DNA of 64,000 nt from Porogramme epimiltina (lineage: Eukaryota > Basidiomycota > Agaricomycetes > Polyporales > Polyporaceae): NCBI GenBank assembly GCA_900155495.1, contig FTLJ01000503.1, positions 1 through 64,000 on the forward strand. Direction: 5' to 3'. Below, piece after piece: positions 1 through 64,000 of this stretch (within the stretch, counting starts at the first letter, position 1; every line of letters begins with the position of its first letter). Made by a program: the position numbers and the translations under genes. The notes beneath the pieces are model-generated. The model ran no database searches, was not told where the DNA came from, and saw only the letters and a list, made by a program, of their open reading frames with translations.

Positions 1-28
1 GTTACCCCCTTCGCCGGGATATATATGT

Positions 29-51
29 CCCCCCCCCCCCGCCCCCTCCCG
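29..51. repeat. C-rich low-complexity tract
   Basis: A short run dominated by C lies about 90 bases upstream of the permease start. It has no coding signal and is probably promoter or 5' leader sequence. Confidence 0.6.
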
Positions 52-142
52 CCGCGATAGCGGTTGGAGCTCGTCCCCCACCACCCACACCCCGCCCCCT
101 GCCCCCCCCTCTCCCGCCGGACCCCCGACGCAGACACGAGCC

Positions 143-2495
143 ATGACCGACGTGTCGTCCGTGGAGAAGAACGGCAATGTCGCGACCGCCGCGGTCGCCG
201 ACGACGAGATGGAGCTCGCGCGCATGGGCTACAAGCAAGAGCTCAAGTGAGTGCCCGCCTTTTCCTCACCGCGCCCCGCGCTCACCTCTGTTGGTGCAGG
301 CGCGACCTCACGCTGCTGCAGGCGAGTGCTTTTTTTTCGGCGCCGGCTGCTGCGCGTTCGACGCTGACAGGGGCCCGATCGTCGATCGCGTTCGCATTTT
401 CAGAACTTCGGCGTGTCGTTCTCGATCATCAGCGTGATTACCGGAATCCCCTCGCTCTTCCTTTACGGCCTGGTGCGTCTTCTGTCCTCTGCCTATATGC
501 GCGCGGAGGTGAACGGTGTGTTTGCGGGGGGTCTTAGAACACGGGAGGACCGGCGGTCATGGTGTGGGGATGGGTCATTGTCGGTGCGTCCTTTTCTGAA
601 ACGTTTGGGCGCGCGCCCCTATTCACCCCCTGCTCAGCGTTCTTCACGATGATGGTCGGCCTTGCCATGGGAGGTGAGTCATGCGACCCCTGGAAGACAG
701 AGCTCGGCGCTGAATGCCACGATAAACTCTTCAAGAGATTTGCAGCGCACATCCTACGAGCGGCGGTCCCTATTTCTGGGCCGCTATGCTCTCCAGACCT
801 GAAGACGCCGCGTTCGCGTCATGGGTCACCGGCTGGTTCAACCTCCTCGGTCAGGTCGCGGTCACGACTGGCATTGGGTAAGTGCACGTCCTACCTAGCT
901 CCCCGAGTCTGTACCCATGGTCCGCCCGCTCCCCCCAGTTTCGGCTGCGCCAACTTCATCTCCACTCTCGCGACGTTCAACACGGGCTTTGTTCCGGAGG
1001 CGCGCATCACCATTGGCATCTACGCTGCGGTTCTTATCTCGCAGGGCCTCATCAACACCTTCGGCGTCCACCTCCTCAAGTACATCAACAACATCTCCGT
1101 CTGGTGGCACGCGGTCGGCACGACGTCCGTCGTCATCGCCATCCTCGCGGCCGCGCCGAAGCACCAGTCGGGCGAGTTTGTGTTCAAGACGTTCATCGAC
1201 GGCACCGGCGGCTGGAGCGAGCGCGCGAGCCCCGCGTACGTCGCCGTTATCGGCATCCTCATGGCGCAGTACACCCTGACAGGTGAGTGTCGCCCCACAT
1301 TCCGCCCCGCATTACGTTGACGCCTCATTTTGCGGCGGATAGGGTTCGACGGGAGCGCGCACGTAAGTTTTCTCTTTGGGGCTCGTCGCGACCCGCCTTC
1401 CCTGCCCTCTCGCTAACGCATGCGCGGACGCGGTGGCGAATAGATGTCGGAGGAGACGCACAACGCCGCGATGTCGGGCTCCATCGGCATCGTCATGGCC
1501 ATCGGGTGCTCCGCGCTCCTCGGCTGGTTCCTCATCCTCGGCCTCCTCTTCTCCATCCAGGACCTCGACGCGACCGTCGGGAGCGCGACCGGCCAGCCCG
1601 TCGCGCAGATCTTCCTCGACACCGTCGGCGAAAAGGGCGCGATCGTCCTCATGGTGCGTGTTCCACTTCTCCTTCCTCCCACCTTCCCCGCCCGACGCGG
1701 ACGCACGGGAGCTGTTTTTGCACGGGCGCGCCGCTGACGCGCTGCACTCGCGGTCAGGTGATCGTTATCGGCGCCATGTTCTTCTGCGGCACGTTCTCGG
1801 TGACGTCGAACAGCCGGATGATGTACGCGTTCGCGCGCGACAACGCGATCCCCGGCGCTAAGTTCTTCCACAAGGTCGACAAGAAGCACCAGTCGCCCGT
1901 CCGCACCGGTGCGCCTTCCGTTCTTGCTGTGTGTGTGGGCCACCGCTGATGACTTCGGGCGGCGTGCAGTGTGGCTCGCGTGCACGCTGAGCTTCATCCT
2001 CGCGCTTCCCAGTCTGGGCAGCTCCGTCGCGTTCGCCGCGGCTACCAGTATCGCCACTATTGGATTGTACATCTCGTACGGTACGTCGCGCGCGCTCGTT
2101 CCATCAGCGCTATATCTGATGTCCCCTTCCCTCTTCCCTGCCTCACAGGTATCCCCATCGCGCTGCGCGTCATCCACCGCGCGAAGTTCGAGCGCGGGCC
2201 GTTCCACCTCGGGCCCTTCTCGTACCCGATCGCGATCATCGCCTGCCTCTGGATCCTCTTCATCTCCATCGTCTTCATCCTCCCGCAGGCGAACCCCGTC
2301 GACTCGCAAACGCTCAACTACGCCGTCGTCGCCGTCGGCATCGTCATCTTCTACTCGCTCGGCTTCTGGTTCCTCTCCGCGCGGCGGTGGTTCACCGGGC
2401 CCGTCAAGCAGATCGCCGCGGAGGAGATGGGCATCGACGTCATGGACCCCGCGAACGCGGACCGCGTGGACGGCGCCGACTCCGAGAAGTCGTGA
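143..2495 (+). CDS. APC-family amino-acid permease (multi-exon)
   Basis: Probable plasma-membrane or vacuolar amino-acid/GABA-type permease of the fungal APC superfamily. The ATG at 143 opens MTDVSSVEKNGNV, followed by a cytosolic head and then the first helix after NFGVSFSIISVITGIPS. The family signature EICSAHPTSGGPYFW is restored by splicing around 672-770. Later segments GFDGSAHMSEET and NSRMMYAFARDNAIPG are also typical. About twelve hydrophobic segments are spread over some 530 residues, the usual length. Introns are short (for example 247-299, 473-537 and 584-637). The second, 322-403, starts with GC instead of GT. The gene ends with KS and a stop at 2493-2495. Substrate cannot be read from sequence: GABA, choline or other amino acids are all possible. 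It is a stand-alone gene, convergent with the next one. Confidence 0.9.
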
Positions 2496-2820
2496 TCAGC
2501 GGAGAGGGGTACTTGGAGGATGCTGTATGGCTTTAATATGGTTTCGTGGGCCTGTGCCCGAGTGTGGCGTTATGCTTATAATGTTGTGCACACCTCCCTC
2601 CTACTGCTTGTAGACGGCCGTCGTGGTCGCTGTATCATAGATTCTTGCTTATTGATACCGCAAACTCCGCTATACGGGGTTTGCTAGACAGCCATCTAGG
2701 ACCGAGTATATCCACTTTGCGAGGAAAACTTCATTAAGACTACATAATATACACGAATACATGTGTACACCAGTTCTAGGGATGACCTCGACTTCGACCT
2801 CGTTTCCGCCTCCCAGGATC
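2496..2820. other. Convergent intergenic region
   Basis: Lies between two genes that end toward each other. It should hold both 3' untranslated regions. I see no other gene in it. Confidence 0.5.
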
Positions 2821-4057
2821 TTATTCCCCAACAGTGAAAGTGGTGGCAGAGGCCGCAAACGCCGGGGACCCTGGCCTCGTCGTAGAGCGTGGCTTCTCCG
2901 TCGTGGCCGACTCTTCGTCGTCGTGGACCCGTGTCGTATCGAGGCCCTCCGAGCCGCGGGTGTCGAACACGATCGCCGAGGAGAGCATCACCGTCTGCTC
3001 CTTCGTCCACCCCCGGCCGGATATCACGCGGAGGACGATCATCTGCGGGGAGATGCACTGGGCGCCCACGTGGAGGGGACCTGTCAGCGGTCCGCCAGCC
3101 AGCGGATGACAGAACGTAAATCCAACTCACGCAGAACATGACGTGCAGCGACAGGAAGAGGATCGACGTCTGGCTCTCGCGCGCGAAGGTGGCGAGGTAC
3201 GCGAGCCCGAACGCGGTGTACGGGAGCGCGGACTCGACGACGATCGCGGCTGCGTTGGTGTACGTGCGCGCGGCGGCGCGGTCCGTGGCGGAGGTGCACT
3301 GGCGCGCGGCGTAGAGGATGCGTGTGGTGATGAGGAGCGTGAGGAGGAGGTTGAGCGAGACGAGGCAGGTGGTGTAGGAGGTGCCGAGCTTCTGTGAGAG
3401 GCCGATGAAGTAGTTGGAGCCAGGCCGCGCGGACTCGAACGTGCCAGCGACACCCGTGCCTGAAGTGCCATGTTAATTAGGGGGTGGTGGAGGGAAGGGG
3501 TGAAGAGAGAGACTCACCGATGGTCCCGAGGTATAGAAGGAAGGGGAAGGCAATGACGCGCCAGTCGTTCCAGATTATGTAGCAGCGATAAAGCTGTGTT
3601 TAGATGAGCTTACAAGCAGGAAAGAGCGACAATGTAAAGCCCGAGACACTCACAAGAAGAGCGTCACTCAAGTAATTCTGGAGTACGGTGGCGCAAGTGC
3701 CGAGGGTTTGATACCAGACGTTGACGAAAGCACCCAGGTATGCATCTTGACCGCCCGGATAATCTGCGTTCACGATCCACATCTCCTCGCCAAAGACGGC
3801 CTCTGTGGCAACGAAGATGGTGTTGCAGCACAGGAGCATGGTGCTATACGCGAAGAAGAACTTGTCCGACTTGGATTTCTTGTGCTTCGGATCCAGCATG
3901 GTCTGGACGGTCATAAAGTAGAGCATCAATTCCACCCCTAGGAGGTATTGTGAGCTGAAGATTTCCAGAGGACGAAGTGACGCTCACCATAGAGAATGGC
4001 GTTGAAGTTGTTGCCGATGTAGAACGAGTTTTGGAACAAGGCCTGGGATTCCGCCAT
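2821..4057 (-). CDS. Multi-pass membrane protein, agaricomycete type (about seven TM)
   Basis: Integral membrane protein of unknown function, read on the minus strand through several exons. It starts MAESQALFQNSFYIGNNFNA at 4057, and a short intron then joins to GVELMLYFMTVQTML. Later exons give FFFAYSTMLLCCNTIFVATEA, FVNVWYQTLGTCATVL, then YRCYIIWNDWRVIAFPFLLY, LGTSYTTCLVSLNLLLTLLI and LPYTAFGLAYLATFARESQ, alternating hydrophobic helices with charged loops. The C-terminal tail is hydrophilic and Ser/Thr/Glu-rich and ends TFTVGE. The layout matches receptor-like seven-TM proteins that are common in Agaricomycetes and often annotated as hypothetical. Ligand and role are unknown. Exact intron borders are approximate apart from the first. 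Confidence 0.75.
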
Positions 4058-5870
4058 TGTGTAGATGTGCCGGGAGCAGGGTAGTCGGGTGGGGGCCGGT
4101 CGAATATCCACGAGGGAATAGTGCTCTATAAGCTCGGCGGCAAACGGTCCGGCCCCACTTCGAGCTGGGTCCGTTGAGAAGTACTGTCATCCCACGTCTC
4201 CTCTTGAGTGATGCACTCCCCCGAGGTGGTCGGGCGCGGCGGAGGAAACGAGGGCTGAGAAGCAACATGTTCGGCGGTCCTTGAACCTTGACGGAGAGTA
4301 TGGCTCCGATCGTCCCTGACGTCTTGGATAGTGAAGATTAACGTTGGAGCTCCATGAATGCAGATGTGTTGATCTCACCTGTGGAAGTATTCGGGCTTCG
4401 CCCTAGCACCAGTCGACTAGCCACGGCGCATCGTCTCTTCCTAGTGAAGGATGGCGTTCTCCTTTCTTTGCGGGACGTGAGTACTAAGGTGAGTTTCCGC
4501 CCATCAACACGCCGGCGGATGAGCAGGAGATCGACCTCGAGGGACGTCACTGGCAAAAGGTCCCGGCAACACACCACGCCGCTGCTAGCGGGCGCTGACA
4601 GATGTGCGCTCATTCAGTATAGTTTCCTTGAGAAAAGTGTCTGAGAGACCCGCCCGAACGCACAGGTCAGACTGACGGGCGCATCTTGATGTACGGAGAC
4701 ACTGACCGGGTTGTCGGTCAAGCTGGCCAAGGCCGACGTCCAGGGCAGGAATGAAGAAGGCGCGCTAAGAACAACCACTTCTAGAGTGCTATTGATCGAT
4801 ATTGAAGCTCCGATCTCCACTGAAAGCACAAGCGCTTGTCGGCGACTGAAATGTCAAAACGCCACCACGCTTGTCAGTTGGCGAGTGTCAATCCACAAAG
4901 TCGCTTTGAACACTCCCCGTCGGCTACCAGGTCCACCCGAACTACTCCCTATGCTTCTCATATCGTTCTCGCCCCGATTTCTTAGTCAAAGGGCCAGGGC
5001 AGATTTGTTCGCACCATGAAGGCTCGTCGAAAGTTACGGATGTCCGATTGCGGCGGCAGGGACCTAGGAAGAACGTTGGCATCAACTCAGTCTATGTGTC
5101 AAAACCGGGGTGTCGAGGCTACCTGTATAGAAGACTTATTCCGGTCGTGGAAACGAGACATTTCATGCCCTGCCTTTCGGATGCGATCGAATACGTCTGC
5201 ACACGTCAGTCCCTGGAAGATCTCGGACGCTTATATCAAAGGAGCGATGGGCTCTGGTGTTTGCCTGCGGGGAAAGGTCGGCCATTAACGCATCTTGCTT
5301 CTGCACAACTTTATCAGGCGTTATCGCTGACTCTGAGATCTGGGTTAAGACGCCTATTGAGCATCGTGTTCAAGCGAGCGGATTGCTGCCGCAGAGTGGC
5401 CTTTGAAAGCCGCCGCTCAGGTCCCATCTGCCTTGGACTGAATAGATATTTGACGTCTGTGGGAGCTTAGGTGTTACGTGTCCGGACTCGTTGTGTTAAG
5501 GTTGGGATGAGAGCTCGAGTGCCTACAAGGAGGCACGTTGATCGATCATATGCAGAACTTGAGAGACGCATGTGGATACGTGAAGCACACTCAGTTCGTG
5601 GCGCGCACAAAGGGAATGATTGAAAGGGGCTCTGTCTGTCTAGCACCGCCGGTTAAAAAACCCATTTTCGTCGTACATGGGGTTGCAACTTGGGAGGGGA
5701 CGAGGTGGTCTGTGAGCTGAAGAGGAAAAGGATATTTCGGACGTACATTGAGGACTATCAGTACACTTAGTTCGGGTTCCAATGCAATTGCTTCGTGTGA
5801 TAGCTGTGAACACCTGGAGGAGTCAACTAGAGAGTAACGGGGTAACATATTTTGAAAAACAAACGAACCT
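4058..5870. other. Long intergenic region without a recognised gene
   Basis: Contains open frames up to 140 codons on both strands. None shows a family motif, sensible splice signals or coding-like composition. The first part probably holds the divergent promoter of the membrane-protein gene. Nothing else can be supported. Confidence 0.5.
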
Positions 5871-7013
5871 TCAATCTATCCCCGTATCCCTTTCGTAATT
5901 GTACTCCTCCCACTCTACGAGGTGGTACGCCACATCGTCCACGTGCGCTTTGAGCAACGGCACATACTGGTCGCGCAGCTCCATGTATTCCTCTTCTTCC
6001 TCGATCATATGGTAGATGGTCAGGTTCGACAACCGGCGGGCACCATGTTCCGTGCGGGCCTCCAGGATCTCGAGGAGCAGATCGAAGGGCTCGTCGTAGC
6101 CCGCAAACCGGTCGCCTTCGCCTCCTATGGTGAGCGACTGGAGGTTGGGACAGAGGATATCTATGTCGTTGGCTGAACCGCCCTGTGATGACGATGATCG
6201 AGGGGCAAAGAGGCGTAACACCTTGCTGAAAGATTCATCGTCATCAGACGGGCGACCGGATAAGACGACGGCTTGGAGGAGGGGGAACGCCCGTAACACC
6301 GGTTCTAGATTTTCAGCGGTAACGCATTCGGAGAAGTCCACGTTGAGGTCGAGGCTGGTGACGGACGCAAAGGACCCGAAAATTTCGACGACTCCATCTA
6401 ACCCCCCTTGAGTCGCGGGCTCCAGGGAGTATCCGACATCTCTATCAGTGTAGAGCTCGAGGGACACTGAAGTTCGTTCATCAGCGGTGTTGCCAATGAG
6501 GTGATACATCCGAATCATGGACATGAATGCGATGTCGGTAACAGATGAAAGGAACGGAGGGCGGAGAGTTGGTGGGAGCATGGTCGAGAACGTCGCCGTA
6601 GTGTCGTTGATATCTTCTGCGATTTCCGAGGCGTCGTCCCTGATATCGATTCTTGACAGGGAAGGAAGTCGTAAATGAGGCAACAATCCCTCAAGAACGA
6701 TGTGCGGAGCGTCTAGCTTGAGTGTGTGGAGCTTGCCGAGGATAATGGGAGAGGACGGCGCGCTAGGGGAACCGGTCAAGTGGGATAGAGATCGAGATAA
6801 GATGAGTTGTTCTAGGGAATCCGTACAGGACCGTAGGACTTCGAAGAGATGTACCCAGGATATTGTCCACGCACACCGAGTTAAATCCAGAATTTGAAGG
6901 TCGCGATATTTGGAAATGTTCAGCGGGGGCGTAGTCCTCAACAAGGAGAGCGTCCGAGGAGATACACCGCTGGGCATACTGGAGGCCAGCGAATCGAGGG
7001 AAACGGTACGTTT
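5871..7013 (-). CDS. F-box/LRR-like protein, large C-terminal exon
   Basis: Large exon of about 380 codons with leucine-rich-repeat rhythm, such as LQILDLTRCAWTISWVHLF, LGKLHTLKLDAPHIVLEGLL, LPSLSRIDIRDDA, VTSLDLNVDFSEC and LCPNLQSLTIGGEGDRF. This style is characteristic of agaricomycete F-box-like proteins, whose F-box recruits SCF ubiquitin ligases. The exon begins at 7013 after an acceptor ending CTATAG. A donor GTAAGT about 55 bases upstream suggests an N-terminal exon around 7069-7200 containing TSVFFKLISSTSD, but I could not find a convincing F-box or a secure start. The C-terminus is acidic (HMIEEEEEYMEL). Either the N-terminus lies in small exons I could not resolve or it has been lost. 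Confidence 0.65.
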   Translation of the reverse strand, partial: KRTVSLDSLASSMPSGVSPRTLSLLRTTPPLNISKYRDLQILDLTRCAWTISWVHLFEVLRSCTDSLEQLILSRSLSHLTGSPSAPSSPIILGKLHTLKLDAPHIVLEGLLPHLRLPSLSRIDIRDDASEIAEDINDTTATFSTMLPPTLRPPFLSSVTDIAFMSMIRMYHLIGNTADERTSVSLELYTDRDVGYSLEPATQGGLDGVVEIFGSFASVTSLDLNVDFSECVTAENLEPVLRAFPLLQAVVLSGRPSDDDESFSKVLRLFAPRSSSSQGGSANDIDILCPNLQSLTIGGEGDRFAGYDEPFDLLLEILEARTEHGARRLSNLTIYHMIEEEEEYMELRDQYVPLLKAHVDDVAYHLVEWEEYNYERDTGID

Positions 7014-7201
7014 CTATAGGGGAAAGCACGTAAGAACGTTGTACCTGAGCCTCGGAAACATCACTTACATCGGATGTACTACTGATCAACTTGAAGAAGA
7101 CGGAAGTGAAAGCTAGAGTTCACGCTCGCCGCTCGACGATACGGATTCAGCACGAGTATTCGGAATGACATAGCCTCAGAAGATCCAAAGGGGCTTATAT
7201 G

Positions 7202-7715
7202 TGGAAATCAGATTCCGACGGCCCGGTGACGAGTCAGCCCACTGCCGTAACGATCATAGTCTCCTCCGACCTTGTCGGATCATTTCCAATGTCTACCAGC
7301 TCGAACTACTCATGCCTTGACTCTTCGCTGAATTCTGAGCAGTGAGGAGTGGACACGGGTACACAGGCACACGCCGATAATGGGATTGCTGTTCAAAACT
7401 CTGCCGCCCGCATTGACCAAGTTCCGGCTCACGGAGTACACTCCTACTCCGAGGTTCAGCATGAGATAATGCTATGGGCCTTAATCTGGGCCCGCCCTAC
7501 GCCGGGGGTCCCCGGGATTGGGTGGGCCGGGCCCGGGGGACTTGAGAGGCTCGTAATATGTTTTCATCAAACACGAAGGAACCTCTATAACGTCGATCAT
7601 CCATTCTTGATCATGTAGCGGCATCGGGATACCCTCCTTGGTTTCCTTTCCTTCTCCAGTAGCACACTAGCAAGGTACTTCATTTTTATCAAGGAACAGG
7701 TAGAGATCGTGGGTT
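7202..7715. other. Intergenic region between the F-box-like and MYND genes
   Basis: Both flanking genes are on the minus strand. Includes a GC-rich block around 7490-7550 with repeated GGGCC/CCGGG words. No gene was recognised. Confidence 0.4.
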
Positions 7716-10044
7716 TCAAGGATCTACTTGATCCTCAAAGACATGTTCGGCGTCAATGAGTGGCCCGCGAGTCCCTCGCACTCCTAATGGACCCGCCTCT
7801 ACTATGCGCCCAAGAGTTTTTCGCCAGTTGCGGTCGATGGTATGCTCGTTGTGGAGAAACCGTTGACCGACGATCTCTGAATATTGTCAAGTCAGCACCG
7901 AGAGCCAATTCACTATACTCAAAAAATGGGGCCTGTGACGTACCAACGGTGTACCATATTTCTCCGTCTTCGTTCGAGACTGATGAAATTACGGGGAGTA
8001 TATCGTCGCCTTTTCCGGCCAGCCTGTGTTCTACTTCAGAGTGTATCCAAGTCTCCCCCTGATTTACACCTAGGCTAAGGCACTCTTCAATGACTCCTGC
8101 AGCATCTTTGACGCGAAAAATCCCTGCACGTCCAATACGAAACTTGTATCGGACATCGATTTCATCGGGAACATGGACAGCTTCTTGTATGATGATGTGC
8201 GTCTTGCTGCGGGAAGGATCGCGATGAAGCCCTAGAGCGAAGGCACGTGCAATGGTAGCGTTGATATGGGGTGCTTGCCGCCAAGCGATCCAGTCTTCCT
8301 GTCGCCGAGCGGCAGCTGGATCCGATATCTTGAGTTCTTCGATACGTTTCAAGGCACTAGCAAATTCACTGTCATATGGTTAAGTTGATGGAACATACAC
8401 CGCAAAATTGAGCTAGTTGCACAAAGGCCTACTGACCTACACATAGGCCTAAATTGACGTGCACATAATTCAGTGGACAAAATGCGGAATGGCGTTGCCT
8501 ATATGGGCAGAGGGTCGGTAAGTACACACTTATGTTCTTTCCAATCTGCCTTGTGACATTCTGGAGAACTGATCAGATTTCCGTGAGCTGTATTCAGAGT
8601 GACGAGCTTGTAGGAAGGATATTGTGCTCACCAGTAGTAGATATATTTACAGCCAGAACAGCGGAACAACTGCGCTTGAAGGTCCCCAATACCACAGTTA
8701 CCGCACGCACGCGTTGCACGCTCTTCTTCCTTGAAGGAGACCTTCCTCTTCTCCATCTTATCAAACCATTGCGGCCCTCCCAATGCAAGGAGCACCGGGT
8801 GATACTGTCCAAATGGGAGGAGCATAAAACGTTCAAGGATGTGTCGTGGTATTCTTTCGGGGTTCTTCTTGCAGAACTTGATGGCAAACGTTGTGTATCT
8901 TTATTGAACCAGTCAGAATGTAGATGGAGAAGTTCAAGATAGGACTAACTCTCGTTGGTTGTCTGGCTCAATAGCAAGCTCTTTCAGGATAAGCGACAAA
9001 TGCAAATGGACCAAAACGATCGTGACGGTGTTCACCACTTGTGACTTCGCGTTTATGACCTTGATCACGACGTCGCAGATAGGTTTAGCACGTTCATAGT
9101 CTTCCGCAAGGACTAGAGCATGCGCATAGTCCGCCCATATATTTCTACAGCGTTTGATTAACTAATCCTGTTCCCTAAGACAGCATGGAGATCATACATG
9201 TTTTGAAGCCAGGGTTCATCCGAACCACTCAATTGTTGAGTGAATGAATCTTTACGTGCTTGGAGGTACTGGGCTGCCCGCTTCGGGAGATTTATAGCAT
9301 CGTGCCTAATTCTATGCTTAGTGCTGCCATATACATTCCATAATGTGCCGCGATCGTCACTCACAGAAGGTAGGATGCCACCTTGGTGCGAGCCTCGAAA
9401 AGCTTCAAGAGCAATCAGGGCCACAGAAGCCTAGTATTAGCGATCAGCTCTCCACAGGGCTCAGGCGGCAGCATTACCATTATACTTTTCACGCAATTGA
9501 TTGTTTGGGCATCTTGATGTTCACGTGTAAGGGTGCCTACGGCGCGCAAAGCGTCGTCGGAGCACTCCTCCAGCACACGGATAAACATCTCCAAAGCAAA
9601 CGTCACAGACTTGAGCATATCCTGAGCAACTGGTCCGAGGGTTCGTTCAGGAGAAGAACCCCAAAAGGTTGATAATGCATCGTACCGTCATTGGGGTGAA
9701 CGAAGAAGCTGAACCGGAATAGCGTTTGAAACATGGAGTGGTATTTTAAGGGAATTGTTACGTGGCTGGGATTGAGTATCCTTCCACTCTCCTCCCTGAT
9801 GAGGATGTTCTTGTCCGTTAATCCTCCACTATCTTGTACTTCACACACTATAACAAAGTCAAAATCACGTAAATATCAATGCATATCTATAACGCAGAAA
9901 TAACGAACACCTCTGCACGTCTTTCTGGACAGCATCAGGTGAAGGAAGCTTGAAATCTGACGGCAGTTTGTAGGACGTGGTCTGCGGACGGGGGTCACCG
10001 TTTGAGGATAAGGTAGAGTATGGGGTAATGAATAGACTAGACAT
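7716..10044 (-). CDS. MYND-type zinc-finger protein (multi-exon)
   Basis: Minus-strand gene. The ATG at 10044 opens MSSLFITPYSTLSSNGDPRP, followed by LPSPDAVQKDVQ. The middle exons give FSFFVHPNDGTMHYQPFGVL and SDDALRAVGTLTREHQDAQT, then a helical region with RAAQYLQARKDSFTQQL. The MYND finger is near 8625-8720: CGNCGIGDLQAQLFRCSGC carries the Cys-x2-Cys and Cys-x2-Cys pairs of the first half, followed by KYIYYW. Downstream, AWRQAPHINATIARAFALGL begins a long C-terminal region. Its last exon joins through a GTACGT...CAG intron near 7890-7950 to IVGQRFLHNEHTID and ends FEDQVDP at 7716. MYND fingers mediate protein-protein contacts. This type is greatly expanded in Agaricomycetes and its function is unknown. 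Not all exon borders are certain. Confidence 0.7.
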
Positions 10045-10483
10045 CTGATTGTCGACAATGGTGAGTGCGGGTGTGTCGTGCCCTGGAACGGTTTGGGGAG
10101 ATGTTTGGGGAGATGGTTGTAGGCAGAGATCAAGGACGTTGCTGCCGCAGCACGCAATAGACGCTTATTGCAAGAGTTTCCATATTAAGGTTCGGTCTTC
10201 CACACATTCCGAGCTTTGTCTACGTCTAGCCTCATCTCACGCGTAGTGACATCCTAACTTGGGGCCGCCACAGAGCGCTAGTGCCCTGTTCTGAAGTGTC
10301 GTGTCCGTGGTAATATGGAGGGCAGCGTACGCTGGCATGTGGATGAAATACGTGTATCGGGTGGATTTTTGATGCTCGATAAGTTTTAGCAGGAACTCGT
10401 CATACATGACTCCGATGAGAAGATTGATCAAATATGAGGATACTGTAGCCCGGGTACTAAAGTATAGGTATTCACTGCTAATT

Positions 10484-12190
10484 CTAAGGCATCCCTACTG
10501 CTGCATCTTCTCCCTCACCCAAATGTTTATCGTCTTGAAGATCTCCAGAAGGCTCGCGCAGGGCCTCTGAGGCCTCGTCTGCGTGCTCCGGAAAGATAAG
10601 TGCTGACCCGAGGGAACCAATGACGCGCTGAAACATAACCGAGTCGACTTGCGAGTCGTTCAAGGAACCCATCCCCGTCGAACGCCTATTCGAAGCTTGG
10701 AGATGAATCATGAAGCGTGACACCAGAGCGTACGTTACTCTGGATGTTTGATGAGACCAGCGCGTTAGATGATGGAACTGGGGACTGACGGATTTGTGAA
10801 TGTGGTGACGACGCTAATATTGTTCCCAGGCGTATTTATCTACGCTGTGTGAGCACGCGGAAGAGACTGAGACAGAGGGGCTTTAACTTACAGAGAAGAG
10901 CGTTAACGCCAAATGAAGACCGTTCAGGATGAAAAGCGCCCTGAATGTCATATTTGTGCTCAGTTATCCTTAATGAGATGTAAAGGAGCCCCCTCGTACA
11001 CGAAGTAAATGGTACCTATTCCTTCATTCAGTATCAAACCCGACAAATAGTACGCCTTGAAAACCACCTACCATCTCGTAGAAGGACTTCTGAGAGCGAA
11101 ATTGAGTCGGATATGACATTTGTTGTCCTTTCACGTGAAAGCGTGTACCAGGTAATGACGGCGGAGAGCGTGTCTGCAGCCATTAACGGGGCTCTCGAGG
11201 CGATTGTAACTGATTGGTTAGAAGCATTTGTTGCATACATATCAGCTCTCTAAAAGACTAGTCGAGGTTACTGACGCCTGCGTAAATGGAAAATGGTGAG
11301 CTTGAAAAGAAAGGAACAGACTAGACTGCATGTGCCAAGACACTGACGTTTTGGAATCTGGGCGAGATATAGCAGTATATACCAACCATCCGAGAGGGGT
11401 GTCTTGAATGCGAACGGCAGTGATCTGAAACTGTGCGTTGGATCAGATCATGAATCCAACAAAGAAACGAAGTACAAACAATGTTTACTGCGAAAACCGA
11501 CAGCGATAAGGCGAAAACTAGGATTGCGAGTAGTTTGTGTCTACAAATGGCGTAGATTCGTAGCCCAGAGAATGCTATTCGAATGAAGGGATGAGCTGTC
11601 GACTGGTGGTTTTTGAATCAAGTTCCCAAACTAACCTGCCCATACAGCGTACGGAAGGACAACAAGAACGTGTTGCGCGAGGGATACCATAAGTGTACTG
11701 CAAGCGAGGGCGTTAGGGCCGTAATAATTTCTACAATTGTGGTGGCACTAGGAAGACGTACGCCTAGGCGGTTTTAGTGAGCATTTACCGGGAGATGAGA
11801 AGTAAAGCTCAAAGCTTACCTTCTCATTCATCGCCGATGGGGGAAGCATGTTCCAGATAGAGTAGGACACATAAAGCCCAACAACGAGGTATCGATTGGC
11901 CATAAATAAGACTGTTGATCCTGTGATTTTTTGCTTCCAAAACAGGTCGACTTCATCAGGAAACGTGATAATATATTCATAGAGTACGATGACTGGAGGA
12001 GAAATGGGGATCAGACATATGCATTACTCCGAGATGCTACAATAGAACCTACTGTTGCCCGCCATCTCGCAGTAGTCCTGTAAATGGCTGAGGGAACTGG
12101 TTAGTAACTTGAGAAGACGTACTGCAAGGTATACACTTGCATGCTGCTGGACGCTGTGATGAGCGCAGAGATTTCGCCTTGGGGAACCAT
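10484..12190 (-). CDS. DUF6533-family seven-TM protein A
   Basis: Spliced minus-strand gene. The ATG at 12190 opens MVPQGEISALITASSSMQ. A GTATAC...CTAAC...CAG intron follows, then DYCEMAGN and a second intron, then the DUF6533 core IIVLYEYIITFPDEVDLFW with a following helix, TVLFMANRYLVVGLYVSY. Later exons contain WYPSRNTFLLSFRTLYGQ, then MAADTLSAVITWYTLSRERT, LSEVLLRDG, MTFRALFILNGLHLALTLF and VSRFMIHLQASNR. The tail is acidic and ends VGMP at 10484. This order of motifs, including the LLRDG loop and the SRF-x-LxLQ segment, is standard for this agaricomycete membrane-protein family of unknown function. The same family recurs in the next gene, so they are probably a tandem pair. Middle exon borders are approximate. 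Confidence 0.7.
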
Positions 12191-14466
12191 GGTCGTGTAT
12201 CGCGAGATATGAGAGGTGGCTTTTCGAATGCCTGGACTATACCATGCTTAAATCAAGAGTGCTCCGTCCCGTTCCCCTCAGGACGCCCTCTACGAATGAC
12301 TCGCACCATCTGTTTGGCAACAGGAGATCTGTGGGTTGACAGCGAGCGTGCCATGTATTCAAATGATTATACCGCCCTCAAGGGGGCTATTCGGAGCATG
12401 AGATTCGCGGCGGCGACTTCCTCAGTTCAGGGCGAATAGTATAGTAACACTGTAGGGTGCTTCCAGCGAAACATTTAGAGGCAATGCTTGAAAAGAGCAT
12501 GAAACATACCGAGGCTGACCGATTTGCTACCAATGCGGTGTTCTAGAGGTGTAGTACCGGTACCCTTGGGCTTGAAGAGACCGAGTGAGATCGGCAAGGA
12601 GAGGGCCGATGTGAATCGTCGTTGACGGTCAGCCCAAAAGTGAAATACGTACGGGCGTCCCGGTGGTCCACGCATTGCCGATCCATGCCAACAATGCGAG
12701 TCAAGGCTGCGGAGGGGCGATGCGCACGCCTAAAGGTGATCGTCGAGCTACCATCGGTCTCAAGCGGGCATGTTAATCGAGTGTTGGGACTGCAGAAACT
12801 CAAAAGTTAGTGTCCGCTCATGTGGTTTTAAGGCACTGCTCGCTGACCGACAGAGTGAATCTGACATATGGATGGCGGATAGGGGTGCTAAGCTGTGATG
12901 CAATGAGCCTCTGAATGTGGAATCAGGATGTACATCGAGCACAGCGTTTAACATTTTCCGCTAATAGTACGCTGCACACACAGTGCTACGCTCCCACATC
13001 GGCCTACTATTTCTGCTGTCACGGAGTCGACGACATCACCGCAATACCCGCAGTGGTGCACCGCTTGTGAGTTGAATCTGCGATAGCACCGCAGTGTCGT
13101 GACCAGTGCAAAGGAGCTACAGCGACTCAATTAGCGTTCAATCCCATCTCTATTTCAAAATGAATATACATACATACATACACCTCATGAACGCGAACTA
13201 CTACTGAGAAGGCAAACGGGCGATGTGACGGCACATATTTGACACGTATATAGAATGCGACTATGATTCCTAATGAAGCTTCTCATTTCTCGCCGACAAA
13301 AGCCCCACAATGCATATAGTCCAACGAAAACGCACTATGGTTAGGCGCCTTCTATCCTTTCCAGCTATGATCGCTGGTCTCCGCCTGTCACTTTATGTAT
13401 ACCGCATCCACCGTCAAATGCGCAATGTATGTTGACGTAGCCTAGTCTCAAAGTGGTAGTTTCCGAGTCACGTCTACGCGCCAAAGAATGGCGGTGATGA
13501 CCTAGAGGAAAGGCCTAAAGGAAAGAGCCCACAATGTATGGTGGGGAAGAGCGCGTAAAGCGTTGGCACAAAGTTCGTTGTGGAAGAATGGGAGCGAAGT
13601 AGGAGAGAAGGTGTCAAAAGGGCACAAGGGATACCTTCAGTCACCGAAAAAATGCTGCGCAAGGAAGCGAGGTGCCTCCCAAGCATGCCACTATTGTGAC
13701 ACCGAGAAATGGTTGGGTCAGGTAGGAAGCTACTAAGGTAGCAGATTTCACTACACACCTGCGTCCAAGACACCTGTGACCCTATCGTCCTTCCCGAAAC
13801 GGCGCATCTCCGGAATATACAGTCGTATGGCGACAAAGGCACTGACTTGCTTTGTCCAGGTACGATTTCGACCAAATGTCCAAACTTTCAGTGTAATCTT
13901 GAGTGGGCCGTTGCCGGGGTCAACCGAGGGCTGCAAATCGATTTCGACGAGGTCAAAAGGAGGACAGATAAAGGTCGGAGACCGTGTACGCTGTAGCCTG
14001 TAGAGGAGTCGAGGTGACTGGCGTGCGGAGCAGTTCAAGGCCGACAAGCGGAGTTTCTCGGCTTCTCGGCCACCTCAGCCACAGCCAATATGGCCACGTT
14101 AAGCGCCCCACCTCATTCCAAACGATCTTCGACCAGCCCGTCAGGACAATGATGTCTTTGCTGGATAGTGTATATATAGTAGTAGATAGAAATGTTCTTT
14201 TTCATTGGTTTCGCATTCCTCTCAAATGTGATCGCGCTGGCTAAGTGACTTCAAGTCCACCGCAGCGCCGTTTACAAGACTTTCGCGCCAGAGCCTCGAC
14301 TTGAAGGCTTTTGCGAAATACTACAGCATCCAAATCTCGGAGAAATGTGCAGGTATTTTCTGCTGCAATGCCTCTGTTTTCATCACATCTTACTGGATCA
14401 TAGTGGATGAGTTAACATCAGATTTCGTCTAAGGGAATGGTTCACAACGTACCATTACAGTGATTA
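12191..14466. other. Long intergenic region between the two DUF6533 genes
   Basis: Several open frames of 60-133 codons exist on both strands (for example 13474-13875 on the minus strand). None has recognisable motifs or splice signals. The only clear feature is a short CATA microsatellite. Confidence 0.5.
13165..13182. repeat. CATA tetranucleotide microsatellite
   Basis: About four tandem copies of a CATA/TACA unit. Too short to have any evident function. Confidence 0.7.
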
Positions 14467-16255
14467 CTAGGCTTCCTCCACCGTAATACCGTTATCGTTC
14501 TCCGTATTCTGAGCGATGACATCGCTCTCTTCATTTGCGCTTTTTGTGAAGACAGTTCTGCCGGTGTACTCTGTCGTCGAGTCTTCCTGAGTGTCCGAAT
14601 TATCCTCAAGTTCACCGACGTTGTCGATTCCATCCATGATATCGCCAGGCTCGATATGTGCGCCGAAGGAGCCGATCACTCTCGCGAATATGAGGGAATC
14701 TTGGCCTTGCGCTGGGAGCGATACAGAAGTTCCCCCCTTCACTGCTTTTTGGCTCGCGGCTTGAAGGTGGAGGAGGAAGCGAGAAACGAGTATCGATGTA
14801 ATCCTATGAATATATGAGGAGGGTCTCGAAGATCGAGGTAGCAATATGATTGGCGTACGGGTCTGTGTATGCTGTTACATAGCTAGCGGATGAGAAGGTG
14901 TACTTGATCTATTAAGTGGGTCATGGAATGTGAGTGAATACGACTAGAGCATGCACAGGACGTATATTCTCACCGAAAGGAAGGTAAAGAGGAGGTGAAG
15001 CGCGTTGAGGAAGAGAAGGACACTGAACCAAGATGTAAGTTGACGATTTGGCAGGTAAAGGAGGCTATTACACGAAGAAAATCACCCCTATATTTAGATA
15101 GAGGCAGTGAGAAATAGATGCAAACCATCAGGCAGAACTAGATTGAAGTACCGTCACTTAGGAGAACATCTGCAAGTGTCTCTCTTCCGAGTAGTCCTCG
15201 GTAGCGAGTCGGCCTTCGTAAGGTGTGAAATGTGATTGCTAGGAGGATGATATCGGCTCCCATGTAGCAGGTCCGCGATATGATAACGACTACGGGTATA
15301 AATGTTGTCAGTATTGCTCCATGGCCTCCGCATTGACGGCGTACACCTATTGAGTTGCGCGGTTAGTAACGGCGTCGCTTTTCATGAGATAAATGGTTTG
15401 TACTTTTGGGCAAGTGCCTCCGAGACGGTCGAGAAGTCTTCCAAACCCAAACCCGAGATGAAAGCGCAAGTGTACGATGTCACTCGAGACTATGCCTTCA
15501 TTGTTAGTCTGATAGCAAAATCAGCCCCTGTAGCGACGTACCATATTAATCCCAAACGGGACTATCTCTAGTGAGAAGACGAAGAGAGCTAAGGCGATGC
15601 TCCTGCTTAGTGCGAAAGCTCGGAGCCCTGAAAACGCTGTGTCGCAGGGGTTTGAAGTGAGCCTCTACCATGGCGACACTATTGCAAGCTAAGGGTCACA
15701 CGTACATGCGAATATGAAGTCTGGCATTGTGTCGAGAGCCAAGCCTGCTCGAGTATAGGAGAGACAGCTGCACGACGTATCGATAAGCGTCAGGATCAGG
15801 CCTACAAACGTCTACCATACCTCTAAATTTATAGTCAGTGGACGGAACCCCGTCAGAAGTATGAAGACGACGAACCTGTACAGTTTGCGGAGGTGTAAAG
15901 TCGAGCCAGTTGGAGTAAGCGGCATTAGCTAATACGATATACCGATTCAAGAAGAAAAAGGCAGCGGCAGCGGTGAATTTTTTCCGCCAGAAGAGGTTCA
16001 CTTCGGCGCCAAATGTAATGAGGTATTCATATGCTAGCAGTGCTATGACGTGCAAAACTGAGAAAAAGTTTGGATGTATCATGAACGATTGAAGTAGGTG
16101 CTTACGTAGTACCGCGCATGTCACCAGATTTGAGGTAAAGCTACGGCGAAGTAATATGTATGACTGTGAGCATCCGGGACAGTACGATCATTGTGAATCG
16201 CGTACGTCGCACTGGCTTCTTCGATAATAATGGCGGGGGGTAGGCTGGAGTCCAT
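14467..16255 (-). CDS. DUF6533-family seven-TM protein B
   Basis: Minus-strand paralogue of the gene at 10.5-12.2 kb. A likely start at 16255 gives MDSSLPPAIIIEEASAT. Splicing leads to FTSNLVTCAVL, then after a GTAAGC...CAG intron to HVIALLAYEYLITFGAEVNL, the DUF6533 core, and FFFLNRYIVLANAAYSNW. Downstream exons include VQLSLLYSSRLGSRHNARL. The last part has ITSILVSRFLLHLQAASQ and IFARVIGSFGAHIEPGD, then an acidic tail ending TVEEA at 14467. The family is membrane-bound and functionally uncharacterised. The C-terminal sequences of genes A and B align clearly (SRF-x-x-HLQAS and RVIGS-x-G), supporting an old tandem duplication. The start and the middle exons are tentative. Confidence 0.7.
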
Positions 16256-16469
16256 AGCAGAAAAATGTGAGTGAGAGTACAAGCACATTGCCTCGGCCGG
16301 AGCTTTGCATTTATACTCGGCAGAAGGGCTTGACCAAAATACCTAGAGCGCTCTGTCGAAGTGGTATTCAATTATGAAAACTTCAGCTTCACGTCGTCAA
16401 TCGAAGGCTACGCCTCCGATCTGTCAACCCTATCCCCAGTATGGAGAAAGGCGATGTTGCGCTCCAACT

Positions 16470-17051
16470 CTATGCCGAGGTAGCCAGCCGCCCTAGCTTA
16501 ATGGCTCGCTCCATGTTCGGTCGGACCTCGGGAACCAAGAGTACGAACGTTCTGGGGAGGAATAATATTCCGCCTACTGCATGGACACAAAGAACCAAAT
16601 GGCCTATTGGTGGATAAAACGGAGCATGGTAAGTATAGACCGACAGAAGGGGGGCGATACTCATCAGTATTCTTGCGGTAGCTGTAAACCGCCTACCGGC
16701 TCCTTGCTTTAACCATGTTTCGCCTCTGTTCACGCAGCTTTACGGGCTTCTGGGGACCTCCTGTAACTCGGTCACCAGGACAATGTTAGGGGCCCCGAGC
16801 TCGAGACGGTGCAAATTGGGGTTTGTGAAGCGACGACGAATCTTCAATGACGAAAAGCGTTGTGATGACCTGTAGACTGCGCAGCTACTCGTTGATTGAT
16901 AGCACTGAATGGGATTTAGGGGGGGGCTTACTCGGTCTCGCCGTAGCCAGAGGCGTGCCCTACTACTCCGGTATGAGACCGTTTGCGGCCCAGGTGCGGC
17001 CCTTGTAAACTCTAACATGGACAACGTAGGGGCAGACCTATTATAAGCCAC
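16470..17051 (-). pseudogene. Possible decayed F-box/LRR-like fragment
   Basis: Two out-of-frame minus-strand stretches, NPNLHRLELGAPNIVLV (near 16770-16820) and RTFVLLVPEVRPNMERAI (near 16500-16550), have the leucine-rich rhythm of the F-box-like gene at 5.9-7.0 kb. Compare LHTLKLDAPHIVLEG there. They are separated by stops and no complete gene can be built. I take this as a remnant of a related gene. The evidence is only similarity by eye. Confidence 0.3.
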
Positions 17052-17467
17052 CGGGAGAGTATTTTATGTCGGTGAGCACGTCAGAGGGGATCGGTGTGTC
17101 CTAAGTCCTTGGTGTGAGAGCGATTCTGGGGGTATGAACGAGCATTGAAGCGATAACATGAATGCATGAAGCGATCCTGTAGCTGACCGGTGGCGCATCT
17201 GAAGGCACGTCCGTGGGCGAAAGTGTCAAATTACTGGACACGTAGGGCTATTCATGGGCACTGTCTCGATATTGCACGCAGTGATGCTGTAGATGAGCTC
17301 CAAGAAGCAGCCTTGGTGCTTTCTTTGAGCGTCGTTCTAGGAATAGAACATTGGTGCCGTCCGCTTCGCTTCTGGATTCATGGGTATAATCGTCATAACG
17401 CTCACTAAACGCCGTACAAAGCAATGTAACCGAATGACGACACCGACGACGCACCATACACCACCCA

Positions 17468-19576
17468 TTACCACGAGCCCCTCACCGCTTCCAGCCGCTG
17501 CTCGATCCCAGCACCCGCCAGCGCGTCCTCTACATCCACCTTCCACTCCGCCCTCATGTCCACGTCAAAGTCTCCAAAGTTGTTTGGACTCCCGAGAAAC
17601 GCGCCCTCGCGCTCTCCCCAGCCGCGCGACACAATCTCCTCGACGCGACTAAGCGCCGTCCGGCGCGCGACGTAGCGCTCCGCGGCGGTCGTGCCCCGCC
17701 CGGACGGCGCAGAGCCCAACTGGGCCTCGTCTTCTCCCTCTTGCTCAGACGCCGAGTACGCAGAGTCGGTCGTGTCGCCGCGCTCGGCCGTCTTGGGCGG
17801 AACTGGAGGAGGGGCGTCGGCGTCGGCGTGCCTTGCCTTCTTGAGCTTTCCGCGGAACGGTGCTGCGACGCCCGTGGGCGTAGACGGGAACGGCATCAGG
17901 GGAGGCTGGCGCGCCGTGTGGAGCTTGTTCGCGACGCGGCTGTGGTCACGCTTCACATGTGGCTTTCCCGCTTGAGGCTTCGGAGAGGCGGCAGAGACCG
18001 AGGGTGTGAACTGGAGGAGCGTGAGCGAGGGCGACGAGCCGAAGCAGAGCTGCGCGTCGAGGGGGGGAGACACTACGCAACGCGGGCTCGCGGGAAGCAC
18101 AGAAGAGTCGACGCGCGGGAGAGCTGGCGCAGGGCGCGGAAGCGGGGAGGGCGATGTGGTAGGCTCGGTGGAGGCGGGGGTTGACGGCTGGGTACGGATG
18201 GCGCAGCCCGCTTCGGTCGGGAGGAACGGGCTGTTGCGTTTGTCCTCCGCAGTGCGACGCACGGGCTTGGGAGTAAACTTGTCTGAGGGATCACGGGGAA
18301 CGGTGGAGGTCGCCTTCGTCGGGGTCCGCGAGAGGCAGACACGCATGCCGTCGTCGTCGTGCAGAACACCAGACTCTGGGTCCTCGAGAAAGATGCGGAA
18401 ACCGGGAGGAGAGTTCACGGGCTGAGAATCTTGTCGGGACACCGTCGGCCGTCGTGATGGGGTTTCTGCGGGGGTGGGCGGGTTGGTCTCGGTCCTCCTT
18501 TGAATCGACCGCGAAGGAGTGAGGAACTGGTCGTGCTTCCCCGTTTCGTCTGTGTCTTCGGTGTGGCCGCGCTCATAGATGGCTCGGGGTCGACGAAGGG
18601 TTCCGAACTTGAGACGATCGAGGATTCCGCGTCTGATGGATTTGTGCCGGATGGTCTCGTAAGGGACAGCGTCCTCGCCGTCACTTGTCGTATCGTAGGG
18701 ACCAGGGGAAGTGACCTGCCGAGAACTTGTGCGCATGGTGCCGCGTCGCGATACGGAAGCGGGAGAGGTGAAGCGGTTAGGGGTAGAGAGGAAGGGGTCT
18801 TCTTCAGCGTTGTCCCTGGCAGGGGAAGGCAGGGGAGGGATAGAGGTCGAAGATTCGGGATCCACGTGACCGTGGCCGGATTCTTGATGAACCTGAAGAA
18901 GGGAATGCCTACTTGACTGGGAAGACGTGGGGTCCGCCGGTACAGGCAGTCCATCGGGAACGGTCGGGCCTCGCCGCAAAACGGAAGGCGCAGTGTATAC
19001 CGGGCCAGGCTTGAGTACGGAACCGTGCTTCTGGGACGGTCGGAGGTACCGATATAAGAACCAGGTCATCGCGCCCCCTGCCACAGCGCCCAAAACCGCG
19101 AAGAGCGGCGCGAGGTAGGCGATGTTGAAGTTTGAGCTTTGAGATTGACGAGTCCTGTTGAGGCTAACGGAGGAGCTGCTGCTTTGGGGTGGAAGTGCAG
19201 TGATCCGAGTGAGTGGCCCGGACGAGGTTGAAGATGGCGAGAGTGTAGAAGTTGTTGGAGGCGAGGCTGTCGCCATCGCTAGCGATTGGGCGCCTGGCGT
19301 CATGATTTCTGGGGAAGTGGATAAAGATGTAGGAGCGCTGCTGGCCATCGTGCTTGTCATTTCACCCCAATCGGCGTAAGATGGATACGGCCACCAGTTG
19401 ACGGACGTTGAAGGAGGGATTTGACGCGCAAGCAGGGAGAGTGAGGATGAAGGCAACGCACTACCAGCTGGATGTCCGAAAGCAAGACCCGACATGACGA
19501 TGGATACATAGACCATAGCGAAAACGCGGGGCCACGGAGATGACCCGCAAACCTCAGCCCGCGAAGAGAAGTGCAT
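17468..19576 (-). CDS. Single-pass membrane protein with Ser/Thr/Pro-rich body, 702 aa
   Basis: Uninterrupted 702-codon frame on the minus strand. An N-terminal hydrophobic signal (VFAMVYVSIVMSGLAFGHPAG) precedes a short extracellular part with NWWPYPSYADWGEM and a long Ser/Thr-rich stretch likely to be O-glycosylated. One transmembrane helix follows at about residues 150-175 (YLAPLFAVLGAVAGGAMTWF), then YRYLRP and a roughly 500-residue cytosolic region rich in Pro, Ser, Thr and Arg with little predicted structure. The C-terminus has a compact acidic block, NNFGDFDVDMRAEWKVDVED, suggesting a conserved interaction site. The architecture resembles fungal cell-wall sensor or mid2-like proteins, but no WSC or cysteine-rich domain is visible, so a sensor role is only a possibility. 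The start is the first Met before the signal. Confidence 0.8.
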   Translation of the reverse strand: MHFSSRAEVCGSSPWPRVFAMVYVSIVMSGLAFGHPAGSALPSSSLSLLARQIPPSTSVNWWPYPSYADWGEMTSTMASSAPTSLSTSPEIMTPGAQSLAMATASPPTTSTLSPSSTSSGPLTRITALPPQSSSSSVSLNRTRQSQSSNFNIAYLAPLFAVLGAVAGGAMTWFLYRYLRPSQKHGSVLKPGPVYTAPSVLRRGPTVPDGLPVPADPTSSQSSRHSLLQVHQESGHGHVDPESSTSIPPLPSPARDNAEEDPFLSTPNRFTSPASVSRRGTMRTSSRQVTSPGPYDTTSDGEDAVPYETIRHKSIRRGILDRLKFGTLRRPRAIYERGHTEDTDETGKHDQFLTPSRSIQRRTETNPPTPAETPSRRPTVSRQDSQPVNSPPGFRIFLEDPESGVLHDDDGMRVCLSRTPTKATSTVPRDPSDKFTPKPVRRTAEDKRNSPFLPTEAGCAIRTQPSTPASTEPTTSPSPLPRPAPALPRVDSSVLPASPRCVVSPPLDAQLCFGSSPSLTLLQFTPSVSAASPKPQAGKPHVKRDHSRVANKLHTARQPPLMPFPSTPTGVAAPFRGKLKKARHADADAPPPVPPKTAERGDTTDSAYSASEQEGEDEAQLGSAPSGRGTTAAERYVARRTALSRVEEIVSRGWGEREGAFLGSPNNFGDFDVDMRAEWKVDVEDALAGAGIEQRLEAVRGSW

Positions 19577-20964
19577 CCTGGCGCCTGTAAGTGAACATAA
19601 ACGAGAGAAAGAAGCAAGTCAGCTTACATGGACAAGACAGCAGAGAGCGGATCAGAGCGCATTGGAGACCAGAGGACGTGGAGTTTGCGAAGTATGCTCA
19701 CCCCCGAGGCTGACATTCGAAACTGGGCTGGCCCATGCGGCTGGTCAGCCAACTTGAAGACACAACATCACCATCGGTACTCACCTTTCTCAGATGCCTC
19801 TGTTGCATATGCACTCCACTATCCCGTTACCCATGTCGTCCATCCAAACCGCTTCATAAGGAATCAAGAAAAGGATGAGCACTGGGCTGCACCCCACCAG
19901 TTACCGTGGACAGGGTGATCAGGGCTAATTTGTCCTTCAACCTTCAGCCTTCATCTTCAGAGCGTAAGCAGCATGCGAGGTGCATTTGAAGATGAGTGCA
20001 TGTGCTGGAGCCACATCTGAGGGGACTGGTGCGGGCAAGTAGGAGAGCATGGGAGCATGAGCTGCCTAATAGGCAGGAGACAACTCACGAAGCGCGTCCC
20101 CGACGCGCTGCGAGTTGCGACGACTGACCAAAATCACGTGAGTGGACGGTGTGTCAGCGCCGCAGCCCGTGAGAATAAATGCCCGATTAAGAACTCGTTT
20201 ACCGGACACCAGTTCGGCAAGCGCCACAGAGCCCTAGCTCTTCCTTCATTCAAAGCGAATGATTGCACTCGGTGGTACTATGAGAACGTTTTTGAGCACT
20301 TTATATCCACTTATATAACTTTGATTGACCTGCATCTTATTATGGAAAAGTCTGTTTCAAATTTCACTGCGGTCCGCAACATACGATATGTATCCATGAA
20401 ACTCTTTCTGAATCGTCTTACCCTATGTATACGTATTTGAGAGCGCGCTGTACGCTATGACATGATTTTGCGCCATATTTAACAACTACTGCGATCCCAA
20501 GAATCACGATCGCGCATCGCAGAGCACAGCCTTCCGTGCTATGGTTCATGGAAACAAATTGGCGCTTGCCACCGAAGTTGCAAGAACACCATCCATATCG
20601 TGCAGCAGGCACCATGTTAGTCTCAACCGAGACGCCTCACTACCGCGGTATCCCTCGCTATGGATCCAAAATATTTGCCTACTTCTTCGTCTTGAGCTCA
20701 ACTGCCTTCCGCAGACTCCCTGAGTTGCCGTAAGCTGTAAGGTGATACTGCGGGCCGGGCAAGTGTCTCACACCAAATATACGGAAGTATAAAGACGTAA
20801 CTGATTGCACGGATGACTGTTTCAGACATAGCATCGACCGACTATGCTGAACTAGTGAAACTTTGACCCCGATATTTTCCCAGTCTACAATCCAACTCAG
20901 ATGGCGAGTACTTAAGGGACATGTTCGAAGAGACTGGAAAGGACTCATATTTCGCCCCCTAGTC
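19577..20964. other. Intergenic region
   Basis: No gene is supported. Reading frames reach 127 codons (20057-20440) but are compositionally unlike the neighbouring genes and lack splice context. It contains the promoter of the membrane-protein gene on its left and of the first small peptide gene on its right. Confidence 0.45.
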
Positions 20965-21169
20965 ATGGACCTCAAATCTATTCTCTTTACTGTCTATCTA
21001 TTCTATCTCGTCTCTCTGGGGCAAGGTACCCCTATCCCACACGCCGCCGAAGAAGGTGAGAAACGCATGATATACTGTCGATGACGTTTTGTATTGCAGC
21101 AGGCAGAGTCCACTAAAGCCATTGGATATAGGTGCCGACTTCGGAAGCGGGATGGAGTGGTTATCTTAA
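20965..21169 (+). CDS. Small secreted peptide 1, Trp-Leu family (42 aa)
   Basis: Two-exon gene not visible as a single frame. Exon 1 (20965-21055) encodes a signal peptide, MDLKSILFTVYLFYLVSLG, and TPIPHAAEE. A 76-base intron (GTGAGA...TATAG, 21056-21131, phase 1) leads to exon 2 (21132-21169), which reads GADFGSGMEWLS and stops. Cleavage before TPIP would release a mature peptide of about 20 residues without cysteines. It shares architecture with four other genes in the next 6 kb: signal exon, phase-1 intron, Pro just after the cleavage site and a C-terminal x-W-L core. The word AAGGGACAT lies upstream here and also upstream of peptide gene 3. Function is unknown. If the family grouping were wrong, this could be a chance frame, because it is very short. 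Confidence 0.6.
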
Positions 21170-22256
21170 TGAGTCATGATAAACAGCCTGGTGGGTTCTC
21201 CGGATTCGGACGCGGCTCCTTGTGACTTCTCCGCAATTAATGGTGCATACATCAGACCTGCAGTTGGACCCTTGTCAGTGCTTCCTCCGTCCCAACCTCC
21301 AAGCACATTCTAAACATGGCTCGACATCTACCTTCCAGGCACCAGACTTTGTCGCCCATAGTGTTCTTAGTCGTTCTCGCTATCATTTGAGACTCCTACT
21401 AGGCATAGTCCTATATTTTTATGTTATGGTTAACGTTGCTACTCGCGAGGGAGTGAGATTAGAGGCAGTATGCTAGACTCGCATACGTACCGGATGAGGG
21501 CTTCTACCTTACCAACGTCGAAGTACCTGTGAGAGAAGAGAGGCAAGCTTTGATGCCGACAGGCATTACTGGAATGCGATAACAAGTCATTATATGTTTG
21601 TTTTCACGAGTGTCCAACTGGATAATCGCTGCGTTGCGAGTCACTCAATACCGTATAGGCTTTGCTCCCTTTCGGCTACGTTTATAATTACACCGGAACG
21701 ACCCATCTTAGTGCAACCTGTACTCATCATCACCCGCAGTGCCGGGCCGGGCCCTGGCGGCTGTGATGGCGCGGGCCGGACTCGTGTTCACCGGAAACCT
21801 GCTTTTCCCTCGTTTCCGAGTGCTCTATTCCCTCGATATACCTCTTAGGAAGGCGTTCTAAAGTTCAGTGTGTGCTACATGCTTCCGTCATTCAAGCTCT
21901 GTTCATTAATATCTCGTGACCATAAGCAAGGAAGTCGTCCCCACGGAGATATTCTGCGCTTCCAGTCACCCCAAACTCTAATACGAGCGGAAACCTTACA
22001 CTTGTACGTATACGATCCTGCATACGTGTAGTCTTCAATGTTCTTCTCAGGTCCACTTTCAGATGATCATCGTATTAGGAGTAGGACGTAATCCTAATAT
22101 CTGCTACGGCTGTCTCGGCAATCAGTGGAGAGGCTGCGCTGCTGTTCGCACCCCGACTTCCATTCTCCCCTCCCCTGATGCAGCTTGCCCTCACAGGCTG
22201 CGGTTTCATCCCGTGGATTCCTTAAGCAGACCCGGAGCTTAAAAAATCTCAAAATC
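21170..22256. other. Spacer between peptide genes 1 and 2
   Basis: AT-rich to mixed sequence with a GC-rich block near 21740-21780. No gene was recognised. Confidence 0.45.
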
Positions 22257-22265
22257 GCCTATATA
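22257..22265 (+). promoter_or_regulatory. TATA-like box upstream of peptide gene 2
   Basis: CCTATATAA lies about 105 bases before the ATG at 22368, a position also seen for peptide gene 5 (TATAAA about 105 bases before its ATG). Confidence 0.5.
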
Positions 22266-22367
22266 ACGATACACAGGTTGCTTCCTTCATCTCTTGACCC
22301 CGCTGAGATTTCTTGTCAGTTACCTCTGCAGAGCTGCGGATTCAAAGAACCATCGGCACATTTGAAG

Positions 22368-22781
22368 ATGCTCACCACTACCGTCAAGGGCTTCGCGGCC
22401 TTCGCCCTCTTCGCTCTACTCGCGGGCGCTCTGTGTGCTTCTCCAGCGAACGCCGCGCCTGCCGGGGACAATGGTAAGCACTGTCCTCCGTTCCTACGTC
22501 CACCATCCCCACTCTATTGACTACTATCGTCTCCATTACCTGTCTACTGTGCTCTGCTGATACGACAGTTAGAAGAGGTAATGATACACTCTTACCTACA
22601 GCATATTTAGATCTAACTTATTTCGGATGGCAGAGATTGCTCGCGCCGGCGATGATGAAGGATTCAGACAGGACTCGGAATGGCTGTGGCAGCCAGAGGA
22701 ACGTCGTAGTATGTCTCTATGCTATCCTTTCAAAACGACTATGATTCTCATCTATTCTGCCCAAAAGCCATGGACGACTAA
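22368..22781 (+). CDS. Small secreted peptide 2, Trp-Leu family (about 64-67 aa)
   Basis: Exon 1 (22368-22473) encodes a strong signal peptide, beginning MLTTTVKGFAAFALFALLAG and continuing ALCASPANA, followed by APAGDN. Its phase-1 donor GTAAGC joins to 22634 either directly, through a 160-base intron, or through a 9-base micro-exon (VRR) at 22569-22577. The following exon reads IARAGDDEGFRQDSEWLWQP then EERR. A canonical GTATGT donor at 22709 and an AAAG acceptor at 22767 give a C-terminus TMDD, stop at 22779-22781. Without that last intron the frame runs to 22788. The EWLW core matches the x-W-L motif of the neighbouring peptides. A dibasic RR could be a protease site. Exon 1 is clear and the downstream splicing is the least certain part. 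Confidence 0.55.
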
Positions 22782-23253
22782 GCCGTAGTAGTGACTAGTG
22801 AGTAAAGCACTTCACTCATACACATTCTCGAAGACACTTCTAAGTTATGTGACTAGGTCCAGACTTCTCACGACTTGGAAGATCCGGAGGCTAAGGAGCA
22901 AGCGTAATAGCGAACCATAGGAGGATGCATCGCGTCGGTATCACAGAATTCTCAAGCTGTACAACTTACCTCGTGCTCCTATTGAACTGTTTATCACTGC
23001 CTCACTTCGATATGTCTGCTGGTCGAATTCTCGGTGACTGTGCTGTACTATCACATCTTTGCTGTCATGCGATATTGTGAGCTACTGAGATTGAAAGTTT
23101 TCTGCTCCCGTAGACGTGTCTGTACACATGGGTCATACTTCCAGGAAGATCTATTGATGGTATCATTCATATGCGAGAATTGCTTCACCTTAGCCTGTAA
23201 GGGACTGTTTGAGCATGCACCTGAACAACCCCATAGGATGAGATCTTGCTGTG
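22782..23253. other. Spacer between peptide genes 2 and 3
   Basis: No coding signal supported. Includes the 3' region of peptide gene 2 and the promoter of gene 3. Confidence 0.4.
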
Positions 23254-23268
23254 TATATAAGGGACATC
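23254..23268 (+). promoter_or_regulatory. TATA box and AAGGGACAT word upstream of peptide gene 3
   Basis: TATATAAGGGACAT lies about 80 bases before the ATG at 23338. The same TTAAGGGACAT arrangement precedes peptide gene 1 (near 20911-20921), suggesting a shared promoter. Confidence 0.5.
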
Positions 23269-23337
23269 CATTCGGAACAAGGAAATCCAGACATCCCTTT
23301 GGAGTCAACATTCCTTCGCACACACTCTCTTCATACT

Positions 23338-23563
23338 ATGAACACCTCCAATCAGTTTTTCGTTCTCCTCCTCTTATTCTCCCTCTTCCTCTATTCGACC
23401 AATGTGTCGTCCGCAGCCCCTATCATAGAATCCAGTATGTGTAATTCCAAGTTCTATTAGTACAGAAACAGCATACTAATTATATACTTCAGGGGAGGAG
23501 AGTCTCTCGCCCATTATAGATATGATATGGTTGGAGGTGACCGGTCGCCCTTCACAAGACTAG
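23338..23563 (+). CDS. Small secreted peptide 3, Trp-Leu family (55 aa)
   Basis: Exon 1 (23338-23434) encodes the signal peptide MNTSNQFFVLLLLFSLFLYS and TNVSSA, then APIIES. A 58-base phase-1 intron (GTATGT, branch ACTAAT, CAG; 23435-23492) leads to exon 2, which reads REESLSPIIDMIWLEVTG then RPSQD and a stop at 23561-23563. The predicted mature part is about 29 residues, acidic, with no Cys. WLE is shared exactly with peptides 4 and 5. The total of 55 residues equals peptide 4. A possible further intron after WLE would leave the protein ending in WLE. The close match in length, intron phase and motif to its neighbours is the main evidence that it is a gene. Function is unknown. Confidence 0.7.
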
Positions 23564-24898
23564 GGAATGGTCTTGAATCTCAAGTAGGTCCGTTATATAT
23601 TACTTCGCGGATATTTCACCCTGAACATTAGGTTAATGACAGCTAAAGGATGCAATTCACGGAGATGGGATTGTGTATCTGTCACTGGAGGGACTGCGAG
23701 AAGGGTCGTGTGGGAATAACGAGTTGGATAAACATGATTCATGGACACTCGTAGCATCGCCTCCTTGCGCATGAGCGTACTAGTAACTATAGCATTCATA
23801 CCTCGCCCAACTACTGCCATATGTAAATTTGCGAGCTGCAAATGACACATTCAGGAAGTCCTATCGGGGTGCTTGACCTCTCTGTCTGGTGTGCGGTTAC
23901 CTTCTATCGAGTACAAGCCCATACAGAGCGCTGCATTCAGACACCCGGACGCGGGAATATTGCGGCACCGGTCACAGACCCCTGAGAACGCCGGAGATTC
24001 TAGGCATTCACCCAGGTTGCAACTGCTAAGCTAGTGTATTTGACAGCCATCCCGAGACCCGACGTCAATGACAGATCTTCTCGATGCATATACGTCCGTA
24101 CGGATCAGTGTGTGCTATTTTTGCTGCCCTTCTGAGGGCAGAGAACGTACCGAAGTTTCACATCCGGAGAACATCTTCCTGCGATAAGAGAGAACCGCAG
24201 AGCCCGCGCCACTCGCGGTAGGCGTAATTCAAACCCTCGTTAAGTGAGAGGGCGCCCACCGTACAGGATTATGGCCTGCCGGTTTAGCTTGCAGAGCACA
24301 CGCAGCTGTAATCAAATGAACGACAAGATGTATTAATTCGCTTCCCAAATGTACACTACTGTATCCAAGATGTATGCGGGTGCAATACCACTACTGTGTG
24401 CTCAATAGTCCTGTGAGACGCCACCATCATCATGTACCGAGCACGTGCCACTGCCACTCAATGCCACGGGTATGCACGCTTACCACGTCTTCCATTTCAT
24501 TGAGCAGAATCGTACCTCCCGCTGCTTACCAAATTCCACTAGGTTTAGTACAGAAGCGCCCTTAGAGATGCGCTCGGGAGCTAGAGATGCATAGCTGCGA
24601 TCGGAGCATGCATGCAACGTTGGGCTTGTGACCTCAAAAGTCCGAAGTGAGCAGGGAGAGCCACACCCCGCCGGTTTCGGTATCTCTGAGAATCCAGTGA
24701 CGGTCACCGGGAGAATAGGGTGAGCGTCAGATAGTGGTGCGCTTCCTGCGGTTACGAAAACGTGAGGCGGTCGATTCTCTCATTGCACGAGGGAATAGAA
24801 TCACCCACCTTGAAGAGGGTTAGATAGCAGACTTGTCCAGAGAGTAGACATCCACTACTTTCCCTCCGCCCCACCCTGTATGAAGGACACCTCCAAGG
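23564..24898. other. Spacer between peptide genes 3 and 4
   Basis: No supported gene. Short frames on both strands lack motifs. Confidence 0.4.
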
Positions 24899-25137
24899 AT
24901 GGCCTCGTGTTTTCTTCTCCTTGCTGTCTTCCTTACGGTAGCCTTTGCCGTTATCTCCTCCACCGTGGGGTTCCCAACCAGTGGGCGTAGGACACCTAGT
25001 AAGTTTCGCTTCCCTTAGGGAGCATAGGCGTTGATTTGCCATAGCTAGAGACTAACCCATATACATCAGTTGAAGATATAAGCCTGCCAGTTCTCGAGGC
25101 TGCGTGGCTAGAATACCCGTCTGTCGGTGAAGAATGA
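24899..25137 (+). CDS. Small secreted peptide 4, Trp-Leu family (55 aa)
   Basis: Exon 1 (24899-24998) encodes the signal peptide MASCFLLLAVFLTVAFAVIS, then STVGFPTSGRRTP. A 71-base phase-1 intron with GTAAGT donor, CTAAC branch site and CAG acceptor (24999-25069) leads to exon 2, which reads IEDISLPVLEAAWLEYPSVG then EE and a stop at 25135-25137. The mature part would start near FPTS. A dibasic RR pair could be cut by a Kex2-type protease, releasing TPIEDIS... through the C-terminus. AWLEYPSVGEE aligns with RWLENPQVRDQ of peptide 5 and IWLEVTG of peptide 3. This is the best-defined splice structure in the family. Function is unknown. Confidence 0.72.
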
Positions 25138-25885
25138 GGTCACCGAATGCAATGAACAGGAAAGTTATGAAACATTCAGGGAAGTCTTGAGCAATAAGGC
25201 TGACCATACCCCCGTGCCTCAGATAGCATTTTAGCCCTGCAGAACGCGTATCAGAGGACGTAGTCAACGCGGCGCACTACGAATTGCTCAAAGGGTACGG
25301 AAACATGATCTACTTCTGGACGGTGAAAACAACAGGGTGCATGCTATTGGTGCATTTTGAGACGGTATTGTACAACTTGCGCTCTGGTATCTATAAGCAA
25401 CGTCGAGATTTTGCGTTGATCCTGCAGGGAAGTCATGAGTACCAGGAAGGTTGTATGAATCCGGTCGAACGCATGCTAGAATGGGTCCAGGCCCACACCC
25501 AGAGCGCTCCGATTGTCGGACTGAGAACATTTGTGACCTGCCGGCCTCTGCACTCAGTCGGAGATTGAAATTCCTGATCCTATCACTAGGCTGAGCTCGT
25601 TTTTGACGCCGTGCCCGTCTACATTTTTCCTCCGAACCACACCGTAGCCCGTAACTCTATCGGCTCTTGTCCCCGCTAATCAGGAATAAAGGGTAGCCAC
25701 GATGAATGATGATGCCCCTTCATCCTCGAGAGAACCTCTAAACTCTCATTATAAACCACGCTGTCATTATGATAGTTGAGATATTCCTAGATAACGACTT
25801 CGAGTTCCTGCAGACCTTCCACTGACAGAGATCCCATGCGTATAGACACAAAAACCCCCTTCATCTCAACTCAAGCTCAGATTCC
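25138..25885. other. Spacer between peptide gene 4 and candidate 6
   Basis: A 94-codon frame at 25284-25568 on the + strand has no recognisable feature. I see no supported gene. Confidence 0.4.
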
Positions 25886-26084
25886 ATGGCCTCCGGTATC
25901 ATTCTGACCACTACAGTTTTCACTCTTGTTGACGCCTCAGCGTGGACGAAGTAGATAGTGGGTTCTCTAAATGTGGCATTAGTACGCTCAAGTGGAGTTC
26001 TACCAGGAAACAGGGTTGCCTAAACTCACCAGACGTCTCGGACGGAGATTATGCCCATCTAAGGACTGGAATTCAGTAGACTAG
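25886..26084 (+). CDS. Candidate small secreted peptide 6 (38 aa, doubtful)
   Basis: An ATG at 25886 begins a signal-like segment, MASGIILTTTVFTLVDASA, then WTK. A weak donor (GTAGAT at 25951) and an acceptor at 26031-26032 would join to RLGRRLCPSKDWNSVD, with a stop at 26082-26084. It resembles the family in size, strand, position and a C-terminal Trp. However, its intron would be phase 2 rather than phase 1, it lacks the Pro after the signal, and it has DWN instead of W-L. It may be a decayed family member or chance. Confidence 0.3.
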
Positions 26085-26516
26085 ACGTCATTCTGATGGG
26101 CTCAGTCCTCGAGGCTGGTTCGAGGACCCGTGAGCCACTCTTGCTGATATCGCCCGCCGCATATTTACGTTCTGTCGTCCCTAGCCTTATGAAGGGTCCG
26201 ACCTTTCCAGCTTCTGCCCGCGCCGCCCGACGTACTCTTGTGGCCCCGTACCTTGTTCCGGATGGGCTGGCGCGAGGTAATAATAACCCCGCTAGGTTGT
26301 CTTGGCGCGCCGCAGACGGACGTTGAATACGGTGGTCTGATATCGAGGGGCTCCAACTGTCCAAGTCGAGGAACCCGCGCAGCAGATCAGCACGGGCGCT
26401 GCCAGAACGCCGCTACACCGATAGCGCAGACACTGCTATCGTGCATGACGCCTTGTTCCGTCTTTTCTCCTGCTGGGCTGGCACTAGTGCGACATTGCGC
26501 CGCAGTGCGGAGGCAG
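26085..26516. other. Spacer upstream of peptide gene 5
   Basis: Frames on both strands reach 111 codons but overlap one another and show no family motif. The right end is the promoter of peptide gene 5. Confidence 0.4.
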
Positions 26517-26522
26517 TATAAA
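26517..26522 (+). promoter_or_regulatory. TATAAA box upstream of peptide gene 5
   Basis: TATAAA about 105 bases before the ATG at 26626, the same spacing as in peptide gene 2. Confidence 0.5.
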
Positions 26523-26625
26523 GCATCGAGCACGCCCACAGCTCGCAAAACAACGGGTCTGTCGAGCGAGTGAAAAGCTTCAACAACAGCCCAATCTCGT
26601 CGACCTCGCACCTCGGGATACCGTA

Positions 26626-26831
26626 ATGCTCTCCTTGCCGCGTCTTCTTACGCTGTTCGCAGTCCTCGTTACGGCTTCCTATTCCCTTCCAATTGATCTC
26701 GGTAGGCCTCTTTCCTTTCCGCATTGATCACAGAAAATTTATTCTCAACCAACTTCACAGCTTTGCGCAATATTGACGATGAGCGCATTGACATCCGGTG
26801 GTTGGAAAACCCGCAGGTCAGGGACCAGTAA
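26626..26831 (+). CDS. Small secreted peptide 5, Trp-Leu family (48 aa)
   Basis: Exon 1 (26626-26701) encodes the signal peptide MLSLPRLLTLFAVLVTASYS, then LPIDL. A 59-base phase-1 intron (GTAGGC...CACAG, 26702-26760) leads to exon 2, which reads ALRNIDDERIDIRWLENPQ then VRDQ and a stop at 26829-26831. The C-terminus RWLENPQVRDQ aligns with AWLEYPSVGEE of peptide 4. An alternative intron from 26817 to 26923 would extend the protein with ELEFERPQPGDERSRR and more. The short form fits the family better. Mature peptide of about 28 residues, charged, no Cys. Its 3' end lies 0.8 kb from the 3' end of the UstYa-like gene on the other strand, the closest gene in that direction. Confidence 0.65.
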
Positions 26832-27600
26832 CTCCACATGCAGATAGATGTACACGAATGGTGAGAAGTGCATATACGTGCGTCATTATATGGTACACTT
26901 CCTTATTCTTCTTCCATTCTTAGGAGCTAGAGTTTGAGCGGCCTCAGCCCGGAGACGAACGCAGTAGGCGAAGCATCACGATGGCCTGGGAATTCCTTCT
27001 ATCTTCACTGGGCGCAAGCTTATGCTATGGTTCGGGCGGATACTAGTTGCATGATTTACGTATATTACGAGTAAACAAATAACTCAATCGCTCTAGTTGG
27101 AAACCCTCTACAGCTACGACAAAAGCTTCCGGGGTTGAGGTGGAACCGGGGGCTTCCTTGAGTCGACACAATTCTATTATTAGCTCGGCATTCGCTCACG
27201 AGGTGAGCCGGAGACCCCACGACTCCGACAACCACGCGCCATAAGTAACCGACCTCAGGAAGAGAAGGGTTCCCGTCGGGTGGGGCGAAGCCAGCCGCAG
27301 GTTCGACGCAACCCTCGGAAGCAAGCGCAGCCTCTTCCTGCGGGCGTCCCGCCCCGGTCAGAGTTACGTCACCGCCCGTCGCGCGGCCGAACCCTGCAGT
27401 CACTGCCAGGTTGGACTGATGGCGTGATGTCGATGATGCACCGCGCACGCCGCTCGTCCACGGGCTGTGTCGCCCCGCGGTCGAGAGAGTTGGGTGAGAA
27501 CGCGCCCCGAGATAATCATGAAGGATGCAGGGTTTGCATTCTATTACGTTCTGCAGAGCCCGCCCGCGCCCCCGCCTCACCCGCTTGCCGGCCGCCCCAG
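26832..27600. other. Spacer between peptide gene 5 and UstYa-1
   Basis: GC-rich after 27200, with a 171-codon minus-strand frame (27065-27580) that has no recognisable motif. Possibly 3' flank of UstYa-1. Nothing firm is visible. Confidence 0.4.
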
Positions 27601-28253
27601 CTAGGCCTCAACGCCTCCCACACCCGTCTGCGCCTGTGACTCTATTTGTGTCTGCAACCACGCCTGGTGCTCGCGCTGGTTCTCCTCCGTCGCGGCGTAC
27701 ACCGCGCGCCAGTCGAGGCAGCGACGCACGGGATGCGGCTCGACGGGCTTGATGTTCGACGGGTACTGATACGGGTCCAAATTCGTGTCTCCCCTGCAGA
27801 GGATCATCTCGCGAATGTAGTTCATGCAGTGGCGGGCGGGCTGCTCCGTGCGCGCTGAGCGTGGCTTCGTGAGCTGGTCGCGCATGACGTCGAGGCAGCG
27901 CAGTTGGTGGAACATCGACACGAGGAATGGCTCGCGGGAGGGTCCGAGGTGCACGAGCCCGTCGCCCGGGACGAGCGCGCCCCATGCGTGCGAGGCGTTG
28001 AAGTCGTAGTGCAGACCGCTGTCGAAGGCGAAGGCCACGGGTTTGCGCTCGACTTCCCATAGGCCCCCTGCGAGAGCGAAGATGTTGGGTGAGGGACAAA
28101 GAGAAGAAATGAGAACAGAGACAGACCATTCACGAGCTCAGGTTTGGACGAGCGATAGAGCCATGTTAGGCTGATAGCCTTGTATGTGAAGTTGGCGAGA
28201 AGTAGTGTAATGGCCACACCGAGAGCAAGAGATTCGAGCCGTCTTGATGACAT
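27601..28253 (-). CDS. UstYa-like oxidase (DUF3328), copy UstYa-1, 197 aa
   Basis: Two-exon minus-strand gene. Exon 1 (28253-28127) starts MSSRRLESLALGVAITLLLA, an N-terminal membrane anchor, then WLYRSSKPELVN. A 59-base phase-1 intron leads to exon 2 (28067-27601): GLWEVERKPVAFAFDS, HAWGALVPGDGLVHLGP, then the family motifs. The first is FHQLRCLDVMRDQL, corresponding to HxxHC with Arg in place of the second His. The second is ARHCMNYIREMILCRGD. The end is DWRAVYAATEENQREH and GGVEA. UstYa-type proteins are copper-dependent oxidases that cyclise or modify peptides in dikaritin-type pathways (ustiloxin, phomopsin, cyclochlorotine). The substrate here is unknown. It is the only intact copy of this type. 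Relics lie near 44.4, 51.5 and 59.2 kb. Confidence 0.85.
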
Positions 28254-29400
28254 GCCGGGCAGGTGTAGGAGATTCGAGAGGATGGCAGGGTGAAAGGGGG
28301 GGAGCAGGAGGGGGTAGGAGACTGGTACGCGTGTGCGGAGCGGGCTGCACACCTGGATGGGATGAAGGGGATTGTAGAATCCGCCGCGGGGTTGACGCCT
28401 ATTACGACAAGGGCAGGATACAGCGGGCGCTGCCATTGCGTGTCACTGCGTTCCGTTACGCACAAGGGCAGTAACTGTGGGGGGACGCCGCCCACGCAGA
28501 CTGTTCCGCAACGCTGTGAAAAGAAGATCACCCAGACAGCCTCCCGCCCCGGCCGCCGCGGGACAGAACCTTGTGGAAGGATCCGTCAAGGATGTCGATG
28601 ATCATCCACGACGGATCCGTATCACTTGGAATGCATTGTTTCCTAGCGGAGTTCCACGCCTGACCGTGCCAGCCTAGTCGTTCCCGCCGTAGAGATCATA
28701 CCGGTGCCTCGTGCCTCAATGAACGGAGATAACATGGAAGTACAGCAGACTTTCGAGGTAATCTGCCAGCCCGACATACCGGAGGTCGTGGTAGGAAAAG
28801 CGACAGTTCGGCCGTGACTCCGGAGGCGTTGTGGCGCACCGCCCTCCGCGTCCACGTGGCACAGCCCCAAAGTAGTCTCCGAGCGTCTAAGCACAACGCC
28901 CTTTTGCACCACCACCATCAAACCACGGAGACATCAAGTGCATACCCCGAAACATCCCCGAATTGTCTGAGCACATCGAAACACGTAGCGCCATAGGAGC
29001 TACACTAGTGGAAACCTCCGTGTCTCCACTCATGGTAGGTGCTTGAGGCTACCTGATATTCCACTTGCAGCTAAGCTCACGGATTCCTACGAAACTTCCC
29101 AGGCTGTATTACGTTCGTTCCCACAGGGCCAGCATGGTCTAATTAACGAGCGCCATCACCGCTCGGAGGAGTCAAGAACCTAATCCTTGTCCTCCGCCGG
29201 CCCGCGGGCGCATAGCCTCGTGCACAGAAGGATGCCAGCTGCGACGGAAGCTTCCCGGTCAATTCGTTCCAGTCCTATCAGTTCCGTGCTCACTCCAAGC
29301 ACAGGCCCATCTCTCTGTGGGTCGACATCTACACCTTCAGAGCTCAACGTCAACTCTTACCCTCTCTCTTCTCTCCCCCACAACCCCCCCTCTGTCTGTC
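28254..29400. other. Divergent promoter region of UstYa-1 and the membrane-protein gene
   Basis: No gene. Parts recur at 44.52-45.03, 51.58-52.64 and 59.32-60.56 kb, so this is the regulatory spacer of the repeated unit. Confidence 0.55.
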
Positions 29401-30405
29401 ATGCCCCCCCGGCCTAGCGTTTCAGAAGAAAACTACGCTCTTCTTCCAGACGAGGATCGCGAATCCCTCGAGCTTCAGAACAAGAACGAGCCCCAATGTA
29501 AGCCTCCACCACCTATTCACTCTCATACATCACTTAATCCAATTCGAACCCCTTCGCAGCCTCGCAGCCTCGATGGCGTAAGCCAGCAGAGGGCCGCTCC
29601 TCAGCGCTCACCTGGGTCCTCGCCCTCCTCGTGATCGTCGCAGCGACAGACGGCATCGCCGTCCTCTACATGTCCCGCATCATGGACACCGTCTACGCCG
29701 ACCTGTCCACCACCGATCTCGAGTTCGCGAACCCCTACCACGGCCTCGCCGAGCTCTACGCCTCTGGCACCATCAACGCCTCGCACATCGACCCCATCCT
29801 CAACCTCCCCCGCCTCGTCACCCAAGTCTCGTCCGCGCACCCGAACCAGCCCGCACCCGCGGGCGCGCACGACTACTGGCACCCCTCGTTTGGCACGCTC
29901 TCCCCACACGAGCACCGCCTGCGCGTCGCGCCGGGAGTGCGCACCGTCGCGCAGTTCCGCGCGCTCGACTTCGGCATGGAGCGCTGCGAGGTTGTGCTGC
30001 GCCTCCCAGGACCTGGCGACCCCGTCGAGAGCAAGGAGCGCCCGCAGTTCAGCGAGCGCACGGTGCTCGACGTGTTCATGCTCGATGCGCAGAGGCCGCT
30101 TGACGCGCGGAAGGTGACGTGGGACGCGCGGCCGCCGCGCCGCGCGGGCGAGCGCGTGATGACGATCGCACCGCGCCTCGGGGAGGAGACGCGCGTGGGG
30201 CAGTTCCCGTGCGCGTGGGGGAGCCTGCACACGTTCGAGGTGGCGTGCGCGGAGAGCGCGGGGAGCGCGTGCTTGGTGGACGTGTGGTCGAGCCAGAACA
30301 CGACGTATGGTGAGTACTCGGCTCGTCTCTGGGATGTTGTGTCGATGCGATGGAGGCTGATCGCTTGCGGCAGGTATCTACATGTATCAGCATCAGACGA
30401 TATGA
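29401..30405 (+). CDS. Single-pass membrane protein of unknown function, 292 aa (intact array copy)
   Basis: Three exons (29401-29497, 29560-30309, 30374-30405) give an in-frame 292-residue protein. It starts MPPRPSVSEENYALLPDED. After a basic stretch (PRWRKPAEGR) comes one membrane helix, ALTWVLALLVIVAATDGIAV. The lumenal or extracellular part includes ANPYHGLAELYASGTINASH, then DYWHPSFGTLSPHEHR, FRALDFGMERCEVVLRLPG, TVLDVFMLDAQRPLD, an APRLGEETRV...FPCAWGSLHTFEVAC segment and the end YGIYMYQHQTI. The type II membrane layout and the beta-rich body suggest a secretory-pathway protein. I do not recognise a named domain. It starts 1.15 kb from UstYa-1 in divergent orientation, which suggests shared regulation. 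Relics occur at 38.5, 52.7-53.6 and 60.6-61.4 kb. Confidence 0.75.
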
Positions 30406-30972
30406 ACGTTTGAGTTCCAGAGTGGAGCTTGGAACGGAGCCCGCAGGGTATCGCTAGGCTACGTGTACACTATTAGATGCCGAGACCCAAGGCGATCTAT
30501 CGCATCACCCCAGATATTCTACTACATCTATGAAAGTTTTATTCCACATCCCATTATCCAGTATTGGTGCGCGCAACGTCCCTTTGAATTTCTGCGTACC
30601 GCGCCAACTCAATGTGTGGATGCTTATTATGAACTCACCATTGGCACTGCTGGAAGCTTCGTTGTCACGAGGTCAAAGTCCGGCGCTCATCGGCTTTCTT
30701 TCCACCTACGCTTACGCGGCCATTCATCTTCTATTGGCATATCCGCTCCCCAACCCCTACAGCCTTCAACGAAACTTGGCAAAGTATCCTCACTTATACC
30801 ATCTTCCCTCTTCCCCGCGTCCATTTCGTGCCCCCAGTTCTCTCGAAAGCCTCATACTATCAACGATCTCGTACTTCTTGAATCATTTTCTGTCTGCATC
30901 GCTGGTTGTCATGGTGAGTCCAGCCATTTTTCTGCTATAGTGTAGCGCTCATGAAAACCCCCGGGTAGTAAT
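30406..30972 (+). promoter_or_regulatory. HET leader/5' region (array copy 1)
   Basis: A conserved non-coding leader repeated before every HET copy (near 39.26, 46.03, 53.6 and 61.42 kb, and as an orphan at 38.64 kb). Shared marks are a TTTCCAC-TACGCTTACGCG block, a C/T-rich tract and a GTGAGT...TAG intron-like segment ending shortly before the ATG, which suggests a spliced 5' untranslated region. Confidence 0.5.
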
Positions 30973-33215
30973 ATGTGGCTCTTAAACACCCACACCGCGG
31001 AACTTACATTCTTCACGGACCCGGAGAGCATTGGCGAAAATTACGCGATTCTCTCCCATGTTTGGGGAAAGTCATCAGAGGAAGATACATTTCAGACAGT
31101 TCGTGAAGCGTACGAACAATGCCGGAGAAACGAGCTGTCCAATCGGGAAGCCATTCCGTCACGGAGCGCGGGGGTCGACCCTCGAGACTCCCTTATCGCC
31201 TCTCTCTCCGCACAGGTGCAAGATCTGACTACCCGGCACGATGAGCTTGTCGCCGCGCTGCTGCAACAAAACCCCGCGCTCGCGTCTCTGTTGCCCTCCC
31301 ATCATATCCCCACCCACCCCTCTAAACTGCATGTACCCACAAGTGACCCCCCCGACACGGCCGTAACAAAATCCCTCCCAACGGATGCACGCGACCTTTT
31401 ATCCGAAAAGATTCGCAACTTCCTCCACCTGGCAGAGCAACATGGACTCAACTGGGCCTGGGCCGACACATGCTGCATTGACAAGACGAGCAGTGCGGAG
31501 CTCACCGAGGCCATCAATTCTATGTTCGAGTATTATTCCCACTCCTACGTATGCTACGCTTACCTAAGTGATGTCCTCCCATCCGAACATGGCCAGCTCT
31601 TGGAGAGACAGTTTCGACAGAGCAAGTGGCATACGCGCGGCTGGACGCTCCAAGAGCTCATCGCTCCCAAGACCCTCATCTTCATGGCCAACGATTGGAC
31701 TCGCATAGGTACCAAGAACGAGCTTGCACCAGTCTTGAGTCAAATGAGGAATATGCCACCTACAAGCGTCCTGCGGTTCGAGAAGGACTTCTCTGAGGCG
31801 AGTGTCGCTCAGCGCATGTCCTGGGCGGCCAGGCGAAGTACAACTAGAGTCGAGGACGAGGCGTACTGTCTATTCGGGTTATTTGGGATCAACATGCCGA
31901 CGCTATACGGAGAAGGACGGAATGCATTCTACCGGCTGCAGGAAGCGATCATGAACACATCATCTGATATGTCTCTTCTCTCATGGAGCTTTGAACGTCC
32001 GACTTGGCAGGCTTATTTAACAAGCGACCAAGGTAGCAGGACATTTTTCAATGTCACTGGAGATGTCACAAGTATCCTGCACTCTCTCAACAAGCCCGAA
32101 ATATTCGATGAGCCTCCCAACCAAGATCTGCTAGCGCCATCGCCGGGTCAATTTGAAAGCACCAGAGATATTGTGTCGATCGGGGGAGCACGGTTGTCTC
32201 AGAACAATTGGCTAAATGTACGTTGTATCTAGCTTGAATTGACTTTGTCTTATAATTCGAACATCTGTTTAATACGTGACAGGCTGGTCCTGGAATTCCG
32301 TCACTCGCGGCAACTCCTTACGGCATCCGCGCACATCTTCCTTGCATAGACGTCGGGGAGAGGACTGGTTTCATCCTCGTGGACATATTTTGCCGTAGCA
32401 CCCACCCGCAGGCACGGGTAGATCATCGAATCTACCTCCTCCTCAAAAGGAATGTCGCTGCCAACGAGGACCCAACAGGATACTCGTGTTACAATTGCCA
32501 GTGGCTAGAAGCCCGGGTCCCCATGAGGTCTACACGCATCGTGCATATCACAGAGGCCAAGACCACACCTGGGAATCATAGTAGCCGTGCACAGTGGAGA
32601 GACATATATATCTCTGCCCGCCCTCGTCATCGTGCCCATTTTAAATCCGATATTTCAGAACTTGTGGCTCGCTTGGCCACAAATGCCCCCAAGTTTCCGT
32701 CATTCAGGATCCAACCCTCTATGATTTCCAATGGATTATATTACTGTTGTGCCGTTACGCCGCTCCCCTCTAGCATTCTATGGATGGGGTATCCGTCATT
32801 CAGTTTAGCTCTCGAGAACGAATCGTTCAGAGACCTCTACCCCAAACTGATCTTAACAATAGGGATGTGCGGGAGGGTCAATAAGGATACTACTGGCACC
32901 TCAAACACTCACAGTCCTTCCCCAAATTACTACGCTGTCTTGATAACCATAGAATGGCCGGAGGAAGAAGATCCAATGGTCAAAGTTTCAAGTGGGAATT
33001 ACGAAGCGCCACAGCACGATTGTCGGAAAGACCATGTTTCCCATGGATCTATTATCAGAGCACCCCTCCTCGATAATTTCAAGATATCATTCCGAAAAAG
33101 CTTGGTAGACACTCCAGGGGATACCTTAGAAGTCCACATGGGGGACCCGGTAAGCCTTCATCAGCAAAGCGCATATGGCTTAGAGTGGTCTTGGGGACTC
33201 TCTAAGACACTCTAA
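30973..33215 (+). CDS. HET-domain protein, array copy 1 (725 aa, altered C-terminus)
   Basis: Two exons (30973-32217 and 32283-33215). The HET domain (PF06985), known from fungal vegetative incompatibility, is clear: YAILSHVWG near residue 30, then WAWADTCCIDKTSSAELTEA, FEYYSHSYVCYAYLSDV, WHTRGWTLQELIAPKTLIF, and after SWAARR a conserved DEAYCLFGLFGINMPTLYGE block. A Pro/Thr-rich linker at about residues 95-135 varies between copies. Exon 2 encodes a shared C-terminal domain beginning TPYGIRAHLPCIDVGE, with YSCYNCQWLE and YISARPRHRAHFKSDISELV. A 1.07 kb insertion near the end replaces the usual last residues by VSLHQQSAYGLEWSW and a stop at 33215. Most of the protein is unaffected. Likely cytosolic. 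It may trigger a cell-death response on non-self contact, by analogy with ascomycete HET proteins. Confidence 0.88.
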
Positions 33216-34224
33216 GCCCAACACATTTGTGTCTTGCCCATTCTACCCTCAGTGTCTTGCCCAAGACATTTGGTCTTGCAAGGTCTTACCCTTTCTGTCT
33301 TAGAGGGTGCCTTCATCTCTTATAGGGTCTTGCTCAAGACATATGGTCTTATGAAATCTCCTCCAAGCCATCTACCCAAGACTGGTTGCATCTCCAAGAC
33401 CACTCTCAAGACCTATATTAGGCCCGGCCAAAAAATAAAAAAAGAGGCACTAGCAGGAATTGAACCAGTCACCTCATGGATTTCCAGATGTCTAACAATG
33501 ACATGACATCACTAACCACTAGGCTAGTGGTCCTTCAACATAACTTCTCTTCTTAAAGACTATATACCCCCTTCCATCCTTTGTACTTAAAACACTTTAT
33601 ATCCCAGTGTGTCATCTTCTATTGCACATCTTACAAACTCTGCTACAGCCTTTATGACACCCACTATACAATGTGTAGTGTCTATAACTGTTGTAACTTT
33701 AACTACTATACTACTTACTTTTTCTAGCCTTTTATAGAGTCATGTCAAAGTTGCATTGGTCTTAGGGTGGTCTTAGGGTGTCTTAGGATTTTGTGGGGTA
33801 TTGATAGAGGTATTAGTCATATAATTATGCCTTATACACTAAGTAGTGTATTAAATTTTAACCTTTGGTCTTGATGGTAGTCTTGAAGGTAGAGTTATCA
33901 TAGGGACATTGAGTGGTCTTAGGATGTGTCTTAGGCCATTCGTTTGGTGCTAGTAAATGTATTAAGGATAGAATTCTGTCTTATTCATTTAACATTTTCT
34001 TAAGGCTCCACCTATGGTCTTAAGAGTGGTCTTAAGAGTGGTTCATATTTTGGACTTATTTGAAGTCTTACATAGGTCTTAGGTGCTGGTCTTAAGGTAT
34101 AAGACCACTGTCTTGATGATAAGACCAAACTCTAAGCCCAATACTAAGCTCCTAAGCCCAAAGTGGCTGTAAGACACCCCACCCAAGGCCAATATACCCC
34201 TAAGCCTTCTTCATTTTGCTGATG
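33159..34224. mobile_element. Non-autonomous insertion with inverted termini in HET copy 1
   Basis: Compared with HET copies 2-4, copy 1 has 1,066 extra bases just before the last codons. The insert begins CATCAGCAAAGC and ends with TTTGCTGATG, giving a 10-base inverted repeat. It is flanked by TT on both sides, or TTCAT if the repeat is taken three bases shorter. The interior is AT-rich, carries many short GGTCTTAG/TCTTAAG words and encodes no transposase. It looks like a MITE-like or composite element. Confidence 0.7.
33447..33533 (-). ncRNA. tRNA-like (SINE-type) unit with Pol III signals
   Basis: On the minus strand the segment starts GGACCACTAGCC and contains an A-box-like TAGCCTAGTGG, a five-pair stem ATGTC/GACAT around a seven-base loop ATTGTTA (anticodon position TGT), and a B-box GGTTCAATTCC. 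It ends CTAGTGCC, immediately followed by T7-A-T6, a Pol III terminator. The T-stem pairs poorly, so it is a tRNA-derived SINE head rather than a functional tRNA gene. It lies inside the 1.07 kb insertion. Confidence 0.6.
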
Positions 34225-34770
34225 TTCATTACCGCGTTAGCTTAGGTGCATATGACAGGAGACTCACGTTCCGGTGAATTTCAGTAGGACCTATTGCAGA
34301 TGTGATCAGCCACTAGACAGGATTCTAGGAAGAGTAGGAACGGAGGAAGATCGGGGGAAAATATAAGAGGAGTTACTTGTAACAAAGAGGACAGCCAAAG
34401 TCGTACTTATTAGTGTGACGCGCATTCGCCATCATCCACACACTAGAGCACGCCCCGCCAACCACAGTGAGCGGGGTTATTCTCTGGCGAAGCTCCAAGG
34501 CGAAAACAGGCATGATAATCCGTGCCGCAGTAGAATTCCGTCGCCCAGCCCACCTCGTCGGCGGCGGTCTCGAGATAGACCAAGGACGCTTCCGAATCGC
34601 CCCTAGTGGCGCACAGTTCGGCTCGCGCCCCGCGCGACGATCACTCGCACAGAGCAGTGTGTGGTGGCGATTTCGTATACCGCGCGGCGACAGCGCGTGC
34701 GTGTCGCCCCCAGTACCCACGCGGGCGAGCTGCCAACGCCGGCTTCCCTTAGAACGCATCCTGCGGCAGC
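34225..34770. other. HET copy 1 3' flank
   Basis: Resumes the array sequence after the insertion: the displaced last HET codons near 34225-34280, then a non-coding flank that recurs after the other HET copies. Confidence 0.5.
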
Positions 34771-35110
34771 AACACTCACGCGGGCCGTGAGCGGCTCGCA
34801 GCTACGCCAGGTTCAGGTCCCGGGATTCCAAGCGCGGCGTGCGGCGTGACCGCGGTGTGGGCGGGGATGACCTGAGGCGCGCCCGCAGCCGGGGAAGCAA
34901 AGGAGCCCAGGGGGCTTTGAGGCCCCGAGGTCTCCCTTGAGGGGCGCGCGGGCAAGGGGGGATCAAAGGAAGTCCGGAACGGTGACGCCCGTGCGAGCTG
35001 CGAAGGCCGTCTGCTCCGCGCGGGCTCCCAACGCGCTTCCGGGGCTGTCCTGGGCTGCGCGCGGGGCGCCATGGGATACAGTACGCCGCCCGCGGGACGC
35101 ACAGCCTACC
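34770..35110 (-). pseudogene. Relic of an unidentified minus-strand gene (array copy a)
   Basis: GC-rich segment related to 42190-42430, 49260-49420 and 56790-57310. In the copy at 42.2 kb the minus strand reads AFAARTGVSVLELLRPLSRW then FNEDLEILKPPRPLRF. Here the same sequence is frameshifted. I do not recognise the family. Confidence 0.4.
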
Positions 35111-35416
35111 CCTACGACGGGCGAGAGTTAGATGATCGAGGCGGGGCCTGGTTTGAGGCCGGCGCCGCAGGGGTGGCCGGCGGGTCCCTTGTGTTGTCGA
35201 GTTGTTGCGCGGATTTGGAATGGTGCATCCTGTGCGACTTTCAGTTACACGGTCAGATCCGAGGACGCGTTCCGATCTGCCATACCTGTGCGCGCTTCTC
35301 TGACTCAGAGTGTTAATGCGGCAACTGCCTTGAACCCAGCCCCCGGGCTGAGGACGTGTGGGCGATTAGGACGGCCACAACGGGATGCATCCTGCTCACC
35401 TTTGCACGATATCCCT

Positions 35417-36123
35417 ATGTCCGCCCGCCATCTCGCGATAGTCTCCGTCGTCCTTCTGGGAGTCCTCAACGCCTGGGTAGATATCCTCCATGTGCGCGAG
35501 TCCCGCCGTGTCGCCCTGACGCGCCCACCACCGCTCGACCATTACAGTGAGTTCTTCATCCTAGGTCTTGTTCTTCCGGAGCAGGACATAACACCTTCTG
35601 TGCAGGCTATGTCGAAGACGACTACCCGCCCCGCATGCCCCTCCCCTCCGCCCGCCCCGCGGTGAAGCTCGCCTTCGAGGACACTGCTCGCTACGCTCTC
35701 GACTCCCCCGAGGCGCACGGCGAGTGGCTTTGGACAGCCACCGTCGGCGACGGCAACGTCCACTACGGCCCAAACCACAAGCTCTTCGTCGTCTCCGTCA
35801 CGCATCAGCTCCACTGCCTCCGCTCCTACCGCGAGGCTCTCATCAAGGACGGCCCCCCGCGCGGGCATGCCCTCAGCCACCTCACCCACTGCATCAACTT
35901 CTTCCGCATGTCGACGCTCTGCGCAGCGGACACGACGCTCGAGCCGTCCGACGCGTTCGCGCGCAACTACACCCTCGAGCGCGCCCGGGGCGAGCACGTG
36001 TGCATGGACTGGCCGGGGTTCTACGACGAGATGAAGACCAACTACGTCGGGTGGCAGAAGGTGCAGGCCGAGCTCGAGGACGCGGCGCGCGTGGGTGGAA
36101 ACGCACATATACATATATCATAG
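35417..36123 (+). CDS. UstYa-like oxidase (DUF3328), copy UstYa-2, 215 aa
   Basis: Exon 1 (35417-35546) encodes MSARHLAIVSVVLLGVLNAW, a membrane anchor, then LTRPPPLDHY. A phase-1 intron (35547-35605) leads to exon 2: SYVEDDYPPRMPLPS, then GEWLWTATVGDGNVHYGPNH. Both canonical motifs are intact: THQLHCLRSYREAL and HLTHCINFFRMSTLCAADT (two HxxHC). The end is ERARGEHVCMDWPGFYDEM, KTNYVGWQKVQ and HIHIS. The family acts as oxidases in fungal ribosomal-peptide pathways, probably anchored in secretory membranes. This is a different subtype from UstYa-1, which has degenerate motifs. It lies downstream of HET copy 1. Relics of its 3' end follow each later unit, at 39.1, 42.5, 45.1, 49.5 and 57.4 kb. 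Confidence 0.88.
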
Positions 36124-36189
36124 AAGGTCTCTGGAGGACATTGAATGTTAGGCTGAATAGCATTTGTACGGCAGGAATGTATCAACGCA

Positions 36190-37130
36190 CCTAATATATT
36201 AACTACTTGCACCCTCGTATGCGACTGGAACGGCAGCCTGCGACTCCTTCCTACCTCCGTCCACCCCTTCAAACCTCCTCCCAGAACCTCTTGACCGGGA
36301 CCATGCCCTCGCGCGCGCACACCTACGTGAACCAGCGATGACCAGTCGTTACGTGCGTCCCCTCGTCGTAGTGGATCGTCTCGAGCATCGCGTTTCTCTT
36401 TGCGTCTCCCGCCCGCCGGAACTTGTCGATTGTGTCCGGGTTGCCTTCCAGCCCGCGCGCTTCGTACGCGAAGTGGATGATCGCGACCCCCGCGTGCCGC
36501 GCGCAGCAAAGCGAACGTCACCCTTGCGGACCCCCACAGGGCCGCGTGTACGGGGAGCGAGCCGTGCGGGGTCAGGCGCAAGAGGGCAGCGAGGTGGGCG
36601 ATGAGGGGGGGAGAAGTGCTTGGACGCACTAATGGCCATTTTTGTGACGTCGGCGAAGAACGCGGGCGGGAGGTTCGGGTGAAAGGGAGCGTACCTCACG
36701 TCGATGTCCCACCTGCACCAGGAAAACGTCAAACGGGATCCCAAGCCTTCCTATCAGCTCTCCGACCCGCGCAAGGTTAATTCTGGGGTCGAAACAACAT
36801 CTCAACGTCGCGCGAAACCAGAGCAATCACGGTTGACTCACCCTTACTACTACTCGATGTTCGCGAGCGCATGCTGCATAATCGACCTGTCCCGTTTTCT
36901 CAAGATCTTCACCGGATCGACGATATTCTGCGCATACAGCACCTCGCGCGGGGGTCCTTCAGGAAGCCGAAGGGATTTCGATGAGCGATTTCTGATGGGC
37001 TTGAGCTTGCCGGTGCAGAAGAGATTGACAGCATGTCTAGTGCGCCGGACTTGCTGCAGGGTAAGCCCCCCCTTCTTCCATACGGTGTTTAGACACATAC
37101 CTTGAGCAAGGGTCCGCCGTATTGAGGATT
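36190..37130 (-). pseudogene. DUF455 (ferritin-like) protein relic A
   Basis: Minus strand. VLYAQNIVDPVKILRKRDRS then IMQHALANIE (near 36850-36960) is the start of the DUF455 core. YAPFHPNLPPAFFADVTKM then ISASKHFSPP (near 36620-36700) follows in another frame, and later parts (a DE...V...RWF-like region near 36330-36400) need frame changes. The Rieske-like N-terminal half seen in relics B, D and E is missing here. Stops and shifts make it non-functional. Confidence 0.6.
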
Positions 37131-38440
37131 AAGACAGCCCATTAGATCAGGGTAGTTAGCGTATTATTGATGGAGACGAATCCTGTAGGGGTAGGCGTCG
37201 GGCGAGGAGATGGAAAAGCAGAACGATGTGTGGATGACGCACTGACATCACGACGACCCGCGCGGGGGTCGGTCGTGGTCTTACATAGCGCCCGCTCCTG
37301 TTTTGTCGCCGAACGTCTTTTGCAGCTTGCTCCTCGCCGCCGTCGGTATGGCCATAGGCCCGCCCAGCATGCTGACCGCAATTCCACGTCGATGTCTCCC
37401 GTGCTGCGCACCAACGGCGACGCCCCCCACGGCGGGCATATCAACATTTTTGTCGAGAGGAAATGCATGTGACAGGCAACCGACATCCTACTTTTCTCAC
37501 GGCTTTGGCTCGACCGGCCACACAAGATAAGAGTTTTCCTGTAACATGCCTTTCGTCGTGTGTGAAATGTAATGTGTCTATATAACCTTTGCCCATGGGT
37601 TATATTCAAGGGACAGCCAAGTTCCTGTTCAACTTTCACTCGTCTTTCTCATCGCTGTCGTGCGGAGACGTGAGAAAAACGAGAACAAAAGACAAAGCAG
37701 AGCGCACGGTAGCAGATAGGAGGACAAAGCCAGGGGATTGGTTACNNCGAAAAGTAGGATGACGCTTGCCTTTCGCATGCATTTCCCATCATCATAAATT
37801 CTCATATGCCTGCCGTGCCCCGACGACCCCCGCCATCGCCCTAAACACACCAGTCCCGGGCTCACATTTCGCTCCACGGTTATGAAGTGACTGGTGAGTG
37901 TTTGTATATCCGCCTCACGCTCCCCATCCCTAGTCGTTGGACTCATGAGATATTTTCTCTTTCCTAGATACAGCACAACCATTGCGCATTCCCCCTTCCT
38001 GCATGTTCAGCCACTTCGATCTTCTCCAAGGCCACCCCTAATCCTGTTCCATTGTCTATCTCGGTGTCACCTACCGGGACGCGTATCGAAAGAGCATAGA
38101 ATACTCAAGAGGACAGCCGCAGAACAAACAGAGAGTCTCGTAGCGAGCGGTGGAGCGATGACAATCTTCGGTGCGTCCCTCTCCAATGCACTTACCTCCT
38201 CTCCATGTTCTTAGTACACTCCTTGCTGTAGCCTCCGTCCACCCGCGGGGGCGCGCGGCATGAAGCTCTCCGACGCGCGCACAGAGCGATATCCCCGCCG
38301 CACTCATCGCCATATGTACGGCGGAAGCGCCGCCTTGCGTAGGTGCGTCGCTTTTCACTCTACTCCTTCTCCCTATGGCCTCAACGCGCTTTGCCCTTCG
38401 CCTTGGCCCACAACGTAGACCAATTTTACAGCTCTAAACG
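37131..38440. other. Array segment without a recognised gene, including two undetermined bases
   Basis: Contains NN at 37746-37747. A 165-codon minus frame (37142-37639) has no motif. No UstYa-1 relic is visible, so this part of the unit has been replaced or deleted. Confidence 0.45.
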
Positions 38441-38640
38441 CTAACGCGTGCTCGAAAGCATGCTCGTGCGACGCGTCGAGGTGACTGCTTCGTCCTCGGC
38501 GTCCCCTACGCGCGGCCCCAGGCGTGCTCACAGCCCAGTTCCGCGCGCGCTCAACTTTGGGACGGAGCGCTGCGAGCTCGGGTTCGTCAAGTGCCTTCTT
38601 GCGGCGGGCCCCGTCCAGAGCGGAGGGGCCCGACGAGGAC
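38440..38640 (+). pseudogene. Fragment of the array membrane-protein gene
   Basis: AQFRALDFGMERCEV of the intact gene at 29.4-30.4 kb matches AQFRARSTLGRSA and, in the next frame, LNFGTERCELGFVKCLL here, a frameshifted partial copy followed directly by a HET leader. Confidence 0.5.
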
Positions 38641-38900
38641 AAGGTCAGGCGTTCACGCGCACGAATCACCCGACACCCTTTCCACCCATGCTTACGCGTC
38701 GACTCCTCTCTACCACCCGCACACTCCCCATCCAACCCCCAGAAGCCTCAACACACCACACCGACTACTACAAGTTACTACAAGACTATGGGAATGGGGA
38801 AATGCTAGAGGACTTGGCTGGTTTAGTACACGTGTAACAAAGCGAAAAGCTCAAGTAAAACTTATTGGTGCAATCCGCACTCGTTGCCAGGCTTCTCGCG
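38640..38900 (+). pseudogene. Orphan HET leader joined to HET 3' flank (HET gene deleted)
   Basis: 38640-38785 matches the leader upstream of HET copies (GGCGTTCAC...ACCC-TTTCCAC...CTTACGCGTC...CCTCAACACAC...CTACAAGAC). 38795-38890 matches the 3' flank of HET copies (GGAAATGCTAGAG..., GTAACAAAG-GAA-AGCT, TTGGTGCAATCCGCAC). The roughly 2.2 kb HET coding region that should lie between is absent. Confidence 0.55.
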
Positions 38901-38989
38901 CGCCCAACGTCAGTACGCGCACTGCTTGCGGGTTCCGAAGATTCCCAACATGGTACGCCGCGCGACTACGACGTGCGCCGGGACTCCAA

Positions 38990-39200
38990 GGGGCCTAGGA
39001 GACTTCGGGGGTCTCGAACTTTTGAGCTGTACGACGCGTTTACGCGCGACTACACGCGAACGCGCCCGCGGCGAGCACGTGTGAATGGACTGGCCCAGCT
39101 TCTGAGACGAGATGAACACCAACTGCGTCAGATGGCAAAAAGTGTAGGCCGAGCTGGAGGATACGGAAGCATGGGTGGAAATACGCATATACATACAGTA
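38990..39200 (+). pseudogene. UstYa-2 relic (3' end)
   Basis: Matches the last 50 codons of UstYa-2 (DAFTRDY..., GEHV, then a stop in place of Cys, ...DWPSF). Stop codons and frameshifts are present, and the catalytic motifs are missing. Confidence 0.65.
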
Positions 39201-39675
39201 ACATATATATCAAAAGGGGTTTCCGGAAGATACCCCTCGTCAGGCTGAGCGGCATTTGTACTGCAAGACTGTATCAATTGAGCTTCTGTGTCGTGCGCAA
39301 ACTTGATTGCGGCCCTCTATCAGTACTACCAGAGGCTTCGTCGCTACGAGGATAATGTCAGGCACTTACTGGCGTCCTTTCCACATACGCTTGCGCGTTC
39401 GTTCTTCTATCGCGTTCACACACCCGCTCGTCAACCCCCATGGACCGCAACCCACCAAACCGACTACTAGGAAACACCTTGTGAGACTACCTTCACCTAC
39501 ACTGTCCTCCCTCTCGCCCCCGTCTATTTCGAGTCCACACTCCTCTCGACAGCCCCCATATCAACGATCTTGTACTTCCTCGAATCATTTCCTGTCTGTG
39601 TCACTGCTTTTCTTGGTTAGTCTAGCCTTCTTTTCTGATAGTGTGCCATGCTCATGGTCCCAGCAGATCAGCGAC

Positions 39676-41887
39676 ATGTGGCTCCTCAACACCCACACCG
39701 CTGAACTCAAATTCTTCCCGGACCCGAAGAGTGTTGGAAACTACGCGATCCTATCTCATGTTTGGGGCAAGCCATCAGAGGAGGATACGTTCCAGACGGT
39801 CCGTGAAGCTTACGAAAAATGTCGGAGAAATAAGATGTCCAATAGCGAAGCCGCTTCGTCACAGGGCCCAGTAGTCGACCCTCGAGACGCTCTTATCGCT
39901 TCTCTCTTCACACAGGTACAAGATCTGACTACCCGGCACGAAGAGCTCGTCGCCGCGCTGCTGCACCGAGACCCTGCTCTCGCATCTCTGCTGCCCTCTC
40001 ATCATACCCCCACCCACCCTCGGCCGCATGCGCCTACAAGTGGTCCCCTCGACACGGCCGCAACGAAGGCTCTCCCAACAGATGCACGCGAGTTTTTATC
40101 CGAAAAGATCCGCAGCTTCCTCCGCCTGGCAGAACAACATGGACTCAATTGGGCTTGGGCCGATACATGCTGCATCGACAAGACGAGTAGCGCGGAGCTC
40201 ACCGAGGCCATCAATTCCATGTTCGAGTATTATTCCCAGTCGTATGTATGCTACGCCTACCTGAGCGATGTCCCATCGTCCAAACATGACACGGACTGGG
40301 AGAGCCAGTTTCAAAAGAGCGAGTGGCACTCGCGCGGGTGGACACTTCAAGAGCTCATCGCACCCAAGACCCTCATCTTCATAGCCCAGGATTGGACTCG
40401 TTTGGGGACAAAGAATGAGCTTGCTTCAGCTCTAAAAAGGATCGAGAATACGCCTCCTACGAGTGTGCTGCGGTTTGAGAAGGATTTCTCCGAGGTAAGT
40501 ATCGCTCAACGCATGTCCTGGGCCGCCAAGCGACGTACAACTCGGATCGAGGACGAAGCGTACTGTCTGTTCGGGTTGTTCGGGATCAACATGCCAACGT
40601 TATACGGTGAAGGACGGAATGCATTCTACCGGCTGCAGGAGGCAATCATGAACACATCGTCTGATATGTCTCTTCTCGCATGGTCCTCCGAAAGTTCGAG
40701 TTGGAAGAATGCCACCGGAGATGTAACAAACATCTTGAGCGCGCTCAAGACACCCGGGCCATTAGACGAGCCTTTCAACCATCATTTGTTAGCACCATCG
40801 CCGCGTCAATTCGGGAGCACCAGCCACATTGTATCAATAGGAGGAGCACGTCAGGGTCAGAACAATTGGTTAAATGTACGTCGCATCACTGGCTTAAACC
40901 GACAATGTGTTTTGATCCAAACATTTGTCCCATACATGAAAGCCTGGCCCTGGAACTCCGTCACTAACAGTGACTCCTTACGGGATCCGCGCACACCTTC
41001 CATGCATAGACGTTTTAAAGGGGACTGGCTTCGTCCTTGTAGACATATTTTGCCACAGCACTCACCCGCAGGCGCAAAGGGATAACCGGATCCTCCTTCT
41101 CCTCCAAAGGAATGTCCCTGCCAATGAGGACCCGACGGGATACCCGTGCTACGGTTGTCAGTGGCTAGAAACACTGACCACAAGACATTCTCCCGGTACA
41201 CGCATCGTGCATATCTTAGAGGCTGGGACTACGCCTAGGAACCAGAGGAGCCCTGCACAATGGAGGGACATATATATCTCTGCCCGCCCTCGCCATCGTG
41301 CTCATCTTAGATCTGATATTTCAGAACTTATAGCCCGCTTGGCCACCAATGCCCCTAAGTTTCCGTCATTCCGGATCCAACCCTCTATGGTTTCCGGTGA
41401 ATTCTATTACTGTTGTGCGGTCACACAGCTACGTCCAAGTTTCCCGTGGACCGGGGATCAACCATGCAGTTTAATTATCGAGATGAAACCGGTACCGTTA
41501 AACCACCACACGCGCTCCAGATGGATCGTAACACTCGGGGTGTGCAATGGAATCAACAAGGATACCACAGCCACATCAAACCTTCCCAGTCATGCCTTAC
41601 AACGCTATGCTATCGTTGCAACCATCCGAAGGTGGGACGAAGAAGCTCGAATACTCGAAGTTTCGAGTGGGACCTACAAACCACCAGAGCACAACTGTCA
41701 GAAGGACCACGTTTCGAATGGGTCTATTATAACTCGTGAATTCATCGGTCATAGATTCAAAATGTCATTCAGGAAAAGCATGGTGGACGCACCCGGGGAC
41801 ACCTTAGAAGTCCACATGGGAGGACCGGTAAGCCGTCAATACTACGTCAACCTAGGTGCATATGACGGGGGACTCACGTTCCGATAA
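39676..41887 (+). CDS. HET-domain protein, array copy 2 (714 aa, intact)
   Basis: Exons 39676-40875 and 40943-41887. The intron acceptor here is AAAG rather than the CAG of the other copies. The HET domain is complete: YAILSHVWGKPSEEDT, WAWADTCCIDKTSSAELTEA, SYVCYAYLSDV, WHSRGWTLQELIAPKTLIF, DEAYCLFGLFGINMPTLYGE. The region after DMSLLAW is shortened relative to copies 3-5. The C-terminal domain holds TPYGIRAHLPCIDVLKG, YPCYGCQWLE and the end VSRQYYVNLGAYDGGLTFR. No transmembrane segment, NACHT or repeat domain follows the HET domain, so the effector or sensing part, if any, is the roughly 300-residue C-terminal region shared by all copies. The ATG is the Met aligned in all five copies. An in-frame upstream extension to 39307 is leader sequence. 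Likely role: non-self recognition. Confidence 0.9.
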
Positions 41888-42189
41888 ATTCCAGTTGGAG
41901 GTCGAAGACGATCATGATCATGATTACGACACGATGACCATATCGGCTACTAAGAAGGAACAGTAGTAACGTGGACAAATCGGGGCAAAATGCTAGAGCA
42001 TTCACTCGCGAATTGAATCTAGTAGCAAAATGAACAGCCAAAATGTTACTTGCTCGTATGATCAGCACTCGTTGTCATCCACACACTAGAGCGTGAACCA
42101 CACTCGCGCCGCCAGTATCCGTGCGGGAGGACTGCTAGGGCCGGCTTCCCTTCTCGCGCGCGCGGCGGCAGTGTGCGCTGCGGCAAGTT
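41888..42189. other. HET copy 2 3' flank
   Basis: Non-coding flank homologous to those following copies 1, 3 and 4. Confidence 0.5.
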
Positions 42190-42430
42190 CGGGTTGCGGA
42201 GATTCCTGACGCGGCGCGGCGCGCGACCGCAGCGTGCGCAGGGATGACCTGAGGCGCACCCGCGTCTAGAGGAAGCGGAGGGGCCTGGGAGGCTTCAGGA
42301 TCTCCAGGTCTTCATTGAATTGCCAGCGAGAGAGGGGTCGCAAGAGCTCCAGGACGCTGACGCCCGTGCGGGCTGCGAAAGCCGCCTGCGCCGCGCGGGG
42401 GCCCCAACGCGCCTCGAGGGCTGTCCTGGT
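42190..42430 (-). pseudogene. Unidentified minus-strand gene relic (array copy b, best preserved)
   Basis: The minus strand gives PALTRTALEARWGPRAAQAA, FAARTGVSVLELLRPLSRWQ and FNEDLEILKPPRPLRFL before a stop, a stretch that reads like real protein. It has no start and ends at a deletion junction with the UstYa-2 relic. Family not recognised. Confidence 0.45.
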
Positions 42431-42620
42431 GAGGGCAGGCCCCCGACGCGTCCGCGCGCGACTACACGCACGAGCGCACCCGGGGCGAGCACGTGTGCGT
42501 GGACTGGCTAGCTAAGCGTCTACGACGAGACGACGACCAACTACGTCGGGTGGTAGAAGGCGCAGGCGGAGTTGTAGGACGCGGCGCGGGCGGGCGGAAA
42601 CACGTACATGCATATATGAC
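42431..42620 (+). pseudogene. UstYa-2 relic (3' end)
   Basis: Homologous to the last 55 codons of UstYa-2 (GEHVCVDW, YDE-TTTNYVGW), with frameshifts and stops. It is fused at about 42435 to the preceding minus-strand relic. Confidence 0.65.
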
Positions 42621-42689
42621 AAGTGGCCTCTTGAGGTTCTTGTGTCCGAGTCAGGTGGAGCGACATTTGCACTGCAAGAGTGTACCGAC

Positions 42690-44160
42690 GCACATAATAT
42701 ATTACCTACCAGCACTCTCGGGCCGATCGCAATACCGGCATCCGGCTCCTTCCTGCCTCTGTACACCTCCCCCTGCATTTCACCCTTCAGGTTCTCGTAA
42801 AACATCGGTGTCATCTCCGTCTTCTCCATATCTGCCGCGTTGAACCGGATTCTCACGGCGCTCTGCCGCCCTCGCCGCACCTCCTCCTAAGATGTCTTGA
42901 CGGGGTCAACGTCCGCCGGAACTTTTCGATATCGATCATGCCAGGCTGCCAACCGCGCGCCTCGTGCACGTGATGAATGATCGCGAGGCGCGCGCGCGCA
43001 GCGACGCTAACGTTACAGGCCCGCGTGTGAGGAACCAGCAGTACAAGGTCGCGGGAAAAAGCGCAGCGAAGTAAGGGGTGAGGAGGATGGAATGGTTGGA
43101 CTCGTTGAGGGCTATCCTTGGCGAAGTCGACGAAGAGCGCGGGCGGGAAGTCGGGGATACGGATGGGAGGAGCCGTGTCTTGCGATGGGATCCCACCTGA
43201 GCCAGGAGAATGTCAAAAGGGATCGTAAGCTTTATTCCCGGTTCTGACTCACGCAAGGTCAATTCTGCAGTCAAAATGTCAGCGTAACGCAGTTCGAAAC
43301 CTGGACACTAGTGGTTCACTCACCCCCACTGCTCGCTGTTTGTAAGCGCATGCAGCATGATCGCCCTATTCCGTTTTCGAGAGATCTTCGCCGAACGACG
43401 GTTTGCGCATACAGCCACAGGCTCTTCGCGCGAGGGGTTTCAGGGAATAGGGGGGCTTTCGATGGCCGATGGCCAATGGTCTTGAAGCTGGCCGGTGCGG
43501 AAGAGATTTGCAGCATGGCGAGCGTGCTGTACCTGCTGCTGCGAAGTGAGCACCCGTCCTTCTCTCATCTGTTCAGGCATATACCTTGAGCATGGGATCC
43601 GCAGTGTAGATGGTTGAGACGTCCATTGAATGAGGATTGTTGACGGGTTCTCGACGGGAGCGAAGAGTTCAGGTTCCTCGGGGGTAGGAGAGGAGACGGA
43701 AAGGTGCGAGAGGTTGAGCGGTGGTGGTGGGGTGTCCGCGAACTCTGAGCACCGTGTCAGAGACGAAAGACGAGCGTAGAGTAACGAGATGCTCACCCTC
43801 TGACACCGGCCTAAACTCCACAAGCCGCCCCTCGCTCACTCTCCCTCGCGGTTCCACCCATACACGCTCCTCCTCGTCGTAGGTCTTCGTCTTCGTCGTG
43901 TATGTGCACGACTTCAACCGTGTCTCGCCATGTCCCCTCGTCAGGTCGAAGTCGGACATAGTCTGCCCCTGATATGAGATAAACGCACCCTGCCACTTCT
44001 AGTAGACGAACGCACCTGTTCCAAGGGCACACCGCGACTACAACCGTATCGCACTTTTATATCTCCGCTTGCGACATGCTCGAGGCGAGGTGCGGGCAGT
44101 TGGCATCGATGACGTAGATTTGGTCACGCCAGCTCAATGGCGTTCCGTCTTTTCCGCTTT
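42690..44160 (-). pseudogene. Rieske-like/DUF455 fusion relic B
   Basis: Minus strand, N to C. DQIYVIDANCPHLASSMSQA (near 44060-44110) is the first Rieske-type Cys-x-His box. After an in-frame stop, VAVCPWN and, past an intron, SDFDLTRGHGETRLKSCTY form the second box, in which the usual His after CPW is Asn. Then come VWVEPRGR and LVEFRPVSE. The DUF455 part follows with QQVQHARHAANLF (43.5 kb), RNRAIMLHALTN (43.35 kb) and ENLKGEMQGEVYRGRKEP (42.75 kb). Several stops and shifts make it inactive. The Rieske domain would bind [2Fe-2S] and DUF455 is ferritin-like, so the ancestor was probably a redox enzyme. Confidence 0.6.
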
Positions 44161-44309
44161 CTGAGAGCGAAGCGGGGAGAGGCGGAAGAGAATGAGGGAA
44201 TGGCAGGTGTCCTCCTGAGAGCAGAGGCCAAGGAAGAAATGGTGTAAGAAGATCTTGCCGAGGGTGAAAACCCTGTGTGAGTCGCTATGTTAGAGACGTA
44301 TATTACTAC

Positions 44310-44510
44310 TCACCTTGACCAAGCAGGAGTTGGTTCGAAACCTCGTCGCCTGCCCTTGCAGCCGCGCGGAGTGCTCCCTCTGGTTTTCATCCATCGTGGC
44401 ATACTCCGCGCGCTGGTCGAGCAGCGCACGAGATATAGTTCTACGGGTTTGATATTTGCCGGGTACGGTGACGAGCCCGACTAGAGCCGTCTTGATGACA
44501 TGTCGTGCAG
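44310..44510 (-). pseudogene. UstYa-1 relic
   Basis: The minus strand keeps the C-terminal piece (AEYATMDENQREHSARLQGQ) and the N-terminal MSSRRL near 44500. The whole middle, including both metal motifs, is gone. Confidence 0.6.
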
Positions 44511-45039
44511 GTGTAGGAGAGTGGAGGCGAGGGGAGAAGTAAGAGGGGGCCAGAGACTGGTATGGGTTTGGGAAACGGACTGCCTAGATGGGCTGAAGGA
44601 GAACGCCGAAGTGGCAGGAGGCGGGAGTGTTGTGGGTAGAACGACCACGCTCCGGTTTGGCTGGCTGATTGGGATGTACGGGACAAGCATCGCAGGGCGA
44701 CTTTGACTTCGACGGCCGCGGGTCCGTCTAGAATTCAGTGAGGAAGTGGACCAGGGCAAATCGCCCCGCCTTAGCGCCGGCCTGGTCTCGTGCCGTTCTG
44801 GCGCTTATGTACGAGGATAATAGCGCTAGCGCTCCGCCACCGTTGGCAGAACGGTGCTAGAAGTCAGCCTGAGTGACAGATGCGTCTCGGCCGACGTCAA
44901 TTCGCTCCAGTTCTATCACCTCGCCCACGCTCCAAGTACAGGTTTGGTTCTCTGTGAGGAGACATCCATACCTTGGGAGCCTCAATCACCCGTTTTCTCT
45001 TCCCCTGGTACTTGAAAAGTTGAACCCTCGGCCTGGGCC
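44511..45039. other. Array promoter spacer
   Basis: Homologous to the spacer upstream of the membrane-protein gene (compare 60.42-60.54 kb). The gene itself is missing and the spacer runs straight into a UstYa-2 relic. Confidence 0.5.
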
Positions 45040-45150
45040 TGGTAGAAAATTTATGACGAGATGAAGACCAACTATGTCGGGTGGCAGCAGGTGCAGGCGG
45101 AGCTTGAAGCCTGAGTATGCGGCACGCGTGGGTGGAAACGAGCATATTCA
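45040..45150 (+). pseudogene. UstYa-2 relic (3' end)
   Basis: YDEMKTNYVGWQQVQAELE is nearly identical to the UstYa-2 C-terminus, followed by a stop. The upstream sequence is deleted, so a whole HET-containing stretch was lost here. Confidence 0.7.
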
Positions 45151-45229
45151 TATATTATAACGGGTCTGGCGGATATCGCTCGTTAGGAAGAGTCGCATTT
45201 CTACTGCAAGAATGAGACAACGCACCTGA

Positions 45230-45990
45230 TGTATTGCGCCTCCTAGCAGCCTCGTACCCTACAGCAACACTATCCTTCTTGCCGCCGCCGTACAACTGTC
45301 CGTCCATCTTCCCGTTCAGGTTCTGGCAAACCTCCCGTGTCAGCCCCACCTTCTCGCGATTCGCAGCATTGAACCCTGCCCTGACGTCCCCCCTACCCCC
45401 GCAGCATCTCCTCCCGGAACGTCTGGATGGGTTCCACGCCCTCGCGCGCGCATGAACCTACGTGAGCCATCGGGGCTGGTCGTGACGTACGTCACCTCGT
45501 CGCAGTAGACCTTCTCGAGCACCGCGACGCTATCTGTGTCGCCCCCGAGGCGGAAGTTGTCAATCGTTCCCGGGTTTACGTCGAGTCCGGCGCGCACGTC
45601 GCGCACGAAGTGGATGCTCGCGAGCCGGGCGCGCAGCGACGCGAACGTTACCCGCGCGAACGCGCACAACCCGGCGTGGACGAGCCATACGGCGGAGGGG
45701 GGTGAGGGCCGCGATGCGAGTGGTGGGGAGCGAGAACAGCTTGCACTCGTCGAAGGCCGTCTTGGTGAAGTCGGTGAAGAGCGCGGGCTGGAAGTTGGGG
45801 TGAGAGAGACCACATCTCACGATGTCATCCCCTGTCCCACCTGCCACGCCAGGAGAGTGTCAAACGGAGTCCCTAGGCCTGGCCCTAGCTCTCGGGCCTA
45901 CGCGAGGTCAATTCTAGGGCGAAAACGTCACCCTAATGTGGCGCAAAACCGGACCATTCTCTTCCGACTCACCCTCGTTGCTCGATGTTC
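45230..45990 (-). pseudogene. DUF455 relic C
   Basis: The minus strand (frame 45340-45813) contains VTFASLRARLASIHFVRDV, AGLDVNPGTIDNFRLGGDT, SVAVLEKVYCDEVTYVTT, the hallmark of DUF455 (GLDVNPGTI... DE-x-x-H-V) with Tyr in place of the metal-binding His. The N-terminal half is absent and the C-terminal part (MDPVQTFREE-like) is frameshifted. Confidence 0.65.
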
Positions 45991-46029
45991 GCGGGCGCAT
46001 GCAGTATAGTCGCCCTATCTCGGTTATAA

Positions 46030-46436
46030 GCTTCTGGGTCGCGCCCACGTAATAGGCGGATTCCTTTAATCTCTATTGGCACTGCCAGAACCTTCGTGGC
46101 TACCACGAGGTCAATGTCAGGCGTTCACTGGCACCCTTTCCACATACACTTACGCGTCCATTCCTCTCTACCATTGACATGCCCTCTCCTTAACCCCCAC
46201 AGGACTCAACCCACCACACCAACCACTACAAGACGGTTTCGAAAATTACCCTCACCTACGCTCTCCACCCTCTTCCACGCGCCCATTCCGTGTTCCCTTT
46301 CTTCTCCACATTCCCAAATCAACGATCTCCTACTTCGTCGAACCCTTCTCTACCAAAGTCACTACTTTCTCTGGTCAGTATATCCATCTTTGCTCATATT
46401 TTGTAACACTCATGATAGTGGAAACTGGCCAGTGAG
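46030..46436 (+). promoter_or_regulatory. HET leader (array copy 3)
   Basis: Same conserved leader as upstream of copy 1: the TTTCCACATACACTTACGCG block, a C/T-rich tract and an intron-like GTCAGT...end shortly before the ATG. Confidence 0.45.
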
Positions 46437-48657
46437 ATGTGGCTCCTGAACACCCACACCGCGGAGCTCAAATTCTTCGCGGATCCGAAGAGCGCTGGAA
46501 ATTACGCGATTCTCTCCCATGTTTGGGGGCAGAAATCAGAGGAAGACACCTTTCAGAAGGTTCGTGAAGCGTACGAACAATGCCAGAGAAATGAGCTGTC
46601 CAATAGCGAAGCCGCTTGGTCCCATAATGCAGGAGTCGACCCTCGAGATTCCCTTATCGCCTCTCTCTCCGCGCAGGTACAAGATCTGACTGTCCGGCAC
46701 CAAGAGCTCGTCTCAGCGCTGCTGCAACGAGACCCTGCCCTGGTGCCCATGCTGCCCTATCATTATAATACTCCCGCTTGGTACCCCTCTCGACCGAACG
46801 CACCCACGGGTGGCGCATACTCTACAGCCGCAACAAGACCTCTCCCAACAGATGCACGAGAATCTTTATCCCCAAAGATCCGCAGCTTTCTCCGCCTGGC
46901 AGAAGAACATGGACTCGACTGGGCCTGGGCGGATACATGCTGCATCGACAAGACGAGCAGCGCCGAGCTCACCGAAGCTATCAATTCCATGTTCGAATAT
47001 TATTCCCGTTCCTACGTATGCTACGCCTACCTCGGTGATGTTCCCGCACGGCACTCCGAATACAACGCGAGCTGGGAACTCATGTTTCGACGGAGCAAGT
47101 GGCACAAGCGCGGGTGGACACTCCAAGAGCTCATCGCTCCCAAGACCCTCATCTTCATGGCCCGTGATTGGACTTGAATAGGCTCCAAGTGCGAGCTTGC
47201 ACCTTTTCTGGAGAAGATCGATAATATGCCTCCTACGAGCATATTGCGGTTAGAGATGGACTTCTCCGAGGCGAGTGTCGCTCAACGCATGTCCTGGGCA
47301 GCCAAGCGAGTTACAACTCGGGTCGAGGACGAAGCGTATTGCCTGTTCGGGTTGTTCGGGATCAATATACCGACGCTATACGGCGAAGGACGGAATGCAT
47401 TCTACCGGCTGCAGGAGGCGATCATGAACACATCATCTGACATGTCTCTTCTCGCATGGACACCAGTACCTCCGGATTGGCGGTTAGGTGTAAAGTATCA
47501 CCCACTGTTTTTCGATATCGTGGGAGATGTCACAAGTATCCAGCGCTTGCTTCAGACACGGGGGAAGTCATTCGACGAGCCTCTAAGCCGCAATCTGTTA
47601 GCATCATCTCCGAGTCAATTTCAGGGCACCAGAAACGTTGTGTCTATCGGAGGAGCACGGCAGGGTCAAAACAATTGGTTAAAGGTGGGTGTCTTCCAAC
47701 TTAAACCGATGCTGTGTTGTGATCCAAATATTGCATACATGACAGCCTGGTGCTACGATTCCGTCACTCGTGGCGACTCCTTACGGGATCCGTGCACACC
47801 TTCCTTGCGTGGACGTCGGAGAGGGGACCGGTTTGGTCCTTGTAGATATATTTTGTCGCAGCACCCACCCGGACGCGCGAGACGGTAACCGAATCTACCT
47901 CCTCCTCCAAAGGTTAAATGTCAGTGCCAACGAGGACTCGGAAGGATACTCTTGCTACAATTGCCAGTGGCTCAAAGTCAGACAAATATACTCACGCGCT
48001 ACAAGTTTTGGTACACGCATCTTACATATCACGGAAGCCGACGCTTCACCTGGAAATCATAGTGCCAGCCCTGCGCAGTGGAGAGACGTATACATTTCTG
48101 CCCGCCCTCGACATCGCGCCCATCTTACATCTGATATTTCGGAGCTTGTAGCGCGCTTGGCCACCAATGCCCCCAAGTTTCCGTCGTTCCGGATCCAAAC
48201 CTCTATGATTTCCAATGCTCGCTATTACACCTGTGCTGCCACAGAGCTACCTACAAGCCATCCGTGGATGGGGTATCCACCATTCAACTTAGTGATCAAG
48301 GATAACGCGCCGAACCGAACATGTGTCTTAACACTAGGGGTATGCAGGGGATCCGGAGTCAACAAGGGTATTGCAGCAATATCCAACCATATCAGCAACA
48401 CCCCACATTACTATGCTGTCGTGAGAGGCACTGAGAAGTGGGAAGCTGAGGATGAAATAATAATCAAAGTTTCGGGCGGGACTTATACACCTCCCGAGCA
48501 CGACTGTCGGAAGGATCATATTTCGGATGGGTCTACAATAAGAGGCAAAGGCTTGTACTTTGAAACTCTCCAGATATCATTCAGAAGAAGCTTGATGGAT
48601 ACTCCTGGGTACACCTTAGAGGTCCACTCAGTAAGTCGTCAATACCACATTAGCTAA
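46437..48657 (+). pseudogene. HET-domain protein, array copy 3 (nonsense codon)
   Basis: Aligned throughout with the other copies (exons 46437-47684 and 47746-48657), but codon 247 is TGA (47175-47177) where others have Arg after DWT. A read past the stop continues in frame with FSEASVAQRMSWAAKRVTTR, the EDEAYCLFGLFGINIPTLYG block and the C-terminal domain TPYGIRAHLPCVDVGEG, which shows the break is recent. A second stop near the end truncates the protein at VSRQYHIS, nine residues early. The N-terminal 246 residues still cover most of the HET domain through WTLQELIAPKTLIFMARDW, so a truncated product is possible. Confidence 0.85.
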
Positions 48658-49259
48658 TGTGCATACGACAGGGAGCTCACATTCCGGTAAACTTAGGTCG
48701 CGGATAGCTGAAGAATGGTTGACTGCGACGATATTAGCTATTGAGAAAGAACAGTAGTAACAGGAGCGGATAGGGGGGAAGTGCTACACGGCTTGACTCG
48801 TCGATTGTATCCTGTAACAAAGTGAAGAGCTGAGGCCATACTAATTGGTGCAATCCGCACCCTTTGTACATTATCCACACACTACGTATATACGGCACCA
48901 GCCACGCCTATCCTTTGACGAAGCTCAAACCCAGATCATAGGGATAGACCTGACAATCCCCGCAGCAGCAGCGACATTCCACCGCTCACCGCTCAGTCCA
49001 CTGCGTCGGCGGCGCGCTCCACGTAAACCAATGAAGACGACTTTCCGCCGCCCCAAATAGCGTGCGCAGAGCAACCCACGCCCCATATGACTATAACTCG
49101 TATAGAGCAATGCGCGGCAACAAGTCCCGCCGCGGCGGTTCTACAAACCCACGCCGTTGGTACTCGTGTAGAAGAGCTGCTAGGGCAGACTTCCGTGGGC
49201 CCGTTACGGAGATTCTGAACGTGGCGCGGCGCGCGACCGCAGCGTACGGGGGGATGGGC
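48658..49259. other. HET copy 3 3' flank
   Basis: Non-coding flank shared with other copies. Confidence 0.5.
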
Positions 49260-49420
49260 TGAGGCACACCCGGCCCCAAAAGAAGCGGAGGGGCCTGGGA
49301 GGCTTCGCGGTCTCGAGTTCTCCATTGAAGCGCGGGCGAGGAGAAGGGGCAAGAGAGATCCAGGAAGGTGACGCCCGTGCGAGCCGCGAAAGCCGCCGGC
49401 GCCAAACGGGCCCCCGACGC
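49260..49420 (-). pseudogene. Unidentified minus-strand gene relic (array copy c)
   Basis: Partial copy of the segment at 42190-42430 (FAARTGVTFLDL on the minus strand), cut at a different point from copies b and d. Confidence 0.4.
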
Positions 49421-49592
49421 GTTCGCGCGCAAATACACGCACGAGCGTGCGCGGGGCGGGCGCGTTCGCATGGACTGGCCGGGCCTCTACAACGAGATGA
49501 AGACGGGCTACGAAGGGTTACAGAAGCCGGAGTTGGAGGACGCGGCGCGCGCGCGGAAACACGCCCATACATATATCATAGCGTGTCTCTAG
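49410..49592 (+). pseudogene. UstYa-2 relic (3' end)
   Basis: FARKYTHERARGGRVRMDW then PGLYNEMKTGYEGLQKPELE: the 3' end of UstYa-2, still partly in frame but without motifs or an upstream exon. Confidence 0.65.
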
Positions 49593-49729
49593 ATCTAGAG
49601 GATGTTGCCCGTCAGACCGGGCGGTATTTGTACTTCAAGAGTGTATCAACGCACCTGATAATATATTGCCTACCAGCCCCCTCAAACCTAACCGCGGCTC
49701 CTCGCCGCCTCCATACTCCCCCCATTCAG

Positions 49730-51300
49730 GTTCTCGTAAAACTACGGCGTCAGCCTCGCCTTCTCGCGATCCGCTGCGGTGAACGGGCCCCTCACATCGC
49801 CCTGCCGCCCTCGCCGCCCCTCCTCTCGGGACGTCTTGATGGGATCAGTGAACCACCGGTGGCAGATCATGACGTGTCTGACCTGGTCGCAGTGAGTCCT
49901 CCCGAGTACCGCGACGTTCTCCGCATCACCCGCCTGCCGGAGCTTGTCAGTCGTGCCCGAATTTACGTCAAGCCCGTGCGCCTCGCGCGCGAGATGGATG
50001 GTCGCGAGCCAGGCGCGCAGCGAAGCAAACGTCACCGGCGCGGACTCCCACAGGCCAGCGTGGACGAGCAGCGAGTCGTACGATGGAGGGGGGAGAGGAA
50101 GGCGACATGAGTGGTGGGGGGCGGGGGGGGGGGGCTTGGGCTCGTCGAAGGCCGTCTTGGTGGAGTCGGCGAAGATCGCGGGCGCGAAATCGCAGTGAGA
50201 GGGACCGCATCTCACAATGCCATTCCACCTGCGCCAGGAGAGTATCAAATGGGGGCTGATCTTGGTTCTCAGGCTTACGCGAGGCCAATTCTAGGACGAA
50301 AACGTCAGCCTAACATGGCGCGAAACCAGAGCATTCGCGGCCGACTCACGCTCATTGCTCGATGTTCGTGAGCGCATGCAGCCTATTCCGTTTTCCAGAA
50401 ATCTTCATGGGATCGACAATGCTCTGCGCATACAACTCCTCTCGCGGGGGCACTTCAGGAGGTAGGGGGCTTTTGAAGAGCGATGGTCAGTGGACTTGAA
50501 CTGGCCTGTGAGGAAGGTATTTACAGCATATCTGGTACGCTGGACCTGCTGAAAATGAGCCTAGGCCCTTGTTCCCCGCAGTTAAGCGCATACCTTGAGC
50601 ATGGTGTCCGGTGTGTTGAGGAGTCATTGAACGACACATTGGATCAGGGTCCTTGGTGGCTTCTCAACAGGGACCAAGGGTTCGGGCTCTTCAAGGGATC
50701 GGCGAGGAAATGGAAAGGTGCGAGAGGTCGGGTGGTGTTGGTGGTGGATCCGCGAAGACTGCGTGCCATGTCGGAGACGAAACACCAGCACATACCTATA
50801 GGTGAATGAGTTACTCACTCTCCGACACCGGCCTGAGCTCCACAAGCCGTCGAGTCCCTCCCTCCCTCTGCCATCCCCACCCATAATATGCTCCACCCCA
50901 TCGTCGGACGTCCGGACCTCAGTCGCGTACATGCATGTTTTCAGCCCCGTCTCGCTATGTCCCGTCTTCAGGTCGAAGTTGGATCTAGTCCGTTCCTCAT
51001 ATCAGAACATAAAGGCACCCGGCTCCGGCTAGAGGGCGAACGCACCTGTTCCAAGGGCGACCGCGACCACGCCCGTATCGCACTCCTCAATTTCGGGGTG
51101 CGATATGTTCCGCCCCAGGGTGCAGGCAGTTGGCTTCCATGACGTAGATTTTGTGGCGCAGGCTCAACGGTGCTTCGTCTTCGCTAGTTTCCGGGAGCTG
51201 TCAGGGGGAGAGGCGGAAGAGCATGAGGGAGTGATAGATGCCCTCCTGCTCACTGGGGGCGCGGGTCGAGGTGGAAACAAGAGTAAGAAGAGCTTGTAGA
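49730..51300 (-). pseudogene. Rieske-like/DUF455 relic D
   Basis: The minus-strand frame 49742-50248 holds a readable DUF455 core: FAPAIFADSTKTAFDEPK, ASLRAWLATIHLAREAHGLD, VNSGTTDKLRQAGDAENVAV, CDQVRHVMICHRWFTDPIK (DE changed to DQ) and DVRGPFTAADREKARLTP. Upstream, near 50.95-51.1 kb, FDLKTGHSETGLKTCMYAT is the second half of the Rieske-like box. The CPW is replaced (GTG..ALG) and the first box is damaged. Overall broken by shifts, but the best-preserved DUF455 half in the window. Confidence 0.65.
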
Positions 51301-51379
51301 GGGGTAAAACTTCATTTGAAGCACTGCCGTTAGAGACGGATAGGATAGAACATGGACTTGGAACTAGAACAAACTCACC

Positions 51380-51575
51380 CTAGCCAACTAGGAGTTGATT
51401 CAAGACCTCATCGTCTGCCCTTGCAGCCACGCGGCGCGCTCCCTCTGGTTTCCATCCGCCGTAGCACACTCCACGCGATGGTCGAGGCAGCGGCGCACAG
51501 GAAGTAGTTTGACGTGCTTGGAGTTGGACGGGTGTTGTTACAGGCCGTCTTGATGACATGTCGAGCAGGTGTAGA
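51380..51575 (-). pseudogene. UstYa-1 relic
   Basis: Same truncated form as at 44.3-44.5 kb: the C-terminal ENQRE-A-x-LQGQ region next to the 5' end region. The catalytic middle is deleted. Confidence 0.55.
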
Positions 51576-52639
51576 AGAGTGGAGAGGAGAGGAGAGGTAA
51601 GAGGGAGCAGGAGACTAGTACGCAGTTGGGAAACGCACTGCCTAGATGGGATGAAGAAAGAATGCAGAAGTGTCCGAGGGTAGGAGTGTTCTGGGTAGCA
51701 CGACCACGCGAAACCACGCGCCCACTGCTTGGCCTGTGTCTTTCTGAGGGGGATGGGCGAGCATGATGCCGGGCGACGACGGTGCGGCCCGGCCCATCGG
51801 CGGACCGGGGAAACCGCTCCGCCTTGGCGCCCTTGGGCTGGCCGTGCTCCTCCCGATTTCGCCGTCCGTTTCTCCCCTCAGCCTGACAGGGCTCATTGCT
51901 CCCCATGTTCTCGCCGTCGGCTCGTGGAAGCATCCACCACTACGAGGCTCCCTTGAACATCTATACTTCGCCGGCCTATAAGCTCCGTCGATAAGGTCTG
52001 CACGCGCCAGTGCCCAGTCGACCCTGCGCTCCCAAATCCAACTTGAAGCACGCCTACAGCCCACCCATCCGTGGACCCGTTCCCCTCTTATCCCGTCCTC
52101 CGCCCATCATCATGTCTTCGCTCTTTTCCTCCGCATCCTCACGACCAGCTGACTTCGCTGTACATCATTCACCGATTTCAACGGCGTTCTCTCAAGCATC
52201 TACCAAGTACACTGCAGCATGATGTGGGGAGACGAGTGCTATGAAGAACAGGCGGTGGCTGAGATGACATTGGCTAGACAGGTTGGTTCCGTAAGTTTAT
52301 CACCCTCTAGTCCGTTCCTGGTCACGCTCAGCTCGCCCTGCCATTGTAGACAGAACTCAGCCATCCATTACTCCACCGCGCTCCTTACCCCAAGGCGCCG
52401 CGCTCAATCGAATACATGAATCCTCCCTTGGTATCATGAACAGCTCAAAACGTGCAGGAATGTGACACGTCTACTCACGGTGAGTTGTTGTCTGATATCC
52501 TACCCCAGCCAAGCTCATAAATTACTGCGGAAACTCTCAGGCTGCATTATGCTAGTCCTCACAATGCCAGCACAGTTTCATTAGCGAGCGACATCGCCGC
52601 GTAGAACAGTCAAGAACACAAGCCTTGTTCGCCGGCGCC
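51576..52639. other. Array promoter spacer
   Basis: Corresponds to 59.32-60.55 kb. No coding sequence was recognised. It includes a TTGCTAGACAG/GTAAGT-like segment near 52250-52300 shared with 60.0 kb. Confidence 0.45.
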
Positions 52640-53580
52640 GGCGCGCATAGCCCAGTGTTTCGGAAGAACGCGTCGCTCTCCTTCCCGAAGAGGATCGTAA
52701 AACCCTTGGGCTATAAGACAAGAACGAGCCTCAATGTAAGCATCTATCCTCTTGCGCATACACCCACCATTGAATTTGATCCGAACCCCCACGCAGCCTC
52801 GTAGCCCCGATGGCGTAAACCACCAGTGGGCCGGTCTTCAATGCTCACCCGGGAAGTCTCCCTCATCATCGTCATAGCAACAGACGCCATCGCCGTCCTC
52901 TACATGTTCCGCATCACGAGCACCATCTACGCCACCTCTCCACCTCGAGTTCGCCACCCTTCACTACGGCATCGTGGATGCATCGCACATCCATTTCACC
53001 CTCAACCTCCCCGCCCCGTCACCCGGGCCCCGTCCGCACACTACATACCACCCGCGCTCGCGGACGCGCACAATACTGGCGGACACGCACGACTACTCGC
53101 ACCCAGTGTTCGGAACGCTCTTTCTCACGAGCGCCCCCTACGCGCGGCGCTCGGCGTGCGCGCGCTCGCGACTTTGGGATGGAGTACTGCGAGCTCGAGC
53201 TCGTGATGCGCCTTCTCGCGCCCGTGAGGACCCCGTCCGGAGCACGGAACGGCCGCGGTGGAGCGAGCACACGGTACTGGAAGTGTTCATGCTCAACGCG
53301 CTGTGCGGGCGAGCGCGTCACGACCATTGCGCCGCGCCTCGGTAGGGAGACGCGGGTGGGGTAGGTCCCGTGTGCGTGGGGGATCCTGCACACGTCCCAA
53401 GTCGGATGCGCGGAGAGCGTGTGCCTGGTGGACATGTTGTCGAGCCAAAAAAAGACGACGTATGGTGAGTGCGGAGGACGCCGCGCGAATGCGGCCGAAG
53501 CTGACCACAACAATGTGCGGCAGGCATCTACGTGGATCAGCATCAGACGATATGGAACCTCATGTTCGAGAGCAGAGCAT
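52640..53580 (+). pseudogene. Relic of the array membrane-protein gene
   Basis: IIVIATDAIAVLYMFRIT, CASHIHFTLNLPAPSPG-like, TTRTQCSERSF, ERVTTIAPRLGRETRVG and HLRGSASDDM are pieces of the 29.4-30.4 kb protein in several frames. The start codon is lost and there are multiple shifts. Confidence 0.65.
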
Positions 53581-54139
53581 GTAACGGATCCCGAGGGCTG
53601 TCTCAAGGCTACTACGTGTACATTGTTAGATACCGAGAGCCAAGGCTATCTATAACCTCACATCAGATATTCTACTACATACATGTCAACTTTATTCTAC
53701 ATGCAGTTCTCCCGCATTGCCTCGTTCGTGACATCTCTGGGATTCTTCGTCGCACGCTAAGTCAATGGCGGGATCCGTGTTATGCGGGCTCCTCTGTCAG
53801 CACTGCTAGACTAGAGCCCAATGCGTTTCACTCTCGGCCTTTCCACGTACGCTTACGCTTCCATTCCTCTCTGTCATTCACATGCACTCTCCTTAACCCC
53901 CACAGGCCTCAACACACAACATCAACTGCTACAAGACAATTTGGCAAATTACCCTCCCCTACGCTATCCTCCCTCTTACTCGTGCCCATTTTATGTTCCC
54001 AGTGCTCTCCAAAGGCCCCGTATCAACCATCTCGTACTTCGTCGAATACTTCTCTGCACGAGTCACTGGTACCCTGGTGAGTCTAGCCGACTTCGCTCCT
54101 ATTGTGTAACGCTTATGATCGTGGCTACCGGCTAGTGAT
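53581..54139 (+). promoter_or_regulatory. HET leader (array copy 4)
   Basis: Conserved leader, including the TTTCCACGTACGCTTACGC block and an intron-like GTGAGT segment before the ATG. Confidence 0.45.
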
Positions 54140-56430
54140 ATGTGGCTCCTCAACACCCACACGGCCGAGCTCAAATTCTTCGTGGATCCGAAGAGTGTTG
54201 GAAACTACGCGATCATCTCCCACGTTTGGGGCGAGACATCGGAGGAAGATACTTTTCAGAAGGCTCGTGAAGCGTACAAACAATGCCGGAGAAATGAGAA
54301 GTCCAATTCGGAACCCGGTTCATACCTGAATGTAGGCGTCGAACCTGGAGATTTCTCTCAAGTTATTGCCTCTCCCTCTGCACAGATACGAGATCTGACT
54401 ACCCGGCACGAAGAACTGGTCACAGCACTCAAACAATACCCCCCTCTTGCGTCTCTGCTGCCCTCTCATAATGTCCCCACCTTACCCCTTCGAATCTATG
54501 GACCTACAAGAGGCACATCGGACACGGGCACAAGAAAAGCGCTTCGTTGTGTGCATCTGTTGCCAACAGATGCACGCGAATTTTTATCCCCAAAGATCTG
54601 CAGCTTCCTCCACCTGGCAGAAGAGCACGGACTCGACTGGGCCTGGGCAGACACATGCTGCATCGACAAGACGAGCAGCGCAGAGCTCACCGAGGCGATC
54701 AATTCTATGTTCGAGTATTATTCGCGTTCCTACGTATGCTACGCCTATCTAAGTGATGTCCCCCGCCGGCCTTTATCCGAACACGACGCGCAATGGGAGC
54801 ACTCGTTTCGATGGAGCAAGTGGCACACACGCGGGTGGACGCTCCAAGAGCTCATCGCTCCCAAGACCCTCATCTTCATGGCCCAGGATTGGACCCGCAT
54901 AGGCACGAAATGCGAGCTCGCCCCACTTCTGGAGAAGATCCGGAATATGCCACCTACGAGCGTGCTGACCTTCGAGAAAGACTTCTCTGAGACAAGTGTC
55001 GCTCAGCGCATGTCCTGGGCGGCCTTGCGATGTACAACTCGTGCCGAAGACGAGGCGTACTGTCTATTCGGGCTATTTGGGATCAACATGCCGACGCTAT
55101 ACGGTGAAGGAAGGAATGCATTCTACAGGCTGCAGGAAGCGATCATGAACACATCATCTGATATGTCCCTTCTCGCATGGACAACGCTGCCGCGGCCGCT
55201 TTCAGGCACAAAGTTTGACCCCCCGTTTTTCAATGTCGTGGGAGATGTCACAAGGATCCCGGACTCGCTATATACACGCAGGAAGTCATTCGACAAGCCC
55301 CTAAGCAACAATCTGTTCGCATCATCACCGAGTCAATTTCAGGGCACCGGAGACATTGTGTCGATCGGAGGAGCACAGCAGGGTCAGAGCAATTGGTTAA
55401 ATGTGGGTCTCATCCACTGACTTAAACCGATGCTTTGTTTTGATCCGAATATTTATCCCATACATGACAGGCTGGTCCCGGAACTCCGTCACTTGTGACT
55501 ACTCCTTACGGGATCCGCGCACACCTTCCTTGCATAGACGTCAGAGAGGGGACCAATTTCGTCCTTATAGACGTGTTTTGCCACAGCACCCACCCGGAGA
55601 CGCTAGAGGGTAACCGAATCTACCTCCTCCTCCAAAGATTGAATGCCACTGTCGACGAAGACCAGGGAGTCACAGGATACTCTTGCTACGATTGCCAGTG
55701 GCTCGAATTCAAACCGGAATACTCAAACACCACTTTTGGTACACGCATCTTACATATCACAGAGGCCACGACTACGCCTGGAAAGCATAGTCCTAGCCGT
55801 GCGCAGTGGAGAGAAATATACATCTCTGCCCGCCCTCGACATCGCGCTCATCTTAAATCTGATATTTCGGAGCTTGTAGCCCGATTGGCCACCAATGCCC
55901 CCAACTTTCCGTCACTCCGGATTCAACCCTTTACGATTTCAAATTATCCCTATTACTACTGTGCTGCCACCCAGCTACCTCTCGAAGACCATCCGTGGAT
56001 GGGGAATTCACCATTCAACTTAGTAATCAAGAATGTCTTCGAGGACGAAGAGTCTCAACTTGAACACGCATGTGTCTTGACACTAGGTGTGTGCGGGGGA
56101 GTTGACAATGGTATTGCCACTGCATCAAACCATCCCAGCAATACCTCACATTACTATGCTATCATGGGAAATGTCGAGGGGTGGGACGTTGAGGATGCAA
56201 TAATCAAAGTTTCTAGCGGGACTTATGAAGCACCCCAGCACGACTGTCCGAAGGACCATATTTCACATGGGTCTACAATAACAGGCGAAGGCAACTACTT
56301 CAAAAGCCTCCGGATATCATTCAGAAGAAGCTTGTTAGATGTTCCTGGGAACACCTTAGAGGTCCACGCAGTAAGTCGTCAATATCACGTTAGCCGTGGT
56401 GCATATGACAGGGGACTCATATGCCGGTAA
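54140..56430 (+). CDS. HET-domain protein, array copy 4 (740 aa, intact)
   Basis: Exons 54140-55402 and 55471-56430. HET motifs are intact: YAIISHVWGETSEEDT, WAWADTCCIDKTSSAELTEA, SYVCYAYLSDV, WHTRGWTLQELIAPKTLIF, EDEAYCLFGLFGINMPTLY. The linker before the second motif is longer and quite different from the other copies (TRGTSDTGTRKALRCVHLLP), and PRRPLSEHD is inserted after LSDV. The C-terminal domain includes TPYGIRAHLPCIDVREG, YSCYDCQWLE and ends VSRQYHVSRGAYDRGLICR. It is the longest complete copy. Expected to act like the other HET copies. A GAC-rich simple repeat follows the gene. Confidence 0.9.
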
Positions 56431-56450
56431 ACTCTGGCAGGGGCTAGTCG

Positions 56451-56521
56451 GAGACGATGACGACAACCACGATGACGACGACGACTTCGACGATGACGAC
56501 GACTTCGACGACGACGACGGT
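56451..56521. repeat. GAC/GAT triplet repeat
   Basis: About 70 bases made almost only of GACGAT/GACGAC units, directly after the HET copy 4 stop. Likely part of the 3' untranslated region. The same position after copy 2 has only a few GAT/GAC units. Confidence 0.8.
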
Positions 56522-56789
56522 ATGAGCTACTAAGAAAGAATAGTTGGACTGGGAGAAAATTCCAGAGGATTTTACTCGTTTATTGTATCTTGTATGCAAC
56601 AAAGCGATGAGCTGAAGTCGAACTTATTGGCGAAATCGGCACTTGTTGCTATCCACGTGCACACACTACGGCACGAGCTATGCCCCGGCGCTGCAGCGCC
56701 GCAGCGGGGAGTGACTATTTCTTTTGTGAAGTATGAACACAGGTCCCAAGGACAGACCTGATGATCCGCGCCGCAGTATCATTCTAACC

Positions 56790-57310
56790 GGCGCCGCCCA
56801 CCGCGCTGGCGGCGCCCTCTACATAAACCACTGAAGACGCTCTGGGTCGCCCCAAGGGCGGCATGCGCAGAGTGACTCATGCCCCGCACAACAATGACCC
56901 GCACAGAGCAATGCGCGGCGGCATGTCCCTCTGCGGCGGTTCCACGCACTCGCGCCGCCAGCATCCGTGCGGGAGGACTGCTAGGGCCGGCTTCCCTTCT
57001 CGCGCGCCCTGCTGCAGTGTGTGCTGCGGCAAGTTTGGGTTGCGGAGATTCCTGACGCGGCGCGGTGCGCGACCGCAGCGTGCGCGGGGACGACCTGAGG
57101 CGCACCCGCGTCTAAAGGAAGCGGGGGGGACTGGGAGGCTTCAGGATCTCGAGGTCTTCATTGAATTGCCAGCGAGAGAGGGATCACAAGAGCTCCAGGA
57201 CGCTCGCGCCCGTGCGAGCTGCGAAGGCCACCTGCGCCGCGCGGGGGCCCCAACGCGCCTCGAGGGCTGTCCTGGCGAGGGCAGGCCCCCGATGCGTTCG
57301 CGCGCAGCTG
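56790..57310 (-). pseudogene. Unidentified minus-strand gene relic (array copy d)
   Basis: Close match to 42190-42430, with TALEARWGPRAAQ-x-AFAART recognisable on the minus strand, and the same fusion point to the UstYa-2 relic (GAGGGCTGTCCTGG-GAGGGCAGG). Confidence 0.45.
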
Positions 57311-57460
57311 CACGCACGAGCGCACCCGGGGCGAGCACGTGTGCATGGACTGGCTAGCTAAGCTTCTACGACGAGACGACGACCAATTACGTCGGGTGGC
57401 AGAAGACGCAGACGGAGTTGTAGGACGCGGCGCGCACCGGTCGGAAACACGCACATGCAT
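57280..57460 (+). pseudogene. UstYa-2 relic (3' end)
   Basis: GEHVCMDW then YDETTTNYVGWQKTQ..., the frameshifted 3' end of UstYa-2. Same structure as the relic at 42.43-42.62 kb. Confidence 0.65.
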
Positions 57461-57559
57461 ATATGACAAGTGGTCTCTGGAGGTTCTTGTGTCAGGTGGA
57501 GTACCATTTGTACTGCCAGAGTATCAACGCACCTAATATATTACCTACTAGCACCCTTA

Positions 57560-59000
57560 TGCCCGATCGCAGCACCAGCCTCCAGCTCCTTCCTGCCTCC
57601 GTACGTCTTCCCCTGCCTTCAGGTTCTCGTAAAACATCCGTGTCATCCCCGCCTTCTCGCGATTTGCCGTGTTGATGGGCTCCTCACGTCATCCAGTCAC
57701 CCACCGCACCTCCTCCTAGAACGTCTTAACGGGGTCGACGCTCTCGCACTCGTCACTTCGTCGCGGTGGATCGTCTCGAGCACGACGATGCTCTCCGTGT
57801 CGCCTGCCCGCCGGAACTTTTCGATCGTGCCAGCCGTGGGTCTCGTGCACGTGATGAATGATCGCGAGGCGCGCGCGCGCAGTGACGCGAACGTCACCGG
57901 CAGACTCCTACAAACGCGCGAGCGTGAGGAGCCAGCCGTACAAGCTCACGGGGGAAAGCGCGGCGAAGCAAGTAGTGAGGAGGAAGAAATGCTTGGAGTC
58001 GTCGAGGGCTATCCTTGGCGCAGTCGAGCGGCAGTTCGGGTTTGCGGATGAGAGGAGCCGAATCTCGCTCGGATGGGATCCCACCTGCGCCAGGAGAATA
58101 ATGCCAAACGGGGTCCGAAGTTCTCCTCCCGGTTCTAACTTGCGCGAGGTCAATTCTGCAGTCAAAATGTCAGTTTAACGCAGTACGAAACCTGTACACT
58201 CGCAGTTGACTCACCACCACTGCTCGGTGTTTGTAAGCGCATGCAGCATGATCGTCCTATTCCGCTTTCGCGGGGTCTTCACCGGACGTTGTTTTGCGCA
58301 TACGGCTCCAGGCTCTTCGCGCGGGGGGCTTCAGGGAATACGGAGGCTTTCGATGAGCGATGGCCAATGGGCTTGAAGCTGGCCGGTGCGGAAGAGTTTT
58401 GCAGCATTGTGAGCGTGCTGTACCTGTTGCGAAGTGAGCACCCGTCCTTCTCTCATCTGTTCGGGCATACACCTTGAGCATGGGATCCGCCGTGTGAAAG
58501 ACTAATGCGGCGGATTGAATCAGGGTTGTTGGAGGGTTCTAGAAGGGGATGAATAGTCAGGGGTAGACGAGGAGATGGAAAGGTGCAAGAGGTCGGGCGG
58601 TGATGGTGGAGGGTCCGCGAGCTCTGAGCACCGTGTCAGAGACGAAATGCCAGCGTAGAGTAAAGAGTCACTCACCCACTGACACCGGCCTAAACTCCAC
58701 AAGCCACCCGCCCCTCGTTCACTCCCTCTGGCGTATACGCTCCACTCCACCGTCTCGCTGTGCCCTGTCTTCAGGTCGAAGTCGGAACTGATATGAGATG
58801 CACACACCCTGCCCCTGCTAGCGAACGAACGCACCTGTTCCAAAGGCACAACGCGACTACATCCGTATCGCACTCCTCGATCTCCGCACGCGACAGGCTT
58901 GAGGTGAGGTGCGGGCAGCTGGCCTCCAGGACGTAGATCTGGTCGGGCAGGCTCAATGATGTCCCGTCTTGTCCTCTTTCTGAGAGCGAACCGGGGGAGA
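57560..59000 (-). pseudogene. Rieske-like/DUF455 relic E
   Basis: The N-terminal half is the best preserved in the window. The minus strand reads DQIYVLEASCPHLTSSLSRA, EIEECDTDVVALCLWN (near 58860-58940) and, after an intron, SSDFDLKTGHSET. CxH and CxxN correspond to Rieske ligand positions with the last His replaced. The DUF455 part is more decayed: IMLHALTN (58.25 kb), VTSLRARASRSFITCTR and FRRAGDTESIVVLETIHRDE (57.75-57.85 kb). Confidence 0.6.
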
Positions 59001-59149
59001 GGCGGAAGAGAACGAGGGTGTCCACCTGAAAGCAAAGGTCGAGGAAGACACGGGAGTGTGAGGAAAGCATGTCGAGGGGTAAAACCTTACGTGACACGCT
59101 ATGTTAGAGACGTATATTACAGGAAACGGACTAGGGAGAGCTCACCATA

Positions 59150-59320
59150 ATTAGCGAGGAGTTGGCTCAAAACCTCGTCGCTTGCCCTTGTAGCCGCGCG
59201 CGGAGTGCTCCCTCTGGTTATCATCCACCGCACCTCGCGCTAGTCGAGGCAGCGGCGCACGAGATGTGTTTCTACGGGCTTGATATTCGCCGGGCAATGG
59301 GACATGTCGGGCAGGTGTAG
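59150..59320 (-). pseudogene. UstYa-1 relic
   Basis: NIKPVETHLVRRCLD and, in another frame, DDNQREHSARGYKGK are the C-terminal parts of UstYa-1. The rest is missing. Confidence 0.6.
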
Positions 59321-60555
59321 GAGAGTGGAGGTGAGGGGAGACGTAAGAGGGGAAGAGACTGGATTGCATTTGCGTAACGGACTGCCCAGATAGGGTGAAG
59401 GAGAATGCAGAAGTGGCAGGAAGCGGGAGTGTTGTGGGTAGAATGACCGCGCTCCAGAGTGACGGGCTGATTGGGGTGGGCGGATGAGCATTGCTGGGCG
59501 ACGTCGTCTACGACGACGAGGAACGGATGCCGCCGGCCCGGACCGGGGCAATCGCTCTGCCCCTCGCTTTTGCCGCCGCCCTAGATTCCGTCCTCCGTTT
59601 CTCCCCATCCTGACTCCTCGCTCTCTCTATCCTCGTCCTGCCGGCTCGTGGAGTTCCCCAATGCTACAAGTCCGCCCTGCACATCGTTGCTATGCCAGGT
59701 CATAAGCCACTCTGATAAGCTCTTCGTACGCTGCCCATACCAGCCAATTGCAACTTGGCAAGTCCACGAGCGTCCGGCGCAACGCACATCTTTCCGCCTT
59801 GTCTGCTTGCCTTCCCTGCCGCACCGGGCACCCCACAAATCACATCCTGTTTTTGCCCCGGCCTTACTCGCAAGCTCCCCTACACCCATGGCTACAACCT
59901 TCATCACTTTTGAAGTGCCGCCCTAACCATGTACCAAGTACACTGGAGCATGTAGGGCATGCCATCATGCTATGCAAAACGGAATATGGTTGAGGTGGTA
60001 CTCGCTAGACGGCCTATTTCCGTACGTCTACCCTCATCCAGCCCGCTTTCTGTCACCCTCGGCGCACCGTGCCGCCATAGAAAGGATTCAACCACGCACG
60101 ATCCCCCTAGGATCCTCCGCTCAAAACGAAGCTCACGCAAAGTACACGAAGCCCCCTTTGATAGGATGCCAGTGAGCAGCTCAAAATGCGTAGGACCATA
60201 GGAGCTGCACTAGGACACGGAGACGTGTCCCTACTCATGGTGAGTATTGTCTGATATCCTACTTTCAGCTAAGCTCATGAATCCCTTCGAAATTTGCTAG
60301 GCCATATCAGACTTTTTCCTACAAAACCAGCGCGCCTCTATTAACCAGGCGCTGAGGAGTCAAGAACCTAATCCTTGTCCCCCAGCCTCCGCGCGCATAG
60401 CCTAGCACAGAAGGGTGTTGGTTGCGACGAATGCGTCTCGGTCGACGTTCACTCGCTCTAGTCCTATCAGTTCCGCCCCAGCTCTCCGTGAGTAGCCATT
60501 TATACCTCGGGAGCCTACACCCGCTTTCTCTTACCCCTGCAACCCCCTTCTATCC
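59321..60555. other. Array promoter spacer
   Basis: Homologous to 51.58-52.64 kb and, in its right part, to 28.9-29.4 kb and 44.87-45.03 kb. No gene is supported. A short frame MATTFITFEVPP at 59889 ends at once. Confidence 0.45.
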
Positions 60556-61415
60556 TGCCCTCTCGTGTCAGTGTTGCGGAAGAAAACTCCGTCCTCTTCT
60601 CGGCGAGGATCGCAAATCACCAACTTACAGGAAAAGAACGACTCGCATTGTAAGCATTCGCCATCTTGCGCATACACCCACCACTGAATCCAACTCGAAC
60701 GCCTTCGCAGCCTCGTAGCCTCGATGGCATGAACCACCAGTGGTCTTCGCCCTCCTCGTCATCGTCGCAGCGACGGACGCTATCACCTTCCTCTACATGT
60801 CCCGCATCACGAGCACCGTCTACGCCGACTTCGACTTCGCAAGCCCCTACCACGGCCTCCCCGAGCTCTACGTCTCCGGCACTGTCAACATTTCCCGCAT
60901 CGACCCAATAACCAACCTCCCTCGCCGTGTCATCCAAGTGTCCGCAGCGCACCCAGAGCAGCCCGCGCCTGCAGGCATGCATGACTACTGGTACCCCGCG
61001 CTTGGCACGCTTTCCCCCCACGCATGGCCCCTGGGGTGGGCACCGTCGCCCAGTTCCGCGCGCCCGAGGCTGCGAGCTCGAGCTCGTGTGCCTTCTCGCG
61101 CCCGGCGGGCCCTGTGCAGAGCGCGGAGCAGCCGCAGTGGAGCGAGCGCACGGTGCTGGACGTGTTCATGCTCAACGCGCGGCGCCTTCGTGACGGGACG
61201 CGGGTGCAGCAGCTCCTGTGTGCGTAGGGGACCCTGCACACGTTCTCTGTCGGATGCGCGGAGAGCCGGTGTCTGGTGGACGTGTGGTCTAGCCAAAACA
61301 CGACGCATGGTGAGTGCGGAGGATGCTGTGCGAATGCGGCTGAACCTGACTGCGACAATGCGCGGCAGGCATCTACATGTATCAGTATTCTGCGGTATGA
61401 TCGTCATGGTTCCAG
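60556..61415 (+). pseudogene. Relic of the array membrane-protein gene
   Basis: The initiator ATG is lost (the region aligned with the start is CTGCCCTCTCGTGTCAG). The membrane helix and following part are still in frame (VIVAATDAITFLYMSRITST, then ASPYHGLPELYVSGTVNISR and DYWYPALGTLSPHAWPLG). A frameshift after that garbles the rest, though GIYMYQYSAV-like codons remain at the 3' end. Confidence 0.7.
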
Positions 61416-61994
61416 AGTAGGCCTAGCTTGGAACTGAGCCGGAGGGCTGTGGCTAGGCTACGTGTACATCATTAAGTGCCGAGACCCAAGGCGATCTATA
61501 ACTTCATGCCTCATACTCTCCTACGCCTATGAAATTCAGTTCCACATTCCATGCTCCCGTATCTGCGCGTGCGCGACATTTCTAAGAATCTGCGTGGCGC
61601 GCCTAATCAATGTCCGGATGTTTTACCGCCGTTGGCACTCCCAGAAGCTTCGTGGCAACCACGAGGTCGATGTCAGGCGTTCACGGGCGCCCTTTCCACA
61701 TACGATTACACGTCCATTCCTCTTTGCCATTGCCGAGCCCTCTCCTTAACCTCCACAGGCGTCAACACGCCACACTAACTACTACAAGACAGTTTCGCAA
61801 ATTACTCTCATCTACGCTGTCGTGCTCCCTTCCCCCAGCCTATCACGTGTTCCCAGTCCTATCCAAAGTCCCCATATCAACAATCTCGTACTTTATCGAA
61901 TCCTTCTTTGTCCGAGTCACTGGTTGCCCTCGTGAGTTTAACCGTCTTTGCTCATGTTGTGTAACGCTCATGATAGTAGCTACAAGCTAGTGAT
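61416..61994 (+). promoter_or_regulatory. HET leader (array copy 5)
   Basis: Conserved leader with the TTTCCACATACGATTACACG block, CCTCCACAGGCGTCAACACG and an intron-like GTGAGT segment before the ATG. Confidence 0.45.
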
Positions 61995-64000
61995 ATGTGG
62001 CTCCTCAACACCCACACCGCCGAGCTCAAATTCTTCACGGATCCAAAGAGTGTTGGAAATTACGCGATTCTCTCCCATGTCTGGGGTAAAGCATCAGAAG
62101 AAGATACCTTTCAGAAAGTTCGCGAAGCGTACGAACAATGCCGGAGAAATGAAGTCTCCAATCGGGAAACCGCTTCTTCAAAGAGCGCAGGAATCGACCC
62201 TCGGGATTCCCGTATTGCCTCTCTCTCTGTACAGGTACAATACCTGACTGCACGGCACCAAGAGCTCGTTGCCGCGCTGTTCCAACGAGATCCTGTACTG
62301 AGGTCTCTGCTGCCCTCTGATCATATTCCCATCCACCCCTCCGATCAACCGCATGGACCTACAGGTGACCCTTTCGGCGCGGCAATCACAGAGACCCTTC
62401 CAACAGACGCACGAGAGTGTTTATCCAAGAAGATCCGCAGCTTCCTCCACATGGCAGAAGACCATGGACTTGACTGGGCCTGGGCTGACACATGTTGCAT
62501 CGACAAGACGAGCAGCGCGGAGCTCACCGAGGCTATCAACTCCATGTTCGAGTATTATTCCCGTTCCTACGTATGCTACGCCTACCTTGGTGATGTTCCA
62601 GGGAGGTCCTCATCCGAACACAACACGAGCTGGGAGGGCCAGTTTCGATCGAGCAAGTGGCACACGCGCGGGTGGACACTCCAAGAGCTCATCGCTCCCA
62701 AGACCCTCATCTTCATGGCCCAGGATTGGAGTCGCATAGGCACCAAGTACGGGCTCGCCCCACTCCTGGAAGAGGTAAATAATATGCCACCTGTGAGTGT
62801 GCTGCGGTTCGAGGAGGACTTCTCCGAGACAAGCGTCGCTCAGCGCATGTCCTGGGCGGCTAAGCGGACTGCAACTCGGGTCGAGGACGAGGCGTACTGT
62901 CTGTTCGGATTGTTCGGGATCAACATGCCGACGCTATACGGTGAAGGACGGAATGCATTCTACCGGCTGCAGGAAGCGATCATGAACACGTCATCTGACA
63001 TGTCTCTTCTCGCATGGACATCGGTTCAGGGCCCGAGCGCGAAGTTTATTCCGCCGTTTTTCAATGTCGTGGGAGATATAACAAGAATCCAGGACACGAT
63101 CCAACCACACGGGAACTCATTCGAGAAGCCTCTAAACCACAGTCTGTTCGCATCATCACCGAGTGAGTTCCAGTACACCGGAGACATTGTGTCTATCGGA
63201 GGAGCACGGCAGGGTCAGAGCAATTGGTTAAATGTGGGACTCATCCATCTTAGACCGATGCTCTGTTTTGATGCGAATATTTGTCCCATACATGACAGGC
63301 TGGTCCCGGAACTCCGTCACTCGTGGGGACTCCTTACGGGATCCGTGCACACCTTCCTTGCCTAGACGTCGGAGTGGGGACCGATTCCGTCCTTGTAGAC
63401 ATATTTTGCCGCAGCACCCACAGGAAGGCGCTCGGGGATAACCGAATCTACCTCCTCCTCCGAAAGTCGAATGCCACTGCCAACGAGGACCTGGAAGGAT
63501 ACTCTTGCTATGATTGCCAGTGGCTCGAAGTCAGGCCAAAATACTTCAACTATACTTTTGGTACACGCATCTTACATGTCACAGAGGCCAACATTACACC
63601 TGGAAAGCATGGTTCCAGCCCTGCGCATTGGAGAGATATATACATCTCTGCTCGCCCTCGACATCGCGCCGATCTCAAATCTGATGTTTCAGAGCTTGTA
63701 GCCCGCTTGGCCGCCAATGCCCCCAACTTTCCGTCACTCCGGATCCAACCCCATTTGATTTCCAATGATGACTATTACTGCTGTGCCACCACACCACTAC
63801 CTCCGGAAAGTCATCCGTGGATGGGGCATCCACCATTCAACTTAGCAATCAAGAATGTCATCTATCCGAGTAACCCGTATATTGTCATGATGGGTAAATA
63901 CACCGTGGTATTAACACTAGGGGTGTGCGAAGAGGTCAACAAGGACATTGCCGTCGCATCAAACCATACCAAAAATGCCTCACAATACTATGCTATCTTG
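61995..64000 (+). CDS. HET-domain protein, array copy 5 (cut by window end)
   Basis: Exon 1 is 61995-63233 and exon 2 starts at 63299 and is still open at the window end. HET motifs are complete: YAILSHVWGKASEEDT, WAWADTCCIDKTSSAELTEA, SYVCYAYLGDV, WHTRGWTLQELIAPKTLIF, DEAYCLFGLFGINMPTLYGE. The C-terminal domain (TPYGIRAHLPCLDVGVG, YSCYDCQWLEVRPKYF, YISARPRHRADLKSDVSELV) is intact as far as visible, ending near NHTKNASQYYAIL. By comparison with copy 4 about 90 codons are missing. It is closest to copies 3 and 4 in the linker after SYVCYAYL. The Arg codon that is a stop in copy 3 is normal here (DWSRIGTKY). Confidence 0.88.

Follow-up and report, generated by a model that had tools for sequence, protein, structure and literature searches.

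A row of small secreted-peptide genes with a Trp-Leu core beside paired UstYa-family genes in Porogramme epimiltina: probable precursors of a fungal RiPP locus

Five short forward-strand genes lie within positions 20965-26831 of the window, the 64,000-nucleotide stretch of Porogramme epimiltina DNA analysed here (Table 1). All were recovered at the starts that had been predicted for them, and they follow a common plan: a signal peptide, then X-Pro, a first intron in phase 1, and a Cys-free tail that is acidic and contains Trp-Leu. The spliced products of genes 1 to 5 measure 42, 67, 55, 55 and 48 aa. In line with the original prediction, the predicted splice models give exon 1 a phase-1 end followed by a GT-AG intron in five of five genes, X-Pro stands at every likely mature start, and Cys is absent from all five mature parts; here signal peptides were judged by hydropathy and mature starts assigned by eye, with two candidate starts in gene 2. 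The mature parts carry a net charge of -3 to -5, and each gene encodes a single core and no repeats. The proposed two-exon structure applies to genes 1, 3, 4 and 5, whereas gene 2 has four exons, including a 9-nt mini-exon, separated by three introns that are all phase 1. Some of the C-terminal ends first quoted also proved too short: the gene 2 product continues beyond DSEWLWQP to finish EERRTMDD, and that of gene 3 extends to VTGRPSQD.

Table 1. Genes of the array and its surroundings in the window, with related peptide genes on other contigs
Feature	Position	Strand	Gene model	Product or family	Basis or remark
Peptide gene 1	20965..21169	+	exons 20965-21055, 21132-21169	product MDLKSILFTVYLFYLVSLGQGTPIPHAAEE / GADFGSGMEWLS	splice model and scans
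Peptide gene 2	22368..22781	+	exons 22368-22473, 22569-22577, 22634-22708, 22768-22781	tail DSEWLWQPEERRTMDD	splice model
Peptide gene 3	23338..23563	+	exons 23338-23434, 23493-23563	tail SPIIDMIWLEVTGRPSQD	splice model
Peptide gene 4	24899..25137	+	exons 24899-24998, 25070-25137	tail LPVLEAAWLEYPSVGEE	splice model
Peptide gene 5	26626..26831	+	exons 26626-26701, 26761-26831	tail IDIRWLENPQVRDQ	splice model
UstYa-A	27601..28253	-	197 aa; best intron 28126-28068 among four possible	PF11807, 43.1 bits (cut-off 25)	N-terminal hydrophobic anchor
But2-like protein	29401..30413	+	307 or 316 aa in two models		N-terminal hydrophobic segment
UstYa-B	35417..36123	+	215 aa; best intron 35547-35605	PF11807, 46.3 bits (cut-off 25)	N-terminal hydrophobic anchor
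Amino acid permease	538-2495				about 18 kb away
Peptide, contig C113	51899		phase 1	...VVELIWLEAANK	IWLE core; closest relative of gene 3
Peptide, contig C26	58855		phase 1	...TESEYLE	
Peptide, contig C293	10298		phase 1	...NSYVGAAIEYATMLRA	
Peptide, contig C223	20292		phase 1	...RGWLGAAVEHDTDA	splice first read by eye, then confirmed

A strict scan for this plan (signal peptide, X-Pro, phase-1 intron and a short Cys-free exon with [WY][LV]) returned five starts between 19.5 and 27.5 kb of the window, namely genes 1, 3, 4 and 5 plus a start at 22925 that is spurious; the additional introns of gene 2 hid it from this one-intron scan. Among 300 order-1 Markov resamplings, 295 gave no start, three gave one and two gave two, a maximum well short of the five observed and in keeping with the earlier claim that the array exceeds chance, although the criterion, like the 7.5 kb limit used below, was fixed after the hits had been seen. 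When the residues of the mature parts were permuted, Trp-Leu appeared in all five together in 0 of 20000 trials.

The array is adjoined at 0.8 kb by a UstYa (DUF3328) gene, UstYa-A, and a family search with Pfam across the frames of the 64 kb window places the gene of a But2-like, predicted membrane protein and a second UstYa gene, UstYa-B, beyond it. These neighbours had been overlooked in the original interpretation. The two HXXHC motifs are incomplete in UstYa-A (HQLRC, PARHC) and complete in UstYa-B (HQLHC, HLTHC). A PDB sequence search with UstYa-A gave no match, and PDB matches for UstYa-B (E 0.84) and the But2-like protein (E 0.29) were taken as chance; fold predictions for UstYa-B (pLDDT 58.5) and the But2-like exon (pLDDT 54.2) were too poor for use. 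PF09792 scored below cut-off for the But2-like copy in the window, and at E<=1 its matches in the genome fall on C293 and C223 only. Among the But2-like matches listed, 29 of 29 are on contigs that also bear UstYa matches (C403, the contig of the array, C26, C223, C293, C17, C247 and C226). Degenerate UstYa/But2-like copies were seen on C17, C247, C376, C219 and at 64-84 kb of C403. No S41 peptidase was found at these loci, a genome search returning one weak match, on C508; a genome search for a tyrosinase of the UstQ/PhomQ type gave no match, and nor did its control queries.

The genome holds at least 19 UstYa exon matches on 10 contigs, to which protein queries added further fragments, and further A/B pairs occur on C26, C223, C293 and C226. 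A tree of 18 exons (the match at C403:92980 excluded) groups those of C403, C26, C293 and C223 as clade A (support 100/99) with a C226 exon as sister (89/83), and those of the same five contigs plus C113 as clade B (94/88, just below the star mark of the tool). HXXHC is incomplete in all four clade-A exons, where parts of both motifs are missing, and in the sister exon C226:36.4, whereas five of the six clade-B exons have complete motifs, those of the C113 exon being broken. This difference suggests that UstYa-A and UstYa-B, as predicted from their motifs, may form an unequal pair.

The set of UstYa-A, UstYa-B, But2-like gene and peptide recurs on three further contigs, the core being Tyr-Leu on C26, Trp-Leu on C223 and Tyr-Val on C293. 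Thus, while Trp-Leu is present in all five array genes as predicted, it is too narrow as a description of the core, which in view of C26 and C293 is better written [W/Y]-[L/V]; these relatives themselves strengthen the idea that such tiny secreted peptides form a family with a shared gene plan. On C113 an IWLE peptide accompanies UstYa-B, and no recognised UstYa-A or But2-like gene was found in the 10 kb covered there. We count nine core genes, comprising the five of the array and the peptides of C113, C26, C293 and C223. None of their mature parts contains Cys, two contain dibasic sites (genes 2 and 4), and the core aromatic is Trp in seven and Tyr in the rest, with Trp-Leu the commonest site. 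Pairwise comparison shows likeness among them, as between gene 3 and the C113 peptide (p 0.001) and between C223 and C293 (p 0.002), eight of 36 pairs having p below 0.02 (uncorrected); C223 and C293, with the most alike cores, are also nearest in UstYa clade A (weak support, 83/74). A TATA-like element at -140 to -30, present in genes 2, 3 and 5 and absent in genes 1 and 4, precedes seven of the nine core genes against a background of 988/11056 ATGs (8.9%), the pattern having first been spotted by eye and counted afterwards.

A diverged set on C226 combines a UstYa pair and a But2-like gene with a same-plan peptide 6.9 kb away that has a Cys core. Two possible precursors with other cores, C326:45343 (...APGALWEGSAHVAVSSA) and C226:45206 (...RRQSSCPVGRDVDSTGLEDCF), stand outside the nine. 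At the third-clade UstYa loci (C326, C99, C782 and C223:27.8) and on C316, no clear [WY][LV] peptide was found in the stretches scanned.

Peptide scans covered 334,973 bp of the 41.9 Mb genome, in 12 stretches on 10 contigs including the 64 kb window, and left out the degenerate copies listed above. The strict scan gave ten starts, nine of which (one spurious) are no further than 7.5 kb from a UstYa exon and one falls in the 152,311 bp beyond that distance; 12 resamplings of the set gave zero or one start each. Two of these ten, C326:9184 and C403:22925, looked like poor gene models on visual inspection and were set aside, as were looser-scan matches that include C99:114178, C316:47903, C316:51805, C326:40305 and C226:38415.

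As UstYa and But2-like genes adjoin the array, they provide a likely pathway for its peptides. Judged from gene order and motifs, the five genes are likely to be precursor-peptide genes of a UstYa-type RiPP locus, and the row probably encodes the starting material for modified peptides of a little-known kind. In such a pathway the precursor would enter the ER, where signal peptidase would expose X-Pro. UstYa-A and UstYa-B would be anchored in the membrane, their domains facing the lumen, and would work as an unequal pair in which UstYa-B, with its complete HXXHC, would supply the suspected active site and UstYa-A would mainly support or recognise the substrate. The simplest oxidation of the Trp/Tyr-Leu/Val site by this pair would be a crosslink between aromatic and aliphatic residue or a hydroxylation, with the But2-like protein assisting in the lumen; ordinary secretory peptidases would then trim the ends before secretion of the product. 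With five precursors at one locus, a single enzyme set could in this way yield a whole family of products.

It is unlikely that the peptides are instead unmodified signalling or effector-like small proteins with the UstYa genes as mere neighbours acting on something else, even though AP- mature starts occur in many small secreted proteins of fungi that are not known to be modified, and the modified product here is a predicted one. UstYa-type (DUF3328) enzymes are also described as acting in non-RiPP pathways (PMC12048977). Set against this are the [WY][LV] peptide beside the A/B pair on four of four clade-A contigs, the C226 pair with its same-plan peptide of another core, and the concentration of nine of ten scan starts (one spurious) near UstYa exons when 152 of the 335 kb scanned lies further off. 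The DUF3328 pair, the signal-like N-terminus, the aromatic-aliphatic core and the dibasic sites of genes 2 and 4 would all fit dikaritin precursors of the classical type after loss of the repeats, with Kex2 freeing a core for the usual Tyr-Ile type of crosslink, but with seven of nine mature parts lacking a dibasic site, Trp in place of Tyr in seven of nine, and neither repeats nor an S41 peptidase at these loci, we consider this reading distinctly improbable. Chance open frames, rejected on the resampling results, or artefactual splicing can be given hardly any weight: short exons are easily conjured, the splice models are predicted and the scan was tuned on its own hits, but the resampling controls, the common intron phase, the relatives at other UstYa loci and the TATA-like elements all argue the other way.

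If the proposed link between peptides and UstYa enzymes is true, a rule follows (signal peptide, X-Pro, phase-1 intron and short acidic [WY][LV] exon near a UstYa A/B pair) that would make such RiPPs findable across mushroom-forming fungi. The locus also provides a natural experiment on the pairing of UstYa enzymes, because both HXXHC motifs are partly missing in clade A and five of the six clade-B exons retain them. In Pleurotus, 16 UstYa genes are described as ‘probably involved in dikaritin production’ (PMC8893723).

The absence of a described family, as first claimed, may hold for the gene plan, of which a limited literature search found no description, but not for the enzyme context, which is that of UstYa-type fungal RiPPs. 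There is perhaps an even chance that the loci represent a separate basidiomycete RiPP class, with single-core, mostly Kex2-free precursors bearing a Trp/Tyr-Leu/Val site, a motif-incomplete A and a catalytic B enzyme, a But2-like lumenal protein, and precursor paralogues lined up at one locus that are served by a single set of enzymes. Basidiomycete mating pheromone precursors are likewise tiny genes in arrays and are defined by a C-terminal CaaX box; the genes here have a signal-like N-terminus and, since the nine mature parts are Cys-free, no such box, which rules out that identity on sequence. Dikaritins (ustiloxin, phomopsin, asperipin-2a) similarly have UstYa-family genes beside a signal-peptide precursor, and the phomopsin core, YVIPID, shows an aromatic-aliphatic motif as in the present peptides. 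Dikaritin precursors, however, repeat their cores within one protein, bounded by Kex2 sites, whereas here there is one core per gene in several genes, a dibasic site is missing from seven of nine mature parts, Trp-Leu is the commonest site, UstYa-A lacks a complete HXXHC, and the locus has a But2-like partner and no S41 peptidase. Ustiloxin has two UstY genes (PMC6514808), as does the present locus. KEPs, as presented in PMC6339444, are likewise short secreted precursors, but the screen reported with them used signal peptide, repeats and Kex2 sites, and the present peptides have no internal repeats separated by Kex2 sites, which excludes KEP identity on the same grounds. Being without repeats and mostly without Kex2 sites, they would be missed by that screen, as would single-core precursors of mushroom-forming fungi; the XA/XP (STE13) dipeptides that follow a Kex2 site in some KEPs here follow the likely signal cleavage (PMC6339444). 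In lichen DUF3328 clusters, according to the portion of the study available, no repeat precursor was found and a single core peptide was named as one possibility (PMC12048977); those clusters belong to lichen-forming ascomycetes and in that portion no precursor is named, whereas in P. epimiltina candidate precursors recur together with the enzymes.

Splice models place small secreted-peptide genes at all five + strand starts of the original prediction and, as it had claimed, put the first intron of each in phase 1. With mature starts set by eye, all five mature parts open with X-Pro, lack Cys and contain a single WL; they are acidic, with net charges of -3 to -5 from the same by-eye starts. 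The proposed signal exon followed by one small exon holds as a general plan, but gene 2 has four exons. HET, DUF6533 and UstYa genes with short introns are also present in the window and point to a likely basidiomycete, probably an Agaricomycete.

It had further been argued that chance frames would not share this plan. A strict scan, requiring a signal-like N-terminus and X-Pro, then a 44-94 nt GT-YAG intron in phase 1 and a second exon that is free of Cys, no longer than 38 aa and contains [WY][LV], returned five starts at 19.5-27.5 kb, namely genes 1, 3, 4 and 5 and a spurious 22925, and missed gene 2 because of its extra introns. Among 300 order-1 Markov resamplings of that stretch, 295 gave zero starts and the maximum was two, which bears the argument out, although these counts somewhat overstate the contrast since the criterion was shaped after hits had been seen. 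The earliest form of the scan, predating knowledge of outside relatives, recovered genes 1, 3, 4 and 5 in the 64-kb window, together with + strand starts at 19735 and 43476 and four on the - strand.

If the peptides are UstYa substrates, relatives are expected at other UstYa loci. In the 41.9-Mb genome (926 contigs), at least 19 UstYa exon matches on 10 contigs served as anchors, and 271 kb round them plus the window (334,973 bp) were scanned. Four further same-plan genes were found, all with phase-1 introns in splice models; for C223:20292 the scan gave exon 1 with another splice, and the phase-1 splice was read by eye, a GTC donor then being admitted. Nine of the ten strict-scan starts (spurious 22925 included) have a UstYa exon no more than 7.5 kb away, in 182,662 bp, a limit picked so that gene 1 (6.8 kb away) falls inside; the tenth, C326:9184, lies beyond it, in 152,311 bp. 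Twelve resamplings of the whole set gave 0 or 1 start each. Of the nine core genes (the five in the window and the four relatives), all but genes 1 and 4 have a TATA-like element at -140 to -30, seven of nine versus 988 of 11,056 ATGs.

Features of the window (contig C403, 1-64000) and of further contigs of the same genome
Feature	Location	Strand	Sequence or neighbour
Peptide genes 1-5 (starts)	window 20965, 22368, 23338, 24899, 26626	+	
Core peptide gene	C113:51899		...SPVVELIWLEAANK; UstYa exon at 0.9 kb
Core peptide gene	C26:58855		...LPTESEYLE; UstYa exon at 0.6 kb
Core peptide gene	C293:10298		...VENSYVGAAIEYATMLRA; UstYa exon at 2.7 kb
Core peptide gene	C223:20292		...AQRGWLGAAVEHDTDA; UstYa exon at 3.0 kb
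Same-plan peptide, Cys-containing core	C226:45206-45403		QSSCPVGRDVDSTGLEDCF
Same-plan peptide	C326:45343-45540		...MPIASPEADVDP / APGALWEGSAHVAVSSA; third-clade UstYa gene at 2.7 kb
UstYa-family gene (PF11807)	window 28253-27601	-	adjoins gene 5
Second UstYa-family gene, diverged	window 35417-36123	+	
But2-like protein gene, N-terminal hydrophobic segment	window 29401-30413	+	between the two UstYa genes
Five HET frames	window 30955, 39307, 46419, 54119, 61980		
Amino acid permease (PF13520), several exons	window 538-2495		contig start

A tree of 18 UstYa exons (C403:92980 omitted) groups C403, C26, C293 and C223 as clade A (support 100/99, starred by the tool), with C226 as sister (89/83, no star), and these five contigs plus C113 as clade B (94/88, no star). 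Each of the four clade-A contigs in the tree carries a [WY][LV] peptide together with UstYa-A, UstYa-B and a But2-like gene; on C26, C223 and C293 the But2-like gene lies a few kb from the A/B pair or between its members. All 29 But2-like matches listed are on contigs also bearing UstYa matches (C403, C26, C223, C293, C226, C17 and C247 among those listed), many copies being broken; at E<=1, matches to PF09792 were confined to C293 (28 bits against a cut-off of 24.2) and C223. On C226, a fifth A/B pair and a But2-like gene, both diverged, are accompanied by a same-plan peptide whose core contains Cys, possibly a disulfide-bearing cousin; it lies 6.9 kb from the pair and about 2 kb from the But2-like gene. 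C113 has UstYa-B and a peptide, with no A or But2-like gene recognised in the 10 kb covered. No [WY][LV] peptide stood out clearly in the scanned stretches of the third-clade loci (C326, C99, C782, C223:27.8) and C316, though C326:45343 may be a precursor with a different core.

Both HXXHC motifs, suspected to form part of the active site (PMC12048977) and assumed here to bind metal, are complete in five of six clade-B exons (C403, C26, C293, C223, C226), that of C113 having YEFHC and HVSRC instead. The four clade-A exons read HQL[R/Q/E]C and xx[R/H]HC, each motif short of one His, and their sister C226:36.4 reads HQLRC and LAAHC. These motif states suggest that the two enzymes work as an unequal pair whose active site is probably in UstYa-B. 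In ustiloxin, the first intermediate requires ustQ, ustYa and ustYb together (PMC6514808).

Peptides and enzymes also appear to vary together. The cores most similar to each other, WLGAAVE and YVGAAIE (p 0.002), belong to C223 and C293, which are also nearest neighbours within clade A, though weakly supported (83/74). Gene 3 shares SP-hydrophobic-IWLE with the C113 peptide (p 0.001, the lowest value this test can give). Uncorrected, eight of 36 peptide pairs reach p <0.02, including gene 4/C293, whose match falls outside the core.

Next after the But2-like gene of the window comes a HET gene. In its C26 relative an intron seems to separate ...ERHLLVDSK from THTLVQFRAIDFG, whereas the But2-like gene of the window is uninterrupted there, a possible intron loss. 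Window 28000-63400 and C403:64000-98777 form an array of duplicated, mostly degenerate UstYa, But2-like and HET genes, with related fragments on C17, C247, C376 and C219; the C247 UstYa-B is 87% identical.

Beyond the demonstrated gene plan, linkage, recurrence and motif states, we propose that the precursor transcript would be spliced at the predicted introns and the peptide would enter the ER, its mature part beginning at X-Pro; UstYa-A/B, assisted by the But2-like protein, would oxidise the aromatic-aliphatic site before trimming and secretion. The chemistry is the weakest step; a Trp/Tyr-to-aliphatic crosslink is tentative and in our judgement slightly likelier wrong than right.

A genome search left tyrosinase unmatched, its controls likewise, and S41 peptidase was not found at the peptide/UstYa loci. 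Like known dikaritin clusters (UstYa-type fungal RiPPs), this locus combines a UstYa gene with a signal-peptide precursor, whereas its peptide genes lack the repeated cores expected of dikaritins and, dibasic sites in genes 2 and 4 apart, the bounding Kex2 sites. We therefore stop short of calling it a dikaritin; judged by its sequence, the locus would nonetheless work like a UstYa-type RiPP.
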